The notes beneath the pieces were generated by a model. It was given only the letters and a program-made list of their open reading frames with translations. It had not been told where the DNA came from and made no database searches. A stretch of 64,000 nucleotides of DNA, taken from positions 1 through 64,000 of the forward strand of contig CAMEIX010000014.1 of the NCBI GenBank assembly GCA_945919075.1, written 5' to 3'. The stretch comes from an uncultured Lachnospiraceae bacterium (GTDB taxonomy: Bacteria > Bacillota > Clostridia > Lachnospirales > Lachnospiraceae). This document shows positions 1 to 64,000 of this stretch, piece by piece; positions within the stretch are counted from its first letter, which is position 1, and each line of letters begins with the position of its first letter. Both the position numbers and the translations under genes were made by a program.

Positions 1-37
1 GTTGAGCAAAAGTCAGCGTGGGAATGGTGTGGTATCT

Positions 38-127
38 TTATCTAAGTGATACCCCCGATTCCCATTTGGCAACAGCTTGCCTTGACACTGATAATTTTTC
101 AGCCAGTTTGCTACTTTTATTATACAT
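38..127 (-). pseudogene. Remnant of an XRE-family HTH regulator
   Basis: A 29-codon minus-strand frame contains the segment LAEKLSVSRQAVAKWESG, the recognition-helix core of XRE/Cro-type DNA-binding domains. It stops a few residues later at a TAA at 38-40. The same frame stays open upstream to about position 215, but that part does not look like an HTH N-terminus and runs into the dapL terminator. An intact family member would carry a further helix and usually more than 60 residues, so I read this as a decayed fragment. It could extend beyond the window's left edge only in another frame. No function is inferred. Confidence 0.6.
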
Positions 128-201
128 TATCTGTGCAAATTTTTGTCTTTGGACCCAAGATGTACTAAATGGTGATGAGCGAATATCTATAGCATAAAAT
201 G

Positions 202-244
202 AAAAAATTGGTATCCCTTAGTTTGAAAAAAGGGATACCAATTT
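202..244 (-). terminator. Rho-independent terminator of dapL
   Basis: A perfect 15-bp inverted repeat (205-219 with 230-244) encloses a 10-nt loop. On the minus strand it is followed by six U residues (A-run 202-207). It begins 22 bases after the dapL stop codon. Confidence 0.9.
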
Positions 245-266
245 GATAATTACTGTATATAGGAAC

Positions 267-1463
267 TTAGAACAGGCTTTCAAATCTCTTCATTGCTTCT
301 ATGGTGTTTTCTTTTGTACCGAATGCGGTAAGGCGGAAGAAGTACTTTCCGTTCTCTCCGAAACCGGCGCCGGGAGTGCCGACTACCTGGATTTTTTCCA
401 GCATGTAATCGAAGAATTCCCAGGATTCCATGCCCATGGGGCATTCAAACCATACATAGGGGGAATTGATTCCTCCGAAATAACGAACCCCCTTTTTCTC
501 CATGGTGGAAGCTATGATACGGGCATTTTCCTGATAATAAGCGATGTTTTCCCTGCATTCTGCCATACCTTCCTTAGAGAATACCTCTGCTGCACCCTTC
601 TGTACAATGTACGAAACCCCATTGAATTTTGTGGTCTGGCGACGATTCCACATGGCATTTAAACTCATTTCCACACCGGTGGAGGACATGAACTTCAAGT
701 CCTTCGGTACAATGGTATATCCGCAACGGGTACCGGTGAATCCTGCCGTTTTGCTTAAGGAGCAAAATTCAATGGCACATTTCTTTGCGCCCTCGATTGC
801 GTAAATACTGCGGGGAAGTGTCTCGTCCGTGATGAAGCATTCGTACGCAGAGTCATAGAGCAGGATGGCATCATTTGCCAGTGCATAATCCACCCATTCT
901 CTCAATTGCTCTTTGTTATAAGCGGCACCGGTAGGATTATTGGGAGAACAGATGTAAATAATGTCTGCATGTACATTTTTATCCGGCATGGGCAGGAAAT
1001 TGTTATCTGCATTTGCATCGATGTAAGTAATGTTTCTACCGTTCATAAGGTTTGTATCCACATAAACCGGATATACCGGGTCGGGAATCAGAATCACATT
1101 ATCCTGTGCAAACAAATCGGTAATGTTACCGGTATCACTCTTTGCACCATCGGAAATAAAGACTTCACCTGCGTCTATGCTTACACCGTTTTCGGCATAA
1201 TAATCCACGACTGCATTGCGCAGAAATTCGTAGCCCTGCTCCGGACCATAGCCCTTAAAGGTTTCCGCTGCTCCTAATGCATCCACACCTTCATGAAGCT
1301 TTTCGATCACCTTTTTACCAATGGGACGGGTTACATCCCCGATACCAAGGCGGATAACCGGTTTGTCCGGATTTTTCTCCTGATATGCGGCTACACGATG
1401 AGCGATTTCCGAAAAGAGATAGCTCTGTTTTAGATTTAAGTAATTTTCATTAAGCTTCGGCAT
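267..1463 (-). CDS. dapL: LL-diaminopimelate aminotransferase
   Basis: This PLP enzyme converts tetrahydrodipicolinate to LL-2,6-diaminopimelate in one step (DapL route to lysine and peptidoglycan), using glutamate as amino donor, in the cytosol. It has 398 residues, usual for the family. The N-terminal LGIGDVTRPI block is typical of DapL. The PLP-binding lysine is K238 in SLSKTAGFTGTR, with the class I aminotransferase SPNNPTG and YDSAYE motifs upstream. The start follows AAGGAG. It is monocistronic, closed by the hairpin at 202-244. Identification rests on strong family resemblance. Confidence 0.95.
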   Translation of the reverse strand: MPKLNENYLNLKQSYLFSEIAHRVAAYQEKNPDKPVIRLGIGDVTRPIGKKVIEKLHEGVDALGAAETFKGYGPEQGYEFLRNAVVDYYAENGVSIDAGEVFISDGAKSDTGNITDLFAQDNVILIPDPVYPVYVDTNLMNGRNITYIDANADNNFLPMPDKNVHADIIYICSPNNPTGAAYNKEQLREWVDYALANDAILLYDSAYECFITDETLPRSIYAIEGAKKCAIEFCSLSKTAGFTGTRCGYTIVPKDLKFMSSTGVEMSLNAMWNRRQTTKFNGVSYIVQKGAAEVFSKEGMAECRENIAYYQENARIIASTMEKKGVRYFGGINSPYVWFECPMGMESWEFFDYMLEKIQVVGTPGAGFGENGKYFFRLTAFGTKENTIEAMKRFESLF

Positions 1464-1499
1464 TTTTACATACTCCTTTTTCTTTTATAAGTGAACAAC

Positions 1500-1548
1500 A
1501 AAAGCACAGATTCCTAATATCGCCTTTGACTTCAGAACCTGTGCTTTT
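1500..1548 (-). terminator. Hairpin between mtnN and dapL, probable mtnN terminator
   Basis: A 10-bp perfect inverted repeat (1500-1509 with 1539-1548) carries a long 29-nt loop. On the minus strand it ends in a U-rich stretch (CTTTTGTTGTT). It lies 81 bases past the mtnN stop and 37 bases before the dapL start. The long loop is unusual for a terminator, so a leader role for dapL remains possible, but I see no conserved riboswitch motif. Confidence 0.5.
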
Positions 1549-1628
1549 TATTTTCATTTTATTGTACTTATTATAACAAAGTAATTCCATTGTTCAATAA
1601 TAAATTCCAAAAAATATCAAACAATGCA

Positions 1629-2327
1629 TTATAACGATGTCACCATATGCTCTACAAGAGCTGCAGAATGCTTTGCTGCTGCTTTTTCAAAGGTTGGATA
1701 ATCCATTTCGGCACTGTCATCCGCTTTATCGGAAATAGCACGAATGATTACAAAAGGAATGTGGTTTAAGCAGGCACCATGCGCGACGGCAGCACCTTCC
1801 ATTTCCACACAGTCACCATGGTAGGTTGTAATCAGGTTTTCCTTCACATCTTTATTAGAAATAAACTGATCACCGCTTAAAACCCTTCCTGTTCTTACAT
1901 TCACATCCGGATTCACTTCTTTACAGGATTCTACAGCAATTCTTACCATTTCCTTATTCGCTACAAATTCTCTATAGCCTAACTGGGGAACTTCACCAAT
2001 CTGATAGCCAAAAACTCTGACATCTATGTCATGTTGTATTGCATCTGTCGAAATTAAGATATCTCCAATATCCAGATCTGCATTTAAGGATCCTGCTACA
2101 CCGGTATTAATTACATGTGTTACCTGAAATACATCTGCCAAAATCTGGATACAAAGGGCGGCATTTACTTTACCGATTCCGGAGCGTACAATTACGACAT
2201 CTATGTCATGTAAGGTACCTACAAAGAATTCCATACCGGCCTTTTCCACAATACGTTCAATTCTCATTTTCTCTTTTAACTGTTTAACTTCTAATTCCAT
2301 AGCACCGATAATACCGATTCTCTTCAT
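1629..2327 (-). CDS. mtnN: 5'-methylthioadenosine/S-adenosylhomocysteine nucleosidase
   Basis: It hydrolyses S-adenosylhomocysteine to S-ribosylhomocysteine plus adenine, and methylthioadenosine to methylthioribose plus adenine. It has 232 residues, the normal length. Family marks are the N-terminal GIIGAMELEV segment with the active-site glutamate, the NTGVAGSL block, the MEGAAVAHG glutamate segment and the RAISDKADDSA catalytic aspartate. The start follows AAGGAGAG. It lies 36 bases after luxS on the same strand, and LuxS consumes its product, so the two probably form one transcript for detoxification and recycling of SAH. Confidence 0.95.
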   Translation of the reverse strand: MKRIGIIGAMELEVKQLKEKMRIERIVEKAGMEFFVGTLHDIDVVIVRSGIGKVNAALCIQILADVFQVTHVINTGVAGSLNADLDIGDILISTDAIQHDIDVRVFGYQIGEVPQLGYREFVANKEMVRIAVESCKEVNPDVNVRTGRVLSGDQFISNKDVKENLITTYHGDCVEMEGAAVAHGACLNHIPFVIIRAISDKADDSAEMDYPTFEKAAAKHSAALVEHMVTSL

Positions 2328-2363
2328 GGGTTTCTCTCCTTTTTCATAATCACTTAAAACAAA

Positions 2364-2843
2364 TTATTCAGGATATACTAATCTGGTTTCATCAATCGTA
2401 TAAAGCACCTCATCTAAATATTTCTTCGCCAGATAATTTGCCATAGGCAGATTCATATCCAGATAATTGCCGCAGTCCTTAGGGGATGCACCGGGAACCT
2501 CACCCTTATAATCCCGGATAAATTCATACATTTCCACCATTAACGGCACGATTTCTTTGGAAGTCAAATCCCCTGCCAAAAGCAGATAGAAGCCGGTACG
2601 ACAGCCCATGGGACCAAAATAAATGGTTCTTTCCTTGTACAGGGGGTGATTTCGAAGGAAAGTTGCCGCCAAATGCTCAATTGTGTGCACCTCTGCAGTG
2701 TTCATCACAGGCTCCTCATTGGGGCTTGTCATACGCAAATCGAAGGTGGTAATGGTCTCTGCACCAACCCTGTCTTTCCGGGAAACATAAATGCCCGGCT
2801 GTAATTTTATATGATCAATGGTAAAACTTGCTATTTTCTCCAT
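2364..2843 (-). CDS. luxS: S-ribosylhomocysteine lyase (autoinducer-2 synthase)
   Basis: LuxS cleaves S-ribosylhomocysteine to homocysteine and DPD, the precursor of AI-2. The metal ligands are visible as H53 and H57 (HTIEH) and C124 (PKDCGNY), and the catalytic cysteine as C81 in GPMGCRTG. I chose the ATG at 2841-2843 because GGAGG lies eight bases upstream and the protein is then 159 residues, as expected. A longer in-frame start at 2921 would overlap the promoter at 2893-2921. It is first gene of a luxS-mtnN unit. Whether AI-2 is used for signalling here cannot be told from sequence. Confidence 0.95.
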   Translation of the reverse strand: MEKIASFTIDHIKLQPGIYVSRKDRVGAETITTFDLRMTSPNEEPVMNTAEVHTIEHLAATFLRNHPLYKERTIYFGPMGCRTGFYLLLAGDLTSKEIVPLMVEMYEFIRDYKGEVPGASPKDCGNYLDMNLPMANYLAKKYLDEVLYTIDETRLVYPE

Positions 2844-2892
2844 AATAAACCTCCGGTTCCATGCGGTCTGCATATCGTAGTACGCCTTTTTC

Positions 2893-2921
2893 AGAATAGT
2901 GGATTTACGTAAAAAAGTCAA
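2893..2921 (-). promoter_or_regulatory. Sigma-A promoter of luxS-mtnN
   Basis: On the minus strand TTGACT (2916-2921) and TATTCT (2893-2898) are separated by exactly 17 bases, about 50 bases before the luxS ATG. Confidence 0.8.
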
Positions 2922-2940
2922 TAAAATTCCTACTCTTTAA

Positions 2941-2969
2941 TTGCAAGGAAGGACAAAGAATGATATAAT
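2941..2969 (+). promoter_or_regulatory. Sigma-A promoter of the DHH phosphoesterase gene
   Basis: TTGCAA (2941-2946), a 17-base spacer and TATAAT (2964-2969) with an extended TGA. It diverges from the luxS promoter 20 bases away, so both genes share one short control region. Confidence 0.85.
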
Positions 2970-3027
2970 TTATTTAAATTTTTATTTTTGGGCAATATCG
3001 TTAATTGTATTTGGAGGAGATTACACT

Positions 3028-3948
3028 ATGAGACTTATTACACGTTCCGATTTCGACGGTTTGGCATGTGGTGCCCTGTTAAAAGAGGCAGGCATCATTG
3101 ACAATTGGAAGTTTGCACATCCCAAGGATTTGCAGGATGGTCTGGTGGAAGTAAACGAGAATGACTGCCTTGCAAATGTACCTTTTGTAGAGGGCTGCGG
3201 ACTCTGGTTCGACCACCATTCCAGTGAACACGAAAGATTACAGTTGGAAGGTAAGTATAAGGGTGAGAGCCGTATTACCCCCTCCTGCGCAAGAATTATT
3301 TATGAATATTATGGCGGAAAAGAGAAATTTCCTCAGTTCGATGACATGATGGAGGCAGTGGACAAGGTAGATTCCGGTAATCTTACCATTGATGAAATCC
3401 AGAATCCTAAGGGATGGATTTTAATTGGTTTCTTAATGGATCCCCGTACCGGTCTGGGACGTTTCCGTAACTTTACCATTTCCAATTACCAGCTCATGGA
3501 GAAGCTGATTGATGCCTGCCGTACCATGACGACAGATGAAATCCTGAGTCTTCCCGACATCAAGGAACGTATTGAAGTATACAATGACCAGACCGAGAAA
3601 TTCAAAGAGATGGTTCAGAATTACACAGAAGTTAAGGGAAATGTGATTATTACCGATTTACGCGGCGTGGAACCCATCTATACAGGCAACCGTTTTATGA
3701 TTTACAGTATGTATCCCGAACAGAATATTTCTGCCTGGATTGTAAACGGCAAGGGTGGTCTCGGATGCTCCGCAGCAGTGGGCTACAGCATCTTAAACAA
3801 AACTTCCAATGTAAATGTGGGCAGTTTAATGCTCAAATACAACGGCGGCGGACATAAGAAAGTAGGTACCTGCCAGTTTACCGATGAAAATATGGCAACC
3901 GAGCTTCCGAAAATGTTGGACGAACTTTGTGCTATGGCAAATGCTTAG
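3028..3948 (+). CDS. DHH-family phosphoesterase
   Basis: The 306-residue protein has the DHH superfamily layout. Near the N-terminus is an RSDFDGLACG metal motif, then the FDHHSSEH signature, and close to the C-terminus the YNGGGHKKVGTC motif of the DHHA1 substrate domain. Family members are Mn-dependent exopolyphosphatases, nanoRNases or pAp phosphatases; the substrate here cannot be assigned. The ATG at 3028 follows GGAGGAGA with good spacing, and the longer frame upstream overlaps the promoter. No signal peptide is visible, so it is cytosolic. It is a single-gene unit on the lagging-strand orientation. Confidence 0.85.
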   Translation: MRLITRSDFDGLACGALLKEAGIIDNWKFAHPKDLQDGLVEVNENDCLANVPFVEGCGLWFDHHSSEHERLQLEGKYKGESRITPSCARIIYEYYGGKEKFPQFDDMMEAVDKVDSGNLTIDEIQNPKGWILIGFLMDPRTGLGRFRNFTISNYQLMEKLIDACRTMTTDEILSLPDIKERIEVYNDQTEKFKEMVQNYTEVKGNVIITDLRGVEPIYTGNRFMIYSMYPEQNISAWIVNGKGGLGCSAAVGYSILNKTSNVNVGSLMLKYNGGGHKKVGTCQFTDENMATELPKMLDELCAMANA

Positions 3949-3968
3949 AAGTATACATTAACAGGTAT

Positions 3969-4008
3969 AAAAAACCGGTATACATCCCAGGATGTGTACC
4001 GGCTTTTT
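3969..4008. terminator. Bidirectional terminator
   Basis: A 13-bp stem with one wobble pair (3975-3987 with 3990-4002) is flanked by six A on the left and five T on the right. It can end both the plus-strand DHH gene and the minus-strand purF-like gene that converge here. Confidence 0.9.
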
Positions 4009-4022
4009 GATTCCTCAGAAAT

Positions 4023-5429
4023 TTATTCTCTTCCGTCCCAGCAATAAGTGCAGAGATTGCATTTGTCAATGCCCACGGAATCTAACATATCGTCTAAACG
4101 GTTGAATCGAAGGGATGTGAAATTCAGCTCCTTACGAATTTCTTCTACCATGCGTTCATACTTCTCAGAATCCGGATTTGCATACTCTGCAATGATTTCC
4201 GGTGTTTCCTTGCCATCTTCAAGACGGGCAATCACACGACGGGCAATCAAATCCATTTCAGAAGTGGAACGTGAGAAATTCAGGTATTTACAACCATACA
4301 AGAGGGGCGGGCAGGCGGGTCGGATGTGAACTTCCTTTGCACCACTTTCATATAGGAATTCCGTAGTTTCTCTTAGCTGGGTTCCACGAACGATGGAATC
4401 ATCAATCAAAAGAAGACTCTTATCGCGAATCAGTTCGTCCACCGCCAGCAATTTCATTTTGGCAATGAGATTTCGTTTGCTCTGGATAGTAGGCATAAAG
4501 GAACGGGGCCAGGTAGGTGTATATTTAATAAATGGTCTGGAGAAGGGAACGCCGGATGCATTGGCGTAACCCACTGCGTGCGCGGTTCCCGAGTCAGGAA
4601 CGCCTGCCACAATATCGGGCTTCACATTATCGCGCATAGCCATTTTAGCACCACAATTATAACGCATCTGCTCTACACTGGTTCCCTCATAGGAACTGGA
4701 AGGGTATCCATAATAAACCCAGAGGAATGTACAGATTTTCATGTTCTTTCCGGGATTTACCAGGGTCACGCAGCTCTCGTCCGTAAATGCCACGATTTCA
4801 CCGGGGCCAAGTTCCTTATAATCCTTGTATCCTAAATTCTTATATGCAAAGTTTTCGAAAGAAGCACAGAAGGCACCTTCCTTGTGACCAATGACAATGG
4901 GGGTCCTTCCGAACTTGTCACGGGCAGCATAAATACCGGCCTGATTCATCAGCAGCAGGGAAACGGAACCTTCTACGGAATCTATGGCATATTTTATTCC
5001 TTCTATGAGATTGCTCTTCTGATTAATCAGGGAGGCAATGAGCTCCGTCGCATTAATATCACCGCCGCTCATCTCCAGAAAATGGGAGTGACCGTTATCA
5101 AAAAGCTTTTTCACCAGCTCATCCACATTATTAATCTTGCTGACCGTGGTAAGCGCATAGGTACCATGATGGGAACGTACAATTAACGGCTGGGGTTCAT
5201 AATCCGAAATACATCCGATACCATAATATCCATTCATGGTCTGCATGTCTTTATCAAATTTGGTTCGAAAGGGTGCATTTTCAATGTTGTGAATGGCACG
5301 GTTAAAACCCTCCTCCCCATAAACGGCCATACCGCCGCGTCTGGTTCCTAAGTGAGAATGATAATCGATTCCAAAAAACAAATCGAAAACACAATCCTGT
5401 TTTGATGCTACGCCAAAAAATCCGCCCAT
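4023..5429 (-). CDS. Amidophosphoribosyltransferase-like protein lacking the N-terminal Cys nucleophile
   Basis: The 468-residue protein has the two PurF domains: an Ntn-hydrolase glutaminase fold (about 1-230) and a phosphoribosyltransferase domain with the PRPP motif LLLIDDSIVRGTQLRE. In PurF the residue after the initiator Met is the glutaminase Cys (MCGI...). Here the N-terminus reads MGGFFGV, so Gly replaces it; GAGG eight bases upstream supports this start and no in-frame Cys alternative exists. The C-terminus has clustered cysteines, CNLCTYCW, possibly an Fe-S or Zn site. It may use ammonia directly or have a non-purine or regulatory role. A canonical PurF is probably encoded elsewhere. 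Confidence 0.8.
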   Translation of the reverse strand: MGGFFGVASKQDCVFDLFFGIDYHSHLGTRRGGMAVYGEEGFNRAIHNIENAPFRTKFDKDMQTMNGYYGIGCISDYEPQPLIVRSHHGTYALTTVSKINNVDELVKKLFDNGHSHFLEMSGGDINATELIASLINQKSNLIEGIKYAIDSVEGSVSLLLMNQAGIYAARDKFGRTPIVIGHKEGAFCASFENFAYKNLGYKDYKELGPGEIVAFTDESCVTLVNPGKNMKICTFLWVYYGYPSSSYEGTSVEQMRYNCGAKMAMRDNVKPDIVAGVPDSGTAHAVGYANASGVPFSRPFIKYTPTWPRSFMPTIQSKRNLIAKMKLLAVDELIRDKSLLLIDDSIVRGTQLRETTEFLYESGAKEVHIRPACPPLLYGCKYLNFSRSTSEMDLIARRVIARLEDGKETPEIIAEYANPDSEKYERMVEEIRKELNFTSLRFNRLDDMLDSVGIDKCNLCTYCWDGRE

Positions 5430-5489
5430 ATTATTCCTCGATTCTGCATTTTCTAAATTAATCTGTAAAACTGTTTCATATCCGCTACT

Positions 5490-5518
5490 ATTCTACCTTC
5501 TTTTTCTTTCCTGTACAA
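5490..5518 (-). promoter_or_regulatory. Promoter of the purF-like gene
   Basis: On the minus strand TTGTAC (5513-5518), a 17-base spacer and TAGAAT (5490-5495), about 60 bases before the start codon. Confidence 0.65.
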
Positions 5519-5638
5519 GTAGAAGATACATGAAAAGAAAGAAAAATTTGGGAAGGGATAGGAAGAGCGCGAAATTTGTGGTATATTCATTATATCCGTT
5601 TCCGGTAAAAAAAGGAAAACCTGATGGGAGGCACATTT

Positions 5639-6025
5639 ATGGAGAAACGAATTTTACGTTACAGACATTATATGGATGAGCTTTTATCCGATATCGAAAG
5701 CAATCACAACAAATCCAAGGAAGAACTGGAAACACTCAGGGCGGAGCATCTGGTACAGGTTTCTTTTTTTCAGCACGAACGCCTGATTCATCTGATTGTG
5801 ACGGTTCTTTTTGCCCTACTTGAAGTGATTTCTCTGGTAATGGTTATGATGAGCCCGGAACTGTTCACCCTGCTTCTTACCGTGACCGTTCTGATTCTGT
5901 TACTACCCTACATCAGACATTATTACATCCTGGAAAACGAAGTACAGAAAATGTACAAGCAATACGATAAATTAAGCCGTGAGATTTGGGGGACAGGTTT
6001 CGATGCCGACAAAGAAAGCAGGTAG
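5639..6025 (+). CDS. Small membrane protein of unknown function
   Basis: I do not recognise this 128-residue protein. A charged N-terminal region (about 1-40, probably helical) is followed by two hydrophobic segments (about residues 48-68 and 74-92) and a charged tail, suggesting a two-span protein with both ends cytosolic. The start is set by GGGAGG (5626-5631) seven bases before ATG 5639; an upstream in-frame ATG overlaps that ribosome site. Its 3' end overlaps the DNA methyltransferase start by 23 bases, so the two are probably translated together. Confidence 0.7.
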   Translation: MEKRILRYRHYMDELLSDIESNHNKSKEELETLRAEHLVQVSFFQHERLIHLIVTVLFALLEVISLVMVMMSPELFTLLLTVTVLILLLPYIRHYYILENEVQKMYKQYDKLSREIWGTGFDADKESR

Positions 6026-6932
6026 AAACAAGACAATTGATATTTCCGTGAAAGAGGGAGCTGAATACTTAAAGCGCTGTATCAAGGTAAATAGAAAACA
6101 GGAGGATATCTCCCTTTTACTGGATAAAACGATTCTGGGGGATACCTTTAAGGTACTTCCCAGACTTCCCGAAAACAGTGTGGATCTGATTATTGCAGAT
6201 CCTCCTTACAATCTGACCAAATCTTTTCATGGCAATGTTTTTTCCAAAAAGAAGGTTACGGAATATGAAGAATACACCCGTTCCTGGCTTTCTCTGGTAT
6301 ACCCGTTATTAAAAGAAAACGGCAGTATTTATGTCTGCTGTGACTGGGAAAGCAGCATGATAATCGGCAATGTACTGACTGAATTTTTCCATGTGCGAAA
6401 CCGCATTACCTGGCAGCGTGAAAAGGGCCGCGGGGCTGCAAGAAACTGGAAAAATGGCATGGAAGACATTTGGTTTGCCACCAAAGGTACGAATTACACT
6501 TTTCATGTAGATGCCGTAAAAATTCGCAGAAAAGTAATTGCTCCCTACAAAGTAGACGGGAAACCAAAGGACTGGAAGGAAACCGAGCATGGGAATTTCC
6601 GGGACACCTGTCCCTCCAATTTCTGGGATGATATTACCATTCCTTTCTGGTCCATGCCCGAAAATACGGAGCATCCGACCCAGAAGCCGGAGAAGCTCTA
6701 TGCCAAACTGATTCTGGCAAGCTCCAATGAAGGGGACCTTATTTTTGACCCCTTTTTAGGTTCCGGTACTGCCAGCGTTACAGCAAAAAAACTGGGCAGG
6801 CACTATCTTGGCGTGGAAATGAACGAGCAATACGCCGTCTGGGCAGAGAAGCGGCTTACGGATGCAGAAAACAACAAGCAGATTCAAGGTTTTGAGGATG
6901 GCGTATTTTGGGAAAGAAATGTGAAGAAGTAG
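6003..6932 (+). CDS. DNA methyltransferase, amino-methyltransferase (beta-type motif order)
   Basis: The 309-residue protein has the catalytic motif DPPY at 66-69, before the SAM-binding motif DPFLGSGT at 249-256. That order marks beta-class N6-adenine (or N4-cytosine) methyltransferases related to CcrM, YhdJ and HinfI methylases. HPTQKPE precedes the SAM motif, as usual. ATG 6003 is preferred over an in-frame GTG at 5979; GGGGG lies about ten bases upstream. No restriction enzyme is nearby, so it looks like an orphan methylase with an epigenetic or phage-defence remnant role. Target sequence unknown. Confidence 0.85.
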   Translation: MPTKKAGRNKTIDISVKEGAEYLKRCIKVNRKQEDISLLLDKTILGDTFKVLPRLPENSVDLIIADPPYNLTKSFHGNVFSKKKVTEYEEYTRSWLSLVYPLLKENGSIYVCCDWESSMIIGNVLTEFFHVRNRITWQREKGRGAARNWKNGMEDIWFATKGTNYTFHVDAVKIRRKVIAPYKVDGKPKDWKETEHGNFRDTCPSNFWDDITIPFWSMPENTEHPTQKPEKLYAKLILASSNEGDLIFDPFLGSGTASVTAKKLGRHYLGVEMNEQYAVWAEKRLTDAENNKQIQGFEDGVFWERNVKK

Positions 6933-6934
6933 CA

Positions 6935-6963
6935 AACCCCGCCTTCAAACTTAAGACGGGGTT
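6935..6963 (+). terminator. Terminator-like inverted repeat after the methyltransferase gene
   Basis: AACCCCG and CGGGGTT arms form a GC-rich stem with an inner mismatch and a loop. The U-tract is poor on the plus strand. A near-copy lies at 7665-7697 on the other side of the toxin-antitoxin remnant. Confidence 0.6.
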
Positions 6964-6990
6964 GATACTGCAAGAATATAGTTTTTTATA

Positions 6991-7281
6991 TTAATGTTTG
7001 GTCGGTGTTGGTACAAATTCCAGCCTAAGCTGCATTCCCAAACCGGCCGCTATTTTTTTAACCATTGCAAGGCTCGGATTTCTTGTTCCATTCTCAATTC
7101 TGCTAATGTCAGCTTGTGTTATACCTGTCCTATCAGACAGTTCCTTTTGTGTAATGTTTTGATTCACACGCGCTTCAATCATAGCCTGAATCAAATCATA
7201 TTCTGGTTGTAATGCTTCATATTCAGCTTTTACTTCAGGATTTTGAAGTACTTTCTTTTTATAACTACCATATTTACTCAT
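6991..7281 (-). CDS. XRE-family antitoxin (HigA-like)
   Basis: The 96-residue protein has a helix-turn-helix with QKELSDRTGITQADISRIENG in its second half, then NPSLAMVKKIAAGLG, the usual HigA/XRE pattern. The start at 7281 is supported by AGGAGG seven bases upstream; longer versions would run into the toxin frame. It overlaps the end of the toxin remnant by eight bases, in the toxin-first order typical of higBA. It should act as an autorepressor at the palindrome in the promoter (7533-7550) and may still be expressed even though its toxin is broken. Confidence 0.8.
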   Translation of the reverse strand: MSKYGSYKKKVLQNPEVKAEYEALQPEYDLIQAMIEARVNQNITQKELSDRTGITQADISRIENGTRNPSLAMVKKIAAGLGMQLRLEFVPTPTKH

Positions 7282-7509
7282 TACCATACCTCCTCTCATA
7301 GTCGGCCCTATATTTTTTAGCCAGCTCAATTTCAGACTTAGGTGTCTTTTGCGTTTTCTTTGTAAATCCATTGGTTAAAATTGCTTTATTGCCAATCATA
7401 AAAAAGTACAATACCCTTGTAATATCTGAACCTTGTTTGGTTCGCAGTTCAAATATTCCTGTACCGGACATTTTCCATCTTCTGTATCATAAAATTCAAT
7501 TTCTATCAT
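7274..7509 (-). pseudogene. HigB/RelE-type toxin with an internal deletion and frameshift
   Basis: From ATG 7509 (GAGG eight bases upstream) the frame reads MIEIEFYDTEDGKCPVQE, the N-terminus of phage-Gp49/HigB-like toxins. In another frame, starting right at that point, the sequence continues GIFELRTKQGSD, RVLYFFMIGNKAILTNGF, KKTQKTPKSEIELAKKYRADY, which is the family's C-terminal half. About 35 codons of the middle are missing and the halves are out of frame, joined near a CAGGAATATTT stretch. Family proteins have about 105-115 residues. The toxin is therefore probably inactive, while the C-terminal piece alone could be translated from an internal ATG at 7471. Confidence 0.8.
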
Positions 7510-7528
7510 GTGGTATCCTCTTAATCAT

Positions 7529-7557
7529 ATATTATGTTGTATTCGACATATTGTCAA
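7529..7557 (-). promoter_or_regulatory. Promoter and probable operator of the toxin-antitoxin pair
   Basis: On the minus strand TTGACA (7552-7557), a 17-base spacer and TAATAT (7529-7534). Between the two boxes lies an inverted repeat, TATGTTG-TATT-CGACATA (7533-7550), with six of seven positions symmetric. It is well placed for autorepression by the HTH antitoxin. Family knowledge supports autoregulation; binding here is inferred. Confidence 0.75.
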
Positions 7558-7664
7558 CTCTATAATTTGAGTTCAAGTAGAATATATGATATCACATAAT
7601 TTTATTGTATGCAATTATTATTATATTAAATGAAATCATAATGCTTTTCCTTGACAGACATGCT

Positions 7665-7697
7665 AAAACCCCGCCTTCTAAATTAAGGCGGGGTTTT
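7665..7697 (-). terminator. Terminator of leuA
   Basis: AAAACCCCGCCTT (7665-7677) pairs perfectly with AAGGCGGGGTTTT (7685-7697), leaving a 7-nt loop and a short U-run. It lies 28 bases past the leuA stop and differs at only three positions from the repeat at 6935-6963 over 29 bases. Confidence 0.8.
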
Positions 7698-7724
7698 GAC
7701 AGATACATCTGTATTCAGAAAATC

Positions 7725-9401
7725 TTATTTTAACGCTACTACCTGATTGGCAGCAACTACAAGTGCCTTGATGGAACTCTTAATGATATCTTCATCGATT
7801 CCAACACCCCAATAAGTGGTGCCGCCTGCAACTACGCCTACAAAGGCTGCTGCCTTGGAAGAAGAACCCTTGGAAATAGCGTGTTCTTCGTAAACTGCCA
7901 GTTCATAATCCACATTAAAGAATTTCTTAATCGCATTGCTGACTGCATCGAGACGGCCGTTACCTGCCTGATTGACCTGATTCTCAACGCCGTCTTTTAC
8001 AATCTTAAGCTGTGTGGAAATTCCACCCACCTGAGAGAAATGGCAGTCCACAATATCGAATACCGGTTTCTTGTTAATATACTCCTCTTCAAACAACTGA
8101 TAAATTTCATCCGGCGTAAGTTCCTTATGATTCTTATCGGAAGCGGATTTTACAATGTAACGGACTTCATCCTTCATTTTATCCGGCAGGGAAATACCAA
8201 AATTCTGCTTCATAATGAAGGCAATACCACCCTTACCGGACTGGCTGTTAATACGGATAACATCGGATTCGTACTCTCTTCCCAAATCCACAGGATCAAT
8301 CGGCAGATAGGGAACGGTCCAGCGCTTGCCACTCTTCCCTTCTTCTCTCCATGCCATACCTTTCGAAATAGCATCCTGATGAGAACCGGAAAATGCGGTA
8401 AATACCAGGTCGCCGGCATAAGGAGTCCTTTCGTGAACATGCATACCGGTAAGTAATTCGTAAGTTTCCCTGATTTTGCTTATATTGGAGAAATCCAGTT
8501 TCGGATCCACACCATGTGTTACCATGTTCATGGCCACGGTAACAATGTCAACATTACCGGTTCTTTCTCCGTTGCCAAATAGGGTACCCTCTACCCGGTC
8601 AGCACCTGCAAGTACTCCAAATTCTGCATCACTGATACCGCAGCCTCTGTCATTATGAGGATGTACACTGAGGTTTACGGCATCTCTGTATTTCAGATTC
8701 TTATGTATATATTCAATCTGGCATGCAAAAACATGGGGCATAGCCACCTGAACCGTGGTAGGAATATTGATAATCACCTTGTTTTCCGGAACCGGTTTCC
8801 ATACATCCAGAACGGCATTACAAACTTCAACCGCATAGTCCACTTCCGTCTGGGAAAAGCTTTCCGGGCTATATTCGAAGGTAAAGTTTCCTTCTGTTTC
8901 GTCTGCCAGTGTCTTTAAGAGCTTCGCTCCTTCTACCGCAATCTTCTTGATTTCCTCTTTATCCTTTTTGAAAACCTGCTCTCTCTGGGCAACAGAGGTA
9001 GAATTGTAAAGGTGGATAACCGCACGGGGAGCACCCTTAACTGCCTCAAAGGTCTTACGGATAATATGTTCTCTCGCCTGAGTCAGTACCTGAATGGTAA
9101 CATCCTCGGGAATCATATTACGGTCAATCAGGGCGCGAATAAAATTGTACTCTGTATCACTTGCTGCGGGGAAACCTACTTCAATTTCCTTAAATCCCAC
9201 ATCCACAAGCATCTGGAAAAACTGCAGTTTTTCATCCAGTCCCATGGGCTCAATTAACGCCTGATTGCCGTCACGCAAATCCACGCTGCACCAGATCGGT
9301 GCCTTCTTAATTGTATCCTGCTTCACCCAGTCATAAGTCACTACAGGGGGTAAAAAGTAGGATTTCTCGTATTTTTCTTTAATTTCGTTCTCTGTCATCA
9401 T
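7725..9401 (-). CDS. leuA: 2-isopropylmalate synthase
   Basis: It condenses acetyl-CoA and 2-oxoisovalerate, the first committed step of leucine synthesis. The 558-residue length and the opening [20 protein letters not shown] fit the longer LeuA type (IPMS2). The HMGL-like TIM barrel shows [12 protein letters not shown] (metal and catalytic residues) and [12 protein letters not shown], and the C-terminal region matches the LeuA regulatory dimer domain. AGGAGG eight bases upstream sets the start; a second ATG follows immediately. It is single-gene and preceded by a leucine T-box, so it is induced when tRNA-Leu is uncharged. Confidence 0.95.
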
Positions 9402-9477
9402 TTCCCTGTCCTCCTTAAATTTCCCAATTTCTCACGGTTGCTGTTCTCGATTTTCTTCGAAAATCGGAACAAGTAAT

Positions 9478-9780
9478 AAAAAATCTCTACAAGGATGTTT
9501 TCATCCTTGTAGAGACGTAAATTTACGCGGTACCACTCTACTTCATGGTTTCCCATGCCCTCATTGGCTAAGCCTTCCTGTCACGGTGGATTCTCCGTCC
9601 GCTCCTACACAACCTGCTTTCTAAGCGCTTCTATTATATAAGTATATATAAGTCACGCTCCCAAAAGACTGTCTTCAGGCGGCTGCTCCAAGGCGAGTTC
9701 GCTGTCTGCTTCGATTGCCTCGCACCTTCCGGCAACTCTCTGAATCCTGCGCGCAGTTACTATTCCTCTTCTTCGCATTT
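9478..9780 (-). promoter_or_regulatory. Leucine T-box riboswitch
   Basis: The minus-strand leader of leuA contains all T-box landmarks in order: an AGTAA/AGAGAG stem I region, a specifier loop with GAACTC (specifier codon CTC, Leu, at 9695-9697) followed by GGAG, and the T-box TGGTACCGCG at 9526-9535. A 14-bp terminator stem (9484-9497 with 9502-9515) with six U closes it. Uncharged tRNA-Leu should pair with the specifier and the T-box and favour the antiterminator. Confidence 0.93.
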
Positions 9781-9806
9781 TATTGATTTCCATAATGTTA
9801 TCACAA
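9777..9806 (-). promoter_or_regulatory. Probable promoter of the leuA T-box transcript
   Basis: On the minus strand TTGTGA (9801-9806), an 18-base spacer and TAAAAT (9777-9782) sit directly before the T-box stem I. An alternative TTGTGC/TAACAT pair lies slightly upstream. Confidence 0.5.
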
Positions 9807-9851
9807 AATTTTCATAAGCACAAGTACCATTTTTTCTCTAATCTGCACATT

Positions 9852-10358
9852 TTACTCCTGACCTATGTACTTTTCTCTGAAATAATCTGCCAGATAGCGG
9901 TTTTCTTCAAATTCCGGATTCTCACAGATTTTTTCAAGCCGCTCCCGGTACAGGGATGCCCGCCCGGCAAATTCTTCATTGTCTTCACATTTTTGAGCAG
10001 CCATTTCATAAATTTTATAATAGTAGCCGTTACTATACATACGTGCTCTTTCCCAGTAAGGTTCAAAGTCTTTTTCGTAGTCATCATACACCCAAAGGAT
10101 GGATACCAGCTCCGTAAAATTTCCGTTCTCAACCGTTCTGTCAGCACTCCTTAGACGATTGGACAAACTATTATCTTCAACATTTTCCCGAACCATGCCC
10201 AATGTATAGAAAAAAACAGAGAAAACCAGAATATTAACCAGTACAAGAATGGAGCAGAATACAATTTTTCTTACAATATGAAGCTGTCCCTTCTTTTTGC
10301 TTTGCCATTCCTTGAAATACAGAAAACCTAAGATTGCAATAAAAATCAGAAAAGGCAT
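9852..10358 (-). CDS. Two-span membrane protein of unknown function
   Basis: I do not recognise this 168-residue protein. Hydrophobic segments lie at about residues 2-14 and 29-52, with the KEWQSKKKG basic stretch between them. About 110 charged, aromatic-rich residues follow (many E, Y and R), probably a helical domain outside the membrane. It starts two bases after the stop of the upstream zinc-ribbon gene and is the last gene of the operon running from 15628. The tail resembles in style the C-terminal parts of the two neighbours, suggesting a shared family of helical tails. Function unknown. Confidence 0.65.
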   Translation of the reverse strand: MPFLIFIAILGFLYFKEWQSKKKGQLHIVRKIVFCSILVLVNILVFSVFFYTLGMVRENVEDNSLSNRLRSADRTVENGNFTELVSILWVYDDYEKDFEPYWERARMYSNGYYYKIYEMAAQKCEDNEEFAGRASLYRERLEKICENPEFEENRYLADYFREKYIGQE

Positions 10359-10360
10359 GA

Positions 10361-11035
10361 TTAATTTCCCCCTTCCAGTTTTTCATAAACCAGGGATACT
10401 AATCTGTCCCTTTCAGCACGCTCCAGAGAATAAGATGGATTTTCCTTTTCTCCATAAGCCAGAAAACGAAGTTCTTCCTCCGTAAAATCCAGATATCCTT
10501 TATAAAAGGCTTCGATAAAAAGCACATAATCCCGGTATTCTTCTGGATTTTCGGCTGTAGATACCTCCCGCATGACATCATAGGAGTAATCAAGCAGATT
10601 CTCCACATCATAACGGTTTATTTCTTCCTCATTTTCCACGCTTATTACAATATTCTCAGATGCTTCCACGAAATACTTAAACCTGTAAAACCCCGGATTT
10701 TTCTGCAGATATCCCAATTCCTCAAGGCATTTTTCTGCCTGACTTCCGGGCAGCATTTCCGCCTCTGTCCTGTCCTCACTCATGCAAAATAACCCAAAGG
10801 ATAATACAAGTACCACAATCGCGCATAATAGCAACCCCAGGTTGATTCGGGTAATCAGTTTAGACGCAATTTCTTTTTCCTTTAATTTCAGTATAATACG
10901 GGGTAGTTCCTTATTGCGCTTTATTTTTTCATCGACCTGTGCCTGAAACTCTGTATAGGATTTGTTTTCCCGGCCACAGAAAGGACACGTTTTTGTTAAG
11001 GAGCCTACTTCTCCACCACAGTATTCACATTTCAT
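10361..11035 (-). CDS. Zinc-ribbon membrane protein of unknown function
   Basis: The 224-residue protein opens with a zinc ribbon (C3, C6, C17, C20 in MKCEYCGGEV...CPFCGREN). A charged linker and one transmembrane span (about 64-85) follow, then an acidic, mostly helical domain of about 135 residues. The layout implies a cytosolic metal-binding head and an external C-terminal domain. ATG 11035 follows AGGAGG and overlaps the stop of the upstream paralogue-like gene by four bases (ATGA), so translation is coupled. No function is inferred. Confidence 0.7.
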   Translation of the reverse strand: MKCEYCGGEVGSLTKTCPFCGRENKSYTEFQAQVDEKIKRNKELPRIILKLKEKEIASKLITRINLGLLLCAIVVLVLSFGLFCMSEDRTEAEMLPGSQAEKCLEELGYLQKNPGFYRFKYFVEASENIVISVENEEEINRYDVENLLDYSYDVMREVSTAENPEEYRDYVLFIEAFYKGYLDFTEEELRFLAYGEKENPSYSLERAERDRLVSLVYEKLEGGN

Positions 11036-11694
11036 GGTTTCAGTTCCTCCTTAGTAAATCCGTACTCCTCCATTTTCGAAATCGTGCGTTCCTCAAACTC
11101 CTTTAAGACTTCTTCGTTTCCCAGAATCACATTATCGTTCCTGTTTTTCTCACATTCATCCAGCAAATCTATCGCACACTGCAAGGCTTCGGCCCGATAT
11201 TCCGCCGCTCTCTCTTCTTCTCCCGAAACGCCGTCATATTCCTCAAACCAGTTCAGATACTTAAGAAGACTCTCTTCTTTGTTCCATACGGACACCACTT
11301 CCTTGTATTTCCGATAATTTGCGCCGGTCGCACCTTGGTTCAGATAATCCTTTAATTTCCCATACTCTCCGTCCTCAAAGTACTGCTCCAAAATTTCCTG
11401 ATCTTTATTACGCTGATCATAGGACCGGGCTGCGGAAAATTGGCTATACACCACAACAAATCCGGAAACCATCAGAATAAGAATCAGTACGACAAATAAC
11501 AATTTGAAATAAAGTGAGGTTCCCCGTTTGATTACGCGCCCCGGCAGTTCTCTTTTTATTTCCTCTGCCTCTTTATCATAACTTTTTAATATGCTATGCT
11601 TCTTTTCCTTTGCCACTTTGGCATTTTCTGTATTACAATAGGGGCAATTTGACAGATGGTCTGCGTATTCCCCTCCACAGCTTTTACAAATCAT
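11032..11694 (-). CDS. Zinc-ribbon membrane protein of unknown function
   Basis: The 220-residue protein has the same plan as its downstream neighbour: zinc ribbon at the N-terminus (C3, C6, C17, C20), basic linker, one transmembrane span (about 61-84) and an acidic helical C-terminal domain. The two C-terminal domains share composition but little obvious sequence, so they are distant paralogues or functional analogues. It starts 49 bases after the EAL/beta-solenoid gene on the same strand and is likely co-transcribed with it. Function unknown. Confidence 0.7.
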   Translation of the reverse strand: MICKSCGGEYADHLSNCPYCNTENAKVAKEKKHSILKSYDKEAEEIKRELPGRVIKRGTSLYFKLLFVVLILILMVSGFVVVYSQFSAARSYDQRNKDQEILEQYFEDGEYGKLKDYLNQGATGANYRKYKEVVSVWNKEESLLKYLNWFEEYDGVSGEEERAAEYRAEALQCAIDLLDECEKNRNDNVILGNEEVLKEFEERTISKMEEYGFTKEELKP

Positions 11695-11743
11695 ATATTT
11701 TCTACCTTTCGTGACTAAGGAATAAACCGTAAGAGAGACGTCC

Positions 11744-14700
11744 CTAAATCATGCCCTTGGGCAGATAAACACAGAATCTCTCTTCTTCAGGACAACGTTC
11801 TGCCTGATAGATATAAATCCCCTTTTCGGATTGAAGCTTCATGGCAAAGGAGTCCTCTTCGATTTCATGGGGTTCAAGTTCCTCCCCAAAGCGGTTTACC
11901 GCAGGAAGAACTTCATCCACGATGACATTTCCTCCTTCAATGATAACCGGTGTTTCCTTTCCGCCAATCTTACAGGGATTTGCGGATGCAAGGCTTACGC
12001 TGACGGTTCCTCTCTGAATATGCACGCTGCCCTTTCCGTCATAATTGCCAATACCGCTGATTCTCTCGCCTTCTCCGTATATTCTCAGATAATCCGCATT
12101 GCAGAAGATATCCACATCTCCGGTGTAAGAGCCCACACTCGCCGTCTGGGCACCGCGGGATGTAATCTCGATTTTGTGGCCCGCAAGCATCACCCTGCCG
12201 CTTCCGCCTTCCAAAACACCGATGGAGGTAGACCTTTCACCCTCGGACAATAGTTTCAGGGTTCCATTATTAACAAATGAAACGGTTCCTTCCAAAGAAC
12301 CGATACCGATAATTTCATTTGCAGTACAGCTCATTTCCAAATTTACGTCATCAATTGCAATATCTGAGAAACCATTTACGGAACCGATTCCTACTGCCGA
12401 AATAGCTCTTGCCTCTGCCTTAATATGTCCTCTCATTAAGTGTATTCGGGCATTGTTACCCCTGATACCTCCGCCGATACAGACTACTTTATCCCCATGA
12501 GAAGTAACCTCCAGATTACCTCCCATATCAATGACAATATTCCCGTAACCTTCGGAGTAACTTCCACCGATACATGCACTATTGTTCCGGTTTGCCATAA
12601 TGGTCAGATTACCCTCCCCACGCAGGACGAGTGCTGCCGTTTCCGGAACGCTGATTCCTTCTTTATGTAAAAAATTATCTCCCTCCAGTACAATATCTAC
12701 CCTGCTGTTTCTTCCAAGACGAATCGTAGCACCCGCAAGAGCCTTAATATTGGAGTCCTGCAAAATAAGTGTGGTTTGCGAATTGTCGGCAATCTCAATA
12801 TTCATACTGATGGTATGTTCTTTTTTCCCGGTTACCCGCACGGTCCCATTCCCCACGCGAATTAAGGTATTCTTATTTACGGCGAGTTCAAGAATATCCA
12901 GTACTTCCCCGTCTTTTGCTTCATAAATACGATTATCATTATCATAGCGTGCAAACTTGATATTCTGTGAAATGATATAATCCACAATGGCATGGTCGAT
13001 TTCCGGTATAATCGTTGCCGAAGGCCTTGCCAGATAAAAGCCCTGCAATAAGTCCACACCCAGTTCAATCAGTTTACACATTTCTTCAAAGGTTTCCACA
13101 CCCTCACCCAGTGTCAGAATGTTATTTCTGCGGGCAAATTCAATGGTATTTAAGACAAACATCTGCTTGTCCTTATCATTCTGAATATTATTTACCAGGA
13201 AATGATCAATCTTAATAACATGGGGTTTGTAGCGAAGCAGGTTGGCAATATTAGAATAACCGGTTCCATAATCATCAATGGCAAACTGGCATGCATTTTC
13301 TCCGTCAGACAGGGACAAAATCTGTTCAATTTCTTCTTCGGAAGTTTCGTTCTGCTCCGTAATTTCAATGGTGCAATCCTTAAATAAGTGCGAGTATTTT
13401 CGAATTAATTCGTTTTTGTCCGCAATATTTAAAAAGCGGCCCGGGATACTGTTTACAAAAAGCCGCTTTCCGGTAAACAGGTCATAATTCTTATCAAAGT
13501 ATTCCAGTACATTATTAAGTGTTGCATATTCAATATCGTAAGAACGTCCGTATTCATCCGCAATCTTTAGGATTTCCATAGGACTTAACTGCACATTCTT
13601 ATCCGTTCTCATCAGCGCCTCATAGCCATAAATCTGACCGGTACGCGCACTGACAATGGGCTGATAGTGGTATTGGAAAAGGTTACCGTCTACCAGAGAT
13701 TCAAATACATAGTACATTTCCTTGGCAGTCTGAATTTTGACGGCAGGGCCGGTTCCCAACTTCAGACGATTTAAATAGAGTTCGGAATTAGCAACCTTGA
13801 TGAGAGTTGCAATATCATTTTTCCAACCGGGAGTAGCCAGAGTACAGCCACAATTCACTTCCATGAAATAATCTTTTTCCTTGTTCTGGTTGTGGGGCTG
13901 CATCAGTTCATAAAAAAGTGCAATACCTTTGTTCAGTGCACTGTCCACTTCTTCGTTGGAATGCTCCGTATTCATCACCACAAAACTGTCGTCTGCTATT
14001 CTCGAAATAATTACATTGCACGGATTTGCAAGCTGCAAAGATTCTGCAACCAGACAAATGACCTCTTCAATTTCTTCAATACCGTAATTTTCATAAATAA
14101 ACTGGTATTTGGGAATGTTATATACGGAAACGGCAATATGATACTTTGAAAGATCCTCATAATTTTCATCCACATAAGAAACAAAGCCTTTCAGGTTCCA
14201 AAGCCCGGTCAACATATCCCTGTTTTCCATCTGACGCATATTTCCGGCAAGATACTGCTGTCTGGTTCGGCTGATAATAACACCGAAGGCCGAGTTCATA
14301 ACATTGCAAAGTCGATGAAGCCTGTGAATAGTTGCTGCCAGATTATCCGTTCTGACCGCATAATAGCCGCATACACTGTCTGAAACATGAACGGACTGAA
14401 AGATAAACATCTTTCCATCACCTAACTGTTTTTCAATATGGGGATACATGTCCTTTATAGAGAATATCTCCTGATTTTCCACTTCGTATATATTATTTCT
14501 GGAACTGGCAACCACCATATCCTTGGTAAAAGGCTCCTCTGCATGAGTACTTTCCTGCCTTGCCATCATCAGAAAATCACTGTTTATTGCTAAAATAGAA
14601 TCATTCAGTATATAGGTGAGCAGATTCTCGCAAAGCTGGGTATAATCCATACTTTTCAGTATACTGTCGGACAAAGCCATTACATAATTTTCATGAGCTT

Positions 14701-15628
14701 CGTTATCCACAAATTTCATGCTGATACGGTTTGCATATTCGCGGTAATCGGAAAAATCCATCTTCCTGCAGCCACAGGATTCACTGATTTCCATTTTCCA
14801 GATTTCTTCTGTTTTGTACGGCTTAACTTTCTTTTCCACTGCATCTACAATCATATGAAAGCATAATTTCCCCAGTGCTTCCACATCCTGACCTGCACTG
14901 GTGATTCTGGGATTATGAAACATAAAAATAGGTAGATTATCAAAACCTGTGACCAGTACTTCCTCCGGCACTCTGATGCCACGCTCTTTCAATCTGTCAC
15001 AAGCGGTAATTGCCATGGAATCATTGGCACAGATAATCGCTTCCGGTATCATACTGCGGTTGACCCAACGGTCAATTGCGTTGTTAACCGGACCTTCCCA
15101 ATAATCCCCATAGGCAATCATATCATTTTTTACAGTAAGACCATGTGCCTCCATAGCCTCTTTATAAAGTCGCAGACGGATGTCGGAATCCTTTTCCCCC
15201 TTAATACCTGCAAGGAAAAAAATCTTTTCTTTTTTATGTTCCTCTATAATATGGGACAATATCTGATTAAAGGAATTTTCCTGATTTTTCAGTACACAGA
15301 AACAGCCCTCTTTTTCGCTATACAGCGATAAAACAGGAATATTTCTCTCCTTTGCTTTACCAATCAGTTCCTGCACGATCGTCTTATCAAAAAACTGTTC
15401 TTCTTTTACCACCAGAATATCCACCACATCAAAATTAATCATTTTGTAGATGGATTTTGCACCTTCATCAAAACTGTCATTCTTATAAAAATCACGGAAG
15501 CTGTTGAATACCATAATGCGGTAATTTGTACCTTTTGTGGCATTGTAAAGTGCCTCCATAAAATTCTGCATCATGTAATCTTGAAATTTTGTAATACAAA
15601 CCGCAATTATCTTCTTATCATTAATCAT
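11744..15628 (-). CDS. LacI-type ligand domain, degenerate GGDEF, EAL phosphodiesterase and beta-solenoid fusion protein
   Basis: The 1294-residue protein has no signal peptide or membrane span. Domains in order: periplasmic-binding/LacI-type ligand domain without HTH (about 5-290); a linker domain, perhaps GAF-like (300-450); GGDEF domain with ADDSF at 545-549 instead of GGDEF (470-625); EAL domain (645-880) with all key residues visible: E670-A-L, N726, E755, D785-D786, K806, E842, E845, Q862; a beta-solenoid of eight repeats of about 28 residues, each beginning with an IG or VG step (905-1240); and a 55-residue tail. It should hydrolyse c-di-GMP under control of a small ligand. The solenoid is of a kind normally seen on secreted proteins. 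ATG 15628 has GGGAG upstream. Confidence 0.85.
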   Translation of the reverse strand: MINDKKIIAVCITKFQDYMMQNFMEALYNATKGTNYRIMVFNSFRDFYKNDSFDEGAKSIYKMINFDVVDILVVKEEQFFDKTIVQELIGKAKERNIPVLSLYSEKEGCFCVLKNQENSFNQILSHIIEEHKKEKIFFLAGIKGEKDSDIRLRLYKEAMEAHGLTVKNDMIAYGDYWEGPVNNAIDRWVNRSMIPEAIICANDSMAITACDRLKERGIRVPEEVLVTGFDNLPIFMFHNPRITSAGQDVEALGKLCFHMIVDAVEKKVKPYKTEEIWKMEISESCGCRKMDFSDYREYANRISMKFVDNEAHENYVMALSDSILKSMDYTQLCENLLTYILNDSILAINSDFLMMARQESTHAEEPFTKDMVVASSRNNIYEVENQEIFSIKDMYPHIEKQLGDGKMFIFQSVHVSDSVCGYYAVRTDNLAATIHRLHRLCNVMNSAFGVIISRTRQQYLAGNMRQMENRDMLTGLWNLKGFVSYVDENYEDLSKYHIAVSVYNIPKYQFIYENYGIEEIEEVICLVAESLQLANPCNVIISRIADDSFVVMNTEHSNEEVDSALNKGIALFYELMQPHNQNKEKDYFMEVNCGCTLATPGWKNDIATLIKVANSELYLNRLKLGTGPAVKIQTAKEMYYVFESLVDGNLFQYHYQPIVSARTGQIYGYEALMRTDKNVQLSPMEILKIADEYGRSYDIEYATLNNVLEYFDKNYDLFTGKRLFVNSIPGRFLNIADKNELIRKYSHLFKDCTIEITEQNETSEEEIEQILSLSDGENACQFAIDDYGTGYSNIANLLRYKPHVIKIDHFLVNNIQNDKDKQMFVLNTIEFARRNNILTLGEGVETFEEMCKLIELGVDLLQGFYLARPSATIIPEIDHAIVDYIISQNIKFARYDNDNRIYEAKDGEVLDILELAVNKNTLIRVGNGTVRVTGKKEHTISMNIEIADNSQTTLILQDSNIKALAGATIRLGRNSRVDIVLEGDNFLHKEGISVPETAALVLRGEGNLTIMANRNNSACIGGSYSEGYGNIVIDMGGNLEVTSHGDKVVCIGGGIRGNNARIHLMRGHIKAEARAISAVGIGSVNGFSDIAIDDVNLEMSCTANEIIGIGSLEGTVSFVNNGTLKLLSEGERSTSIGVLEGGSGRVMLAGHKIEITSRGAQTASVGSYTGDVDIFCNADYLRIYGEGERISGIGNYDGKGSVHIQRGTVSVSLASANPCKIGGKETPVIIEGGNVIVDEVLPAVNRFGEELEPHEIEEDSFAMKLQSEKGIYIYQAERCPEEERFCVYLPKGMI

Positions 15629-15663
15629 ATGCCCATCTCCCAATACGTATAAAACGTCAATTT

Positions 15664-15693
15664 ATTATATCATATTACAAATTTGTACGTCAA
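15664..15693 (-). promoter_or_regulatory. Promoter of the EAL/beta-solenoid operon with palindromic spacer
   Basis: On the minus strand TTGACG (15688-15693), an 18-base spacer and TATAAT (15664-15669) with extended TGA. The spacer contains a perfect 12-bp palindrome, TACAAATTTGTA (15676-15687), a possible repressor site. Confidence 0.75.
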
Positions 15694-15829
15694 TTACGGA
15701 CAGTCTATTCCTCCATGGATTGCCCTGTTTATGAGGTGTTAACGAAGTTCACAGAATATTTATTAGGAAATCCCCCCATAATATGGTATATTCTTACTAT
15801 AAAATACTATTAGAAAAGAAGGTAAACAC

Positions 15830-16057
15830 ATGAATCCAATGATGATCTTTCAGTTGAAAAAAGCCTGGGATACTTTCCAGCAGAACCACCCCAAATTTCC
15901 CCTTTTCCTTTCTGCGGTATCCAGTGAAGGGATTAAGGAAAATACAGTAATATCCATTGACATCACCACGCCCGAAGGAAAGTCCTACAGTTCCAATTTA
16001 AAGGTAACACCTTCCGACCTGGAACTGATTGAGACATTGAAGAAAATGAAACCTTAA
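15830..16057 (+). CDS. Small conserved-looking protein of unknown function
   Basis: A 75-residue acidic/basic mixed protein, MNPMMIFQLKKAWDTFQQNH..., with an N-terminal amphipathic helix and a central strand-rich part (ISIDITTPEGKSYSSNLKV). A purine-rich AAGAAGG lies upstream and a bidirectional terminator downstream, which supports a real gene. No family is recognised with certainty. It diverges from the EAL operon. Confidence 0.6.
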   Translation: MNPMMIFQLKKAWDTFQQNHPKFPLFLSAVSSEGIKENTVISIDITTPEGKSYSSNLKVTPSDLELIETLKKMKP

Positions 16058-16100
16058 AACTGTTATCTTAATTACAAACCTGCAAATTAAAGTACTATAA

Positions 16101-16142
16101 AAGACCTCACATTCACAGGGCACCCTGAAAATGTGAGGTCTT
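16101..16142. terminator. Bidirectional terminator
   Basis: AAGACCTCACATT (16101-16113) pairs perfectly with 16130-16142, and CAGGG/CCCTG extends the inner stem. T-rich flanks lie on both sides. It ends the 75-residue protein gene and the converging chemoreceptor gene. Confidence 0.9.
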
Positions 16143-16165
16143 ATTTTGTCATAATAAATATGCTT

Positions 16166-17620
16166 CTACTGAACCAGTTCATTTGCCGTGGATTCAAGTA
16201 CTTCCACATACTGTCTGATATTTCTTAAGATATCATTGTTGTTCACACTCTTCTCATAAGTAATCTGAGCATGGGCGGAAACCTCTTCGGAGATTGCGGA
16301 AATGTTCTGGATGCTTTCTACAATAACCTTGTTGGATACATCCAGCTGTTCTACGCTCTTTTCCAGTTCCTGTGCCATTGTGGTTGCATTTCTGGTCGCT
16401 TCATCCATGATACGGAACTGTTCTGCTGTCTGCATAACCAGTTTTTCCTGTTCACCAGTTCGGTCCAAAAGGGACTGGGTTGCTTCTCCTGTTTTGGAAA
16501 TGCGATCCGTAATATTATCAATGATGGAAGAAATGCTCTGTGTTGCCTGGGAAGTCTGATCTGCAAGAGAAGAAATCTCACCCGCAACTACAGAAAATCC
16601 ACGTCCTGCCTCGCCTGCTCTCGCTGCTTCAATGGAAGCATTCAGGGAAAGAAGGGCTGTTTTCTTGGTAATCTGATTAATCAGTGCAAGAATATCTTCC
16701 ATACTCTTGATCTGCTCTATCAGGGAATGCATCTCCTCGGAAACCAGACTGCCCGCCTGCCTGGACTGTTCCATGGAAGATACCAGACTGTCTACACTGA
16801 TGCGTCCGGTTTCTACGGAACTTGCAGTAGAATTCACATTGGAAAGAATCCCTTCTGAAGCATCCTTAACCATATCAATGTGGTTCTGAATTGCTGTAGT
16901 GCTTTCAATCTGTTCCTGAATGGCTTCTGCCGTTTCCGTGGAACCATTGCTTACTTCAGCCATGGCCATCTCCACTGCAGAAGAATTATCATACAAAGTA
17001 TCGGTTCCTGTCTTAATCTCTTCGCTCTGTTCCTGAATCACGTTTGCGGATTCCAGAATATGCTGGACAAGCTGGCGGTTCCTGTTTTCCTGAGCCTGAA
17101 TTTCTGCCACTTTATCTGCTGAAATTTTACTCAGGGTTTTGGAAGCCATTGCCGAGAAAAGACCTACAATAAAAATGACTGCCAACAAAATCTCGGTATT
17201 GGTTATGGCCTCTGCATCAAATTTATTCCGTGTGGCCAGATAAATTATATGAACAATGTTAATAACCAGAGCAGTCGCTGAGGCAAAAAGGGAATATTTA
17301 ATATCCGAATATATGGCGATTATAACAATAAACGGAAGAATATATGTAAAAGTATTATTAAGACCTGTAAACAGCACAAATACATAAAGAATACTGTATC
17401 CCACCAGATAAATGTAACGAATCATTTTAGATTCCTTATTCCGCATATACAGAAACTGGAATATGGCAAGTGGAATCAGGTTTAATGCTGCAAAGACCGC
17501 CAGATAATCAATCTTTCGGTTTCCTTTTATGCCCTCTAGTGCATAAGCTACCAAAAGAACCATACTCAAAACCCAATAAGAAATCGCTACTGTTTTGTTT
17601 TCCCTTGCTTTACTGCTCAT
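16166..17620 (-). CDS. Methyl-accepting chemotaxis protein, multi-span membrane type
   Basis: The 484-residue receptor has about six hydrophobic segments in its first 170 residues instead of a periplasmic ligand domain. A long coiled-coil methylation/signalling region follows, with the hairpin tip [20 protein letters not shown] and [12 protein letters not shown] that bind CheA/CheW. No clear HAMP domain is seen. The input is therefore likely membrane-linked or intramembrane. GAGAGG precedes the ATG. It has its own promoter and sits next to c-di-GMP-type enzymes, which suggests a local motility/second-messenger cluster. Ligand unknown. Confidence 0.9.
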
Positions 17621-17665
17621 AGTTTTCCTCTCTCCGTACCGGAAAACCGGTATATTTTCCTTAGT

Positions 17666-17694
17666 ATTGTATTACAAATCCATGTATTTTTCAA
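17666..17694 (-). promoter_or_regulatory. Promoter of the chemoreceptor gene
   Basis: On the minus strand TTGAAA (17689-17694), a 17-base spacer and TACAAT (17666-17671), in the 114-base gap after the HD phosphodiesterase gene. Confidence 0.7.
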
Positions 17695-17734
17695 CAAATT
17701 CCATAATGGCTTCCTATTCTTCTATGGCGAATCC

Positions 17735-18835
17735 CTACTCCTTGAAAATCGCCTCCGTATCCACGGCCTCTTTGGAATCGGGATACTGCTCCAAAACTTC
17801 TAAGAATTTTTCAAAATGCTGGTCAAAAATATCAATCAAATCCGGATCAAACTGTTTTCCGGACTGTGCAATAATTTCCACCCTTGCCTCTTCCGGTGTC
17901 CATGCCTCCTTATACGGGCGCCAGCTCACCAGGGCATCAAACACATCCGCAATAGATACACATCTCGAGGTAATGTCAATATCCTCGCCCTGAATATTTG
18001 CATAACCCTTCCCGTCAAATCTCTCATGGTGCTCATAGGCAATCCTCGCGGAAAGTTGCATTAACTCTCCCTCGGAATTTTCCAACATCCTTTTCCCGTA
18101 GAGAGTGTGCTTCTTGATAATATCATACTCCTCTTCCGTAAGCCGTCCCGGCTTCTCCAATATATGATGGGGAATCAGTATCTTTCCTACGTCATGCATC
18201 ATGGAAGCAAGTCCCACTTTCCAGACCACTTCCTCTTCGTAGCCCAGTCCCCTGCACAATATTTTCGTATACTCGGACACACGCTTTACATGCATTCCGG
18301 TTTCTTTGGACTGGCTTTCAATCATCTGGGACAGAGAAGTGATAATACCCTCCTGCTCGGACAAAAGTTGCTCATTCTTCTGAATCAGGGAACGAATCAA
18401 TTCCTGGATTTTCCCGGTCATACTTGTGCAAACCACAGCAATGGCTATATATTCCACCATTCTCGGAAGAACCCCGTAAAATAAAGTCCCATGAAGTGTA
18501 ACCAGCGGCTCGTCCGGCACTACTTTTAATTGAAGTGCCAGCAAATGCGAAACAAGCATTACCGGAAGGCCGATGAGCGCCGTATACCATACGCTCCTTC
18601 TGTCACAGTACAGACAGGACACCACAATCGGGAAAACCAGCATGATAATGGCATGGTATGACAAAAAGGCATACAATACCCCCGACATCAACACGATTAG
18701 TGTCAGTACCAAATAACGGACAAATAAGCCCTTACAGTGAAATACATTGTAAAAAACTGTGGGCAGCGCCAGTTTCAGATTTGCATTGGCCTCATATTCC
18801 TCTATTAATTGATTTCTTAACTTTAACAGCCTCAT
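17735..18835 (-). CDS. Membrane HD-GYP-like phosphodiesterase
   Basis: The 366-residue protein has about five N-terminal hydrophobic segments (40-140), a coiled-coil linker and an HD domain. Visible are H182, HD at 214-215 (SMMHDVGKI), H243, and HH at 269-270 in EHHERFDGKGY. The HD-GYP signature is GYA instead of GYP. Family members hydrolyse c-di-GMP to pGpG or GMP; activity on c-di-GMP is inferred, and another cyclic dinucleotide is possible. GAGG precedes ATG 18835. A TATAAT box on the minus strand lies at 18878-18883, without a convincing -35. Confidence 0.82.
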   Translation of the reverse strand: MRLLKLRNQLIEEYEANANLKLALPTVFYNVFHCKGLFVRYLVLTLIVLMSGVLYAFLSYHAIIMLVFPIVVSCLYCDRRSVWYTALIGLPVMLVSHLLALQLKVVPDEPLVTLHGTLFYGVLPRMVEYIAIAVVCTSMTGKIQELIRSLIQKNEQLLSEQEGIITSLSQMIESQSKETGMHVKRVSEYTKILCRGLGYEEEVVWKVGLASMMHDVGKILIPHHILEKPGRLTEEEYDIIKKHTLYGKRMLENSEGELMQLSARIAYEHHERFDGKGYANIQGEDIDITSRCVSIADVFDALVSWRPYKEAWTPEEARVEIIAQSGKQFDPDLIDIFDQHFEKFLEVLEQYPDSKEAVDTEAIFKE

Positions 18836-18949
18836 CCTAATTCCTCAAAAATGGTTCAAAACTGTTCACATAATCACATTATAACAGAAGTTTTTGATTA
18901 TTTCATCAAATTTTATTGCCAAGCTTAATACAATATATCGGTTTCTACC

Positions 18950-19009
18950 GTGGGGCATATTTCCCTCCCCGCGGGGTTTAAACCCCGGCTTTTGCCTCTC
19001 ATGCCCCGC
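18950..19009. other. GC-rich nested palindrome element, candidate structured RNA
   Basis: In an otherwise AT-rich gap, an outer inverted repeat (18950-18958 with 19001-19009) encloses two overlapping perfect palindromes, CCCCGCGGGG (18967-18976) and GGGGTTTAAACCCC (18973-18986). It lies between the tRNA terminator and the HD phosphodiesterase promoter region, with no coding frame. It could be a structured leader or a dispersed repeat. No known riboswitch consensus matches by eye. Confidence 0.5.
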
Positions 19010-19021
19010 CCATAGTTCATA

Positions 19022-19062
19022 AGAAAAAAATAAGAGAAATGTTGCAAAATCAACATTTCTCT
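19022..19062 (-). terminator. Terminator of the tRNA-Tyr/tRNA-Leu unit
   Basis: A perfect 12-bp stem (19033-19044 with 19051-19062) with a 6-nt loop is followed on the minus strand by a U-run (A-run 19024-19030). Confidence 0.92.
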
Positions 19063-19075
19063 CATCTTAATTTAC

Positions 19076-19159
19076 TGCTGGTGGCCGGACTTGAACCGGC
19101 ACGGTGTTGCCACCGAGGGATTTTAAGTCCCTTGCGTCTGCCTATTCCGCCACACCAGC
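19076..19159 (-). tRNA. tRNA-Leu (anticodon TAA)
   Basis: The 84-nt gene has acceptor GCTGGTG/CACCAGC with discriminator A, a seven-base anticodon loop CTTAAAA (anticodon TAA), a long variable arm (class II) and the T-loop GGTTCAAGTCC. The 3' CCA is not encoded, so it depends on the CCA-adding enzyme encoded at 31966-33321. It reads UUA codons. Confidence 0.95.
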
Positions 19160-19225
19160 GTGTGACTACAGAGCCTACGGCCTCTTCCCGGGAAAATCCC
19201 TAATGGACCACTTAAGTCTGTATAA

Positions 19226-19307
19226 TGGATGGAGGTGGATTCGAACCACCGAAGCAAATTGCAGCAGATTTACAGTCTGTCCCCTTTGGCCACTCGGGAA
19301 TCCATCC
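19226..19307 (-). tRNA. tRNA-Tyr (anticodon GTA)
   Basis: The 82-nt class II tRNA has acceptor GGATGGA/TCCATCC with discriminator A, anticodon loop CTGTAAA (GTA), a variable arm and the T-loop GGTTCGAATCC. CCA is not encoded. It is co-transcribed with the downstream tRNA-Leu from the promoter at 19334-19362. Confidence 0.95.
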
Positions 19308-19333
19308 ATAACAGGTTACCCTGCCAATGAAGA

Positions 19334-19362
19334 ATTCTAACATATACACTACAAAAAAGCAA
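19334..19362 (-). promoter_or_regulatory. Promoter of the tRNA unit
   Basis: On the minus strand TTGCTT (19357-19362), a 17-base spacer and TAGAAT (19334-19339), about 27 bases before tRNA-Tyr. Confidence 0.75.
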
Positions 19363-19388
19363 GAATTACTTTACACTTTAATCACAAA

Positions 19389-21500
19389 CTATTCTTCTTC
19401 CTTCGTATATCTTAAAAGAATTGCAGAAAACTTAGGAACCTTTATGGTGATGCGGCCTGAAAGTACGGGAATAAATTCCTCTTCTGTGGAATAACCATTC
19501 TCATCACTTGTAAAAATACGGGTGAGCATGGTTTCCTTCGGCACACCGGCAAGCCAGACTTTAATGGTTTTCTCAATTTCATGATCGTTATTGTTAATCA
19601 TGACTATGGTCTGGGACTCTTCCGTAAAGCGCGCATACGCCATGTAATTATAATCCCTGTCCAGACTCTTTAAAGAACCAGTCTTAAGTTCCCCACATTC
19701 CTTGTGAATCCGTATAATCGCTTTATGAAAATTAATCAGTTCCTGATCCTCATGTCCCCAGGGATAGGTTCGGCGGTTGTCGGGATCAGTAAATCCGCAC
19801 ACACCGGCTTCATCCCCATAATAAAGGGTGGGTGCCCCGGGCCAGGTCATCTGTATTACAACGGCCTCACGGAAAACAGCAGGGTTATTGCCTTGATTTG
19901 CCGCATCCGGTCCTAAAGTATTGGTACGACCTACTTTGTGGCTGGTTCGGGTCATAAAGCGGGAATGATCATGGTTGGAAAGCTGATTCATGGAAACCAA
20001 TAAGCTTGGAGAAGAAAATGCGGAACCATGATGACGCATTGCATCCCAGAAACTATCGGCATTTCCCAGAAGATCCTGTCTGAAATCATCACTGTGCTTT
20101 TCCATACCGGTTAAAAACCAGGTCACTGGCTCCATAAAGGCATCATAGTTCATGACGGAATCCCACTGGTCGCCGGACAGCCATTCCCTGGTATCCCCAT
20201 AATGCTCTGCCAGAATAATAGCCTCCGGATTTGCCTGCTTTACGGCTTTACGGAACTCCCTCCAGAAAAAGTGATTATACTCGGGAGAAAATCCCAAGTC
20301 TGCTGCCACATCCAGACGCCACCCATCCGCATTATACGGGGGAGATACCCATTTGGCAGCCACATGCATGATATAGTCAAAAAGCTCTTTGGAACCTTCA
20401 TAGTTAAGTTTGGGTAAGGTGTCATGTCCCCACCAGCCATCGTAAGTGGGATTATAGGGCCATCTGTTCTGGTCATGGAAAAGGAAATAGTTCCGATACG
20501 GACTGTCTGCAGAAATATGTGCTCCCTTTGCGTAACCTTCTGCATTTTCATAAATGCGCTCACGGTCCATCCATTTATTGAAAGAACCGCAATGATTGAA
20601 TACCCCGTCTAATATAACGCGGATTCCGCGTTTGTGTGCTTCTTCTACCAGCTTTGCAAACAGTTCGTTGGATGCCTCCAGATTAGCCTTGTTGGTAACG
20701 CGGGTAATATATCGGGAAGCAAGACGGTTCTCATTCTGCCAGTTTTCCAGAAGTTCTCCGCTATCTTCCACAATTTTCCCAATGTGCGGGTCAATATAAT
20801 CATAATCCTGTATGTCATATTTGTGATTGGAAGGAGAGACAAACAGAGGATTAAAATAGATTACCTCCACACCCAGATCACTTAAGTAATCCAGCTTGTC
20901 CATTACCCCCTGCAAATCACCGCCGTAAAACTCTCTTACATCCATGGACTGGGGGTATCGGTTCCAATCCTCTACGCGATGTACTTTATCGTTGATATAC
21001 TGATATTCGTTAGTCAAAACATCATTGGATTTGTCTCCGTTGCAGAAGCGGTCCACATAAATCTGGTACATAACCGCTCCCTTTGCCCAGTTCGGAGTCT
21101 TAAATCCGGGAATAATCTTAAAATTGTAAAAATCTTCCTTATTGGCATGAAGTCCGCTTCTCGCATCATAAAACCCGGTAATTTTTCCCACGTGCACCTC
21201 AAAACAGTAAGAAAGTATTTCATTTTCCAACTGCACATCAATGCTGTAGTAATCGAAACTTTCGTCGGTTTTTTCCTTTATCATGATTTGCTTTTCGTTT
21301 TTACAGACAAAAAATACTCTGTCAATATTATTCTTTGCTGCCCGGAAACGAATAGTCACCTCATCATAAGGACTTGGCTCCGCAGGCGTTACATAATTCT
21401 CGGTTGTATCGGAAAACAGCGCCCTTTTGTTTAATACCGGACGCATACTTGCAATATAATACTGACTCTGTTCTTTGTTTCTGAATTGATCGAAATCCAT
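19389..21500 (-). CDS. GH13 alpha-amylase-family enzyme, neopullulanase/cyclomaltodextrinase-like
   Basis: The 703-residue protein has an N-terminal beta-sandwich (about 25-130, CBM34-like) before the GH13 barrel. The four GH13 regions are visible: VILDGVFNH, GWRLDVAAD with nucleophile D397, ILAEHYGD with acid/base E432, and NHDHSRF with D511. No signal peptide is present, so it acts in the cytosol on maltodextrins or cyclodextrins. ATG 21500 has AGAGG upstream and gives the natural N-terminus; the longer frame adds an unrelated 21 residues. The exact bond specificity cannot be read from sequence. Confidence 0.88.
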   Translation of the reverse strand: MDFDQFRNKEQSQYYIASMRPVLNKRALFSDTTENYVTPAEPSPYDEVTIRFRAAKNNIDRVFFVCKNEKQIMIKEKTDESFDYYSIDVQLENEILSYCFEVHVGKITGFYDARSGLHANKEDFYNFKIIPGFKTPNWAKGAVMYQIYVDRFCNGDKSNDVLTNEYQYINDKVHRVEDWNRYPQSMDVREFYGGDLQGVMDKLDYLSDLGVEVIYFNPLFVSPSNHKYDIQDYDYIDPHIGKIVEDSGELLENWQNENRLASRYITRVTNKANLEASNELFAKLVEEAHKRGIRVILDGVFNHCGSFNKWMDRERIYENAEGYAKGAHISADSPYRNYFLFHDQNRWPYNPTYDGWWGHDTLPKLNYEGSKELFDYIMHVAAKWVSPPYNADGWRLDVAADLGFSPEYNHFFWREFRKAVKQANPEAIILAEHYGDTREWLSGDQWDSVMNYDAFMEPVTWFLTGMEKHSDDFRQDLLGNADSFWDAMRHHGSAFSSPSLLVSMNQLSNHDHSRFMTRTSHKVGRTNTLGPDAANQGNNPAVFREAVVIQMTWPGAPTLYYGDEAGVCGFTDPDNRRTYPWGHEDQELINFHKAIIRIHKECGELKTGSLKSLDRDYNYMAYARFTEESQTIVMINNNDHEIEKTIKVWLAGVPKETMLTRIFTSDENGYSTEEEFIPVLSGRITIKVPKFSAILLRYTKEEE

Positions 21501-21583
21501 GAATTTGAACCTCTGCCTAAATTTTATCGTTTCTATTTTATAATAGAAAGGCTGTATGTGCAAGGAATTTAAGCCTGAAAAGT

Positions 21584-21614
21584 AAAAAAGACAGCTTGGG
21601 GAGCTGCCTTTTTT
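21584..21614 (-). terminator. Terminator downstream of ftsH
   Basis: AAAAAAGACAGCT (21584-21596) faces AGCTGCCTTTTTT (21602-21614) with one mismatch. On the minus strand a six-U run follows. It lies about 190 bases after ftsH and 84 bases before the GH13 ATG. Confidence 0.75.
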
Positions 21615-21799
21615 AGAGAAGGTATTTCTTTCTTATGGGGTATAGCAAAAAACTATATAATGTATTGGGGGGGTTACAAGTGTATAATAACACAAGCCCC
21701 CTATAGAGTCTATTTCCAAATTACACAAACTTTACAAATTGGATGATTTGTTTTTGGTAAATTTGCACAATTTTCCATTGCCTCAATTCGCAGGATGCC
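21615..21799. other. ftsH-GH13 intergenic region
   Basis: No coding sequence. It holds a run of seven G (21666-21672) that can pair with CCCCC (21697-21701) around ACAC/GTGT, forming a weak hairpin. A possible minus-strand promoter reads TTGTAA, a 16-base spacer and TATAGT (around 21651-21678). If that promoter is real, its transcript meets the terminator at 21584-21614 before the GH13 gene. Confidence 0.35.
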
Positions 21800-23605
21800 C
21801 TATACAAACAAGGCTTCAAACTCTTCTCTTTTGATTTTTTCCTTCTGAAGAAGAAGTTCTGCCGTTTTATGAAGAACGTCCTTATGCTCTAAGATAATTT
21901 CTTTTGCTTTCATGTAACATTCATCTACAATCGCTTTTACCTCTTTATCGATTTCTCCTGCAACACTCTCACTGTAAGCGCGGGTATGGGCTAAATCCCT
22001 ACCGATAAAGACTTCATCATCACTGTTGTCATAATCAATCACACCAATATTTTCCGACATACCGAAACGGGTCACCATCTTACGTGCCACCTTGGTAGCT
22101 TTCTTGATATCACTGGATGCGCCGGTCGTGATGTCGTCAAAAATAATCTCTTCTGCAATTCTGCCACCCAGGGAAACCATAATCTCCTGCTTCATTCTGC
22201 CCTTAGTCATAAACATTTCGTCTTTTTCGGGAAGGGGCATGGTGTAACCGGCTGCACCCACACCGGTAGGAATTATGGAAACCGTATAAACCGGTCCCAC
22301 ATCGGGAAGTACATGGAATAAAATTGCATGACCGGCTTCATGATAAGCGGTAATCTTCTTTTCTTTATCAGAAATAATACGGCTCTTCTTCTCTGCACCG
22401 ATTCCTACCTTAATGAAGGCAGCCCTGATATCTTCCTGTTCAATATAAGCCTTACCGGCCTTTGCGGCTAAAATTGCCGCTTCATTTAACAGATTTTCCA
22501 GATCCGCACCGGTAAATCCGGCGGAAGTACGGGCAATCTGTTCCAAATCCACATCATCACTTAAAGGCTTATTCTTGGAATGAACCTTTAAGATTTCTTC
22601 TCTGCCGCCTACATCGGGAGTTCCCACAGCGATCTTTCTGTCAAATCGTCCCGGACGTAAAATAGCAGGGTCTAAGATATCCACACGGTTTGTTGCGGCA
22701 AGGACAATGATTCCTTCGTTGACTCCAAAACCATCCATTTCCACCAGCAACTGGTTCAAGGTCTGCTCTCTTTCGTCATGTCCGCCACCCATACCGGTAC
22801 CACGGCGTCTTGCTACTGCATCGATTTCGTCAATAAAGACGATACAGGGCGCATGCTTGGTCGCATCCTGGAAAAGATCCCTGACACGGGAAGCACCGAC
22901 ACCGACAAACATTTCCACGAAATCCGAACCGGAAATACTGAAGAAAGGTACATTCGCTTCTCCTGCAATAGCCTTGGCAAGTAAAGTTTTACCGGTTCCG
23001 GGAGGTCCCTCAAGCAAAACACCCTTCGGAATTCTGGCACCGATTTTGGTATATTTTGCGGGATCTCTCAGGAAATCGATAATTTCCTCCAGTTCCTCTT
23101 TTTCTTCCTTCAGTCCGGCAACATCTTTAAGAGTCAGATGATTGTTTAATATTAACTGGGCCCGGCTCTTCCCGAAATTCATCATTTTGCTGTTTCCGGA
23201 ACTGCCACCGCCCTGACTGTTCATCATCAGGAAGAAAAATACAATAATAACCACCATGATAAGGGTAGGAACAAGGGAGGTCAAAATCCAGTTTTCCCGC
23301 TCTATGTCAAGGATCTTGGGTTCAATTCCGTAGCTACGGACCATTTCTTCCAGTTCCCGGATATCCGTGGCATACAGCTTTTCCTTCTCACCACTTGTTT
23401 TATCGATCCGCAGGTAGCCGGTACCGCCCTCTGCATTTGGTTGTACATAGACCTCGGAAATAGACTTGGTCTCTAAATCATTTATCAGATCTGCCCGGGT
23501 ATATTCTATATTATTCTTCTGCCAGCTGTTAATCATAATAAGACCAACAAGCAGAAATCCGATTAATAAAAAATACTGGCCAAATCCTCTTCTTTTCTGG
23601 TTCAA
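21800..23605 (-). CDS. ftsH: ATP-dependent membrane zinc metalloprotease FtsH
   Basis: FtsH degrades misfolded membrane proteins and regulatory proteins. The 601-residue chain has two membrane spans (about 9-28 and 107-128), an AAA+ domain with Walker A GPPGTGKT at 200-207 and Walker B FIDEIDA, and the M41 protease motif HEAGH at 422-426. The start codon is TTG at 23603-23605: GGAGG lies seven bases upstream and the residues that follow match the family N-terminus. It is last gene of the tilS-hpt-ftsH unit, conserved across Firmicutes. Confidence 0.97.
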
Positions 23606-23622
23606 AATGTTTCCTCCGTTAC

Positions 23623-24150
23623 TTATTCAAATTCTATCACACCGATATAGGGAAGATTACGATACATCTGGTCGTAATCCAATCCGTAACCGACAACAAA
23701 CTTATCCTCTATCTGAAATCCGGTCAGATCCACGTTTACGTCCACTACCCTGCGTTCCGGTTTATCCAAAAGAGTACAAAGATGCAGACTCCTGGGGCCT
23801 CTGTCACGAAGCATATCCATCAGATAACTTAAGGTTCTGCCGGAATCCACAATATCCTCTACCACAAGCACATCCCTATCCTTGATCGGCTCATCCAGAT
23901 CCTTCACAATTTTCACAACACCACTGGACTTTGTGGCACTTCCATAACTGGAAACGGACATAAAATCCAAAGAAACCGGCATATTCAGATGCTTTGCCAG
24001 TTCACACATAAAAAAGGCGCCGCCGCGCAATACACAGACCAGATGCAGTTCTTTTCCGGCAAACATCTCATTAATCTGCTCCGCCATTTCCTTAATCCGC
24101 CTGCTCACCTCTTCCTCTGAAATCAGTACACTCACATGATGCTTTTCCAT
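23623..24150 (-). CDS. hpt: Hypoxanthine phosphoribosyltransferase
   Basis: It converts hypoxanthine and guanine with PRPP to IMP and GMP. The 175-residue length is normal, and the PRPP motif [14 protein letters not shown] and the LRGGAFFM loop are present. GAGGAGG precedes the ATG. The tilS stop lies one base upstream and ftsH follows 17 bases downstream, so the three genes are co-transcribed. Confidence 0.97.
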
Positions 24151-24151
24151 G

Positions 24152-25600
24152 CTATCTGCCTCCTCTTAATTGTACCTGCAAAATGCGTTTTGTATTCGTA
24201 TCAACCTTATAAAAACTGCTGATTCTGTAATCAAGTACCCATATCACATGATTTTCCTCCGCAACTAACGGCAGAAAATCCCTGTCATCCTTTGGAATTT
24301 TCTCATTCACCATATAATCCTGAAGGCTTTTTTTCCTGCCTTCCTCATCAATGACCAGATAATCACCCGGTTTTCTGGTACGAATTTCCAGAGATTTTTT
24401 CATTTTATCACAATCAAACCATTTCGTATACCTGTTTTGCGGAATGTTCATTGTTTTTTTATAATTCAGGACCGAAAAGACCAGTTCCCTGCCATCGGGA
24501 AGTACATACCGGCTCTCCCCTTCCTGTAATCTTGAAATCGGTATAAGGTAGGAAAGCTGTTTTGCTGCATTTTCCGAACTGGCCTCATCCTCCGCCCTTG
24601 GGGAAATCACCACTTTGCCATATTCTCTTTTCGCCACAAGCGCATAGGGAAGACTGACAGAACGGTTTTTGTCCGTAAGAAACAGCGAAAGCACATCCTC
24701 CACATGTCCTGCCGTAATATCCTTTCGCCCCGGTGTCAGGCGCGCAAAGGAATCCAGCAGCATCTGTTTCTGTAGGTAAGGATGATACTGCTTAAATCCC
24801 TCCACCTCATATTCCTCTCCGTTCTGCGTCATTTTCCGGCATTTATCTGCTGCCCTAAGGGCTTCTTTTTCTAAGAAATCCTGTGCCTCGGCCAAAAGAT
24901 CCATGGTACGGTTCATATTTTGTACCGCGCTTTCACAAACCTCTTCCTTAACCATCGGCAGAATATGATGGCGAATCCGGTTTCTGGTATAATCATCCTT
25001 TGCATTAGTACTGTCCGTGCAATAAGGCATTTTCTCTTCTTTCAGAAATTCCTCAATTTCTCTTCTCTCCACACAAAGCAGGGGGCGAATCACCCGGGTA
25101 CCGTCTTCCCGCTCTGTAACCGGCAAAATTCCGCCAAGACCCTTCACGCCGCTTCCGCGGAACAGATTAAAGAGCATGGTTTCGGCCCGGTCATCCTTAT
25201 GGTGTGCTACTGCAATACTGACTCTTCCCTTCCGGTTTAATGCCTCCGGAGAGTTTTGAATACAGTCCGAAAAAGCCCGGTACCGGGCCCATCTTCCGGC
25301 CTCTTCAACAGACATTCCCTTATCCTTTGCAATCTGTTCCACGCACACATCCACACCCAGAAAAGGAACCCCATATCGCTCACAGAGCGACCTCACATAG
25401 ACCTTATCCTCCTCTGCATCCGGCCGGACCCCATGATTTACATGGACAACCTGCATGGTAAAAGGAATCTTCTCCTTCAATTTGCATAGCACAAGAAAGA
25501 GGCACACGGAATCGGCCCCTCCTGAAACGCCTGCAACCACAAAATCTCCGGGCTGCAGCATATTCTGTTTTTCCACGTATTTCATGATTTTATCCAACAT
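24152..25600 (-). CDS. tilS: tRNA(Ile)-lysidine synthetase
   Basis: TilS attaches lysine to C34 of tRNA-Ile(CAU), changing its identity from Met to Ile; the reaction is essential. The 482-residue protein has the N-type ATP pyrophosphatase motif SGGADS at 26-31, the HHKDDRAETMLFNL helix and a C-terminal TilS substrate-binding domain. The start is uncertain: the first ATG has AAGG only one base upstream, and the ATG five codons later has better spacing from a weak GGA. Confidence 0.95.
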   Translation of the reverse strand: MLDKIMKYVEKQNMLQPGDFVVAGVSGGADSVCLFLVLCKLKEKIPFTMQVVHVNHGVRPDAEEDKVYVRSLCERYGVPFLGVDVCVEQIAKDKGMSVEEAGRWARYRAFSDCIQNSPEALNRKGRVSIAVAHHKDDRAETMLFNLFRGSGVKGLGGILPVTEREDGTRVIRPLLCVERREIEEFLKEEKMPYCTDSTNAKDDYTRNRIRHHILPMVKEEVCESAVQNMNRTMDLLAEAQDFLEKEALRAADKCRKMTQNGEEYEVEGFKQYHPYLQKQMLLDSFARLTPGRKDITAGHVEDVLSLFLTDKNRSVSLPYALVAKREYGKVVISPRAEDEASSENAAKQLSYLIPISRLQEGESRYVLPDGRELVFSVLNYKKTMNIPQNRYTKWFDCDKMKKSLEIRTRKPGDYLVIDEEGRKKSLQDYMVNEKIPKDDRDFLPLVAEENHVIWVLDYRISSFYKVDTNTKRILQVQLRGGR

Positions 25601-25656
25601 ACCTTAATAATAGTGGTTTTTTCTTGAAAAATCAATACTATGCCGGACTCCAAAAA

Positions 25657-26862
25657 TTACTTATTCTCCCAGATTCCGAAGACCAGAATGGTCATATCAT
25701 CCCGGATGCGGCCGCCTGTTTTGAACAAAATAAGCTGAAGCAGACTTTCCGCCATTTCTTTGGGATTTTCCTGATTCATATCCCGTACCAGATTTAAGAA
25801 AGCCTCCCCATATTCCTCTTCATCAAAAACATCTAAAACCCCGTCACTGACCATAATCACATAGTCCCCATCAATCAGTTTCCTGCAAAATCCGTTCTTT
25901 TCCCGGTCACCGAAGGCTCCCAGGGGAAACGTGCTGTCATAAATTCTTTCCACCATTTTGCCCCGTTTGATGTAACTGGCTGCCGCACCCAGTTTTATGA
26001 ATTCGCAAACCCCTGTATAGAGGTTCAGGCTGCAGATATCCAGAGTGGACATATTTTTTTCTTCCTCCGAAGCCAAAAGGGAGGTATTGACAAGGTGGGC
26101 AGCCACTTTGGGTTCGTATCCGGCCTCCAGAAGCTGCTCCATAAGTTCTAACACCGTCTCACTGTCCGCACAGGCTTTTTCACCGGATCCCATTCCATCC
26201 GAAAGAAGCACATTGACATAACCCCTCTCCGTCTCTGTCACGGAATAATTATCGCCGGAAAGGGTCTCCGTTTCCTTTATGGCTCTGGCAACCCCGGAAA
26301 GAATGGAAAATCCGGCTTCCTGCACCAGAAAATAAGTGCGCATAAATTCATCCACCGTGGAAGGACTGTCCACGGAAGGAATCAGACGTTCATTTAAGAT
26401 AACCGAAAGCATATTGGCCACCTCAGCAGTTTCCTTTTTTTTCTTCCGGTCCGTATTCATGGAGACTGCAATACGCAGAATATCATCATCCTCTATGTAA
26501 TAGATATCCGCAATATGGATTCCTTCTGCTCTCAAAAGCTGACGGATTCTTCTCTTTTTACCGGTTGGGAAAGGGCGGAATGCAAAAACCTCCCCGGCAA
26601 TTTGGGACATGATACCGGCCATTTCCTCCAGGTTTCCGGCGAGAATACTCTTTTCTTCGTGCAATTTTTCGAAGAACAGATACCGTTGTCTTTCCGATTC
26701 CTCCCCCGGCATTTCCTCCGGGGTTTCCCGTCCGGTATCCTTAACTGCTATATTTCTTGCGATTGCCTTGAAGGAATCCGCATAATGAATCAGTTTTTGT
26801 CTTCCATAATCGGTCAGAAGATAGGTTTTTTCCGTTTCCTTTTCCGGAATTAATTTTTTCAT
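25657..26862 (-). CDS. spoIIE: SpoIIE-type PP2C phosphatase without the membrane domain
   Basis: The 401-residue protein matches the cytosolic half of SpoIIE: a regulatory helical region (LIHYADSFKAIARNI, EEMAGIMSQIAGEVF) and a PP2C domain with LLSDGMGSGEKA, VSDGVLDVF and DDMTILVFG metal-binding motifs. SpoIIE of sporulating Firmicutes has about 800 residues with ten N-terminal spans, and these are absent here. ATG 26862 has AAAGGG eight bases upstream. SpoIIE dephosphorylates SpoIIAA to release sigma-F. The place between divIC and tilS is that of spoIIE in Bacillus, so it is the true orthologue, shortened, and not a random PP2C. Confidence 0.85.
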   Translation of the reverse strand: MKKLIPEKETEKTYLLTDYGRQKLIHYADSFKAIARNIAVKDTGRETPEEMPGEESERQRYLFFEKLHEEKSILAGNLEEMAGIMSQIAGEVFAFRPFPTGKKRRIRQLLRAEGIHIADIYYIEDDDILRIAVSMNTDRKKKKETAEVANMLSVILNERLIPSVDSPSTVDEFMRTYFLVQEAGFSILSGVARAIKETETLSGDNYSVTETERGYVNVLLSDGMGSGEKACADSETVLELMEQLLEAGYEPKVAAHLVNTSLLASEEEKNMSTLDICSLNLYTGVCEFIKLGAAASYIKRGKMVERIYDSTFPLGAFGDREKNGFCRKLIDGDYVIMVSDGVLDVFDEEEYGEAFLNLVRDMNQENPKEMAESLLQLILFKTGGRIRDDMTILVFGIWENK

Positions 26863-26896
26863 CCCATTCACCCTTTCTTCACATATTTGCCTGTCT

Positions 26897-26929
26897 ATTA
26901 TAGGGAAACAATGAGAAGAAGTTTGTCAA
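26897..26929 (-). promoter_or_regulatory. spoIIE promoter with 21-bp spacer and a Spo0A-like box
   Basis: On the minus strand a perfect TTGACA (26924-26929) and a perfect TATAAT (26897-26902) are 21 bases apart. Sigma-A promoters activated by Spo0A at spoIIE and spoIIG in Bacillus subtilis also have 21-22-bp spacers. TTTGTCAAA over the -35 box resembles the 0A box (TGTCGAA) with one difference. Confidence 0.65.
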
Positions 26930-26961
26930 ATTTTTAAATGGGAACCCCTCTTTTTTGCGAC

Positions 26962-26998
26962 AAAAAACTCCGATTCTGAGTGATTCAGATTCGGAGTT
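26962..26998 (-). terminator. Terminator overlapping the divIC stop codon
   Basis: A stem of about 14 bp with one mismatch (26966-26979 with 26984-26998) is followed on the minus strand by six U. Its 5' arm includes the divIC stop, so it separates the divIC operon from spoIIE. Confidence 0.85.
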
Positions 26999-27308
26999 AA
27001 TTTTCCTTCAATATGATCTCATCCGGGTAAACAAGACCTAATTTATCATGCGCCATTTTCTCATAAAATTCTTTCTTATGAGTATCTACCTCATACTGCA
27101 TGATTTCATGACGTTTTGCTTTCTGTTCTTCTATCTGTTTTTCCAACTGTGCTATCTGGGCCTGATTAGCTTTCATCTTCTGATTGATTTCAATCCGCTT
27201 TACACCAACCATAATCAGTAACAAAAGAACCACTGCCGTAACCAGTATCATACTGAAGCGATTTTGGCTTTTTCTTCGCACAGCCTTTCTTTTCTTTTTC
27301 GCTGCCAT
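26997..27308 (-). CDS. divIC: Septum formation initiator, DivIC/FtsB family
   Basis: The 103-residue protein has a very basic cytosolic N-terminus (MAAKKKRKAVRRKSQ), one membrane span (about 19-36), a coiled coil (about 40-70) and the short C-terminal globular part with KLGLVYPDEIIL typical of DivIC/FtsB. It links FtsL and FtsQ/DivIB in the divisome. GAGGAG precedes the ATG. It follows yabQ by 17 bases, the order seen in Bacillus. Confidence 0.9.
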   Translation of the reverse strand: MAAKKKRKAVRRKSQNRFSMILVTAVVLLLLIMVGVKRIEINQKMKANQAQIAQLEKQIEEQKAKRHEIMQYEVDTHKKEFYEKMAHDKLGLVYPDEIILKEN

Positions 27309-27325
27309 TGTATTCTCCTCAATAT

Positions 27326-27748
27326 TTACTTCTTACATATTGTAATTTTAAGCAATTTTGCCGTATGCGTCAACTTCTTTTTCGCTTTTATCCCCGCTTT
27401 GCAAAAAGGCCTGAAACATTTTTTAATCAGGGTAAACAACCACTTAATCAATTTCGAGATCCATTTTACGAAAAAGGGACTGACTGTCTTTTTATATATA
27501 AACATGCCGACAAAGGCTCCCATCACGGCAAACCAGCGAAGCGTCCCATTGCCCTCAGTCTGCAAAACCACAAAAACGGTGATGGTGGTAAATATCCAGA
27601 ATATACCATCCTCCAGCGAGATCAATAATCCATTATGTACAAAAACGCGCCTCAGAATACGGAACAGGTCATACACAAAAGTGATATAAGCTCCCAGTCC
27701 GACCATATGAAGAAGAAACAGATTCTCCTGAGAAATCACACCTTCCAT
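27326..27748 (-). CDS. yabQ: Spore cortex biosynthesis protein YabQ
   Basis: A 140-residue membrane protein with about three N-terminal spans and a basic C-terminal tail. The opening with the YDLFRILRR motif is the YabQ hallmark. YabQ is a sigma-E-controlled protein of the forespore outer membrane needed for cortex formation. It lies between yabP and divIC as in Bacillus. Its presence argues that the organism sporulates or has an ancestor that did. Confidence 0.88.
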   Translation of the reverse strand: MEGVISQENLFLLHMVGLGAYITFVYDLFRILRRVFVHNGLLISLEDGIFWIFTTITVFVVLQTEGNGTLRWFAVMGAFVGMFIYKKTVSPFFVKWISKLIKWLFTLIKKCFRPFCKAGIKAKKKLTHTAKLLKITICKK

Positions 27749-27759
27749 GGCAGACCTGC

Positions 27760-28050
27760 TTACCGAAACAGTTTGGAAAGCAGGGATTCTGTTTTTTCAC
27801 CCTTTGCTACGGTATCCGAGTATGCAAAACTGTCAATTTTTCCGTCCACATCCACTTCACCCTTATCCAGCATCAGCCTGTTAATATGCAGGTCGTCGCC
27901 TGCAATACGCAGCTTACCCTGCTCCGTTTCCAACAGGATTTCATGAATATCAAAGGAAATAACCTCCATTACTCCGCTTATGGTACATGTCCTACGATTG
28001 GTCAGCATAAGTTTGTGTATTCTCTTGCCCGTATTATTCAAATCTTCCAT
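27760..28050 (-). CDS. yabP: Sporulation protein YabP
   Basis: The 96-residue protein matches the YabP/YqfC family of small beta-rich sporulation proteins (TNRRTCTISGVMEVISFD, LRIAGDDLHI). In B. subtilis YabP is made in the mother cell and is needed for the cortex. ATG 28050 with GAGGGG upstream is chosen; the longer frame from 28110 lacks family similarity. yabQ follows 11 bases later. Confidence 0.88.
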   Translation of the reverse strand: MEDLNNTGKRIHKLMLTNRRTCTISGVMEVISFDIHEILLETEQGKLRIAGDDLHINRLMLDKGEVDVDGKIDSFAYSDTVAKGEKTESLLSKLFR

Positions 28051-28153
28051 ATCCGTTCCCCTCTTCCATATAATAGTAAACAAATCCGGCAGTCTAAAAT
28101 CTGCCGTCACCTGTTTCTATGAATATATGTCCGGAAACTTCTTAAAATACCTA

Positions 28154-28396
28154 TTAGCTTAAATATTCAAATAATTCTTTTGCTTCTTCCTTTTTCACGG
28201 TCTCCTGTACATCCAGTACCTTCACTTTAACTTCCTTATTTCCAAAGGAAATGGTAATAATATCTCCTTCCTTTACATTTGCGGAAGCTTTTGCCGGCTT
28301 GTCATTGATGGATACACGTCCACTGTCACAAGCTTCGTTTGCCACGGTACGTCTTTTAATCAGACGGGAAACCTTTAAGAATTTATCTAATCTCAT
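28154..28396 (-). CDS. rqcP: S4-domain RNA-binding protein RqcP (YabO/HSP15 family)
   Basis: An 80-residue S4 domain (MRLDKFLKVSRLIKRRTVAN, SGRVSINDKPAKAS) as in RqcP, which binds the 50S-RqcH complex during alanine tailing in ribosome-associated quality control. ATG 28396 is preceded by GGAGG; an upstream in-frame TTG overlaps that ribosome site. The U-run of the hup terminator lies directly before the Shine-Dalgarno sequence, so its expression probably depends in part on read-through from hup. Confidence 0.88.
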   Translation of the reverse strand: MRLDKFLKVSRLIKRRTVANEACDSGRVSINDKPAKASANVKEGDIITISFGNKEVKVKVLDVQETVKKEEAKELFEYLS

Positions 28397-28406
28397 GATG
28401 TCCTCC

Positions 28407-28435
28407 AAAAAAAAGAGGACCCAAAATAGGTCCTC
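28407..28435 (-). terminator. Terminator of hup, leading directly into the rqcP ribosome site
   Basis: GAGGACC (28415-28421) pairs with GGTCCTC (28429-28435). On the minus strand eight U follow at once (28407-28414), and then GGAGG of rqcP. Confidence 0.85.
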
Positions 28436-28459
28436 CTGTAATAGTCATAAAGAATGAAA

Positions 28460-28732
28460 TTAGTTTAAAGAATCCTTTAATGCCTTACCAGCTTTGAACT
28501 TAGGAGCCTTGGAAGCTGCAATCTTAATCTTCTTGCCGGTCTGAGGATTCTTACCTTCTCTTGCTTTTCTTTCAACTACTTCAAAGGTACCAAAACCAAC
28601 TAAAGCGATTTTTTCACCTTTCTTTAATTCATCAGCTACGGTAGCGGTGAAAGCTGCTAATGCTTTCTCAGCGTCTTTCTTGGAAATTTCAGCTTTTTCA
28701 GCAATTGCTGCTACTAATTCTGTTTTGTTCAT
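28460..28732 (-). CDS. hup: HU-family DNA-binding protein
   Basis: The 90-residue histone-like protein has the full HU pattern: [20 protein letters not shown], the [21 protein letters not shown] arm with the intercalating proline, and a lysine-rich end. It dimerises and bends DNA. AGGAGGAG precedes the ATG. A strong promoter at 28807-28835 and a terminator at the end fit high expression as a single gene with some read-through. Confidence 0.97.
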
Positions 28733-28806
28733 GTTTGAACTCCTCCTCTTAATGAGTTAAATTAATAATATTCTAATTAGATGTTTCAATAAAAACGTCT
28801 ATTTTA

Positions 28807-28835
28807 TATATAAATGTTTTTTGTCCCTTTGTCAA
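28807..28835 (-). promoter_or_regulatory. Promoter of hup
   Basis: On the minus strand TTGACA (28830-28835), a 17-base spacer and TATATA (28807-28812), about 75 bases before the hup ATG. Confidence 0.8.
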
Positions 28836-28879
28836 GGCATTTTGCCTTATTTACGGCATTTTCGGGCCTTACCTCATGT

Positions 28880-29581
28880 TTATCGCTCTATTTCATCAAT
28901 AAAATCGTTTACTTTGTCGGAAAGTGTCTGTTCCATGGACAATCTTCTTTTTGCTGCAATTTTACAGATATCCGCAAGCATATCCGTTAATATCCCTGCA
29001 ATCTGCCCGTCGTCCATTTCCTTTTCCAAAGACAGGCGCTCTGCATTTTTCTGTAATGCTGTTACAGAGTCTTCCACAGAAAGTTCTCTCTTATACAGCT
29101 TGTCCGCTTTTTTGTAAACCTTGGATGCCCGGACCAGTGCCGGGAGTTCTTCGGGGATATCACGAAGGGGCGTGGTTACCCAGCTTTTTCCCTCTTTTTC
29201 CTTTTTCTTAATATCCTCCCAGTTTTTTAAGACCTGATCGGAATTATCCGCATAAACATCACCAAATACGTGGGGGTGCCTGCGAATCATCTTTTCTGCA
29301 ATGTCGCTTACCACGTCCTCCATGGTAAAAAGCCCCTCCTCCTTTGCTATCTGGGAGTGCAGGGCAACCTGCAAAAGTACATCCCCAAGTTCTTCCTTCA
29401 GATTGTCCGCATCACCGGATTTGTCATAAATACGGATGGCTGCCAGCAATTCATAGGCCTCCTCTATCATACAGGGCCGCAGGCTGTCATGAGTCTGTTC
29501 CTTATCCCAGGGGCAGCCGTTCTCGCTGCGAAGGGTCGCTATAATGTCCATAAACTCTTCATACGTATATCTCTTTTCCAT
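28880..29581 (-). CDS. mazG: Nucleoside triphosphate pyrophosphohydrolase MazG
   Basis: The 233-residue protein carries two MazG all-alpha NTPase modules. The first has LRSENGCPWDKEQTHDSLRP and EEAYELLAAI, with EELGDVLLQVALHSQIA metal-binding residues; the second is degenerate. It hydrolyses NTPs/dNTPs to monophosphates, cleaning damaged nucleotides or lowering ppGpp. Bacillus YabN has an additional N-terminal methylase domain that is missing here. It begins 11 bases after the PEGA lipoprotein gene. Confidence 0.92.
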   Translation of the reverse strand: MEKRYTYEEFMDIIATLRSENGCPWDKEQTHDSLRPCMIEEAYELLAAIRIYDKSGDADNLKEELGDVLLQVALHSQIAKEEGLFTMEDVVSDIAEKMIRRHPHVFGDVYADNSDQVLKNWEDIKKKEKEGKSWVTTPLRDIPEELPALVRASKVYKKADKLYKRELSVEDSVTALQKNAERLSLEKEMDDGQIAGILTDMLADICKIAAKRRLSMEQTLSDKVNDFIDEIER

Positions 29582-29592
29582 AATAAACCTCT

Positions 29593-30894
29593 CTATTCCG
29601 CTTCCAAAGGCACAAAGGAATAGCTGATATCCTTTTCCTCGTCATCCACCTGGACTGTATAACTTCTGGTTTCATAGCCGGATTTTCTTAATGTAATCAC
29701 ATGGGGGCCCGAAGTCTTCTTAATGCTGACCGGAGAAATGCCCACATAATTACCGTCCACATAAACTTCCACATCGGTGGGGGACTCAATATGCATCCGG
29801 TAATAGGTTGCCGTGGTTGTACTGTTTCCGGAGGAAACGTCCTCCTCTTCCTCATCATCCGCGGTATCCGAAGAATCCTTTTTCTCCAGTTCAATCTCTA
29901 TTCCCGCAGAAGGAGAACCCACTTTGAGATAACTGGTTGTGGTATCATAGCCTTCCGCCTTTGCAATCAATTGATGAATTCCGTACTGCAGGGAAACCGG
30001 CGCACCCGTATCCACCTTTTCCCCGTCCACATACAAAGTAGCATCCGCAGGAATCATGGCAAATACAATCTGTCCGAACTGCGGTGCCTCTACCGTAAGA
30101 TCGCTGATATCCACCGTGACCTCTTCGTTCCTCTTTATCGTTACTTTCTTGGTACCGTTTCCGCCCACTGTGGAAAACAGAACCTGATAAGTACCTTCCG
30201 GCACTACCAAAAGCATCTCTTCCGTAATCTGGTGGATTTGATTCTGTCCCACCTCTATCCATCCGCCGATAAAATTCTCATCCCCGGATAACTTTAAGTA
30301 GCCGTGCCCCTTTTCCACCACAATGCTGTAAACATTGCTTCCAATACCGCGGAAAGTAAGGATATCCGCTGTATTTAAGTCCATAAATTCCACTTCTTTC
30401 CCTTGGGAAAAAATTCTCGTGGTATCCGAAAAACGATAAATATCATTTCCTATCGTGATGTTATGAAGCCGGCTGTCAATAACATAACGGCTTACGGATT
30501 CATTGGTCCACGCATTTTGTGCCATTTGCAATGTAGTCAGGGTTTTGCGGCTTTTTAAGAAGGTGATATCCGCCAGATCACCTTCCTTTATCTGGCTGAT
30601 GGACAACACCTCTCCGAATTTATCCGCAAAGACCGTTGTTCCGTCATAACTAAGCGTATACTTCTTATTCAAATCCAGATTTAAGAAAGTAATGGTCTTT
30701 TCTTCATTATCGATACGCGTTATCAGGGCTGTATCCGCAGAATCATAACTCCCCGGTCCTGCAAGTATAATGTTTTCCGAATAATTCGGGACCTGCGTCC
30801 CTGCATCTTCGACCGGCTTTTTTCCACAGCCGGTCAGTATAAAGAGGCAGATTAACACCAAAATCCCCTGTATCTTAAGCTTTCTTCCTGTCAT
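29593..30894 (-). CDS. Lipoprotein with two PEGA domains
   Basis: The 433-residue protein has a lipoprotein signal peptide with lipobox ILTGC (C23). A beta-rich region of about 230 residues of unknown family follows, then two PEGA domains, one with ATLYVDGEKVDTGAPVSL and one with VEVYVDGNYVGISPVSI, joined by a Ser/Asp/Glu-rich linker. PEGA domains occur on surface proteins and are thought to bind the S-layer or envelope. AAGGAAGG precedes the ATG. Function at the cell surface is unknown. It lies directly after the CotS-like gene. Confidence 0.82.
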   Translation of the reverse strand: MTGRKLKIQGILVLICLFILTGCGKKPVEDAGTQVPNYSENIILAGPGSYDSADTALITRIDNEEKTITFLNLDLNKKYTLSYDGTTVFADKFGEVLSISQIKEGDLADITFLKSRKTLTTLQMAQNAWTNESVSRYVIDSRLHNITIGNDIYRFSDTTRIFSQGKEVEFMDLNTADILTFRGIGSNVYSIVVEKGHGYLKLSGDENFIGGWIEVGQNQIHQITEEMLLVVPEGTYQVLFSTVGGNGTKKVTIKRNEEVTVDISDLTVEAPQFGQIVFAMIPADATLYVDGEKVDTGAPVSLQYGIHQLIAKAEGYDTTTSYLKVGSPSAGIEIELEKKDSSDTADDEEEEDVSSGNSTTTATYYRMHIESPTDVEVYVDGNYVGISPVSIKKTSGPHVITLRKSGYETRSYTVQVDDEEKDISYSFVPLEAE

Positions 30895-30908
30895 GTTCTA
30901 TCCTTCCT

Positions 30909-31904
30909 TTACGGAATCGTATGAAAAATCTGTTCCAAAAAGGTCTGTTTCTCTTTTTCCTGTTCCCATAGTACACGTAGTTTTTCACTATTCTTTTCCG
31001 GTATCCATACCTTTCTGGAATTGTAATAGAAGTTTACGATTTTCCAGAACTTTTCCGGATAAGCCAGACGATAGTATAATTCTGTGAGGGCACTGTCCGA
31101 TAATTCAAATTCCTTGCTGTATGCTTCCAGAACAGCATCCCCAAGACTGACGGACCAGTTGTTCTTCTCCAGAAGCTTCCGCAAAAACAACCCCAGATCC
31201 CTTATTCCGTCATCTGCCATCATTTTTTCAAAATTGATGACGGCAAAGCCCTTTTCCTGCCTGATAATATTATGATAGCGGTAATCCCCGTGACAGACCC
31301 TGCCCTCACTTGAAATTTGTCCGCCATCCTCTGCCTTTTTAAAATTCAGCCAGTTTTCCTGAACCTGTTCTGACTGACTGAGAAAATAAGGGTATTTTTC
31401 CAAGAGCAAAATCTCAAAGGAAGATTTCTGCCCCTTTTTCTTCAGATACTGCCAGATTTTGCGAAGCTCTCTGTTATGTTTCGCAAATTCCCTGTCTATA
31501 GAGTGATCCGGCAGTTTTTCCTTAATGAGGCTGTCATCCGGAAAGTGCATGGCATGATGTAATTTCGCCAGCGTCTGTACTGCCTCCTTGCATTCCTCCG
31601 GGTCTTTAATATTACATTCCCTGTTTTCAAAGAATGTTTTTAAAATATATTTTTTCCCGTCCAAATCCTCGGTAAATAAACCGCCTTCTTTATTCTTTAT
31701 TAACTGTTCCACCGGTACATCGGAACATTCCTTTATTCTTGTAAGGACTTCGTCTATCAGAGCAAGTTTTTCCGGGTTTCCTTCATATTCCTTAAAAATG
31801 AGACAGCCTTCCTTTGTATCACAAAGAATGGATCCCCTTCCCTTTCTGATCTGCAAAATCTCAATCTCATATTGTTCTAACAGGCTGACTGCTTTGTCGT
31901 TCAC
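30909..31904 (-). CDS. CotS-family kinase-like spore coat protein
   Basis: The 331-residue protein has an aminoglycoside-phosphotransferase/kinase fold: an N-terminal lobe with IFKEYEG, the catalytic loop VCHGDYRYHNII, and INFEKM where active kinases have DFD/DFG, so the metal-binding Asp is Asn. CotS, YutH and relatives in Firmicutes are coat-associated proteins of this type, and Clostridia CotS proteins often share the Asn. The start is probably GTG 31904, with GGGAGGG seven bases upstream; ATG 31928 has no ribosome site. Substrate unknown. Confidence 0.75.
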   Translation of the reverse strand: MNDKAVSLLEQYEIEILQIRKGRGSILCDTKEGCLIFKEYEGNPEKLALIDEVLTRIKECSDVPVEQLIKNKEGGLFTEDLDGKKYILKTFFENRECNIKDPEECKEAVQTLAKLHHAMHFPDDSLIKEKLPDHSIDREFAKHNRELRKIWQYLKKKGQKSSFEILLLEKYPYFLSQSEQVQENWLNFKKAEDGGQISSEGRVCHGDYRYHNIIRQEKGFAVINFEKMMADDGIRDLGLFLRKLLEKNNWSVSLGDAVLEAYSKEFELSDSALTELYYRLAYPEKFWKIVNFYYNSRKVWIPEKNSEKLRVLWEQEKEKQTFLEQIFHTIP

Positions 31905-31965
31905 TTTATGCCCTCCCATATGACTCATCTAACCTATCCTATGTGAGGGAAACAGAAAGTATGAC

Positions 31966-33321
31966 CTAAAATTCTTGATTCAGACGCTTTGCTTCCTCTA
32001 AAAGGTACTCCTTATTATTCTTTTCCGGCTCCTCGATTACCATGGAAAGGAGCGTATTCAAAATTTCCCCCAATCCCTTGCCCGGTCTGATGCCCTCGGC
32101 AATCAGATCCTGACCGTTAACGGCAAGCATTTTCAGGGAAACACATTCTTCTTTTGCAATTACTTCTTCATAGCAGGTGCGCCAGGCATTAAGATTATTA
32201 AGCTTCTCCTCCCGCATATACATACTTTGTGACAGAATATCTGCCTCTTTTACCTCTAAAAGGAGGGGAAAAATGTCCGCGCCGATTTTATGAACAGCCC
32301 GCCTTGTAAGACGGGGATTCGGAATTAAATCGTTCCCATAATCATGGTACCGCACCAGCCTCGACACCGCATGAATGGTGTCATTATCCATTTTTAATCT
32401 GCGCATTATGGTAATACCCATTTTCTCGCTCATCTCCGGGTGCCCGTAAAAATGCGTAATTCCTTCACTGTCAACGGTAAGTGCTTCCGGCTTTGCGATA
32501 TCATGAAGCATCATGGCAAAACGCAGAATACGGTCCGCTCTCACTTCCGTCATGGAGTGCAGAATATGTTCTCCCACACTATAGCAGTGGTGGGGATGAT
32601 TCTGCATCGTTTCCATTGCCCTGTCCCATTCGGGGAAGAAAACCTTGGTGACACCGGTCTCATAGGCAATTCTTAAGTAATCGGGATGGGGGGATACCAA
32701 AAGCTTGGTCATCTCCATCTGGATCCGTTCCGCACTGATTTTCTGTAAGTTCGGTGCCAGTTCTCGAATGGCATCCAGAGTGCTTTCTTCGATTTGGTAC
32801 CCAAGCTGGGCAGAAAAACGGATGGCACGAAGCATCCGGAGTGCATCCTCCGAAAAACGCTCCTTTGCATCTCCCACACATCGGATAATGCCGGCACCTA
32901 AGTCATCCATTCCTCCAAAAATGTCCACCAGGCCTTCTTCCTCGTTGTAAGCCATGGCGTTAATGGTAAAATCCCTTCTGCGAAGGTCCTCTTTTAGACT
33001 GGCGGTAAACGAAACTTCCTTCGGATGTCTGCCGTCCTCATATTCTCCGTCAACCCGGTAGGTTGTAACCTCAAATCCATCCTTATCCAGCATTACCGTA
33101 ACCGTTCCATGCTCAATTCCGGTATCAATGGTACGCTTAAAAAGTGCCTTTATCTCTTCAGGCTTTGCACTGGTAGTAATATCCCAGTCATTGGGAATAC
33201 GGCCAAGCAGACTGTCCCGCACGCATCCGCCAACGGCGTAGGCCTCAAATCCTGCTGCCTGAATGGTCTCTATGATATTTTTTACCTTTTCAGGCATCTG
33301 AATCTTTTTATTACTTTTCAT
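31966..33321 (-). CDS. cca: CCA-adding tRNA nucleotidyltransferase
   Basis: The 451-residue class II nucleotidyltransferase has AVGGCVRDSLLGR, DWDITTSA (catalytic aspartates) and RRDFTINAM in the N-terminal domain. An HD domain (MMLHDIAKP, YHDYGND) forms the C-terminal half. It adds or repairs the 3' CCA of tRNA; both tRNA genes in the window lack encoded CCA. The start overlaps the end of the upstream propeller gene by 11 bases, implying coupled translation. Confidence 0.93.
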   Translation of the reverse strand: MKSNKKIQMPEKVKNIIETIQAAGFEAYAVGGCVRDSLLGRIPNDWDITTSAKPEEIKALFKRTIDTGIEHGTVTVMLDKDGFEVTTYRVDGEYEDGRHPKEVSFTASLKEDLRRRDFTINAMAYNEEEGLVDIFGGMDDLGAGIIRCVGDAKERFSEDALRMLRAIRFSAQLGYQIEESTLDAIRELAPNLQKISAERIQMEMTKLLVSPHPDYLRIAYETGVTKVFFPEWDRAMETMQNHPHHCYSVGEHILHSMTEVRADRILRFAMMLHDIAKPEALTVDSEGITHFYGHPEMSEKMGITIMRRLKMDNDTIHAVSRLVRYHDYGNDLIPNPRLTRRAVHKIGADIFPLLLEVKEADILSQSMYMREEKLNNLNAWRTCYEEVIAKEECVSLKMLAVNGQDLIAEGIRPGKGLGEILNTLLSMVIEEPEKNNKEYLLEEAKRLNQEF

Positions 33322-34861
33322 CTGTTACATTTCCCTGATTTAATTCCGCTATTTTTCCGTTTCCTGCATAAAACGATTTATTTTTATTGTCATCCCTCAT
33401 CAGGATTCCATCGCCCCATTTTACCATATAAGAGACGCTCTCCAGTTTCATTTCCCTGGAATCCGCTTTCTTATCTGCTGCAAATAAAATATTATTTTCG
33501 ATAAAATAAATTTTATTCTCACTTTGGTTATATTCTATCATACCTCCAATATAATCTTTCGATATAAAAGGGGAAAGCTTTTCTGTCTTTTGGAGTCCCT
33601 TTATATAATAAAGAGCTCCCTCCGGGTCGACAAAATATACCTTTGACAGCTTATCATCTGCACATAAACCGATACACTTTTCGCTTGCTTTATAAATTTG
33701 TTTCTTATAATTCTTATCTCCCAAAGAGGATACTTTATAAATGCCATCCTCCTCTTTTAGTAAAACACTCTTACCATCCTTGGAAATAGCACCAAAGCTG
33801 TCTGCCTTTCCAAGGATCTCTGATCCTTTTCCGTCTTTATTCAAAACACCAAAATCTTTTGCACTGTAATGATCATTTAAAGTATAGAAAACTTTTCCCT
33901 TTAAGGATTTTACACCATACATATCTCCAAATCTGGAAATCCTAAATTCATTTACATGGAACTCGTTTGTTACAAAAAATCCTAAAACAGACTCTTCTGC
34001 AACACAAACCGGGTCCTTTAGCTTTGCATTATAATAATAACTTTTTCCTTTATCGTTAAATACAATTTCACTGATATCACGGTTAAAATGGACTTTTCCT
34101 TCCAATTGTTTACCGATTTTTGCAGACTCCTTCCCATCGTACCGATAAAGCTTTATATTTTCCTCATCATTGGTATTTACATAATAAAAATTCTTTCCAT
34201 TGTCACTGACCGCTACCGGATAGCTTCCATCCTTATCTATTTTTTTGGTACCACTGTTTATACCCGCCAAATACAGATTATTATCTGATCTTCCTTCATA
34301 ATTTGTCACATAAGCCACATATTTTCCATTGGGAGAAAGTGTAATCTGATGAGGATAAACATCCACATCTATTTTTACAGAATTGTCCTTTGCCACATCA
34401 TAAATATAAAGAGTCTGGTGATTACTGTCATCGTTATCATTCGTCAGATAAGCAATACCCTCTCCCGTATAGGACACCACAAAAGAAGATACCTTGTCAG
34501 AAATGTAAATCGGTTCCAGTTTTGTGGTAACAAGGTATAGCTCTCCATTACTGTTAAGAACAGCAACTATTGTAGAATCTATATTTTTACTGCTCTGGGA
34601 ATAGTCATCTATTTTCAACGACTGTCCTTCCCCATTATAAAGGGTGTCATCTTCCACAATAATACTATTCTCTTTTAGACTTGGAATCTCATAAGTCTTG
34701 GCATTATGTGTAAAAAATATAATACCTATTACCACCAATAAGCATAATGACAAAACAACTAACGCTCTTATAAGGAACGAGTTCTTTTTCTTTGCTGCTT
34801 GTACCGGTGCATTTACTGCTTCCTTTTGTTCTTCTTTTTTGCTCTTCTTACCTTTACTCAT
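33311..34861 (-). CDS. Membrane-anchored beta-propeller-like protein of unknown function
   Basis: The 516-residue protein has a Lys/Glu-rich cytosolic start, one span (about 29-51) and a large external domain. That domain is made of short strand repeats (LYIYDV, YLAGI, LYRYDG, YYIKG) typical of WD40-like or TolB-like propellers. It is a paralogue of the upstream gene at 34939-36687; both share LSPNGKYV followed by YEG-S-D-N-LYLAG. It lacks the zinc ribbon of that paralogue. GGAGG precedes ATG 34861. The function is unknown; a sensor or envelope role is a guess. Confidence 0.72.
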   Translation of the reverse strand: MSKGKKSKKEEQKEAVNAPVQAAKKKNSFLIRALVVLSLCLLVVIGIIFFTHNAKTYEIPSLKENSIIVEDDTLYNGEGQSLKIDDYSQSSKNIDSTIVAVLNSNGELYLVTTKLEPIYISDKVSSFVVSYTGEGIAYLTNDNDDSNHQTLYIYDVAKDNSVKIDVDVYPHQITLSPNGKYVAYVTNYEGRSDNNLYLAGINSGTKKIDKDGSYPVAVSDNGKNFYYVNTNDEENIKLYRYDGKESAKIGKQLEGKVHFNRDISEIVFNDKGKSYYYNAKLKDPVCVAEESVLGFFVTNEFHVNEFRISRFGDMYGVKSLKGKVFYTLNDHYSAKDFGVLNKDGKGSEILGKADSFGAISKDGKSVLLKEEDGIYKVSSLGDKNYKKQIYKASEKCIGLCADDKLSKVYFVDPEGALYYIKGLQKTEKLSPFISKDYIGGMIEYNQSENKIYFIENNILFAADKKADSREMKLESVSYMVKWGDGILMRDDNKNKSFYAGNGKIAELNQGNVTDEK

Positions 34862-34872
34862 CTCTTCCTCCC

Positions 34873-34908
34873 AAAAACGGTGTAACCCCAAGTGGGCTAC
34901 ACCGTTTT
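34873..34908 (-). terminator. Terminator between the two propeller genes
   Basis: ACGGTGTA-CCC arms (34877-34888) pair with GGGCTACACCGT (34894-34905) with one bulge. On the minus strand five U follow and then the GGGAGG of the downstream gene. It can lower expression of the second paralogue. Confidence 0.82.
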
Positions 34909-34938
34909 ATAATCCTTAAGATGCTTTCCGATGTTGTT

Positions 34939-36687
34939 TTACCAATTTTCTTCGTCCGGTGCTGCCTCTTCTGCATCATCCATATCAGATTCTTCGTAAA
35001 CTACAATGGGCTCCTTCTTTTCAACATAATACATGATGTACTCATCATCGACGGCAAATACAATGCCATCTCCTAAGGCCATCACATTCGTGCTATCTTC
35101 CATCACCAGTTTTTTGGATTTTGCAGTCTTTCCGGCGCTGTAAAGATCCCCGTCCTCCACATAATAAATCATTTTAGCTGATTCATTATAGGCAATACGA
35201 TATGTCTTATAGTTAAAGTCATTGGAAATTCTCTCTAACTTAGAAGCACTCTTTACATAGTACAGTTCATCCTCTTCCGTAACCACGTAAATCTGGGAAA
35301 GGTCATCACTTGCAATAACATTGGTGATCTCATCTTCGGACTGGCAAACCAGCTTCGGATCCATATTTTCACTAAAGGAGTTAAATTTATACAATGCACC
35401 CTTCTTTAATGCTAACAGGGACTTTCCGTCTGCAGCGATAGCCGCAACCACATCGCTGTCGCAAACCTTCACGCTGTCAGTACCTGCTTTATTTAACCAG
35501 AATACCTGCCCTCCGGCCATGAAAAGGGAATCCTTCAGAGACTTTTTGGTATAAATAATGCCATATCTGCCGGAAACATAATCCTCTATTGCTTCTTCAT
35601 TTCCATTATAGAATCCGCTGATACTCTTGCTACAGATCTTCACCGGCTCACTCATGGAAGGTGTATAGAAATAACCGTCACCATTTTTTACAAATACAAG
35701 TTCACTGATACTTTCGTTAAAGAAAAATTTGTCTGATACATTTTTGGCAATTTTTAAATTCTCTTTTCCATTGTAGCAATAAAGTTTAATATTGCTGCCA
35801 TCACTGGAATTCATGAAATAAAGGTTTTTGCCATTGTCACTGAGGGCAATGGGATTACTTCCGTCTTTGTCAATCTTCTGTTTCTCTTTTCCGATTCCGG
35901 CAAGATACAGGGTATTGTCGCTGCTGCCTTCATAGTCCTTAATATAAGAAACATATTTTCCGTTGGGAGAAAGTACTAATCCATAAGGATAAACATTAGT
36001 ATCAATCTTAACGGAATTATCCTTCTTTACATCATACAAATATAAAGTCTGATTATCGTAGTCCTCTTCGTCATTGATAAGATAGGCAACATAGTCACCG
36101 GAATAACTCATTTTGAAACTGGTAACTTCGTCTGCAATAGACACCGGCTCTAAGCTGCCGTCAATAAAGAATAATTCTCCATCCGAATTCAGATAAGCAT
36201 AGACCGTATTATCTTTATTGGTATCGGAAGACCGCATATCTTCTATCTCACAGGATGTACCATCTAATTTAAAAGCGGTTTCATCTATAAGTGTCACACT
36301 CTTATCTGTGTACTTGGGATATCCGGTAGATTTTTTTCCCTTACCGCCCAGAATAAATATAAGTCCCACCGCAATCACTGCTACGATCATAACTACCAGA
36401 AGGACCCATACAAAGAAGGGTACACCCTTCTTCTCTTTTTTAGGCTCTTCCGTAACAGGAGCCGTCGTTCCCGGCTGTGTGGGCGCGGGTGTTACCGGTA
36501 CAGGTTCAGGTGCTGCTGCCTCGGGCGCAGGTGCTACCGGTACAGGTTCAGGTGCCGCCTCGGGTACAGGTGCTACCGGGGTCGGTTCCGGTACGGGCTG
36601 GGGCACAGGCATCTCCTGCTTTGCACCACATTTATTGCAGAAAGCTGCGCCGTTCGGCAATTCATTTCCACATTGATTACAAAACAT
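34939..36687 (-). CDS. Zinc-ribbon, membrane-anchored beta-propeller-like protein
   Basis: The 582-residue protein has an N-terminal zinc ribbon (C3, C6, C17, C20), a Pro/Ala/Glu/Val repeat linker (26-80, repeating EPVPVAPAPEA), a membrane span (about 90-114) and a large repetitive beta domain outside, ending in an acidic tail. The propeller-like domain is homologous to that of the next gene. The zinc-ribbon-plus-span plan matches the proteins at 10361-11694, pointing to a wider family in this genome. It begins 16 bases after cdd and may belong to the deoD-deoC-cdd transcript. Confidence 0.72.
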   Translation of the reverse strand: MFCNQCGNELPNGAAFCNKCGAKQEMPVPQPVPEPTPVAPVPEAAPEPVPVAPAPEAAAPEPVPVTPAPTQPGTTAPVTEEPKKEKKGVPFFVWVLLVVMIVAVIAVGLIFILGGKGKKSTGYPKYTDKSVTLIDETAFKLDGTSCEIEDMRSSDTNKDNTVYAYLNSDGELFFIDGSLEPVSIADEVTSFKMSYSGDYVAYLINDEEDYDNQTLYLYDVKKDNSVKIDTNVYPYGLVLSPNGKYVSYIKDYEGSSDNTLYLAGIGKEKQKIDKDGSNPIALSDNGKNLYFMNSSDGSNIKLYCYNGKENLKIAKNVSDKFFFNESISELVFVKNGDGYFYTPSMSEPVKICSKSISGFYNGNEEAIEDYVSGRYGIIYTKKSLKDSLFMAGGQVFWLNKAGTDSVKVCDSDVVAAIAADGKSLLALKKGALYKFNSFSENMDPKLVCQSEDEITNVIASDDLSQIYVVTEEDELYYVKSASKLERISNDFNYKTYRIAYNESAKMIYYVEDGDLYSAGKTAKSKKLVMEDSTNVMALGDGIVFAVDDEYIMYYVEKKEPIVVYEESDMDDAEEAAPDEENW

Positions 36688-36703
36688 ATTTTATCCTCCT
36701 TAA

Positions 36704-37132
36704 TTAACTACCTTGTATATTCTGTGCACCGAAACTAAACGGCAGAACTTCTTCTAACAAGAATTTCTGACAATCCGCTGCACTGTTTCCCAAAATAATA
36801 TAAAAACTGTCCGGGTCACAAAATTCTGCCATCACCTGTCTGCATACACCACAGGGTGCACAGAATTCCTCCTTTTCCCCTTCTTTACCGCCCACGATTA
36901 CAATGGCTGAAAACTCCCTCTCGCCTTCACTGACTGCTTTGAAAAAAGCCGTTCGTTCTGCGCAGTTTGTGGGACCGAAAGCCGCATTTTCAATATTGCA
37001 GCCTCCATAGATTTTTCCTTCTTTTGTAAGAAGTGCCGCTCCCACCTGAAAGTGGGAATAGGGCGAATAAGCCCTTTTCCGGTAGTCACACGCTACCACA
37101 AAAAGTTCCTTTATCTGTTCATCTGCTATCAT
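36704..37132 (-). CDS. cdd: Cytidine deaminase
   Basis: It deaminates cytidine and deoxycytidine to uridine forms. The 142-residue protein has the zinc site C-A-E (FGPTNCAERTAF, catalytic Glu) and PCGVCRQVMAEF, as in tetrameric Cdd. Its ATG overlaps the deoC stop by one base. Operon order deoD-deoC-cdd makes a compact nucleoside-salvage set. Confidence 0.95.
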   Translation of the reverse strand: MIADEQIKELFVVACDYRKRAYSPYSHFQVGAALLTKEGKIYGGCNIENAAFGPTNCAERTAFFKAVSEGEREFSAIVIVGGKEGEKEEFCAPCGVCRQVMAEFCDPDSFYIILGNSAADCQKFLLEEVLPFSFGAQNIQGS

Positions 37133-37794
37133 CAGCGCATTTCTTCTTTCACAATCTTCACTATGCGACTGGTTCCAAGCCTGTCTGCGCCGAGAAAAAT
37201 AAACTTTTCAGCGTCATCCATAGAGCTGATACCACCAGCTGCCTTGATTTTTACACCATCACCCACGTGGGAAGCAAAAATTTCAATATCCGCAAAGGTT
37301 GCTCCCGCAGTGGAAAAACCGGTGGAAGTCTTGATGAAATCGGCGCCTGCCCTGGTTACAATTTCACACATTTTAATCTTTTCCTGCTCCGTAAGTAAAC
37401 AGGTTTCAATGATCACCTTTAAGATTTTTTCACCACAGGCGGCCTTTAAGGTGCGGATTTCTTCTTCCACAAGATCAAACTTCTTATCCTTTACCCAGCC
37501 GATATTAATTACCATATCTATTTCGTCGGCACCATTCTTAATGGCATCCTTTGTCTCAAACTCCTTTACGGCAGTTGTCATATAACCGTTTGGAAAGCCG
37601 ATTACAGTGCAGATAGCCAGTTTGTCTTTCACATACTCCTTTGCCTGTGCCACATAGGAAGGGGGAATACAAACCGATGCGGTCTGATATTTCATGCCGT
37701 CATCACAAATTTGCCTGATTTCCTCCCAGGTAGCGGTCTGTGCCAGTAGGGTATGGTCCACCTTTGCCAGAATCTCTTTTACGTCCATCTCCAT
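37132..37794 (-). CDS. deoC: Deoxyribose-phosphate aldolase
   Basis: It cleaves 2-deoxyribose-5-phosphate to glyceraldehyde-3-phosphate and acetaldehyde. The 220-residue class I aldolase has the Schiff-base lysine K155 in DFIKTSTGF and the EIDMVINIG block. Either the first ATG or the ATG two codons later could be the start; the second has better spacing to AAAGG. It lies between deoD and cdd, consistent with catabolism of deoxynucleosides. Confidence 0.95.
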
Positions 37795-37811
37795 GCCTTT
37801 CCCTGAATCTT

Positions 37812-38513
37812 CTACGCCAGTTCCAATGCTACTTCCATCATTTCATGGAAGGTAGTCTGTCTTTCCTCTGCACTCAACGCCTCACCTGTGTACAGATGAT
37901 CCGAAATTGTCAGCATACAAAGTGCTTTTTTACCGGCTCTTGCCGCATTCATATAAAGCGCTGCCGCTTCCATTTCCACACAGAGAATCTGCATTTTTTT
38001 CCACTGGTCATTTGCTGTCTCATCATCTGTATAGAAAGTATCGGAAGATAAAATATTGCCCACTGCAACCGAAATACCCTTACTTTCTGCAATCTCTACG
38101 GCTTTCCTCAAAAGACCAAAGTCTGCAATAGGTGCAAATGTACCGGGCAATTTGTACTGATGCGCAAAATTGGAATTGGTACTTGCCCCCATTCCGATTA
38201 CCAGATCGCGCAGGTGAACATTGTCCGAAATACCGCCTGCACTACCAATACGGATAATCTGCTCTACGCCATAAAACGCATACAACTCATAGGAATAAAT
38301 CCCTATGGAAGGCATACCCATGCCTCCGCCCATGACGGAAACTTTCTTACCCTTATAGGTACCCGTATATCCAAACATATTTCTAACAGTATTAAAACAG
38401 GTAACATTTTCCAGATAATTTTCTGCAATATATTTTGCCCGCAGGGGATCACCCGGCATCAAAACAGTCTTTGCAATATCGCCTTCTTTAGCAGCATTAT
38501 GTGGTGTAGCCAT
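37812..38513 (-). CDS. deoD: Purine nucleoside phosphorylase, DeoD type
   Basis: It splits purine (deoxy)nucleosides with phosphate to the base and (deoxy)ribose-1-phosphate. The 233 residues match hexameric DeoD, with [27 protein letters not shown] (phosphate site), the [10 protein letters not shown] segment and [15 protein letters not shown] precedes the ATG. It leads the deoD-deoC-cdd operon from the promoter at 38545-38573. Confidence 0.96.
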
Positions 38514-38544
38514 ACGAATACCTCCTTGAAAAATAGTTGGTATA

Positions 38545-38573
38545 ATTTTATCATATCAGAGGCTAAAAAGCAA
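38545..38573 (-). promoter_or_regulatory. Promoter of deoD-deoC-cdd
   Basis: On the minus strand TTGCTT (38568-38573), a 17-base spacer and TAAAAT (38545-38550) with an extended TGA, 32 bases before the deoD ATG. Confidence 0.78.
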
Positions 38574-38686
38574 ACCACATCACAACATGTCTTGTTTTTT
38601 TTACTCATAAGTATCATAATAGCAGGAGACACTATCTTCGGTGACAAATTTATTTAAGTAATGATTCACGATGACGAGGAAATAAT

Positions 38687-39340
38687 ATGAAAGATTTTGA
38701 AGCTGTCGTCTTTGATATGGACGGAGTCATTTTTGATTCGGAAAAACTGGTACTCCGTGCCTGGAAGGAAGTCGCACAAAAATATCATATTCCGGACATT
38801 GAAACCGTCTGTATGGAGTGCCTGGGCCTGAACCAGACTGCATCCTATGAGAAATTCTGTGAAAAATACGGGAAAGATTTTCCGTATGAGGAATATAAAA
38901 AAGAAACCCGCGCCCTGTTTTTCGGACCCTTCTATGGGGAACATCTCCCGATAAAACCCGGAACCGAAGAACTGCTTACTTTTCTTGCAGACCATCATAA
39001 GAAAATCGCCCTGGCTTCTTCTACCCGAAAGGAACTGGTAGTGAAAGAACTGACGGATGCCGGACTAATTGATTATTTTGATACGATTGTCTGCGGTGAT
39101 ATGGTGACACATAGCAAGCCTCACCCGGAAATTTTTGTAACCGCCTGTAAAAACCTTGGTGTTCCGGTTGAAAAAGCCTATGCTATTGAGGATTCATTTA
39201 ATGGAATCCGCGCTGCTTATACAGGAAAACTACGTCCCATTATGGTGCCGGACATGGTAAAGCCTACCGATGAAATCCTGTCCCTTACCGAAATCTGCCT
39301 ACGCAGTCTGAAAGAGGTAAAAGATTACCTGGCGCAATAA
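38687..39340 (+). CDS. HAD-superfamily phosphatase, beta-phosphoglucomutase-like
   Basis: The 217-residue HAD subfamily IA protein has motif I VVFDMDGVIFDSE (nucleophile Asp), motif II LASSTRKE, motif III lysine in HSKPHPEIF and motif IV AIEDSFNGIRAA. A four-helix cap lies after motif I. Relatives are beta-phosphoglucomutases and sugar phosphatases; the substrate is not assigned. GAGGAA precedes the ATG. It is transcribed with the next HAD gene, against the general direction. Confidence 0.88.
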   Translation: MKDFEAVVFDMDGVIFDSEKLVLRAWKEVAQKYHIPDIETVCMECLGLNQTASYEKFCEKYGKDFPYEEYKKETRALFFGPFYGEHLPIKPGTEELLTFLADHHKKIALASSTRKELVVKELTDAGLIDYFDTIVCGDMVTHSKPHPEIFVTACKNLGVPVEKAYAIEDSFNGIRAAYTGKLRPIMVPDMVKPTDEILSLTEICLRSLKEVKDYLAQ

Positions 39341-39387
39341 GCATACAAATTTCCACAGGATAAACTGTGCCGGAAAGGAATTAACTC

Positions 39388-40200
39388 ATGCAGAAGAAAC
39401 TTCTGGTTTTGGATATAGACGGAACCTTAACCAATTCCAAAAAAGAGATTACAAAAAAAACAAAGCAGAAATTGTTTGATATTCAGAAAATGGGACATAT
39501 TGTCATGCTGGCCAGCGGCCGTCCCACCCCCGGAATGATCCGGTATGCCAGGGAATTAAAGCTCGCTGAATACGGTGGTTACCTGCTTTCCTATAACGGA
39601 GCCCGTATTGTGGACTGTAAAACCGGCCAGGTAATTTATCAGCGGACCCTGCCCGGCGAAACCATCCCAAAACTTTACAAATTTGCAAAGAAACACCATT
39701 GCGGAATTATCAGTTACGAAAAGGATACCGTTCTTTCCGGTAATGGATTGGATGAATATATTAAACTGGAGGCCCGTATCAACGGTATTCCCATCAGGGA
39801 AATTGACAATTTTGCAGACTATATCACGTTCCCGGTGAATAAATGTCTGATGACCGCAGAACCGAAAGATGCCGAGGTCTATGTGGGAATGCTGCAAAAG
39901 GAATTTGGAGATACCTTAAGTATTTATCGCTCCGAACCCTTTTTTATTGAAATTATGCCCTATAATATAGACAAGGCAGCCTCCCTTGACAGGACACTGC
40001 CCTATTTAAATCTTACCAGGAAAAATACCATCTGTTGTGGAGACGGTTACAATGACATCAGCATGATTCAATACGCAAATATCGGTGTAGCCATGAAAAA
40101 TGCAAGAGAGGAAGTTCAAGCGGTTGCTGATTTTATCACCGACTCTAATGATGAAGACGGTCTGGTAAGGGTAATTGATACTTTTATACTAAATTCATAG
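39388..40200 (+). CDS. Cof-type HAD hydrolase
   Basis: The 270-residue protein belongs to HAD subfamily IIB (Cof type): LDIDGTLTNSKKEI, MLASGRPTPG, the large C2B cap with the SYNGARIVD segment, NKCLM, and CCGDGYNDISM. Such enzymes dephosphorylate sugar phosphates, FMN or related compounds; specificity cannot be read. It lies 47 bases after the first HAD gene and is closed by the terminator at 40233. Confidence 0.88.
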   Translation: MQKKLLVLDIDGTLTNSKKEITKKTKQKLFDIQKMGHIVMLASGRPTPGMIRYARELKLAEYGGYLLSYNGARIVDCKTGQVIYQRTLPGETIPKLYKFAKKHHCGIISYEKDTVLSGNGLDEYIKLEARINGIPIREIDNFADYITFPVNKCLMTAEPKDAEVYVGMLQKEFGDTLSIYRSEPFFIEIMPYNIDKAASLDRTLPYLNLTRKNTICCGDGYNDISMIQYANIGVAMKNAREEVQAVADFITDSNDEDGLVRVIDTFILNS

Positions 40201-40232
40201 GTGATCGTGAGCAAATTCACGATTCATGGATT

Positions 40233-40251
40233 GACCCGGCTATGCCGGGTC
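40233..40251 (+). terminator. Terminator of the HAD gene pair
   Basis: A perfect 8-bp GC stem GACCCGGC/GCCGGGTC with a 3-nt loop is followed by TTATTATCTGTTTTTT. A second hairpin (40204-40222) precedes it. It overlaps the 3' end of the converging pyrG. Confidence 0.8.
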
Positions 40252-40254
40252 TTA

Positions 40255-41856
40255 TTATCTGTTTTTTATGGATGCTTCCACAAATCCCATAAACAGGGGA
40301 TGCGGTTTGTTAGGGCGGCTCTTGAATTCCGGATGATACTGAACGCCTACATAAAAGTCATTGTCCGGAATTTCCACCGTTTCCACCAGTCTCTTGTCCG
40401 GACTGGTACCACTTAAAACAAGACCTTTTTCTGCAAGGAGCTCCCTGTAATCATTGTTAAATTCATATCTGTGACGATGTCTTTCGGCAATCTCCGTTTT
40501 TCCGTAACAACTTTCCATCCTGGTACCCGGTGCAATCACGCAGGGATAACTTCCCAGTCGTAATGTGCCGCCCTTATCGATGTCATCATACTGTCCCGGC
40601 ATAAAATCGATTACCTTATGCGCACACATGGGTGAAAATTCTCCGGAGTTTGCGTCCGCAAGGCCTGCCACATCACGGGCAAAGGCGATAACCGCAATCT
40701 GCATACCGAGACAAATTCCAAAATACGGTTTTTTCTCGGCTCTGGCATAACTTGCAGCAAGAATCATTCCCTCTATACCACGATCACCAAAACCTCCCGG
40801 TACAATAATGCCATCCACTTTATCCAGTATTTCCTTATAATTTTCCTTATTAATTCCTTCCGAATCAATCCATTCAATCTTTACTTCAGCTTCTTTAGCA
40901 TATCCGGCATGACGAAGCGCTTCCGCAACGGAAAGATAGGCATCATGCAACTGCACATATTTTCCTACAAGACCGATTTTCACCGTCTTTTTCGGATTTT
41001 TAATCTTATCCACGAGAGCACTCCACTCTGTCAGGTCGGGTAACGGTGCGTCTATTTTAAGTTCTCTGCAGACAATGGAGGACATACCCGCTTTTTCCAG
41101 CATAAGAGGAGCCTCATATAAAGTGGATAATGTCAGGTTCTCAATCACACAATCCGGCTTGACATTACAGAAACCTGCAATTTTCTTGAAAATACTTTCA
41201 TCCGTAATAGGTTCATCCGTACGAAGCACAATCATGTTTGGAGAAATGCCCAGTCCCTGCAATTCTTTAACGGAATGCTGGGTAGGTTTGGATTTATGTT
41301 CACCGGAGGCTTTTAAGTAAGGTACCAGTGTCACATGGATGTAAAATACATTGTCGCTTCCCACTTCATGCCCTACCTGTCGTATGGCTTCAATAAAAGG
41401 CTGGCTTTCAATATCACCGATAGTACCGCCTATTTCCGTAATCACCACATCCGCGTCGGTCTTTTTGCCCACACTGTATATAAAATGCTTGATTTCATCC
41501 GTAATGTGAGGAATGGTTTGCACCGTGCTTCCCAGATATTCCCCTCGTCTTTCCTTGTCAATGACATTGGAATAAACCTTTCCGGTAGTCAGATTTGAAT
41601 ATTTATTTAAATCCTCATCTATAAACCGCTCATAATGACCCAGGTCAAGATCTGTTTCGGCACCATCCTCTGTTACATATACTTCACCATGCTGGTAAGG
41701 ACTCATGGTTCCGGGATCCACGTTGATATAGGGATCCAGTTTCTGTGCCGCTACTTTAAGGCCTCTTACCTTCAGAAGCCTTCCCAAAGAAGCCGCTGTA
41801 ATTCCCTTTCCCAATCCGGAAACCACACCCCCGGTTACAAAAATGTACTTTGCCAT
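40255..41856 (-). CDS. pyrG: CTP synthase
   Basis: PyrG makes CTP from UTP, ATP and glutamine. The 533-residue protein has the amidoligase domain with [20 protein letters not shown] (P-loop) and the class I glutaminase domain with the [10 protein letters not shown] nucleophile Cys. GAGG precedes the ATG. The leader has two hairpins (41873-41888 and 41900-41926) but neither has a U-tract, so I do not see the GGGC-type CTP attenuator known in Bacillus. It is single-gene. Confidence 0.97.
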
Positions 41857-41899
41857 ACGAAATTCCTCCTACTTGTTTCGACAAGTCCTAATACACAGA

Positions 41900-41926
41900 G
41901 ACGAGATACGCTTCGCAAATCTCGTC
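41900..41926 (-). other. Hairpin in the pyrG leader
   Basis: GACGAGAT (41900-41907) pairs with ATCTCGTC (41919-41926) around a small inner stem. There is no U-run on either side. It could affect mRNA stability; no known regulator is recognised. Confidence 0.35.
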
Positions 41927-41938
41927 GCTATATCATAC

Positions 41939-41974
41939 AAAAAAGGTGTCTTTGAGACCATTCTCAAAGACACC
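41939..41974 (-). terminator. Terminator of the ECF S-component gene
   Basis: A perfect 13-bp stem (41945-41957 with 41962-41974), a 4-nt loop and six U on the minus strand. Confidence 0.93.
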
Positions 41975-42000
41975 CTTGTCTTTCATTATTCAAAATCAAA

Positions 42001-42573
42001 TTATAATAAGGTTTTCTTACCGATATTGATAATCCGAACAATTACAACACTAAGTACCACATTGACTGCCATTTCTACTAGGAAATTCAATCCTACAAGA
42101 CCAAAGAGCATATACGCACCTACGTTTTCAAATCCGGTTGCAGCAGCCCAGCCTTTGATTGTTTCATAGAAGAATAAACGGCAACCCAGTAAGAAAATAC
42201 CGGTATTTACGATGGGTGCTGAAATTGCTGCTACAAGCACTGCCACGAAATTATTTACCTTCTTAAGCGCATTGTAAATAAGTCCTGCAACAAGACCGGC
42301 CATGATACCCTTCAAAAGACAGGTAACAATTGTACCGGGAACGCTGACTGCGAGGAATGCTCCTGCATCCGTAAAAAGTACAATCATACCGAAGATAAAT
42401 CCCAGCCATGCTCCGGCAATCCATCCGTAAAGCGCTGCACCTACCACAATGGGAATCAATACAAAAGTTACACTAAAGGGACCAAATTTGATTCCGACTG
42501 CAAGGCTCTGTAATACAGCCACAATCGCCGTAAGAAGTCCGATTCCTACGATTTTTTTTGTTTTGTTGTTCAT
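42001..42573 (-). CDS. ECF transporter S component
   Basis: The 190-residue membrane protein has about six hydrophobic segments and the small-residue-rich GLLTAIVAVLQSLAVGIKFG start plus GALYGWIAGAWLG and GTIVTCLLKG segments, as in substrate-binding S components of energy-coupling-factor vitamin transporters. The shared EcfA/EcfT module is not in the window. ATG 42573 is chosen over an in-frame TTG. The substrate is unknown; nearness to pyrG is weak evidence for anything. It is a single-gene unit. Confidence 0.78.
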   Translation of the reverse strand: MNNKTKKIVGIGLLTAIVAVLQSLAVGIKFGPFSVTFVLIPIVVGAALYGWIAGAWLGFIFGMIVLFTDAGAFLAVSVPGTIVTCLLKGIMAGLVAGLIYNALKKVNNFVAVLVAAISAPIVNTGIFLLGCRLFFYETIKGWAAATGFENVGAYMLFGLVGLNFLVEMAVNVVLSVVIVRIINIGKKTLL

Positions 42574-42669
42574 ATTCAATTTTCCTCCTTGTTATCATTC
42601 TTCCTACCGGAAGATACAATACAATACACGGACATATTAGCATTTTTAATTTTCTTTTTCAAGTATTTT

Positions 42670-44664
42670 CTACATCAAAATAATATATACCAATACAAAT
42701 CCCAGTCCGAGGCAGAACATCAAAAGGCCGAAAGAAAGACTTCTTTGAATAAGAAAGGTATTTTCTTTAAGATCCTCCTGCTGCATTGCCATGGCATGCA
42801 CATAGTTTTTCTCCTTCGGATTCTTTCGGTTCCAAAGGCAGTTACCCAGAGCCTGTATGCCGTTTAGGATTCCACCGACAGCATCCGAAAGAAAGCTTCC
42901 CTCAACCCTTTCCGTGGGAATCGGACTATCCTTCATAATGGTCTTTCGAAGAAGGACCACAATGCTATCCACAAAGGAATCCAAAATTCTGCAGATTACC
43001 CCAAAAAGGAAAGGCAGAAATCCAAGTAAAACCGGTCTGTACAGAAGATTCTCGAGATCCAGCCAATTTGGCCAGAGATTGACATATCCCTTCTTTTCCG
43101 ACAGAAGCACAGTGCGGATAAATGCTAAATATACCACGGCACCTATCACAACCGAAATCATTGCACCTTTCAGATTTCCTATGGAAAAATAGTTCACTCT
43201 TTCCCCGAAGTTCCTTAAATTCATGAAGCCTTGTCCGAATTCTGCTACCCTATCCATAATCCGGTAAGGGAAAAGCCCCCAGATAAAAAGTACCAGGGCG
43301 CTGACCGAAAGTGCCAGCCTGCTTCCCAGATTCATATAAGAATGCTTTTCATCATATTTTTTCTGCAATCTCTCATCTGGATTCTTTTCCACAAAAATGG
43401 CTACAAAAAGCTTGGTCATATAAGCAATGGTAAGTCCGCCGGAGAATAGGAAAATATACTCTACAAAACGAAATCCCATACCGCCGCCATATTCCACAAT
43501 ACTCTCATGCAGCAGAGTTTTACTGATGTAACCCCCAAATAACGGAATGCCTCCGATGGCTAAAGCTCCAACAAGGAAAATCACCTTGAGTAAAGGCTTC
43601 TTTCTTCCATAGCCGCGGATATCATTCAGATTCAAAGCATGTGTATTCATGAAAATAACGCCTGCTGCCATAAACAATACCAGCTTAATCAGGGAATGAT
43701 TGCCCATGTGCAGTAAAGTACCGTGAACCGCAAGTGCATTTTCTTCACCAAGTAGGCCCTGCATCCCCACTCCCACCAGAATAAAGCCTATCTGGGACAT
43801 GGAAGAACAGGCCAGAGTTCTCTTCAAATCCACGGAAAATACCGCTAACAGAGCACCTCCAAACATGGTAAGCACCCCTATGACCAGAATAATCATTCCC
43901 CAGGTTTTATCGTACAAAAACAGATTACAGCTAAGAATCAGGATTCCGTAAATACCTGTTTTGGTAAGAATACCGGACAAAAGGGCGCTGGCAGGTGCCG
44001 GTGCCACAGGATGTGCCTTGGGAAGCCAGATATGCAATGGAAATGCACCTGCTTTTGCCCCAAATCCAAACAAAATACAAAGACCTGCCGCAAAAATCAC
44101 CTGTTTATTGTTGCAAAGCCGGTATGCTGCAAGCAGTTCGGAAATGGTAAGAGTACCAAGTTCAAAATACAGGATAAAAATACCCATGAGCATCACAAGA
44201 CCACCTATAACCGCAACTCCAAGATAAGTCTCAGCCGCTCTAAGCGATGGCACATTTTCCTCCTGAGCCACCCAGACATAGGAGGTAAAAGACATTATCT
44301 CAAAGAAAATAAAGGTGGTAAAAAGGTCTGCGGAAAAGAATACACCCAACGTTGCTGCCTCCGTCAAAAGAAGAAAAAGGTAAAATCGTCCCACATTATG
44401 ATGCTTCTTAAAATACTCCTGACAAAGAAGACTGACCATAAACCACATAAACACAGCAATGAGACCATAAATTGTCCGAAATCCGTCCACCACAAAATGA
44501 AGACCAAATCCACATATGCCGGGAATTTCCGGACAGATATCCACCTCTTTTGTAATACGAAGCACCAAAAGAGCATCCATGAACAGGAAAACAAGGAATG
44601 TAACCAAAATCGTAAAAACACTGTATATATTTAATTTTTTAACTTCTTTCATCGTATCGTTCAT
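42670..44664 (-). CDS. Proton-antiporter-type membrane subunit (NuoL/MrpA-like)
   Basis: The 664-residue multi-span protein has the Proton_antipo_M core (GFGAKAGAFPLHIWLPKAHP, with Lys in the channel helices and ALLSGILTKTG). The C-terminal extension of about 150 residues includes further spans and a cytosolic loop. ATG 44664 has GGGAGG eight bases upstream. It is the last gene of the ten-gene Mrp/Mbh-like operon, 13 bases after the previous gene. It may take the place of the MrpA ND5-like part. Confidence 0.85.
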   Translation of the reverse strand: MNDTMKEVKKLNIYSVFTILVTFLVFLFMDALLVLRITKEVDICPEIPGICGFGLHFVVDGFRTIYGLIAVFMWFMVSLLCQEYFKKHHNVGRFYLFLLLTEAATLGVFFSADLFTTFIFFEIMSFTSYVWVAQEENVPSLRAAETYLGVAVIGGLVMLMGIFILYFELGTLTISELLAAYRLCNNKQVIFAAGLCILFGFGAKAGAFPLHIWLPKAHPVAPAPASALLSGILTKTGIYGILILSCNLFLYDKTWGMIILVIGVLTMFGGALLAVFSVDLKRTLACSSMSQIGFILVGVGMQGLLGEENALAVHGTLLHMGNHSLIKLVLFMAAGVIFMNTHALNLNDIRGYGRKKPLLKVIFLVGALAIGGIPLFGGYISKTLLHESIVEYGGGMGFRFVEYIFLFSGGLTIAYMTKLFVAIFVEKNPDERLQKKYDEKHSYMNLGSRLALSVSALVLFIWGLFPYRIMDRVAEFGQGFMNLRNFGERVNYFSIGNLKGAMISVVIGAVVYLAFIRTVLLSEKKGYVNLWPNWLDLENLLYRPVLLGFLPFLFGVICRILDSFVDSIVVLLRKTIMKDSPIPTERVEGSFLSDAVGGILNGIQALGNCLWNRKNPKEKNYVHAMAMQQEDLKENTFLIQRSLSFGLLMFCLGLGFVLVYIILM

Positions 44665-44677
44665 TCCGGTCACCTCC

Positions 44678-46150
44678 CTACATCACCGAAGCCACTTGCC
44701 CGATGGCTTCTACAAAAGGTCCCGAATAAATTCCGAAAATAATGACCACCGTCACGAAAAAAATGAGCGGAAGAATCATCATCCAGTTAGGGTCCGTAAG
44801 ATTCTTTATTTTACTGTCATCAAAATTTTTCCCGGGGAAAAATGCTCTCACCGAAATCGTTAACATATACATAGCTGTAAAAAGCGCGGAAACAAGAAGT
44901 GCCACAACTCCCCAGACTGCAAGAGGATTCTCATTATCCACCGCTGCACTCATCAGGTTCCATTTACTGATAAATCCGGCAAATCCGGGCACACCCATCA
45001 ACGCAAGTCCTGCAATGGTAAAAATGATAAATACCTTCGGCATCTTCTTTCCCATACCGTCCAGTTCAAAAATATAACTTTTACCGGACTGATGCATCAC
45101 AGCACCGGCACAGAAAAAGGAACAAATTTTCATAAACGAATGAAACAGCATATGAAGCATGGCACCTGCAAATCCAAAAGCAGACATAAGCGTTACCCCA
45201 AAAAGAATGTACGAAAGGTTGCTGACCGTAGACCATGCCAGACGTCTTTTCAAATGCGTCTCTTTCAAGGCGCGTGCACTTCCATAGATTATGGTGAAAA
45301 TAACAAATGCCATAACCACATTCTGTGCCCATGTTCCCCTTACAAATCCGGCTCCGAAGTTGTAATAAGTGATTCGCATAACCGCAAAAGCACCGGTATT
45401 TACAACCGCAACCGCATGCAACAGCGCCGTAACAGGCGTAGGTGCAACGCCGGCTTTGGGAAGCCAGGCAGAAAATGGAAAGACTGCTGTTTTCATACCA
45501 AATCCAAAAAAGGCCATTACGTACATAAAAAGTGCCAGATTACGGTAATTTCCAATCTGCTCTAAGTCCAGAACACCTCCCGGGGTAAAGACACCGGTAC
45601 TGCCATAGGACAGTATAAATATCATACCGATAAAGGCAAATGCAGCACCGCCAATCATAAAATACAAATACGTACGACTGGCTAATACCGCCTCTCTGGT
45701 CTGGGTATGCATGATAAGCGGCAGCGTGATCAGACTCATCATTTCAAAAAAGAAATACAAAGTCAGGATATTTTCTGCCATTGCAACCCCCAGTGTAACT
45801 CCAAAGGTGATGACATAGAACATAAAAAAGGTTCTTTCCCGTTCTTCCTTTTTCATATATTCGAAAGAATATAAAATAGCAAAAGGCCAAAGCACCGCTG
45901 CCAGTCCTGCAAATAAGGAACCTAATCCGTCCAGATGAAAACTGACACTTAAGTTTCCGGTAAAGCGGAAAAGTACAAAAGCCTCTTCCGGTTTGTTAAG
46001 AAGCATGGCAATGACAAGCGCCGAATTCAAAACAACCAGGGTTTCAATATAAAACATCATCTGTTTTCTGTTCTTAAACGGCAGGACAGGAATCAAAACA
46101 CCGCCAATGATTGGTAACAGAACAACCGTAATCATAATTGCAATATTCAT
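44678..46150 (-). CDS. Proton-antiporter-type membrane subunit
   Basis: The 490-residue protein has about 14 spans and the antiporter core FGMKTAVFPFSAWLPKAG with HAVAVVNTGAF. In the second channel helix Asn stands where the sister subunits have Lys (IVKAG, LTKTG). It resembles hydrogenase-4/Mbh/Mrp large subunits and NuoM/NuoN more than any one of them. GGAGG lies seven bases before the ATG. It is third of four tandem large subunits. Confidence 0.85.
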   Translation of the reverse strand: MNIAIMITVVLLPIIGGVLIPVLPFKNRKQMMFYIETLVVLNSALVIAMLLNKPEEAFVLFRFTGNLSVSFHLDGLGSLFAGLAAVLWPFAILYSFEYMKKEERERTFFMFYVITFGVTLGVAMAENILTLYFFFEMMSLITLPLIMHTQTREAVLASRTYLYFMIGGAAFAFIGMIFILSYGSTGVFTPGGVLDLEQIGNYRNLALFMYVMAFFGFGMKTAVFPFSAWLPKAGVAPTPVTALLHAVAVVNTGAFAVMRITYYNFGAGFVRGTWAQNVVMAFVIFTIIYGSARALKETHLKRRLAWSTVSNLSYILFGVTLMSAFGFAGAMLHMLFHSFMKICSFFCAGAVMHQSGKSYIFELDGMGKKMPKVFIIFTIAGLALMGVPGFAGFISKWNLMSAAVDNENPLAVWGVVALLVSALFTAMYMLTISVRAFFPGKNFDDSKIKNLTDPNWMMILPLIFFVTVVIIFGIYSGPFVEAIGQVASVM

Positions 46151-46165
46151 CTCATATCCTCCCTT

Positions 46166-47560
46166 CTAAAAAATAAGCCCTGAAATTTCTCCCACGTAAC
46201 CGGTCAGGAAATTAGGAAATACACCGCATAGTACTGCTAAAACTGCCAATATAATCAACGGAATCAACATAAGCTTCGGTGGTTCTTTTTTCTCAAATCC
46301 GCTTCCTTCCTCCCCGGGGAAGAATCCCTTCATGGTAATGGGAAGCAGATAACCCGCCGTAAGAAGTGCACTGATTAACAAAACAGCCGGGCCCAGATAA
46401 CGGAAAATTCCGATATGAGCAGAAAGTGCACCCTCCGCCAGATACCATTTGCTGATAAATCCGGAAGTTGGAGGGATTCCGATAAGCGCCAGAGCAAAAA
46501 AAGTATAACAGGACAGGGCAACCGGCATTCTCTTTCCCACTCCTGCAAGTTCATCCACCTTCGTCTTATTCAGGCATACAATGAAGATACCTGCCGTCAG
46601 GAAAAGCCCACATTTTACAAAAGCATGAAAGCATACATGAAGCATTGCCCCCATAAAGCCATTTTCCGTCATTACAAAGAGACCAAACAAAATATAACTT
46701 ACCTGACTCACCGTAGAATAAGCCAGACGCTTTTTGAATACTTTCTCCCGATAAGCAAGCAAAGATCCCATAAATACGGTTATCAGTGCCAGAGTCATTA
46801 GCGCATACTGTACCCAGGTTCCGGCAAGATAGAAAGGTCCCACCAGATAATAAATTACTCGGATAATCGCTAAAACTCCCGCTTTTACAATAATTGCGGA
46901 CATGACTGCGGATGCCGGAGAAGGAGCCACCGGATGTGCTGCCGGCAGCCAGGAATGAAACGGGAGCATACCGGCCTTCACACCGAAACCGATAATCATC
47001 ACAAAAACCGCAATATAGAGCATATTCTGCCCTGCTGCCCCGGGAAGAAGTGTTCCGCCCGGAACAAATTTCAGGCTTTCGCAATAACGACTTAGCTGTA
47101 AAATACCGAAAAGTCCCATATACGCACCGCACATGGAATAAAACAGATATTTCAAAGAAGCCATAATTGCTTCCTTAGAACCATTATGCATAACAAGAGG
47201 AAAGGAAACCAAGGTCATTAATTCGTAAAACATATACATGGTAACCAGGTTACCTGCGGCATTTAATCCGATTAAGACCCAGTAAAGCAGAAGGTAAAAA
47301 ATATAAAACCGCTTCTCTCCGCCCTCATGTTTCATATACACCATGCTGTAAAGCCCGACAGACAGCCACACAATGGAAACAATGGTAATAAACCATTTTC
47401 CCAATGCATCGATATGAAAATAAACCGGAATATCCTTCATCAGATAAAAAGCCGTAAATTCCCCGTTGGTAAAAAAAGTAAGTACCAAGGCAAGAATTAC
47501 GGAAACTACCAAAAGAAGGACACTGAAAATTGCTGTAGAATTTGTTTTCTTAACACTCAT
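46166..47560 (-). CDS. Proton-antiporter-type membrane subunit
   Basis: The 464-residue protein has about 14 spans, the core GFGVKAGMLPFHSWLPAAHP and the second lysine in IIVKAGVLAIIR. It is similar to the following subunit (LYFFFEMMSL versus MYMFYELMTL), so the two probably arose by duplication. AGGAGG precedes the ATG. It lies between the MrpD-like gene (12 bases) and the next subunit (15 bases). Confidence 0.85.
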   Translation of the reverse strand: MSVKKTNSTAIFSVLLLVVSVILALVLTFFTNGEFTAFYLMKDIPVYFHIDALGKWFITIVSIVWLSVGLYSMVYMKHEGGEKRFYIFYLLLYWVLIGLNAAGNLVTMYMFYELMTLVSFPLVMHNGSKEAIMASLKYLFYSMCGAYMGLFGILQLSRYCESLKFVPGGTLLPGAAGQNMLYIAVFVMIIGFGVKAGMLPFHSWLPAAHPVAPSPASAVMSAIIVKAGVLAIIRVIYYLVGPFYLAGTWVQYALMTLALITVFMGSLLAYREKVFKKRLAYSTVSQVSYILFGLFVMTENGFMGAMLHVCFHAFVKCGLFLTAGIFIVCLNKTKVDELAGVGKRMPVALSCYTFFALALIGIPPTSGFISKWYLAEGALSAHIGIFRYLGPAVLLISALLTAGYLLPITMKGFFPGEEGSGFEKKEPPKLMLIPLIILAVLAVLCGVFPNFLTGYVGEISGLIF

Positions 47561-47572
47561 ATTCCGCCCTCC

Positions 47573-49081
47573 TTAGGAAAACATCTTAAGACCGGACTCA
47601 ATAAACCGGATAATCGGTTCCGAATTAAGACCCAGTATAAAATTCAGAATAATTAATAAAATCAAAGCCGCCGACTTAAGAGGATCTTCCCGCATCTTGA
47701 TATTACGGTAGTTTTCTCTTCCCACAGTGTCCTTTACCGGAATGTAAATCCGGATAACCGTCTTCATGAAATAAACCGCATTCAGAATAGTACTGATTGC
47801 CAGAGCAATTAATGTGGGCAGAAGTTTTACATCATGACCAATCGCCGCCTGCGAGAAAAACATTTTGGAAATGAAACCGGAAAACATGGGCACACCCACC
47901 ATGGACAGAGAACCCACTGTAAATGCCAGCCCGGCAAGCTTATTTCGATAACCTGCACCATCCAGTTTCTTAAAGTTTACATTCCCGTCCGAACAGTCGG
48001 TAATACCGCTTCCCGCAATAAAAAGCAGGGATTTTGTGGCAGCATGGGAAAAAATGTGGTAGATACTTGCAATCATTCCGGCTGTAGTTCCTAATCCAAA
48101 GCCCATATAAATATAACCAATCTGTGCGACAGAGGAATAAGCAATCATCCGGCGGATATTACTTTCCATGATTGCACCCACGGAACCCATAATCATACCC
48201 GCAATACCAAAAACAAATAAAATATTGATGATTTTGGTATTGGAAATGATATCAAACCCAATTACCCGGTAAAATATCTTAACCAATAAGAAAATATAAC
48301 CCTTGGATACCAGGGAGGATAAAATTGCTGCCGAAGAAACCGTGGAATATCCGTAAGCGTCGGGCAGCCAGGTATGAAACGGAAAGAGTGCACTCTTAAT
48401 GGCAAGACCCACACACATAATACAAATCGAAATCATTAACGGATTCTGGTACTGACCGGTGCTAACTAAGCCTGCCACTGCTTCCTTAATATTACTCATG
48501 AGCAAATGTCCGGTCAGGTCGTAAAGGAAACAGATTCCAAGCAGAAACAGACCGGAACCCAAAAGACTCATAATCATATAACGGGTAGCCGCCTCAATGG
48601 TCCGACCGTTCTGTTTAATCATAATCAGACCACAGGCAGAAATAGTATTAATTTCCACAAAAACATAAGCCGTAAATAAGTCGTTGGTATAAATCAGGGC
48701 AAGCAAAGAACATAAAAGCAGATTTGTCATGATGTAGTAAAGATTCTGCTTGCCGGGCTCAATTTCTTTTTCCCTCTCCTTTACTCCGCCAATCATACAC
48801 AAAAGCATGATAATACAGAAAAACAATGCCATGAATGCTTCCAATACACCGGCGCGAATTTCATTTCCCCAGGGAGCAGGAAAATGACCCATTGTATAAA
48901 CAAAAGCTCCTTTTGTCTGTAAAACATACGCCAACACCGATGCCTGCATCGCACCAAGCACACATAAAACAAAATAATTGACTCTTCTTGCCCATTTCCC
49001 ATTCAAAACAGAGGACAAAGGACCGGAAAACAAAGAGAGAACAATGGAAATAAACGGGAAATTACGAACAAATTCCATCAT
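47573..49081 (-). CDS. mrpD: Cation antiporter subunit D
   Basis: The 502-residue protein matches MrpD/MnhD: the MGHFPAPWGNEIRAG segment resembles the GGWPAPxGI motif of MrpD. The core LAIKSALFPFHTWLPDAYGYSTVSSAAILSSLVSKG carries the channel lysines. It has about 14 spans. It overlaps the mrpC stop by four bases (ATGA). It is likely one of the ion-translocating subunits of the Na+(or K+)/H+ antiporter. Confidence 0.9.
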   Translation of the reverse strand: MMEFVRNFPFISIVLSLFSGPLSSVLNGKWARRVNYFVLCVLGAMQASVLAYVLQTKGAFVYTMGHFPAPWGNEIRAGVLEAFMALFFCIIMLLCMIGGVKEREKEIEPGKQNLYYIMTNLLLCSLLALIYTNDLFTAYVFVEINTISACGLIMIKQNGRTIEAATRYMIMSLLGSGLFLLGICFLYDLTGHLLMSNIKEAVAGLVSTGQYQNPLMISICIMCVGLAIKSALFPFHTWLPDAYGYSTVSSAAILSSLVSKGYIFLLVKIFYRVIGFDIISNTKIINILFVFGIAGMIMGSVGAIMESNIRRMIAYSSVAQIGYIYMGFGLGTTAGMIASIYHIFSHAATKSLLFIAGSGITDCSDGNVNFKKLDGAGYRNKLAGLAFTVGSLSMVGVPMFSGFISKMFFSQAAIGHDVKLLPTLIALAISTILNAVYFMKTVIRIYIPVKDTVGRENYRNIKMREDPLKSAALILLIILNFILGLNSEPIIRFIESGLKMFS

Positions 49082-49455
49082 CTGCCCTCCTTTTTGAGCA
49101 TCAGGGATATCTCATCCAAATCCAAAGTATGGTATCTTCTGAAAAGACGGATCGTAAGCGATAACATCAGTGCCGTAACAGAAACAGAAACCACAATACC
49201 GGTAAGCACCAGTCCGCTTGGAATCGGATTTACATAAGCGGCAACATCCTGTACTCCGTCCACCACAATAGGAGCTTTTCTTCCTGTAATATATCCTTTT
49301 AATGCAAGAAATAAATACGTAGCCGTATCCATAATATTCAGTCCTATAATTTTCTTAATCAGATTTTTCTGCAAAAGAAGATTACTGAATCCGATTGCAA
49401 ACAATATCATTGCTACGGCTTCTTCATAATTTATCATCAGATTTCCAAGCTGCAT
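49078..49455 (-). CDS. mrpC: Cation antiporter subunit C
   Basis: A 125-residue, three-span protein like MrpC/MnhC and NuoK. It has FAIGFSNLLLQKNLIKKIIGLNIMDTATYLF and PIPSGLVLTGIVVSVSVTALMLSL, the NuoK-like helix. It stops within the mrpD start and begins one base after the mrpB-type gene. Confidence 0.93.
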   Translation of the reverse strand: MQLGNLMINYEEAVAMILFAIGFSNLLLQKNLIKKIIGLNIMDTATYLFLALKGYITGRKAPIVVDGVQDVAAYVNPIPSGLVLTGIVVSVSVTALMLSLTIRLFRRYHTLDLDEISLMLKKEGR

Positions 49456-49456
49456 C

Positions 49457-50431
49457 TTAAAAACCTCCTTTTCGAAACATCACATAGAAGGCATACATGG
49501 TCCCGGAAACTACCACACCCACACAGATATTCAAAATCAGAATCAGACCACTGCTGATAATAGCGCCGGGAACCCCCAAAGGAATGATGCTCTCTATATG
49601 GTTTGCCCCGGTATAGAAGGAATAACTTTTTGCCGCCGCATAACAGAAAAGTGCGCCAAAACTCATCCACTTGTAAGTCTTTGCGGTAAAAAATCTCTCT
49701 GTTTTTTCAAAACCAAAGGCATTCAGATAAAGAATCAGTCCTGCACCGATTACCGCACCGCCGGAAAATCCGCCCCCGGGTCCTAAATGACCGCATAAAA
49801 TAATGTACACACCGAAAATAATGATGAGCGGTACCAGAAATCTGGCTGCCGACTGCAAAATCAGATCATTTTTAGGTTCAAAATGACGGTCATCTATCTC
49901 TGCATCCGATTCTTCTTTCCTTTTTTTACTGTTTTTGTCAACACGCAGAAGGATTAATACCGTACAGGTTGCGATGAACAAAACATGGGATTCTCCCAAG
50001 GTATCAAAAGCACGATAATCCAGAATCATACCGGTCACAATATTAACCGCACCGGTTTCCTGTAATCCCTTCTCTATATAACGGGCACTTACCTCGTTAT
50101 TTACGGGATTATCCGCATTACCGAAAGGAGGCAGGTCAGCTACCGCAAACAAAAGCATGGCAACTAAAAACAAACAGAAAAGAATCGAGAATCCCCGGTA
50201 TATTTTCCGGAATTTCCGGATTTTCGAGTTATTCTCTAAATCATAAATTCTCTCACGGATTTCCTTCTTTTCCTTCAAATTCTGCTTTTTTAACTTCTCA
50301 TATTCCGGATCTATGGACTGTTTTTGCATTTCCACATGACCCACATAAGGATCCTTAGAGCCGCTTAACCACTTTTCAAATTTTCCGGAAAGGGTCTTGT
50401 CGTATTCCTCTTTGGGAAGTTTCCTACTCAT
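49457..50431 (-). CDS. Fused MbhE-like and MrpB subunit of the cation antiporter
   Basis: The 324-residue protein starts with a charged cytosolic region of about 85 residues. A two-span segment with LPPFGNADNPVNNEV and DYRAFDTLGE follows (like MbhE or the end of MrpA), and then the MrpB domain with CGHLGPGGGFSGGAVIGAG. In other operons these are separate genes or the first part is the MrpA C-terminus. ATG 50431 overlaps the previous stop by eight bases. The longer frame from 50545 would lie within the previous gene. Confidence 0.82.
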   Translation of the reverse strand: MSRKLPKEEYDKTLSGKFEKWLSGSKDPYVGHVEMQKQSIDPEYEKLKKQNLKEKKEIRERIYDLENNSKIRKFRKIYRGFSILFCLFLVAMLLFAVADLPPFGNADNPVNNEVSARYIEKGLQETGAVNIVTGMILDYRAFDTLGESHVLFIATCTVLILLRVDKNSKKRKEESDAEIDDRHFEPKNDLILQSAARFLVPLIIIFGVYIILCGHLGPGGGFSGGAVIGAGLILYLNAFGFEKTERFFTAKTYKWMSFGALFCYAAAKSYSFYTGANHIESIIPLGVPGAIISSGLILILNICVGVVVSGTMYAFYVMFRKGGF

Positions 50432-50696
50432 TTTCCTCACCCTCCCCTTCTTTGTTGGTATCCATAATGGCATGAATTTTTTTAAGAGTAAGCACAAAAA
50501 GAACCGTGGTAATACCGGCTCCCACAGCTGCTTCGGTAATGGCAAGGTCGGGAGATTCCAGAATCACCCAGATAATCGCCATAATCGAACTATAGGACAT
50601 AAAAATAAGTACCGTATTCAACAGACTTTTTGCCAGACTTGCTGCAATGGCACAAACAACCAAAAATAGCATCAGAATTGCTGTAAATACTGTCAT
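50424..50696 (-). CDS. MbhD-like subunit (DUF4040), MrpA C-terminal equivalent
   Basis: A 90-residue, three-span protein: LLNTVLIFMSYSSIMAIIWV, ESPDLAITEAAVGAGITTVL, matching the DUF4040 segment that is the C-terminal part of MrpA and the MbhD subunit of membrane-bound hydrogenases. It overlaps both neighbours (4 and 8 bases). Confidence 0.87.
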   Translation of the reverse strand: MTVFTAILMLFLVVCAIAASLAKSLLNTVLIFMSYSSIMAIIWVILESPDLAITEAAVGAGITTVLFVLTLKKIHAIMDTNKEGEGEENE

Positions 50697-51049
50697 GACT
50701 TATCCTCCTTCCTGCTCTTAAGCTCATCCATGGTCAACATTTTATAATGCTTTTTACTCTCTTCATCCGTTGTAATTTCCAGTCTCGCAATCAAATGAGA
50801 AGATGTGGGAGAAGAAATCCATAAGAAAACGATTACCAAAAGCATCTTGAGAGAAGTAAAATTAAGGCCACAAAGTACAATCAGGCCAATCATACTGAGT
50901 CCGATTCCCAAAGTATCGCCAAGTGCCGCCGCATGCATCCGGTTCAAAACATAATGAAACCGGAACACCCCGAATACCTCAATCATAAAAATAACAATCC
51001 CTGCCACCAGAAACAGGCCACCGATAATCAAACGTAACATTTCCATCAT
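50693..51049 (-). CDS. mrpG: Cation antiporter subunit G
   Basis: A 118-residue MrpG/MnhG protein: three spans, with GVFRFHYVLNRMHAAALGDTLG (the typical R-hydrophobic-Y/R-H-A-A signature) and ISSPTSSHLIARL. A charged tail follows. It overlaps both neighbours by four bases. Confidence 0.93.
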   Translation of the reverse strand: MMEMLRLIIGGLFLVAGIVIFMIEVFGVFRFHYVLNRMHAAALGDTLGIGLSMIGLIVLCGLNFTSLKMLLVIVFLWISSPTSSHLIARLEITTDEESKKHYKMLTMDELKSRKEDKS

Positions 51050-51351
51050 TCTTCCCCCTGTTCCTTATTAGAACTGCTCTTCTTTTCCAGATAAACGCCC
51101 ATATAAACCTTAGTCAGAACAATTACCGCAAGAAAACTGATCATCGCATAAATAATGCAGACGTCCATCAGATAACCTTCGTTCAACATAACCGACAGGA
51201 TGGAAATTATGACAATTACCATGGTACCCATCATATTTACAGCCACAACACGGTCTGCAATTCTCGGTCCGATAATGGCTCTGATCAGACATAAAATAAC
51301 CAAAACTGCCAGAATAATCAGACAAACCGTCAATAACGTATTCATATCCAT
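51046..51351 (-). CDS. mrpF: Cation antiporter subunit F
   Basis: A 101-residue MrpF/MnhF protein with three spans and the motif RAIIGPRIADRVVAVNMMGT (family RGPSxxDRVVAxD). It lies six bases after mrpE and overlaps mrpG by four bases. Confidence 0.93.
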   Translation of the reverse strand: MDMNTLLTVCLIILAVLVILCLIRAIIGPRIADRVVAVNMMGTMVIVIISILSVMLNEGYLMDVCIIYAMISFLAVIVLTKVYMGVYLEKKSSSNKEQGEE

Positions 51352-51357
51352 CCTCCT

Positions 51358-51819
51358 TTACTCTTTTTCCACTTCTTCCACTATTTTGGTAAACACATTA
51401 TCATCTATCCCCTCTGCGTAGGACTCATCCAGGCAATGAACCATGTAAGTATCCCCCTCAAGAGATGCCGTAATCGTTCCCGGGGTCAGAGTAATGGAAT
51501 TGGCAATCATGGTTTTTCCCAAAGGAGTTTTCGCCTTCCCCTTAAAAGTCACAATGGCGGGCTCAATCTCTTCCTTCTGGGAAAAAATAAAATGAATCGT
51601 TACCAGATTTGCCTTTACTACTTCCACAAGAAGATGGTAAATGTATTTCATATATTTGCCGGCTTTTTTGTATCCGTTTATTTCTTTCTTAATACTGTAA
51701 TCCATAAATTTACAGGTAAACCAGAATATCACCAGAGAAATTACCACACCGAAAATCGCAATTTCCAATGTAAAATTTGCATTAAATATCACCCACAAAA
51801 CAAAATATAAAAGTATCAT
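51358..51819 (-). CDS. mrpE: Cation antiporter subunit E
   Basis: A 153-residue MrpE/MnhE protein: two spans at the start, then a cytosolic beta domain with KTPLGKTMIANSITLTPGTI and HCLDES, both family marks. ATG 51819 is preceded by GGAGG; an in-frame TTG upstream overlaps that site. It opens the antiporter operon (promoter 51856-51884). Confidence 0.92.
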   Translation of the reverse strand: MILLYFVLWVIFNANFTLEIAIFGVVISLVIFWFTCKFMDYSIKKEINGYKKAGKYMKYIYHLLVEVVKANLVTIHFIFSQKEEIEPAIVTFKGKAKTPLGKTMIANSITLTPGTITASLEGDTYMVHCLDESYAEGIDDNVFTKIVEEVEKE

Positions 51820-51855
51820 ATCTGCCTCCGGAATTTTCTTCTTTATCAACCCTTT

Positions 51856-51884
51856 ACTTTAGAACTTTTTTCCATACAAGTCAA
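51856..51884 (-). promoter_or_regulatory. Promoter of the antiporter operon
   Basis: On the minus strand TTGACT (51879-51884), a 17-base spacer and TAAAGT (51856-51861), 37 bases before the mrpE ATG. Confidence 0.72.
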
Positions 51885-51950
51885 CTTTAGAAATATATAA
51901 TATTTCTGTTAATTTTGCCCAATATATGTGTATTTTTATAAAAAGAAGCC

Positions 51951-51989
51951 AAAAAAGAAAAGCATGAATCAATTACCATGCTTTTCTTT
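51951..51989 (-). terminator. Terminator of the two-span membrane protein gene
   Basis: A perfect 13-bp stem (51954-51966 with 51977-51989) and a U-rich run on the minus strand (A-run 51951-51956). It lies 20 bases after the stop. Confidence 0.9.
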
Positions 51990-52008
51990 ATATATTTCCA
52001 TTTACTTT

Positions 52009-53214
52009 TTACACGTTATTATTCATTTCTTCATAGGTCTGTTCCTGACTTACCCCGGCTTCAGCCCTTTTCTCTTCCCGATAGCGGATCATCTGCTGAA
52101 TATCTGTTCTGTAAATCTTTGCTGCCTCGTCTGAATAACCTAAAATCAGTCCGGGACATGCCTTTTGCAATGTTTCCAGTACACTTGTTGCTTCCGCATT
52201 ATTCTTTACGTTAATCATGAAGCTCTTTTTGTTATCCTTGCATACATTCACTGCAAAAGATTTACCGGTGGTAATAAAATAGGTCTTATGTGTAGTCTGG
52301 TGTATGTAAGCCCATAAAAATTCACTTAATGAATGAACTGATGAACTGGATCCCATAGTATACAAGAACTCTCTGCCGATTTTGTACCCATTACATAAAG
52401 TAACCGCAGACTGGAAATCACTTTCTACCCTGGAAAGTTCAAAAGCACTCCTATTATTAAGTTCTTTGATTAACTTCTTCTGGAATCCTCCGGTTGCCGC
52501 TCTTACAATCACCAGAATACCGATAACAGTTAATATGAGTCCTAAAATAGTAAAGAAAATAACAAGACCGTACTCACCGTGTTTCATATATCCAACTTTA
52601 ATATAATACGGGCTGCAGTATTCATCGATTTCTTCCAAAGTATAACCTTCATCAAGGAAGAAATCTTTATAATAATCATACATTTCATCGGTCATTTTAA
52701 CAATCTGGCCGGTAAATTCATAGTGATCCTTCAAGGTACCTAAAAGTTCTTCATTTGTGATGGAAGAATCAAAATACCATTCTTCGAATGTATTAAAGAA
52801 ATCCATTACATTTTCGTCCACTTTGTCTGCTTTACTGAAATCCTTTTTTTCAAAACAGATGCCCATGTAACGAAATCCATCATTTTCTTCTTCAAAATAA
52901 TGATCTATTCCGCCAATTAATACGATGTTCATCCTTGAAGTAACGCCCTCTGATACCTTCACACCGTTCTTGGTTCTTGTGGTTGTTTCTTCCGCAAAAG
53001 TACCATAACTGAATTTGTAATCAATTTTTACAAACTGATTGTCAATTTCGTCCATTGTTAAAGTATTAAAATCCACAGGTCCTTTCACATAAGTAAAGAA
53101 ATCGGAACCAAATATGGCAAGCAATACCACACCAACTACAATAAGCAGAATGGTAATCGGCATGACTGCCTTTACGGATTTCTTTTTCATTTCTTCTAAC
53201 ATGGATGTTCCCAT
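52009..53214 (-). CDS. Two-span membrane protein of unknown function
   Basis: The 401-residue protein has a short basic cytosolic start and a span at about 15-40. An external acidic domain of about 165 residues follows (many D, E, Y), then a second span (about 225-245) and a cytosolic C-terminal domain of about 150 residues with IGREFLYTMGSSSSVHSLSE and TYFITTGKSFAVNVCK, reminiscent of a PH-like fold. I do not recognise the family with certainty. AGGAGG precedes two adjacent ATG codons; the second (53214) has better spacing. It starts 33 bases after gyrA and may be co-transcribed. Confidence 0.72.
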   Translation of the reverse strand: MGTSMLEEMKKKSVKAVMPITILLIVVGVVLLAIFGSDFFTYVKGPVDFNTLTMDEIDNQFVKIDYKFSYGTFAEETTTRTKNGVKVSEGVTSRMNIVLIGGIDHYFEEENDGFRYMGICFEKKDFSKADKVDENVMDFFNTFEEWYFDSSITNEELLGTLKDHYEFTGQIVKMTDEMYDYYKDFFLDEGYTLEEIDEYCSPYYIKVGYMKHGEYGLVIFFTILGLILTVIGILVIVRAATGGFQKKLIKELNNRSAFELSRVESDFQSAVTLCNGYKIGREFLYTMGSSSSVHSLSEFLWAYIHQTTHKTYFITTGKSFAVNVCKDNKKSFMINVKNNAEATSVLETLQKACPGLILGYSDEAAKIYRTDIQQMIRYREEKRAEAGVSQEQTYEEMNNNV

Positions 53215-53247
53215 CATACGCCTCCTGTTCGACTCTTCCAAATCTAT

Positions 53248-55851
53248 TTATTCTTCTGTATTTTCCTCAGTCTCTTCTTTATAAGTTTTATCTTCGTCTT
53301 CGAAATCGGAATCATCCATTTCTGATTCACCAACTGCTTCAATTGCTTCATCGATTGTTTCAAATTCCTGATTTTCGCTTACGATTTTCTCACGTACCTT
53401 TGCAATCTGCGCTACTTTTACACCTTCATCCAGGTTTATAAGTTTAACACCGGAAGTAATTCTTCCAAGGTGGGAAACTTCTGCCACACGAATCTGAATG
53501 ATAATGCCTTCTGTGGTAATCATCATGATTTCATTGTCTTCATTTACCGCCTTGACACCGATGACATCACCTGTCTTTTCGGTAATTTTGTAGCATTTTA
53601 CACCCTTACCGCCACGCTTCTGAACCGTAAATTCATCCAGAACCGTACGTTTTCCGAGACCATTTTCAGATGCAATAAGAAGGGATTCTCCCTGAGTATT
53701 CAGCTGCATACCTACAATGCAGTCGCCATCGGACAAATTCATTCCGATAACACCCATGGAAGTACGCCCGGTTGCCCGCACATCAGTTTCCTTAAAACGG
53801 ATACACATACCAAATTTGGTAACTAAAAAGATTTCACTGTCCTTATCGGTAACTTTTACTTCAATCAGTTCATCATCTTCCCTTAGATTAATGGCAGCAA
53901 GACCATTTTTTCGCACATTGCTGTATTCCATAAGGGGAGTCTTCTTCGCAATACCGTTTTTGGTAATCATGAAAAGATTTTTATTTTCATCATAATTCCG
54001 AATGGGAATCATGGCAGTAATCTTCTCACCGGGATTTAAATTCAGAAGGTTAATAATGGCAGTTCCTCTTGCGGTTCTGCCGGCTTCCGGAATTTCATAA
54101 GCCTTTAACCTGTAAACTCTTCCCTGATTGGTAAAGAAATTCAGGTAATGATGAGTGGTTGTCATAAGAAGATCTTCTATATAATCCTCATCAATGGTCT
54201 GCATTCCCTTAATTCCGCGGCCTCCACGGTTCTGTGCACGGAAATTATCTACGGTCATACGCTTGATATAACCTAATTTTGTCATGGCAATAACGGTATT
54301 TCCTCTGGGAATTAAGTCTTCCATGGAAATATCAAATTCATCAATACCAATTTTACTTCTTCTGTCATCACCGAATTTATCAGCAATCGCAGTCATCTCT
54401 GTCTTAATGACTCCCAAAAGTAATTTTTCATCAGCAAGAATGGCTTTCAATTCTGCGATTTTTGCAAGCAGTTCTTTATGTTCATTCTCCAGTTTTTCTC
54501 TTTCCAATCCGGTCAGAGCACGAAGCCTCATATCCACGATTGCCTGAGCCTGTACATCGGTAAGAGCAAATCTTTCCATCAGGCGTTCTTTGGCTTCCTG
54601 TGTATTGGCACTGCTGCGGATAATGGAAATCACTTCATCGATATGATCAAGGGCAATCAGTAAACCCTGTAAAATATGGTCTCTTTCTTCTGCTTTATTG
54701 AGATCATATTTGGTTCTTCTGGTAACTACTTCCTTCTGGTGATCCAGATAGGCTTTTAACATATCTAATAGGTTCATAACTTTCGGCTCATTATTCACAA
54801 GAGCAAGCATAATGATACCAAAAGTATCCTGAAGCTGTGTATGCTTATAAAGATGATTTAATACGACATTGGCATTTACATCTTTACGAAGTTCAATTAC
54901 GACACGAATACCTTCACGGTTGGATTCATCACGAAGATCGGTAATGCCTTCGATTTTTTTCAGTTTAACCAGTTCCGCAATCTTCTGAATCAGATTTGCT
55001 TTGTTTACCATATAAGGAAGTTCGGTCACAATAATCTGATTTTTTCCGTTGGGAAGAGTTTCAATATTGGTAATAGCCCGGACTCTTACTTTGCCGCGGC
55101 CGGTTCGATATGCTTCTTCGCTGCCTCTGGTACCTAAAATAAGTCCACCTGTGGGAAAATCGGGTGCTTTTACAATTTCCAATACTTCATCAATTTCGGT
55201 TTCCCTGTTTTCATTGACTTTATTATCAATAATTTTAGCTACAGCTCCCACCACTTCCCGAAGATTATGAGGGGGAATATTGGTAGCCATACCTACTGCA
55301 ATACCGGTAGTACCGTTTACCAAAAGATTGGGATAACGGCTGGGAAGGACAACCGGCTCCTTCTCGGTTTCATCAAAGTTTGGTACAAAATCAACCGTAT
55401 CTTTGTTAATATCAGCCAGAAGTTCCATGGAAATCTTGGAAAGTCTTGCTTCGGTATAACGCATTGCCGCTGCACCGTCACCATCCATGGAACCAAAGTT
55501 TCCGTGACCGTCAACAAGAGGATACCTGAAGTTCCAGTCCTGCGCCATATTAACCAAAGCACCATAAATGGAACTGTCACCATGGGGGTGATATTTACCC
55601 ATTGTATCACCGACAATACGTGCACTTTTACGATGCGGCTTGTCGGGACCGTTATTTAATTCAATCATGGAATAAAGCACTCGTCTCTGAACCGGTTTCA
55701 AACCATCCCTTACATCAGGAAGTGCTCGCGCCGCAATTACACTCATAGCGTAATCAATGTAGCAGTTTTCCATGGTCTTTTTTAAATCGACTACATGAAT
55801 CTTATCATATTCTACTGCCTGGGGCTCATTATCAAAAATTTTGTCATCCAT
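53248..55851 (-). CDS. gyrA: DNA gyrase subunit A
   Basis: The 867-residue protein has the winged-helix breakage-reunion domain with catalytic Tyr in [12 protein letters not shown] and a C-terminal six-bladed wheel containing repeats such as [17 protein letters not shown] and QKRGGKGVK (the GyrA-box). The quinolone-region loop reads [13 protein letters not shown]: residue 97, equivalent to E. coli Asp87, is Gly. An acidic tail of about 45 residues ends it. It lies 23 bases after gyrB in the dnaN-yaaA-recF-gyrB-gyrA order. Confidence 0.97.
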
Positions 55852-55874
55852 TTTCTATTTGACACCTTTCCGAA

Positions 55875-57980
<2,106 letters not shown>

Positions 57981-58025
57981 TTATCCTCCATTCCGCCGCG
58001 CAAGCGGCCGCGACTTTCGAAAATA

Positions 58026-59111
58026 TCAATTTTCTGAAGTCACAACACCATTTACAACCTTAAAAATCTTATTTACTTCAAATCTGTTATTTACAAACTC
58101 TTCCAAACCGGTACAGGTTATTATAGTCTGTATATCACCGATACTGTTTAAAAGATAATTCTGTCTGTTACTGTCAAGTTCTGATAAAACATCATCCAAT
58201 AAAAGAATCGGAGTGTCTTTCGTTATTTTTTTTACTAATTCAATTTCTGAAAGTTTCAAAGATAAAGCAGCAGTCCTCTGCTGGCCCTGGGAACCGTATT
58301 TTCTGATGTCAATCCCTTTATTCAGGAAAGAAAAATCATCCCTGTGGGGGCCTACCGTAGTCTGCTTTAACTTAATATCCCGATCCTGATTATGAAAAAG
58401 TTCTCTTTCAAAATCTTCAATCTTTACATCCGGCTCATAATCTATCATGATTTCTTCTTTGCCGCCGGACAACTTTTTATGAATATCAAATATGATTTCA
58501 TTTAATTGTTTAATAAATAATTCTCTTCTTTCAATGATTTTACTTCCGAAAGAAACAAGCTGGGAATCCCATATATTTAATGTTTCCCTTAGTTCAGGCT
58601 GAAAAGATATATCTTTTAACAATTTATTTCTCTGATTCACGATTTTGTTGTAGTGATTCAAATTATAAAGATAAAAATTGTCTAACTGACAAAGCTCCAT
58701 GTCCACAAATTTTCTTCTTTCCGCCGGACCATTTTTAATAATACTTAAATCCTCGGGAGAAAAAAATACAACATTACAAAGCCCAAGCAAATCTGCCGCC
58801 TTTTTGATTTTATTTCCATCAATGGCAATTCCCTTGGTTTTACTTTTTCGAAGATGCATATCCACTCTGGATTCAATCCCATCTCTTTCCACATAAGTAC
58901 GGATATGTGCTTCCTCTTTATTAAAATTTACAATTTCTTTGTCTTTACTGCTTTTGTGAGATTTTGTAGTGGCCGCTACATAAATTGCTTCCAGAATATT
59001 TGTCTTACCCTGGGCATTGTCCCCATATAAAATATTGGTTCCTTTGTCAAATTCCATGGTAAGGTATTCATAATTTCTGTAATCGGCCAGTTCCAGTCTT
59101 TTGATAATCAC
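58026..59111 (-). CDS. recF: DNA replication and repair protein RecF
   Basis: RecF helps load RecA at single-strand gaps. The 361-residue SMC-like ATPase has Walker A at 30-37 (GDNAQGKT), the ABC signature YGSQGQQRTAALSLK and Walker B ILLLDDVLSELD. It follows yaaA by five bases, as in Bacillus. Confidence 0.96.
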   Translation of the reverse strand: MIIKRLELADYRNYEYLTMEFDKGTNILYGDNAQGKTNILEAIYVAATTKSHKSSKDKEIVNFNKEEAHIRTYVERDGIESRVDMHLRKSKTKGIAIDGNKIKKAADLLGLCNVVFFSPEDLSIIKNGPAERRKFVDMELCQLDNFYLYNLNHYNKIVNQRNKLLKDISFQPELRETLNIWDSQLVSFGSKIIERRELFIKQLNEIIFDIHKKLSGGKEEIMIDYEPDVKIEDFERELFHNQDRDIKLKQTTVGPHRDDFSFLNKGIDIRKYGSQGQQRTAALSLKLSEIELVKKITKDTPILLLDDVLSELDSNRQNYLLNSIGDIQTIITCTGLEEFVNNRFEVNKIFKVVNGVVTSEN

Positions 59112-59116
59112 GGAAT

Positions 59117-59329
59117 TTACCCTTTACATATCTTTATTTTATGACCTTCAAATTCCACAATACTTCCATCGTATAATTTTCTGCCACGGCGTTCTTCCAC
59201 TTCACCATCTACTTTAACAAGCCCGTCCTGGATTGTAAATTTGGCATCAACGCCTGATTCACACAAACCGGCAGCCTTAAGTGCCTGTCCTAATTTAATA
59301 AATTCATCTCTTATAGTAAGAGTTTCCAT
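59117..59329 (-). CDS. yaaA: S4-domain protein YaaA (RlbA)
   Basis: A 70-residue S4-like RNA-binding protein (IKLGQALKAAGLCESGVDAK, VDGEVEERRGRKLYDG) found between dnaN and recF in most Firmicutes. It is thought to act in ribosome or RNA processes. It begins 101 bases after dnaN and directly precedes recF. Confidence 0.9.
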   Translation of the reverse strand: METLTIRDEFIKLGQALKAAGLCESGVDAKFTIQDGLVKVDGEVEERRGRKLYDGSIVEFEGHKIKICKG

Positions 59330-59368
59330 AATTTGCCTTTCCTTAAAAGGAACATCGGCCCATTTAAA

Positions 59369-59383
59369 TTTGCCTTCGGCAAA
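59369..59383 (-). terminator. Small hairpin between dnaN and yaaA
   Basis: TTTGCC (59369-59374) pairs with GGCAAA (59378-59383) around a TTC loop. On the minus strand AATTTAAAT follows. It is a weak terminator or attenuator candidate in the 101-base gap. Confidence 0.4.
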
Positions 59384-59430
59384 GGGTCGACGCTACATGA
59401 TAAGTTTTATTTGAAAAATTATCACAATTC

Positions 59431-60540
59431 TTAGCTTACGGTTGTAAAATTAACAGGAAGAATCAGATAAATATAACTTTCTTCCGCATTCTTAATAAAG
59501 CAGGGAGCCTTCGGATTTACCAGATAAATTTCAATTTCTTCATCATCAATAACGCGAAGCGCGTCTATTAAGAATTTAGGATTAAATCCGATCATAATAT
59601 CCTTACCGCTTTTTTCAATATCAATGTCTTCATTCATACTTCCGACAATGGAATTAATTTTAAGTTCCATGGAATCATCGGTAATATTTATGATAATTGG
59701 TTTCTTATCACCTTCTTTTACAAGAAGGGTTGCTCTGTCAATACAGCTTAAAAATTCCTTCTTGTTGATTTTAACCTTTGTCTCATAGTCACTGGAAAGC
59801 ATCTGCTCAATCTTAAAATATTCCCCTTCAATCAGTCGGGAAACAACAACGGTATTATCAAACTCAAATAAAATGTGTTTCTGGGTAAAGAAAATATTCA
59901 CATCTTTGTCTGCATCACCGGGTAAAATCTTACTGATTTCATTTAAGGTCTTTCCGGGAACCACTACCTTCTTAGGCTCATAAGAATCCTTTAATTCAAT
60001 CTTTCTGATGGAAATACGATGTCCGTCCAAAGAAACCACTTTAAGAGTGGAACCATTAATATCAAAAAGTTCACCTGTCATAAGTTTATTATTGTCATTA
60101 TCGGCAATGGAGAAAATGGTCTGTCGAACAACTTCTTTCAATGTAAACTGGGAAACAATCACACTGTCGTTTCTCTCAATGTTGGGAAGATAGGAAAAGT
60201 CTTCTCCTGATTTTCCTATAATGTTAAATTTAGATTTTTCACAGGTAATGGTAGTTTTCAGATTAGCATCTGTTTCAATGGTAATATCACTGTCAGGAAG
60301 CTTTCTTACAATATCAAGGAAAATCTTAGCATCCAGTGCAATCATACCCTTTTCTACAATTTCACCTTCGATAACTGTTTCAATTCCAAGTTCCATATCA
60401 TTTGCGGTAAGTTTAATAATACCATTATTTGCATCAATTAAAATACACTCCAGAATGGACATGGTGGTTTTATTGGGTACCGCTTTTGAAACAGTCTGAA
60501 CACCGTTTACAAGATTAGATTTAGGACAAATAAGCTTCAT
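59431..60540 (-). CDS. dnaN: DNA polymerase III beta sliding clamp
   Basis: The 369-residue clamp has three similar domains, starting MKLICPKSNLVNGVQTVSKAVPNK and ending in the family's YLILPVNF-like end. It encircles DNA and tethers polymerase and many partners. Its promoter lies in the dnaA-dnaN gap (extended -10 at 60658-60666). Confidence 0.97.
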   Translation of the reverse strand: MKLICPKSNLVNGVQTVSKAVPNKTTMSILECILIDANNGIIKLTANDMELGIETVIEGEIVEKGMIALDAKIFLDIVRKLPDSDITIETDANLKTTITCEKSKFNIIGKSGEDFSYLPNIERNDSVIVSQFTLKEVVRQTIFSIADNDNNKLMTGELFDINGSTLKVVSLDGHRISIRKIELKDSYEPKKVVVPGKTLNEISKILPGDADKDVNIFFTQKHILFEFDNTVVVSRLIEGEYFKIEQMLSSDYETKVKINKKEFLSCIDRATLLVKEGDKKPIIINITDDSMELKINSIVGSMNEDIDIEKSGKDIMIGFNPKFLIDALRVIDDEEIEIYLVNPKAPCFIKNAEESYIYLILPVNFTTVS

Positions 60541-60657
60541 TGTGTATAACTCCCTTCATGTGAAAATTAAGATTTTATCCTGCGCGTAAATATATAAATA
60601 AATAATTATTTAGAAGAATTAGTATTAATAACTGTTGATAAGTGTAAAACCTAATAT

Positions 60658-60666
60658 ATTATAGCA
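60658..60666 (-). promoter_or_regulatory. Extended -10 promoter of dnaN
   Basis: On the minus strand TGC-TATAAT without a clear -35 box, about 120 bases before dnaN. Non-consensus DnaA boxes lie close by (TATGGATAA 60718-60726 and TTTTCCACA 60735-60743). Confidence 0.5.
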
Positions 60667-60717
60667 TTTTTCTAACAAAAATGATAGTAATATATGGTGG
60701 AAAACTTGAAAAAACAT

Positions 60718-60743
60718 TATGGATAACTTTAAGGTTTTCCACA
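60718..60743. other. DnaA boxes in the dnaA-dnaN gap (possible oriC2)
   Basis: Two nine-base elements, each one base away from the TTATCCACA consensus, lie in opposite orientation (60718-60726 minus sense, 60735-60743 plus sense) immediately after the dnaA stop. Confidence 0.55.
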
Positions 60744-60751
60744 TCCTTTTT

Positions 60752-62113
60752 TTAAGAGGGAATGAGTTTCTTCTTTATTATATCTACTTTATTTTTGAGT
60801 TCTTCGTCTGTTTTCAACTTATCCGCAATTTTATCCACACCGTGCATAACGGTAGTGTGATCTTTTTTTCCAAGGAATTTACCTATGTTATCCAAAGAAA
60901 GATCCGTCAATTGCCTGCAAAGGTACATAACAATCTGCCTTGGCAAAGCAAATTCTTCATTTCTCTTTTTGGAAATAATATCCTCGGGCTTAATTCCAAA
61001 ATGTTCAGATACTACATTAATAATAAGGGTAGCTGTAATTTCCTTTGGCTTGTCCGGGGAAATAATATCTTTCAGGGCTTCCTCTGCAAGTGCAAGAGAA
61101 GGATTTACCTTATTTAACTTGGAAAAGGCAATAATCTTATTAAAGGCTCCTTCCAGCTCCCGGATATTGGATTTGATATTATTTGCAATATAAGTAATAA
61201 TTTCTTCGTCAATCTTAATATCGCAGGTTTCCGCTTTTTTAAGTAAGATAGCCATCCTGGTTTCGTAATCCGGGGACTGAATATCTGCAATAAGACCCAT
61301 TTCAAAACGGGAACGGAATCTTTCGTCCAATGTTTCCATTTCTTTCGGAGGTTTATCTGAGGAAATAATAATCTGTTTGCCTGCAGAATGAAGTACGTTG
61401 AAGGTATGGAAAAACTCTTCCTGGGTACTGTCTTTACCAATAATGAATTGTACATCATCTACCATGAGTACATCTACAGTCCTGTATTTATCACGAAGTT
61501 TCGTCATAGCCTGAGCATTACCGCTTCGGATGGAATCAATTACTTCATTGGTAAATTCCTCGGAAGTAACATACAAAACCTTAAAATCATTATTCTGCTG
61601 TAAAATGTAATGACCGATGGAATGCATAAGGTGGGTCTTTCCAAGACCTGCTCCTCCGTAAATATAGAGAGGATTATAAACCTTTCCGGGTGTTTCTGCC
61701 ACCGCAAGGGATGCAGAATGGGCAAATTTATTGTTACTGCCTACTACAAAAGTATCAAAATTATATTTCGGATTTAAATTAGCTGCTTCGTAATTAATAT
61801 TGAAAGCCGGTTTAACAGCGGGTATTTCTTCACCGGACTTTAAAGTAACGGTTTCTTTTTCCGTAATAAAAGATACCGAATAATCATGTTCGAACAATTC
61901 GGAAATGGTTACCTGAAAAAACTCCTTATATTTTGAAGAAATATAATCTGCCACATTTGCTTTTTCATTCGGAATAAGAATGTATACAATATCATCCTTG
62001 ACACAGTATTCATTCAGTGGCTGAATCCATGTTTTAAAAGAAATATCGGTAAGACCATATTCCTTTCTCACGGTTTCAATTATTTCATTCCATCTTTCTT
62101 TGATTATATCCAT
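60752..62113 (-). CDS. dnaA: Chromosomal replication initiator DnaA
   Basis: The 453-residue protein has domain I (1-80), a short linker, the AAA+ domain with Walker A GGAGLGKT at 153-160 and Walker B VLMVDDVQF, and the C-terminal DNA-binding domain with the DnaA signature around GKKDHTTVMHGVDKI. It binds the DnaA boxes in the adjacent 62203-62446 region and starts replication. The ribosome site is weak (AGG about eight bases upstream), typical for dnaA. Confidence 0.98.
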   Translation of the reverse strand: MDIIKERWNEIIETVRKEYGLTDISFKTWIQPLNEYCVKDDIVYILIPNEKANVADYISSKYKEFFQVTISELFEHDYSVSFITEKETVTLKSGEEIPAVKPAFNINYEAANLNPKYNFDTFVVGSNNKFAHSASLAVAETPGKVYNPLYIYGGAGLGKTHLMHSIGHYILQQNNDFKVLYVTSEEFTNEVIDSIRSGNAQAMTKLRDKYRTVDVLMVDDVQFIIGKDSTQEEFFHTFNVLHSAGKQIIISSDKPPKEMETLDERFRSRFEMGLIADIQSPDYETRMAILLKKAETCDIKIDEEIITYIANNIKSNIRELEGAFNKIIAFSKLNKVNPSLALAEEALKDIISPDKPKEITATLIINVVSEHFGIKPEDIISKKRNEEFALPRQIVMYLCRQLTDLSLDNIGKFLGKKDHTTVMHGVDKIADKLKTDEELKNKVDIIKKKLIPS

Positions 62114-62154
62114 TGTTAATACCTAAACCTTTCCGCAAAGTTCCCTTATTTACC

Positions 62155-62183
62155 ATAATAATATATATATTGAAATTATTCAA
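62155..62183 (-). promoter_or_regulatory. Promoter of dnaA
   Basis: On the minus strand TTGAAT (62178-62183), a 17-base spacer and TATTAT (62155-62160). A perfect DnaA box lies 19 bases upstream at 62203, well placed for autoregulation. Confidence 0.72.
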
Positions 62184-62202
62184 ATGAAAAATGGACAGAA
62201 AA

Positions 62203-62446
62203 TTATCCACAATTTGTTGATAACTTTGTTTACAAGTTAACATATTTTGAGTTTTTAATTATAATAATGTTGATAATTAAAAAAATTGTGGATAAATCAT
62301 AAAATATGTATTTTATATAAAATTTGAGTAAAATTGTGGATTTATAAACATAAAAATCACAAATAAATATATAGTTATCCACATTTTATACACAAATTGT
62401 GGATTATATTATGTAAATGGATAATTTAAAAATTTTATGTGGATAA
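62203..62446. other. Chromosomal replication origin (oriC), dnaA-rpmH region
   Basis: The extremely AT-rich gap between dnaA and rpmH contains perfect DnaA boxes at 62203-62211 (+), 62287-62295 (-), 62375-62383 (+) and 62438-62446 (-). One-mismatch boxes lie at 62386-62394 (+) and 62398-62406 (-), and a two-mismatch box at 62335-62343 (-). The tight cluster 62375-62446 has four boxes in about 70 bases. Gene direction flips here, leftward before and rightward after, as expected at a bidirectional origin. Confidence 0.93.
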
Positions 62447-62488
62447 CTCTCAAAAAATTTTTTTATTGTAAAAAAAGCCTTATTTTGC

Positions 62489-62517
62489 TTGACATTGCGG
62501 ATGATTTACATTACAAT
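62489..62517 (+). promoter_or_regulatory. Promoter of rpmH-rnpA
   Basis: TTGACA (62489-62494), a 17-base spacer and TACAAT (62512-62517), about 77 bases before the rpmH ATG. Confidence 0.85.
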
Positions 62518-62593
62518 CAATATGCTATTTTCCAATAATATGACTATAAGAATGCCTTTATATATAAGGTCAGATAAGAGGAGGTGTAGAAGC

Positions 62594-62728
62594 ATGAAAA
62601 TGACATTCCAGCCTAAGAAAAGATCAAGAGCAAAGGTTCATGGATTCAGATCCAGAATGAGTACTCCCGGCGGAAGAAAAGTTTTAGCAGCAAGACGTGC
62701 AAAAGGTAGACATAAAATATCCGCATAG
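62594..62728 (+). CDS. rpmH: 50S ribosomal protein L34
   Basis: A 44-residue, very basic protein with the L34 pattern [47 protein letters not shown] lies upstream of ATG 62594; the in-frame extension back to 62489 is not coding. It is the first gene to the right of oriC and heads the rpmH-rnpA-yidD-yidC run. Confidence 0.98.
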
Positions 62729-62752
62729 GTCACAGTGATGTGACCTTTTTTT
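62727..62752 (+). terminator. Terminator/attenuator between rpmH and rnpA
   Basis: AGGTCACA (62727-62734) pairs with TGTGACCT (62739-62746), followed by seven T. It overlaps the rpmH stop codon and should give more L34 than RnpA transcript. Confidence 0.9.
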
Positions 62753-62789
62753 CTCTTATAAACCAATTATTGGTTAGAAAGAGGTAATT

Positions 62790-63134
62790 ATGCAGTTTTC
62801 GGAATCATTAAAGAAAAATCACCAGTTTCTGTTTGTATATAAAAACGGAAGATCCCGTGCGAACAAATACCTTGTAATGTATGTAAAGGAAAATGGCCTT
62901 GGTATTAACAGAATCGGAATCAGTGTGAGTAAAAAAGTAGGTAACAGTATTGTAAGACATCGTGTTACCAGATTAGTGAGAGAAAGTTACAGATTACATG
63001 AAAACATATTCAATAGTGGTTTGGATATGGTAATCGTCGCAAGAAAAGAAGCAGCAGAGGTTGGATTTTATGAAATTGAAAGTGCGCTGCTTCATTTGTC
63101 AAAATTACATCAGGTAATTAAAATCTATCTATGA
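62790..63134 (+). CDS. rnpA: Ribonuclease P protein component
   Basis: The 114-residue protein has the RnpA signature [20 protein letters not shown] with the RNR-like region, plus the AGKKEAAE-like basic part. It supports the RNase P RNA in 5' maturation of tRNA. GAGG precedes the ATG, and it overlaps yidD by four bases. Confidence 0.96.
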
Positions 63135-63340
63135 AAAAAATAATGATTGGCTTAATAAAATTTTACAGGAAATATATTTCTCCCCTAAAGCACACCAAAT
63201 GTCCTTATTGTCCGACATGCTCCCAATATGGATTGGAAGCCATTGAAAAATATGGTGCTTTAAAAGGAGGAGCTCTTTGTGCCTGGAGGATTCTCAGATG
63301 CAATCCTTTTTCAAAGGGAGGATATGATCCTGTTCCTTAA
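63131..63340 (+). CDS. yidD: Membrane protein insertion efficiency factor YidD
   Basis: A 69-residue YidD protein: [54 protein letters not shown], with the three conserved cysteines. It aids YidC-dependent insertion. ATGA overlap with rnpA and position before yidC are typical. Confidence 0.96.
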
Positions 63341-63363
63341 TTTTATTTGTAGAAAGGAAAAAG

Positions 63364-64000
63364 ATGACAAGTATTTTACTTAGTTGTGATAGTTTTCCGG
63401 TATTTAAGCAGGTAGCCTGGATACTTGGAATTATTATGAATGCAATTTTTGAATTGCTTAATTTAATAGGAATTCCTAATATTGGACTTGCTATTATACT
63501 TTTTACTATTTTAGTTTATTTACTTATGATGCCGCTTACCATTAAGCAGCAGAAATTCTCTAAGTTATCTGCAAAAATGAATCCTGAAATTCAGGCGATT
63601 CAGAATAAATATAAGAATCGTAAGGATACAGATTCCCAGATGCAGATGAATACGGAAGTTCAGGCGGTTTATGCGAAATATGGAGTATCTCCTTCCGGTA
63701 GCTGTTTGCAGTTGCTCATTCAAATGCCTATTTTATTTTCTCTTTATTCTGTTATCAACAGAATGCCTCATTATGTAAATAAATTAGGCGAAGCTTTCAA
63801 TGCACTGGTTAGTTCCATCCGTTCAAGTAATCTGATGGAAAATCTTTACAATGAAGTACCGAAACTTTCTACCTATGTAAAAGATATTGCCAATGTAGAT
63901 GATGTTACTTTGATTGATGCTCTTAACAGAGTGGATTTTTCTGATGTTGCCGCTTTTGCAGAACAGCATGGAATTACAGAAGGTATTGCAGATATCGAAA
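63364..64000 (+). CDS. yidC: Membrane protein insertase YidC/OxaA, 3' end beyond the window
   Basis: From ATG 63364 (AGAAAGG upstream) the frame is open to the window's end, 212 codons. It encodes an N-terminal hydrophobic segment, the LLMMPLTIKQQKFSKLSAKMNPEI region before a cytosolic helical hairpin with NKYKNRKD, and CLQLLIQMPILFSLYSVI, a YidC core helix. The MPLTIKQ and PILFALY-type segments identify the family. It inserts membrane proteins with or after SecYEG. Partial at the right edge. Confidence 0.93.
   Translation, partial: MTSILLSCDSFPVFKQVAWILGIIMNAIFELLNLIGIPNIGLAIILFTILVYLLMMPLTIKQQKFSKLSAKMNPEIQAIQNKYKNRKDTDSQMQMNTEVQAVYAKYGVSPSGSCLQLLIQMPILFSLYSVINRMPHYVNKLGEAFNALVSSIRSSNLMENLYNEVPKLSTYVKDIANVDDVTLIDALNRVDFSDVAAFAEQHGITEGIADIE

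Follow-up and report, generated by a model that had tools for sequence, protein, structure and literature searches.

Enzymes of c-di-GMP turnover are usually described with sensory domains first and the catalytic domain last. A gene in a 64,000-nucleotide stretch of DNA from an uncultured Lachnospiraceae bacterium (contig CAMEIX010000014.1; the whole stretch is called the window here) raised the question of what a beta-solenoid does behind the EAL domain of such an enzyme. The gene, at positions 15628-11744 of the minus strand, was a single unbroken frame of 1,294 residues. The original prediction had placed a LacI-type ligand domain, a degenerate GGDEF domain, an intact EAL domain, and an eight-turn solenoid on this one chain, and Pfam matches, inspection of the residues, and AlphaFold2 models bore this out.

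Architecture and catalytic state of the protein

All parts of the protein are given with their minus-strand coordinates. Residues 1-285 (14774..15628) formed a LacI/PurR-type ligand-binding domain, the core of which matched Pfam Peripla_BP_3 over residues 133-273 (E = 7.4e-23). PurR position 56 aligned with residue 2 of the window protein; thus, the ligand-binding core of a LacI-type transcription regulator was present, and the N-terminal helix-turn-helix, the DNA-binding part, was absent. The middle region (residues 286-463; 14240..14773) had no Pfam domain match and is perhaps GAF-like. Relative P0061 gave a weak GAF_2 match (E = 0.0093) that was below the cut-off. Pfam and a motif tally in relatives identified residues 469-619 (13772..14224) as a degenerate GGDEF domain, in which ADDSF was found instead of the diguanylate cyclase motif GG[DE]EF (PF00990). 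The EAL domain (residues 647-869; 13022..13690) matched PF00563 with 145.1 bits (cut-off, 31.3; E = 3e-42) and was also placed by the structure model.

Structure models and the EAL-solenoid spacing defined a short helical junction at residues 870-895 (12944..13021). It was followed by the N-terminal cap and first coils of a beta-helix, with a conserved GIxVP (residues 896-1000; 12629..12943; conservation and model), by eight IG turns (residues 1001-1235; 11924..12628; alignment, model, and structure comparison), and by a C-terminal beta tail that was present in only part of the family (residues 1236-1294; 11747..11923; conservation and model). Pfam gave nothing above cut-off over residues 890-1294, and among the best 25 of 37 NCBIfam rows, none reached its own cut-off and none covered the beta-helix. 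The prediction that the protein lacks a signal peptide and a membrane span agreed with a hydropathy scan of the window protein, in which no export signal or span was detected: no 19-residue window reached 1.6, and the maximum in the first 60 residues was 0.52.

A chain of this kind could also be produced by an assembly error or a frameshift near residue 890 that merged two genes. We considered such an artefact extremely improbable, since the same architecture was present in many records, including seven named genome records with the LacI-GGDEF-EAL-solenoid order (L015 and L017 to L022), and the window's genome held a second solenoid copy (L002/L100). This second copy was a protein of 1,115 amino acids with five spans and two GGDEF domains, the motifs of which were intact.

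The window EAL contained E670, N726, E755, E758, D785, D786, K806, E842, E845, and Q862, which we take to be the metal-binding and catalytic positions. Nine of these ten were identical in 61 of 61 sequences, and E670 was kept in 60 of 61 (P0041 had Lys). Judged by these residues, the EAL domain looks active as a c-di-GMP phosphodiesterase. The EAL barrel, the full catalytic set, and the degenerate GGDEF domain in front are common to the window protein and GGDEF-EAL tandem phosphodiesterases (PF00563).

The window's genome contained one c-di-GMP-I riboswitch that passed the gathering score, together with four PilZ and eight EAL matches, which indicated that c-di-GMP signaling is present there. 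A c-di-GMP-I riboswitch match within the window itself (31.4 bits; gathering score, 35) was located inside a gyrB-like gene and was taken as chance. Three further proteins of the genome (L003, L004, and L007) were LacI-type and GGDEF fusions that matched those parts of the window protein. In contrast to the window protein, their GGDEF motif was intact and an EAL motif was not found, so they are probably cyclases.

Fold, conservation, and kinship of the beta-helix

Structure prediction of the region behind the EAL domain gave the expected solenoid, an eight-turn right-handed parallel beta-helix (AlphaFold2 pLDDT, 94.6; pTM, 0.90). Compared with solved right-handed parallel beta-helix members, the predicted structure matched Vag8, AlgE epimerases, NosD, PfbA, and tailspikes at 6-14% identity. 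These are extracytoplasmic or phage proteins, and many are enzymes. A plain Foldseek search with the solenoid alone gave 0 matches below E = 0.001, and the best 50 rows listed for the EAL domain plus solenoid consisted entirely of EAL structures. Inside the cell, a beta-helix serves as a scaffold in bactofilins and other cytosolic proteins. In contrast to bactofilins, the window beta-helix was fused to a signaling enzyme; kinship between the two was not established, and no bactofilin was among the matches listed in the structure searches with the solenoid.

Many of the structural matches were polysaccharide lyases, epimerases, and tailspikes, which would fit a beta-helix that binds a polysaccharide or cell-wall precursor in the cytosol and modulates the EAL domain. 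The usual ligands of LacI-type domains, sugars or nucleotides, also counted for such a sensor. However, few polar or aromatic solenoid positions were kept and none was invariant, the window protein had no Pfam carbohydrate-enzyme match, and a common fold proves no function; we therefore regarded glycan or polymer sensing as improbable.

Conservation was read from 50 aligned and weighted sequences, in which nine polar or aromatic residues of the solenoid were kept at 60% or more; only Y902 and N985 exceeded 85%, and neither was invariant. The 22 invariant solenoid columns comprised 18 Gly, 2 Ile, 1 Pro, and 1 Leu. The window solenoid had no conserved enzyme-like site, unlike the many solved beta-helix proteins that are enzymes, and with no conserved polar constellation, a role as an enzyme was judged unlikely. 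Where synonymous change could be estimated, the solenoid was under purifying selection that was weaker than that of the EAL domain: NG86 dN/dS was 0.11-0.33 for the solenoid (computable in 6 of 7 pairs) and 0.055-0.099 for the EAL domain (computable in 4 of 7 pairs), with synonymous sites mostly saturated. The invariant Gly, Ile, Pro, and Leu columns, the few kept polar positions, and the purifying selection together fitted a structural contact module rather than an enzyme.

Our leading reading, which we hold tentatively, is that the protein is a cytosolic ligand-gated phosphodiesterase in which the beta-helix would act as a rigid, non-catalytic contact rod and determine how the EAL domain is assembled. 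Two observations counted against an assembly scaffold of this type. The solenoid changed faster than the EAL domain, and a model of the EAL domain plus helix had a pTM of 0.76 versus 0.90 for the helix alone, with the relative orientation of the two domains not established by the model.

Conservation within the solenoid dropped from the EAL-near end towards the far end; it was 1.65 bits in the cap and 1.67 bits in the first turns versus 1.35 and 1.17 bits in the distal turns, and it was 0.88 bits in the tail. More variable distal turns are what lineage-specific partners would cause. They would suit a docking module, in which the distal face of the helix would bind a partner such as a signaling protein or a polar or membrane landmark and thereby localize c-di-GMP hydrolysis. 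Local signaling is plausible here, as each of eight genomes examined carried 6 to 18 EAL genes. We considered docking a possibility, although a less probable one than a role in EAL assembly.

The solenoid had also been described as a type found on secreted Clostridia proteins, and searches for more distant relatives supported this kinship. Weak solenoid-profile matches were found in 15 genomes, and 12 loci from 11 of them were fetched (G011, G159, G253, and G394 were left out). In nine of the 12 loci, the solenoid match fell in an open frame, and one of these (L106) also had an EAL domain; L104, L108, and L111 had no open-frame solenoid match at E = 1e-3. Seven of the eight EAL-less relatives, all but L102, started with a hydrophobic export-type segment. 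Pfam PF18889 (Beta_helix_3) matched six of the seven EAL-less relatives scanned and none of the 11 EAL-linked proteins scanned, the window protein included. When segments of the seven EAL-less proteins were compared with the EAL-linked solenoids, hhalign gave a probability of 99.2% (E = 9.3e-20) over 259 columns that included the cap.

These alignments argue that the EAL-linked solenoid shares descent with Beta_helix_3 proteins. The window protein differs from them in having no secretion signal in the hydropathy scan and in carrying the domain behind a cytosolic EAL. A PF18889 search of the window's genome gave 0 matches, but so did the same search in control genomes, and the result carries no weight. 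A fibrillar adhesin study (PMC8286594) lists PF18889 among stalk domains, with no adhesive partner known for it. As for the direction of change, the solenoid may have moved from the surface to the cytosol.

Distribution and history of the EAL-solenoid pair

A protein search with the solenoid region returned 60 protein clusters. A profile search among proteins of about 220-709 amino acids added three clusters, all with an EAL domain, so a cytosolic solenoid without EAL was not seen among these three matches. With a distant member as the query, 17 clusters were obtained, 16 of them new. The solenoid queries thus yielded 79 distinct clusters (P0002-P0080), of which P0002 was identical to the window protein. 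These searches were length-limited and scored only candidates sharing most words, and absence from them is no proof. Genome contigs scanned with the window protein as the lone query gave no relative.

The architecture search showed an EAL domain (PF00563) in all 79 clusters and an EAL directly before the solenoid in 38 of 38 strong loci. The pairing of a cytosolic-type EAL with an internal solenoid, which had been put forward as a new architecture, therefore stood, but the idea of a one-off did not, given at least 79 clusters with several N-terminal architectures. Among the titles and abstract openings listed from the open-access literature (subscription papers and preprints lie outside it), none concerned a protein with an EAL domain and a beta-solenoid or beta-helix, and two papers mentioning both beta-helix and EAL did so in separate contexts.

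The N-terminal sensors varied while the EAL-solenoid unit stayed. Relatives carried LacI-type plus GGDEF domains, a LacI-type domain without a GGDEF match, GNAT-GGDEF (P0056), or GGDEF alone, and 11 of the 79 clusters had one or two early hydrophobic spans. Among 99 sequences, some of them represented in both the protein and the locus set, the distance from the EAL QGxY to the solenoid GIxVP was 129 residues in 64; it was 127-134 residues in 87 and 143 in one, and the patterns were missed in 11. Sequence identities of the EAL domain and of the solenoid correlated (r = 0.71 over 1,225 pairs), as expected for co-inherited domains.

For the distribution scan, we used a 13-sequence solenoid profile at E = 0.001, called matches strong at E below 1e-20, and kept the window's own genome inside each count. 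In the same family as the window, 16 of 150 genomes matched, 12 of them strongly, and in the same class, 23 of 391 genomes matched, 13 of them strongly. At the phylum level, there were matches in 3 of 299 genomes, and the 2 strong ones came from the window's family. For the window's genus, the single genome searched gave no match. The 38 strong loci comprised 28 from scanned genomes and ten named genome records; strong matches that G006 and G073 gave on short contigs were left out. The named records were two Ruminiclostridium sp. MAGs, one Roseburia sp. MAG, and seven MAGs labeled Clostridia or Clostridiales only, and an animal gut site or faeces was mentioned in the titles of five of the ten.

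A careful tree was built from 87 EAL domains that had been picked in part by whether a solenoid was present. It contained one 42-row clade (support, 100/96), in which 40 members had a solenoid, complete in 39 and reduced to the cap in L106, and two had none. In the genomes sampled, EAL domains of the window type were therefore a separate, well-supported clade that differs from other EAL phosphodiesterases in adding a C-terminal beta-helix. A less biased sample consisted of every EAL of eight genomes (83 of 83 domains recovered), all eight of which had been chosen for a solenoid copy. Scores against a model of the solenoid-clade EAL split this sample sharply, with 15 domains at 299 bits or more and the other 68 at 166 bits or less. 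Twelve of these 15 clade members carried the solenoid, and L143, L144, and L186 did not. The latter three proteins stopped no more than about 30 residues past the EAL model, with no significant solenoid remnant in any frame.

A quick tree of 111 rows, made of the 83 EAL domains and 28 further solenoid EALs, again gave one clade (43 rows; SH-aLRT, 93), in which 40 members had a solenoid (one truncated) and three did not. The solenoid label required four changes on this tree, which can be interpreted as a single gain and three losses, with the truncation in L106 in addition. With 3 of 15 clade members lacking the helix and L106 retaining only the cap, the solenoid was dispensable in some lineages, which weighs against the assembly-scaffold reading.

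The three natural losses speak against any essential role and raise the possibility that the helix is a passive structural cap, merely stabilizing the EAL domain without a signaling role. That the invariant solenoid residues are structural also fits a cap. Nevertheless, the helix was kept in 12 of 15 clade members, albeit in eight genomes chosen for a copy, and the other six EAL proteins of the window's genome had no solenoid and need no such cap. We judged a purely passive role to be unlikely.

Gene neighborhood and possible roles of the helix

Upstream of the gene, a promoter-like site (TTGACG-18-TATAAT with TG before the second hexamer; 15664..15693, minus strand) matched the consensus at 11 of 12 positions; the assignment is a consensus match only. 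Genes for an MCP-type receptor and an HD-GYP protein were also located upstream on the same strand. Downstream, and likewise on the minus strand, were genes for a single-span protein with a CxxC..CxxC ribbon (11032..11694; 49 bases past the stop), a second zinc-ribbon single-span protein (10361..11035; overlapping the preceding gene), and a small single-span protein (9852..10358). We infer that the EAL-solenoid gene is co-transcribed with the first of these.

A platform for the downstream membrane proteins had been proposed as one use of the solenoid. None of the three genes recurred in the 38 loci at E = 1e-8 (simple gene caller; flanks of 10 kb or less), and the proposal was not sustained. 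The neighbors that did recur, each assigned from one scanned member, were an ABC-transporter family at scattered distances (10 of 38 loci), a short-chain-dehydrogenase-like group (8 of 38 loci), a NAGPA-domain gene lying on the other strand at a distance of 56-67 bases (4 loci, one subfamily), and, immediately upstream, a DUF4236 gene (6 loci, one genus). No neighbor suggested itself as a docking partner across the 38 loci; the ABC-transporter family was scattered, the NAGPA gene belonged to one subfamily, and others were kept in one genus, all of which counted against docking.

We ranked the setting of EAL assembly first and docking second because both have precedents in published work: EAL dimerization raises turnover (PMC5301497), and a non-catalytic domain places and switches a GGDEF-EAL phosphodiesterase in the case of PdeB and HubP (PMC9061725).

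For the assembly reading, the sequence of events would begin with a single fusion that placed a surface-type beta-helix immediately after the EAL barrel, where it has mostly been kept. A small molecule would bind the LacI-type domain, and the middle region and degenerate GGDEF domain would pass the ligand signal to the EAL domain. The beta-helix, seated on the EAL domain via the short helix as a protein-contact rod, would set EAL assembly through chain pairing or packing on the barrel, and the assembled state would tune c-di-GMP hydrolysis. A bolder version, to which we assign little probability, is that of a domesticated surface stalk, in which stacked or paired helix rods would gather many EAL domains so that c-di-GMP is destroyed on a bactofilin-like assembly switched by the sensor ligand.

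Some 400 residues for which Pfam gave no match above cut-off have now been marked out as a large, old, and mostly kept partner placed behind the EAL domain in Clostridia of several families, and one fold appears to be in use both outside and inside the cell. The module of EAL domain and beta-helix exists with natural versions that lack the helix (L143, L144, and L186) or retain the cap only (L106), and these variants make the effect of an output-side scaffold on a phosphodiesterase directly testable. The recurrence of this pairing in many Clostridia hints at an undescribed mode of c-di-GMP control.

Genes adjoining the phosphodiesterase

In the window, the gene for the phosphodiesterase (15628-11744, minus strand) was directly preceded on the same strand by genes for an MCP signalling protein and an HD-GYP-like protein with an HD_5 match (16166-18835). 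Three tandem genes for single-span membrane proteins were located at 9852-11694, and two of these proteins started with CxxC..CxxC zinc ribbons; none of the three had a Pfam match above the cut-off. At 7725-9782 were a T-box leader (Rfam RF00230, 94.7 bits) and the gene that follows it, which we take to be a 2-isopropylmalate synthase-like gene. In two loci, L098 (9433-11097) and L099 (9209-10975), the phosphodiesterase gene was closely followed by a relative of this T-box-led gene (about 51% identity).

Other neighbors recurred as well. In the related loci L015, L017, L020, and L022, one gene group was located just downstream of the phosphodiesterase on the opposite strand, 56-67 bases away, and the member scanned contained NAGPA (phosphodiester glycosidase). 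In six loci of one genus (L090, L091, L093, L094, L096, and L097), a gene of another group preceded the phosphodiesterase gene in the same orientation, with 38-162 bases between the two, and the member scanned contained DUF4236.

Probable cyclases and the gyr-like region

Three open frames of 640-664 aa in the window's genome (L003, L004, and L007) were similar to the LacI-type and GGDEF parts of the phosphodiesterase. The GGDEF motif was intact in all three, and they are probably cyclases sharing the sensor design of the phosphodiesterase.

The window is probably near the replication origin, because genes that presumably correspond to gyrA, gyrB, and recF were located at 53248-59111. A c-di-GMP-I riboswitch match inside the gyrB-like gene scored below the gathering score and was taken as chance.

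Unusual members of the family and the solenoid clade

P0056 joined a GNAT acetyltransferase domain and GGDEF-EAL-solenoid in a single chain. P0075 (870 aa) was a distant member of the EAL-solenoid family whose cluster represented 5732 member sequences; therefore, one form was very frequent in the protein collection. Within the solenoid EAL clade, the solenoid of one natural member (L106, 3995-7072) was reduced to the cap, the N-terminal part of the beta-helix, and three other natural members (L143, L144, and L186) lacked any solenoid. These four are ready-made proteins for comparison.
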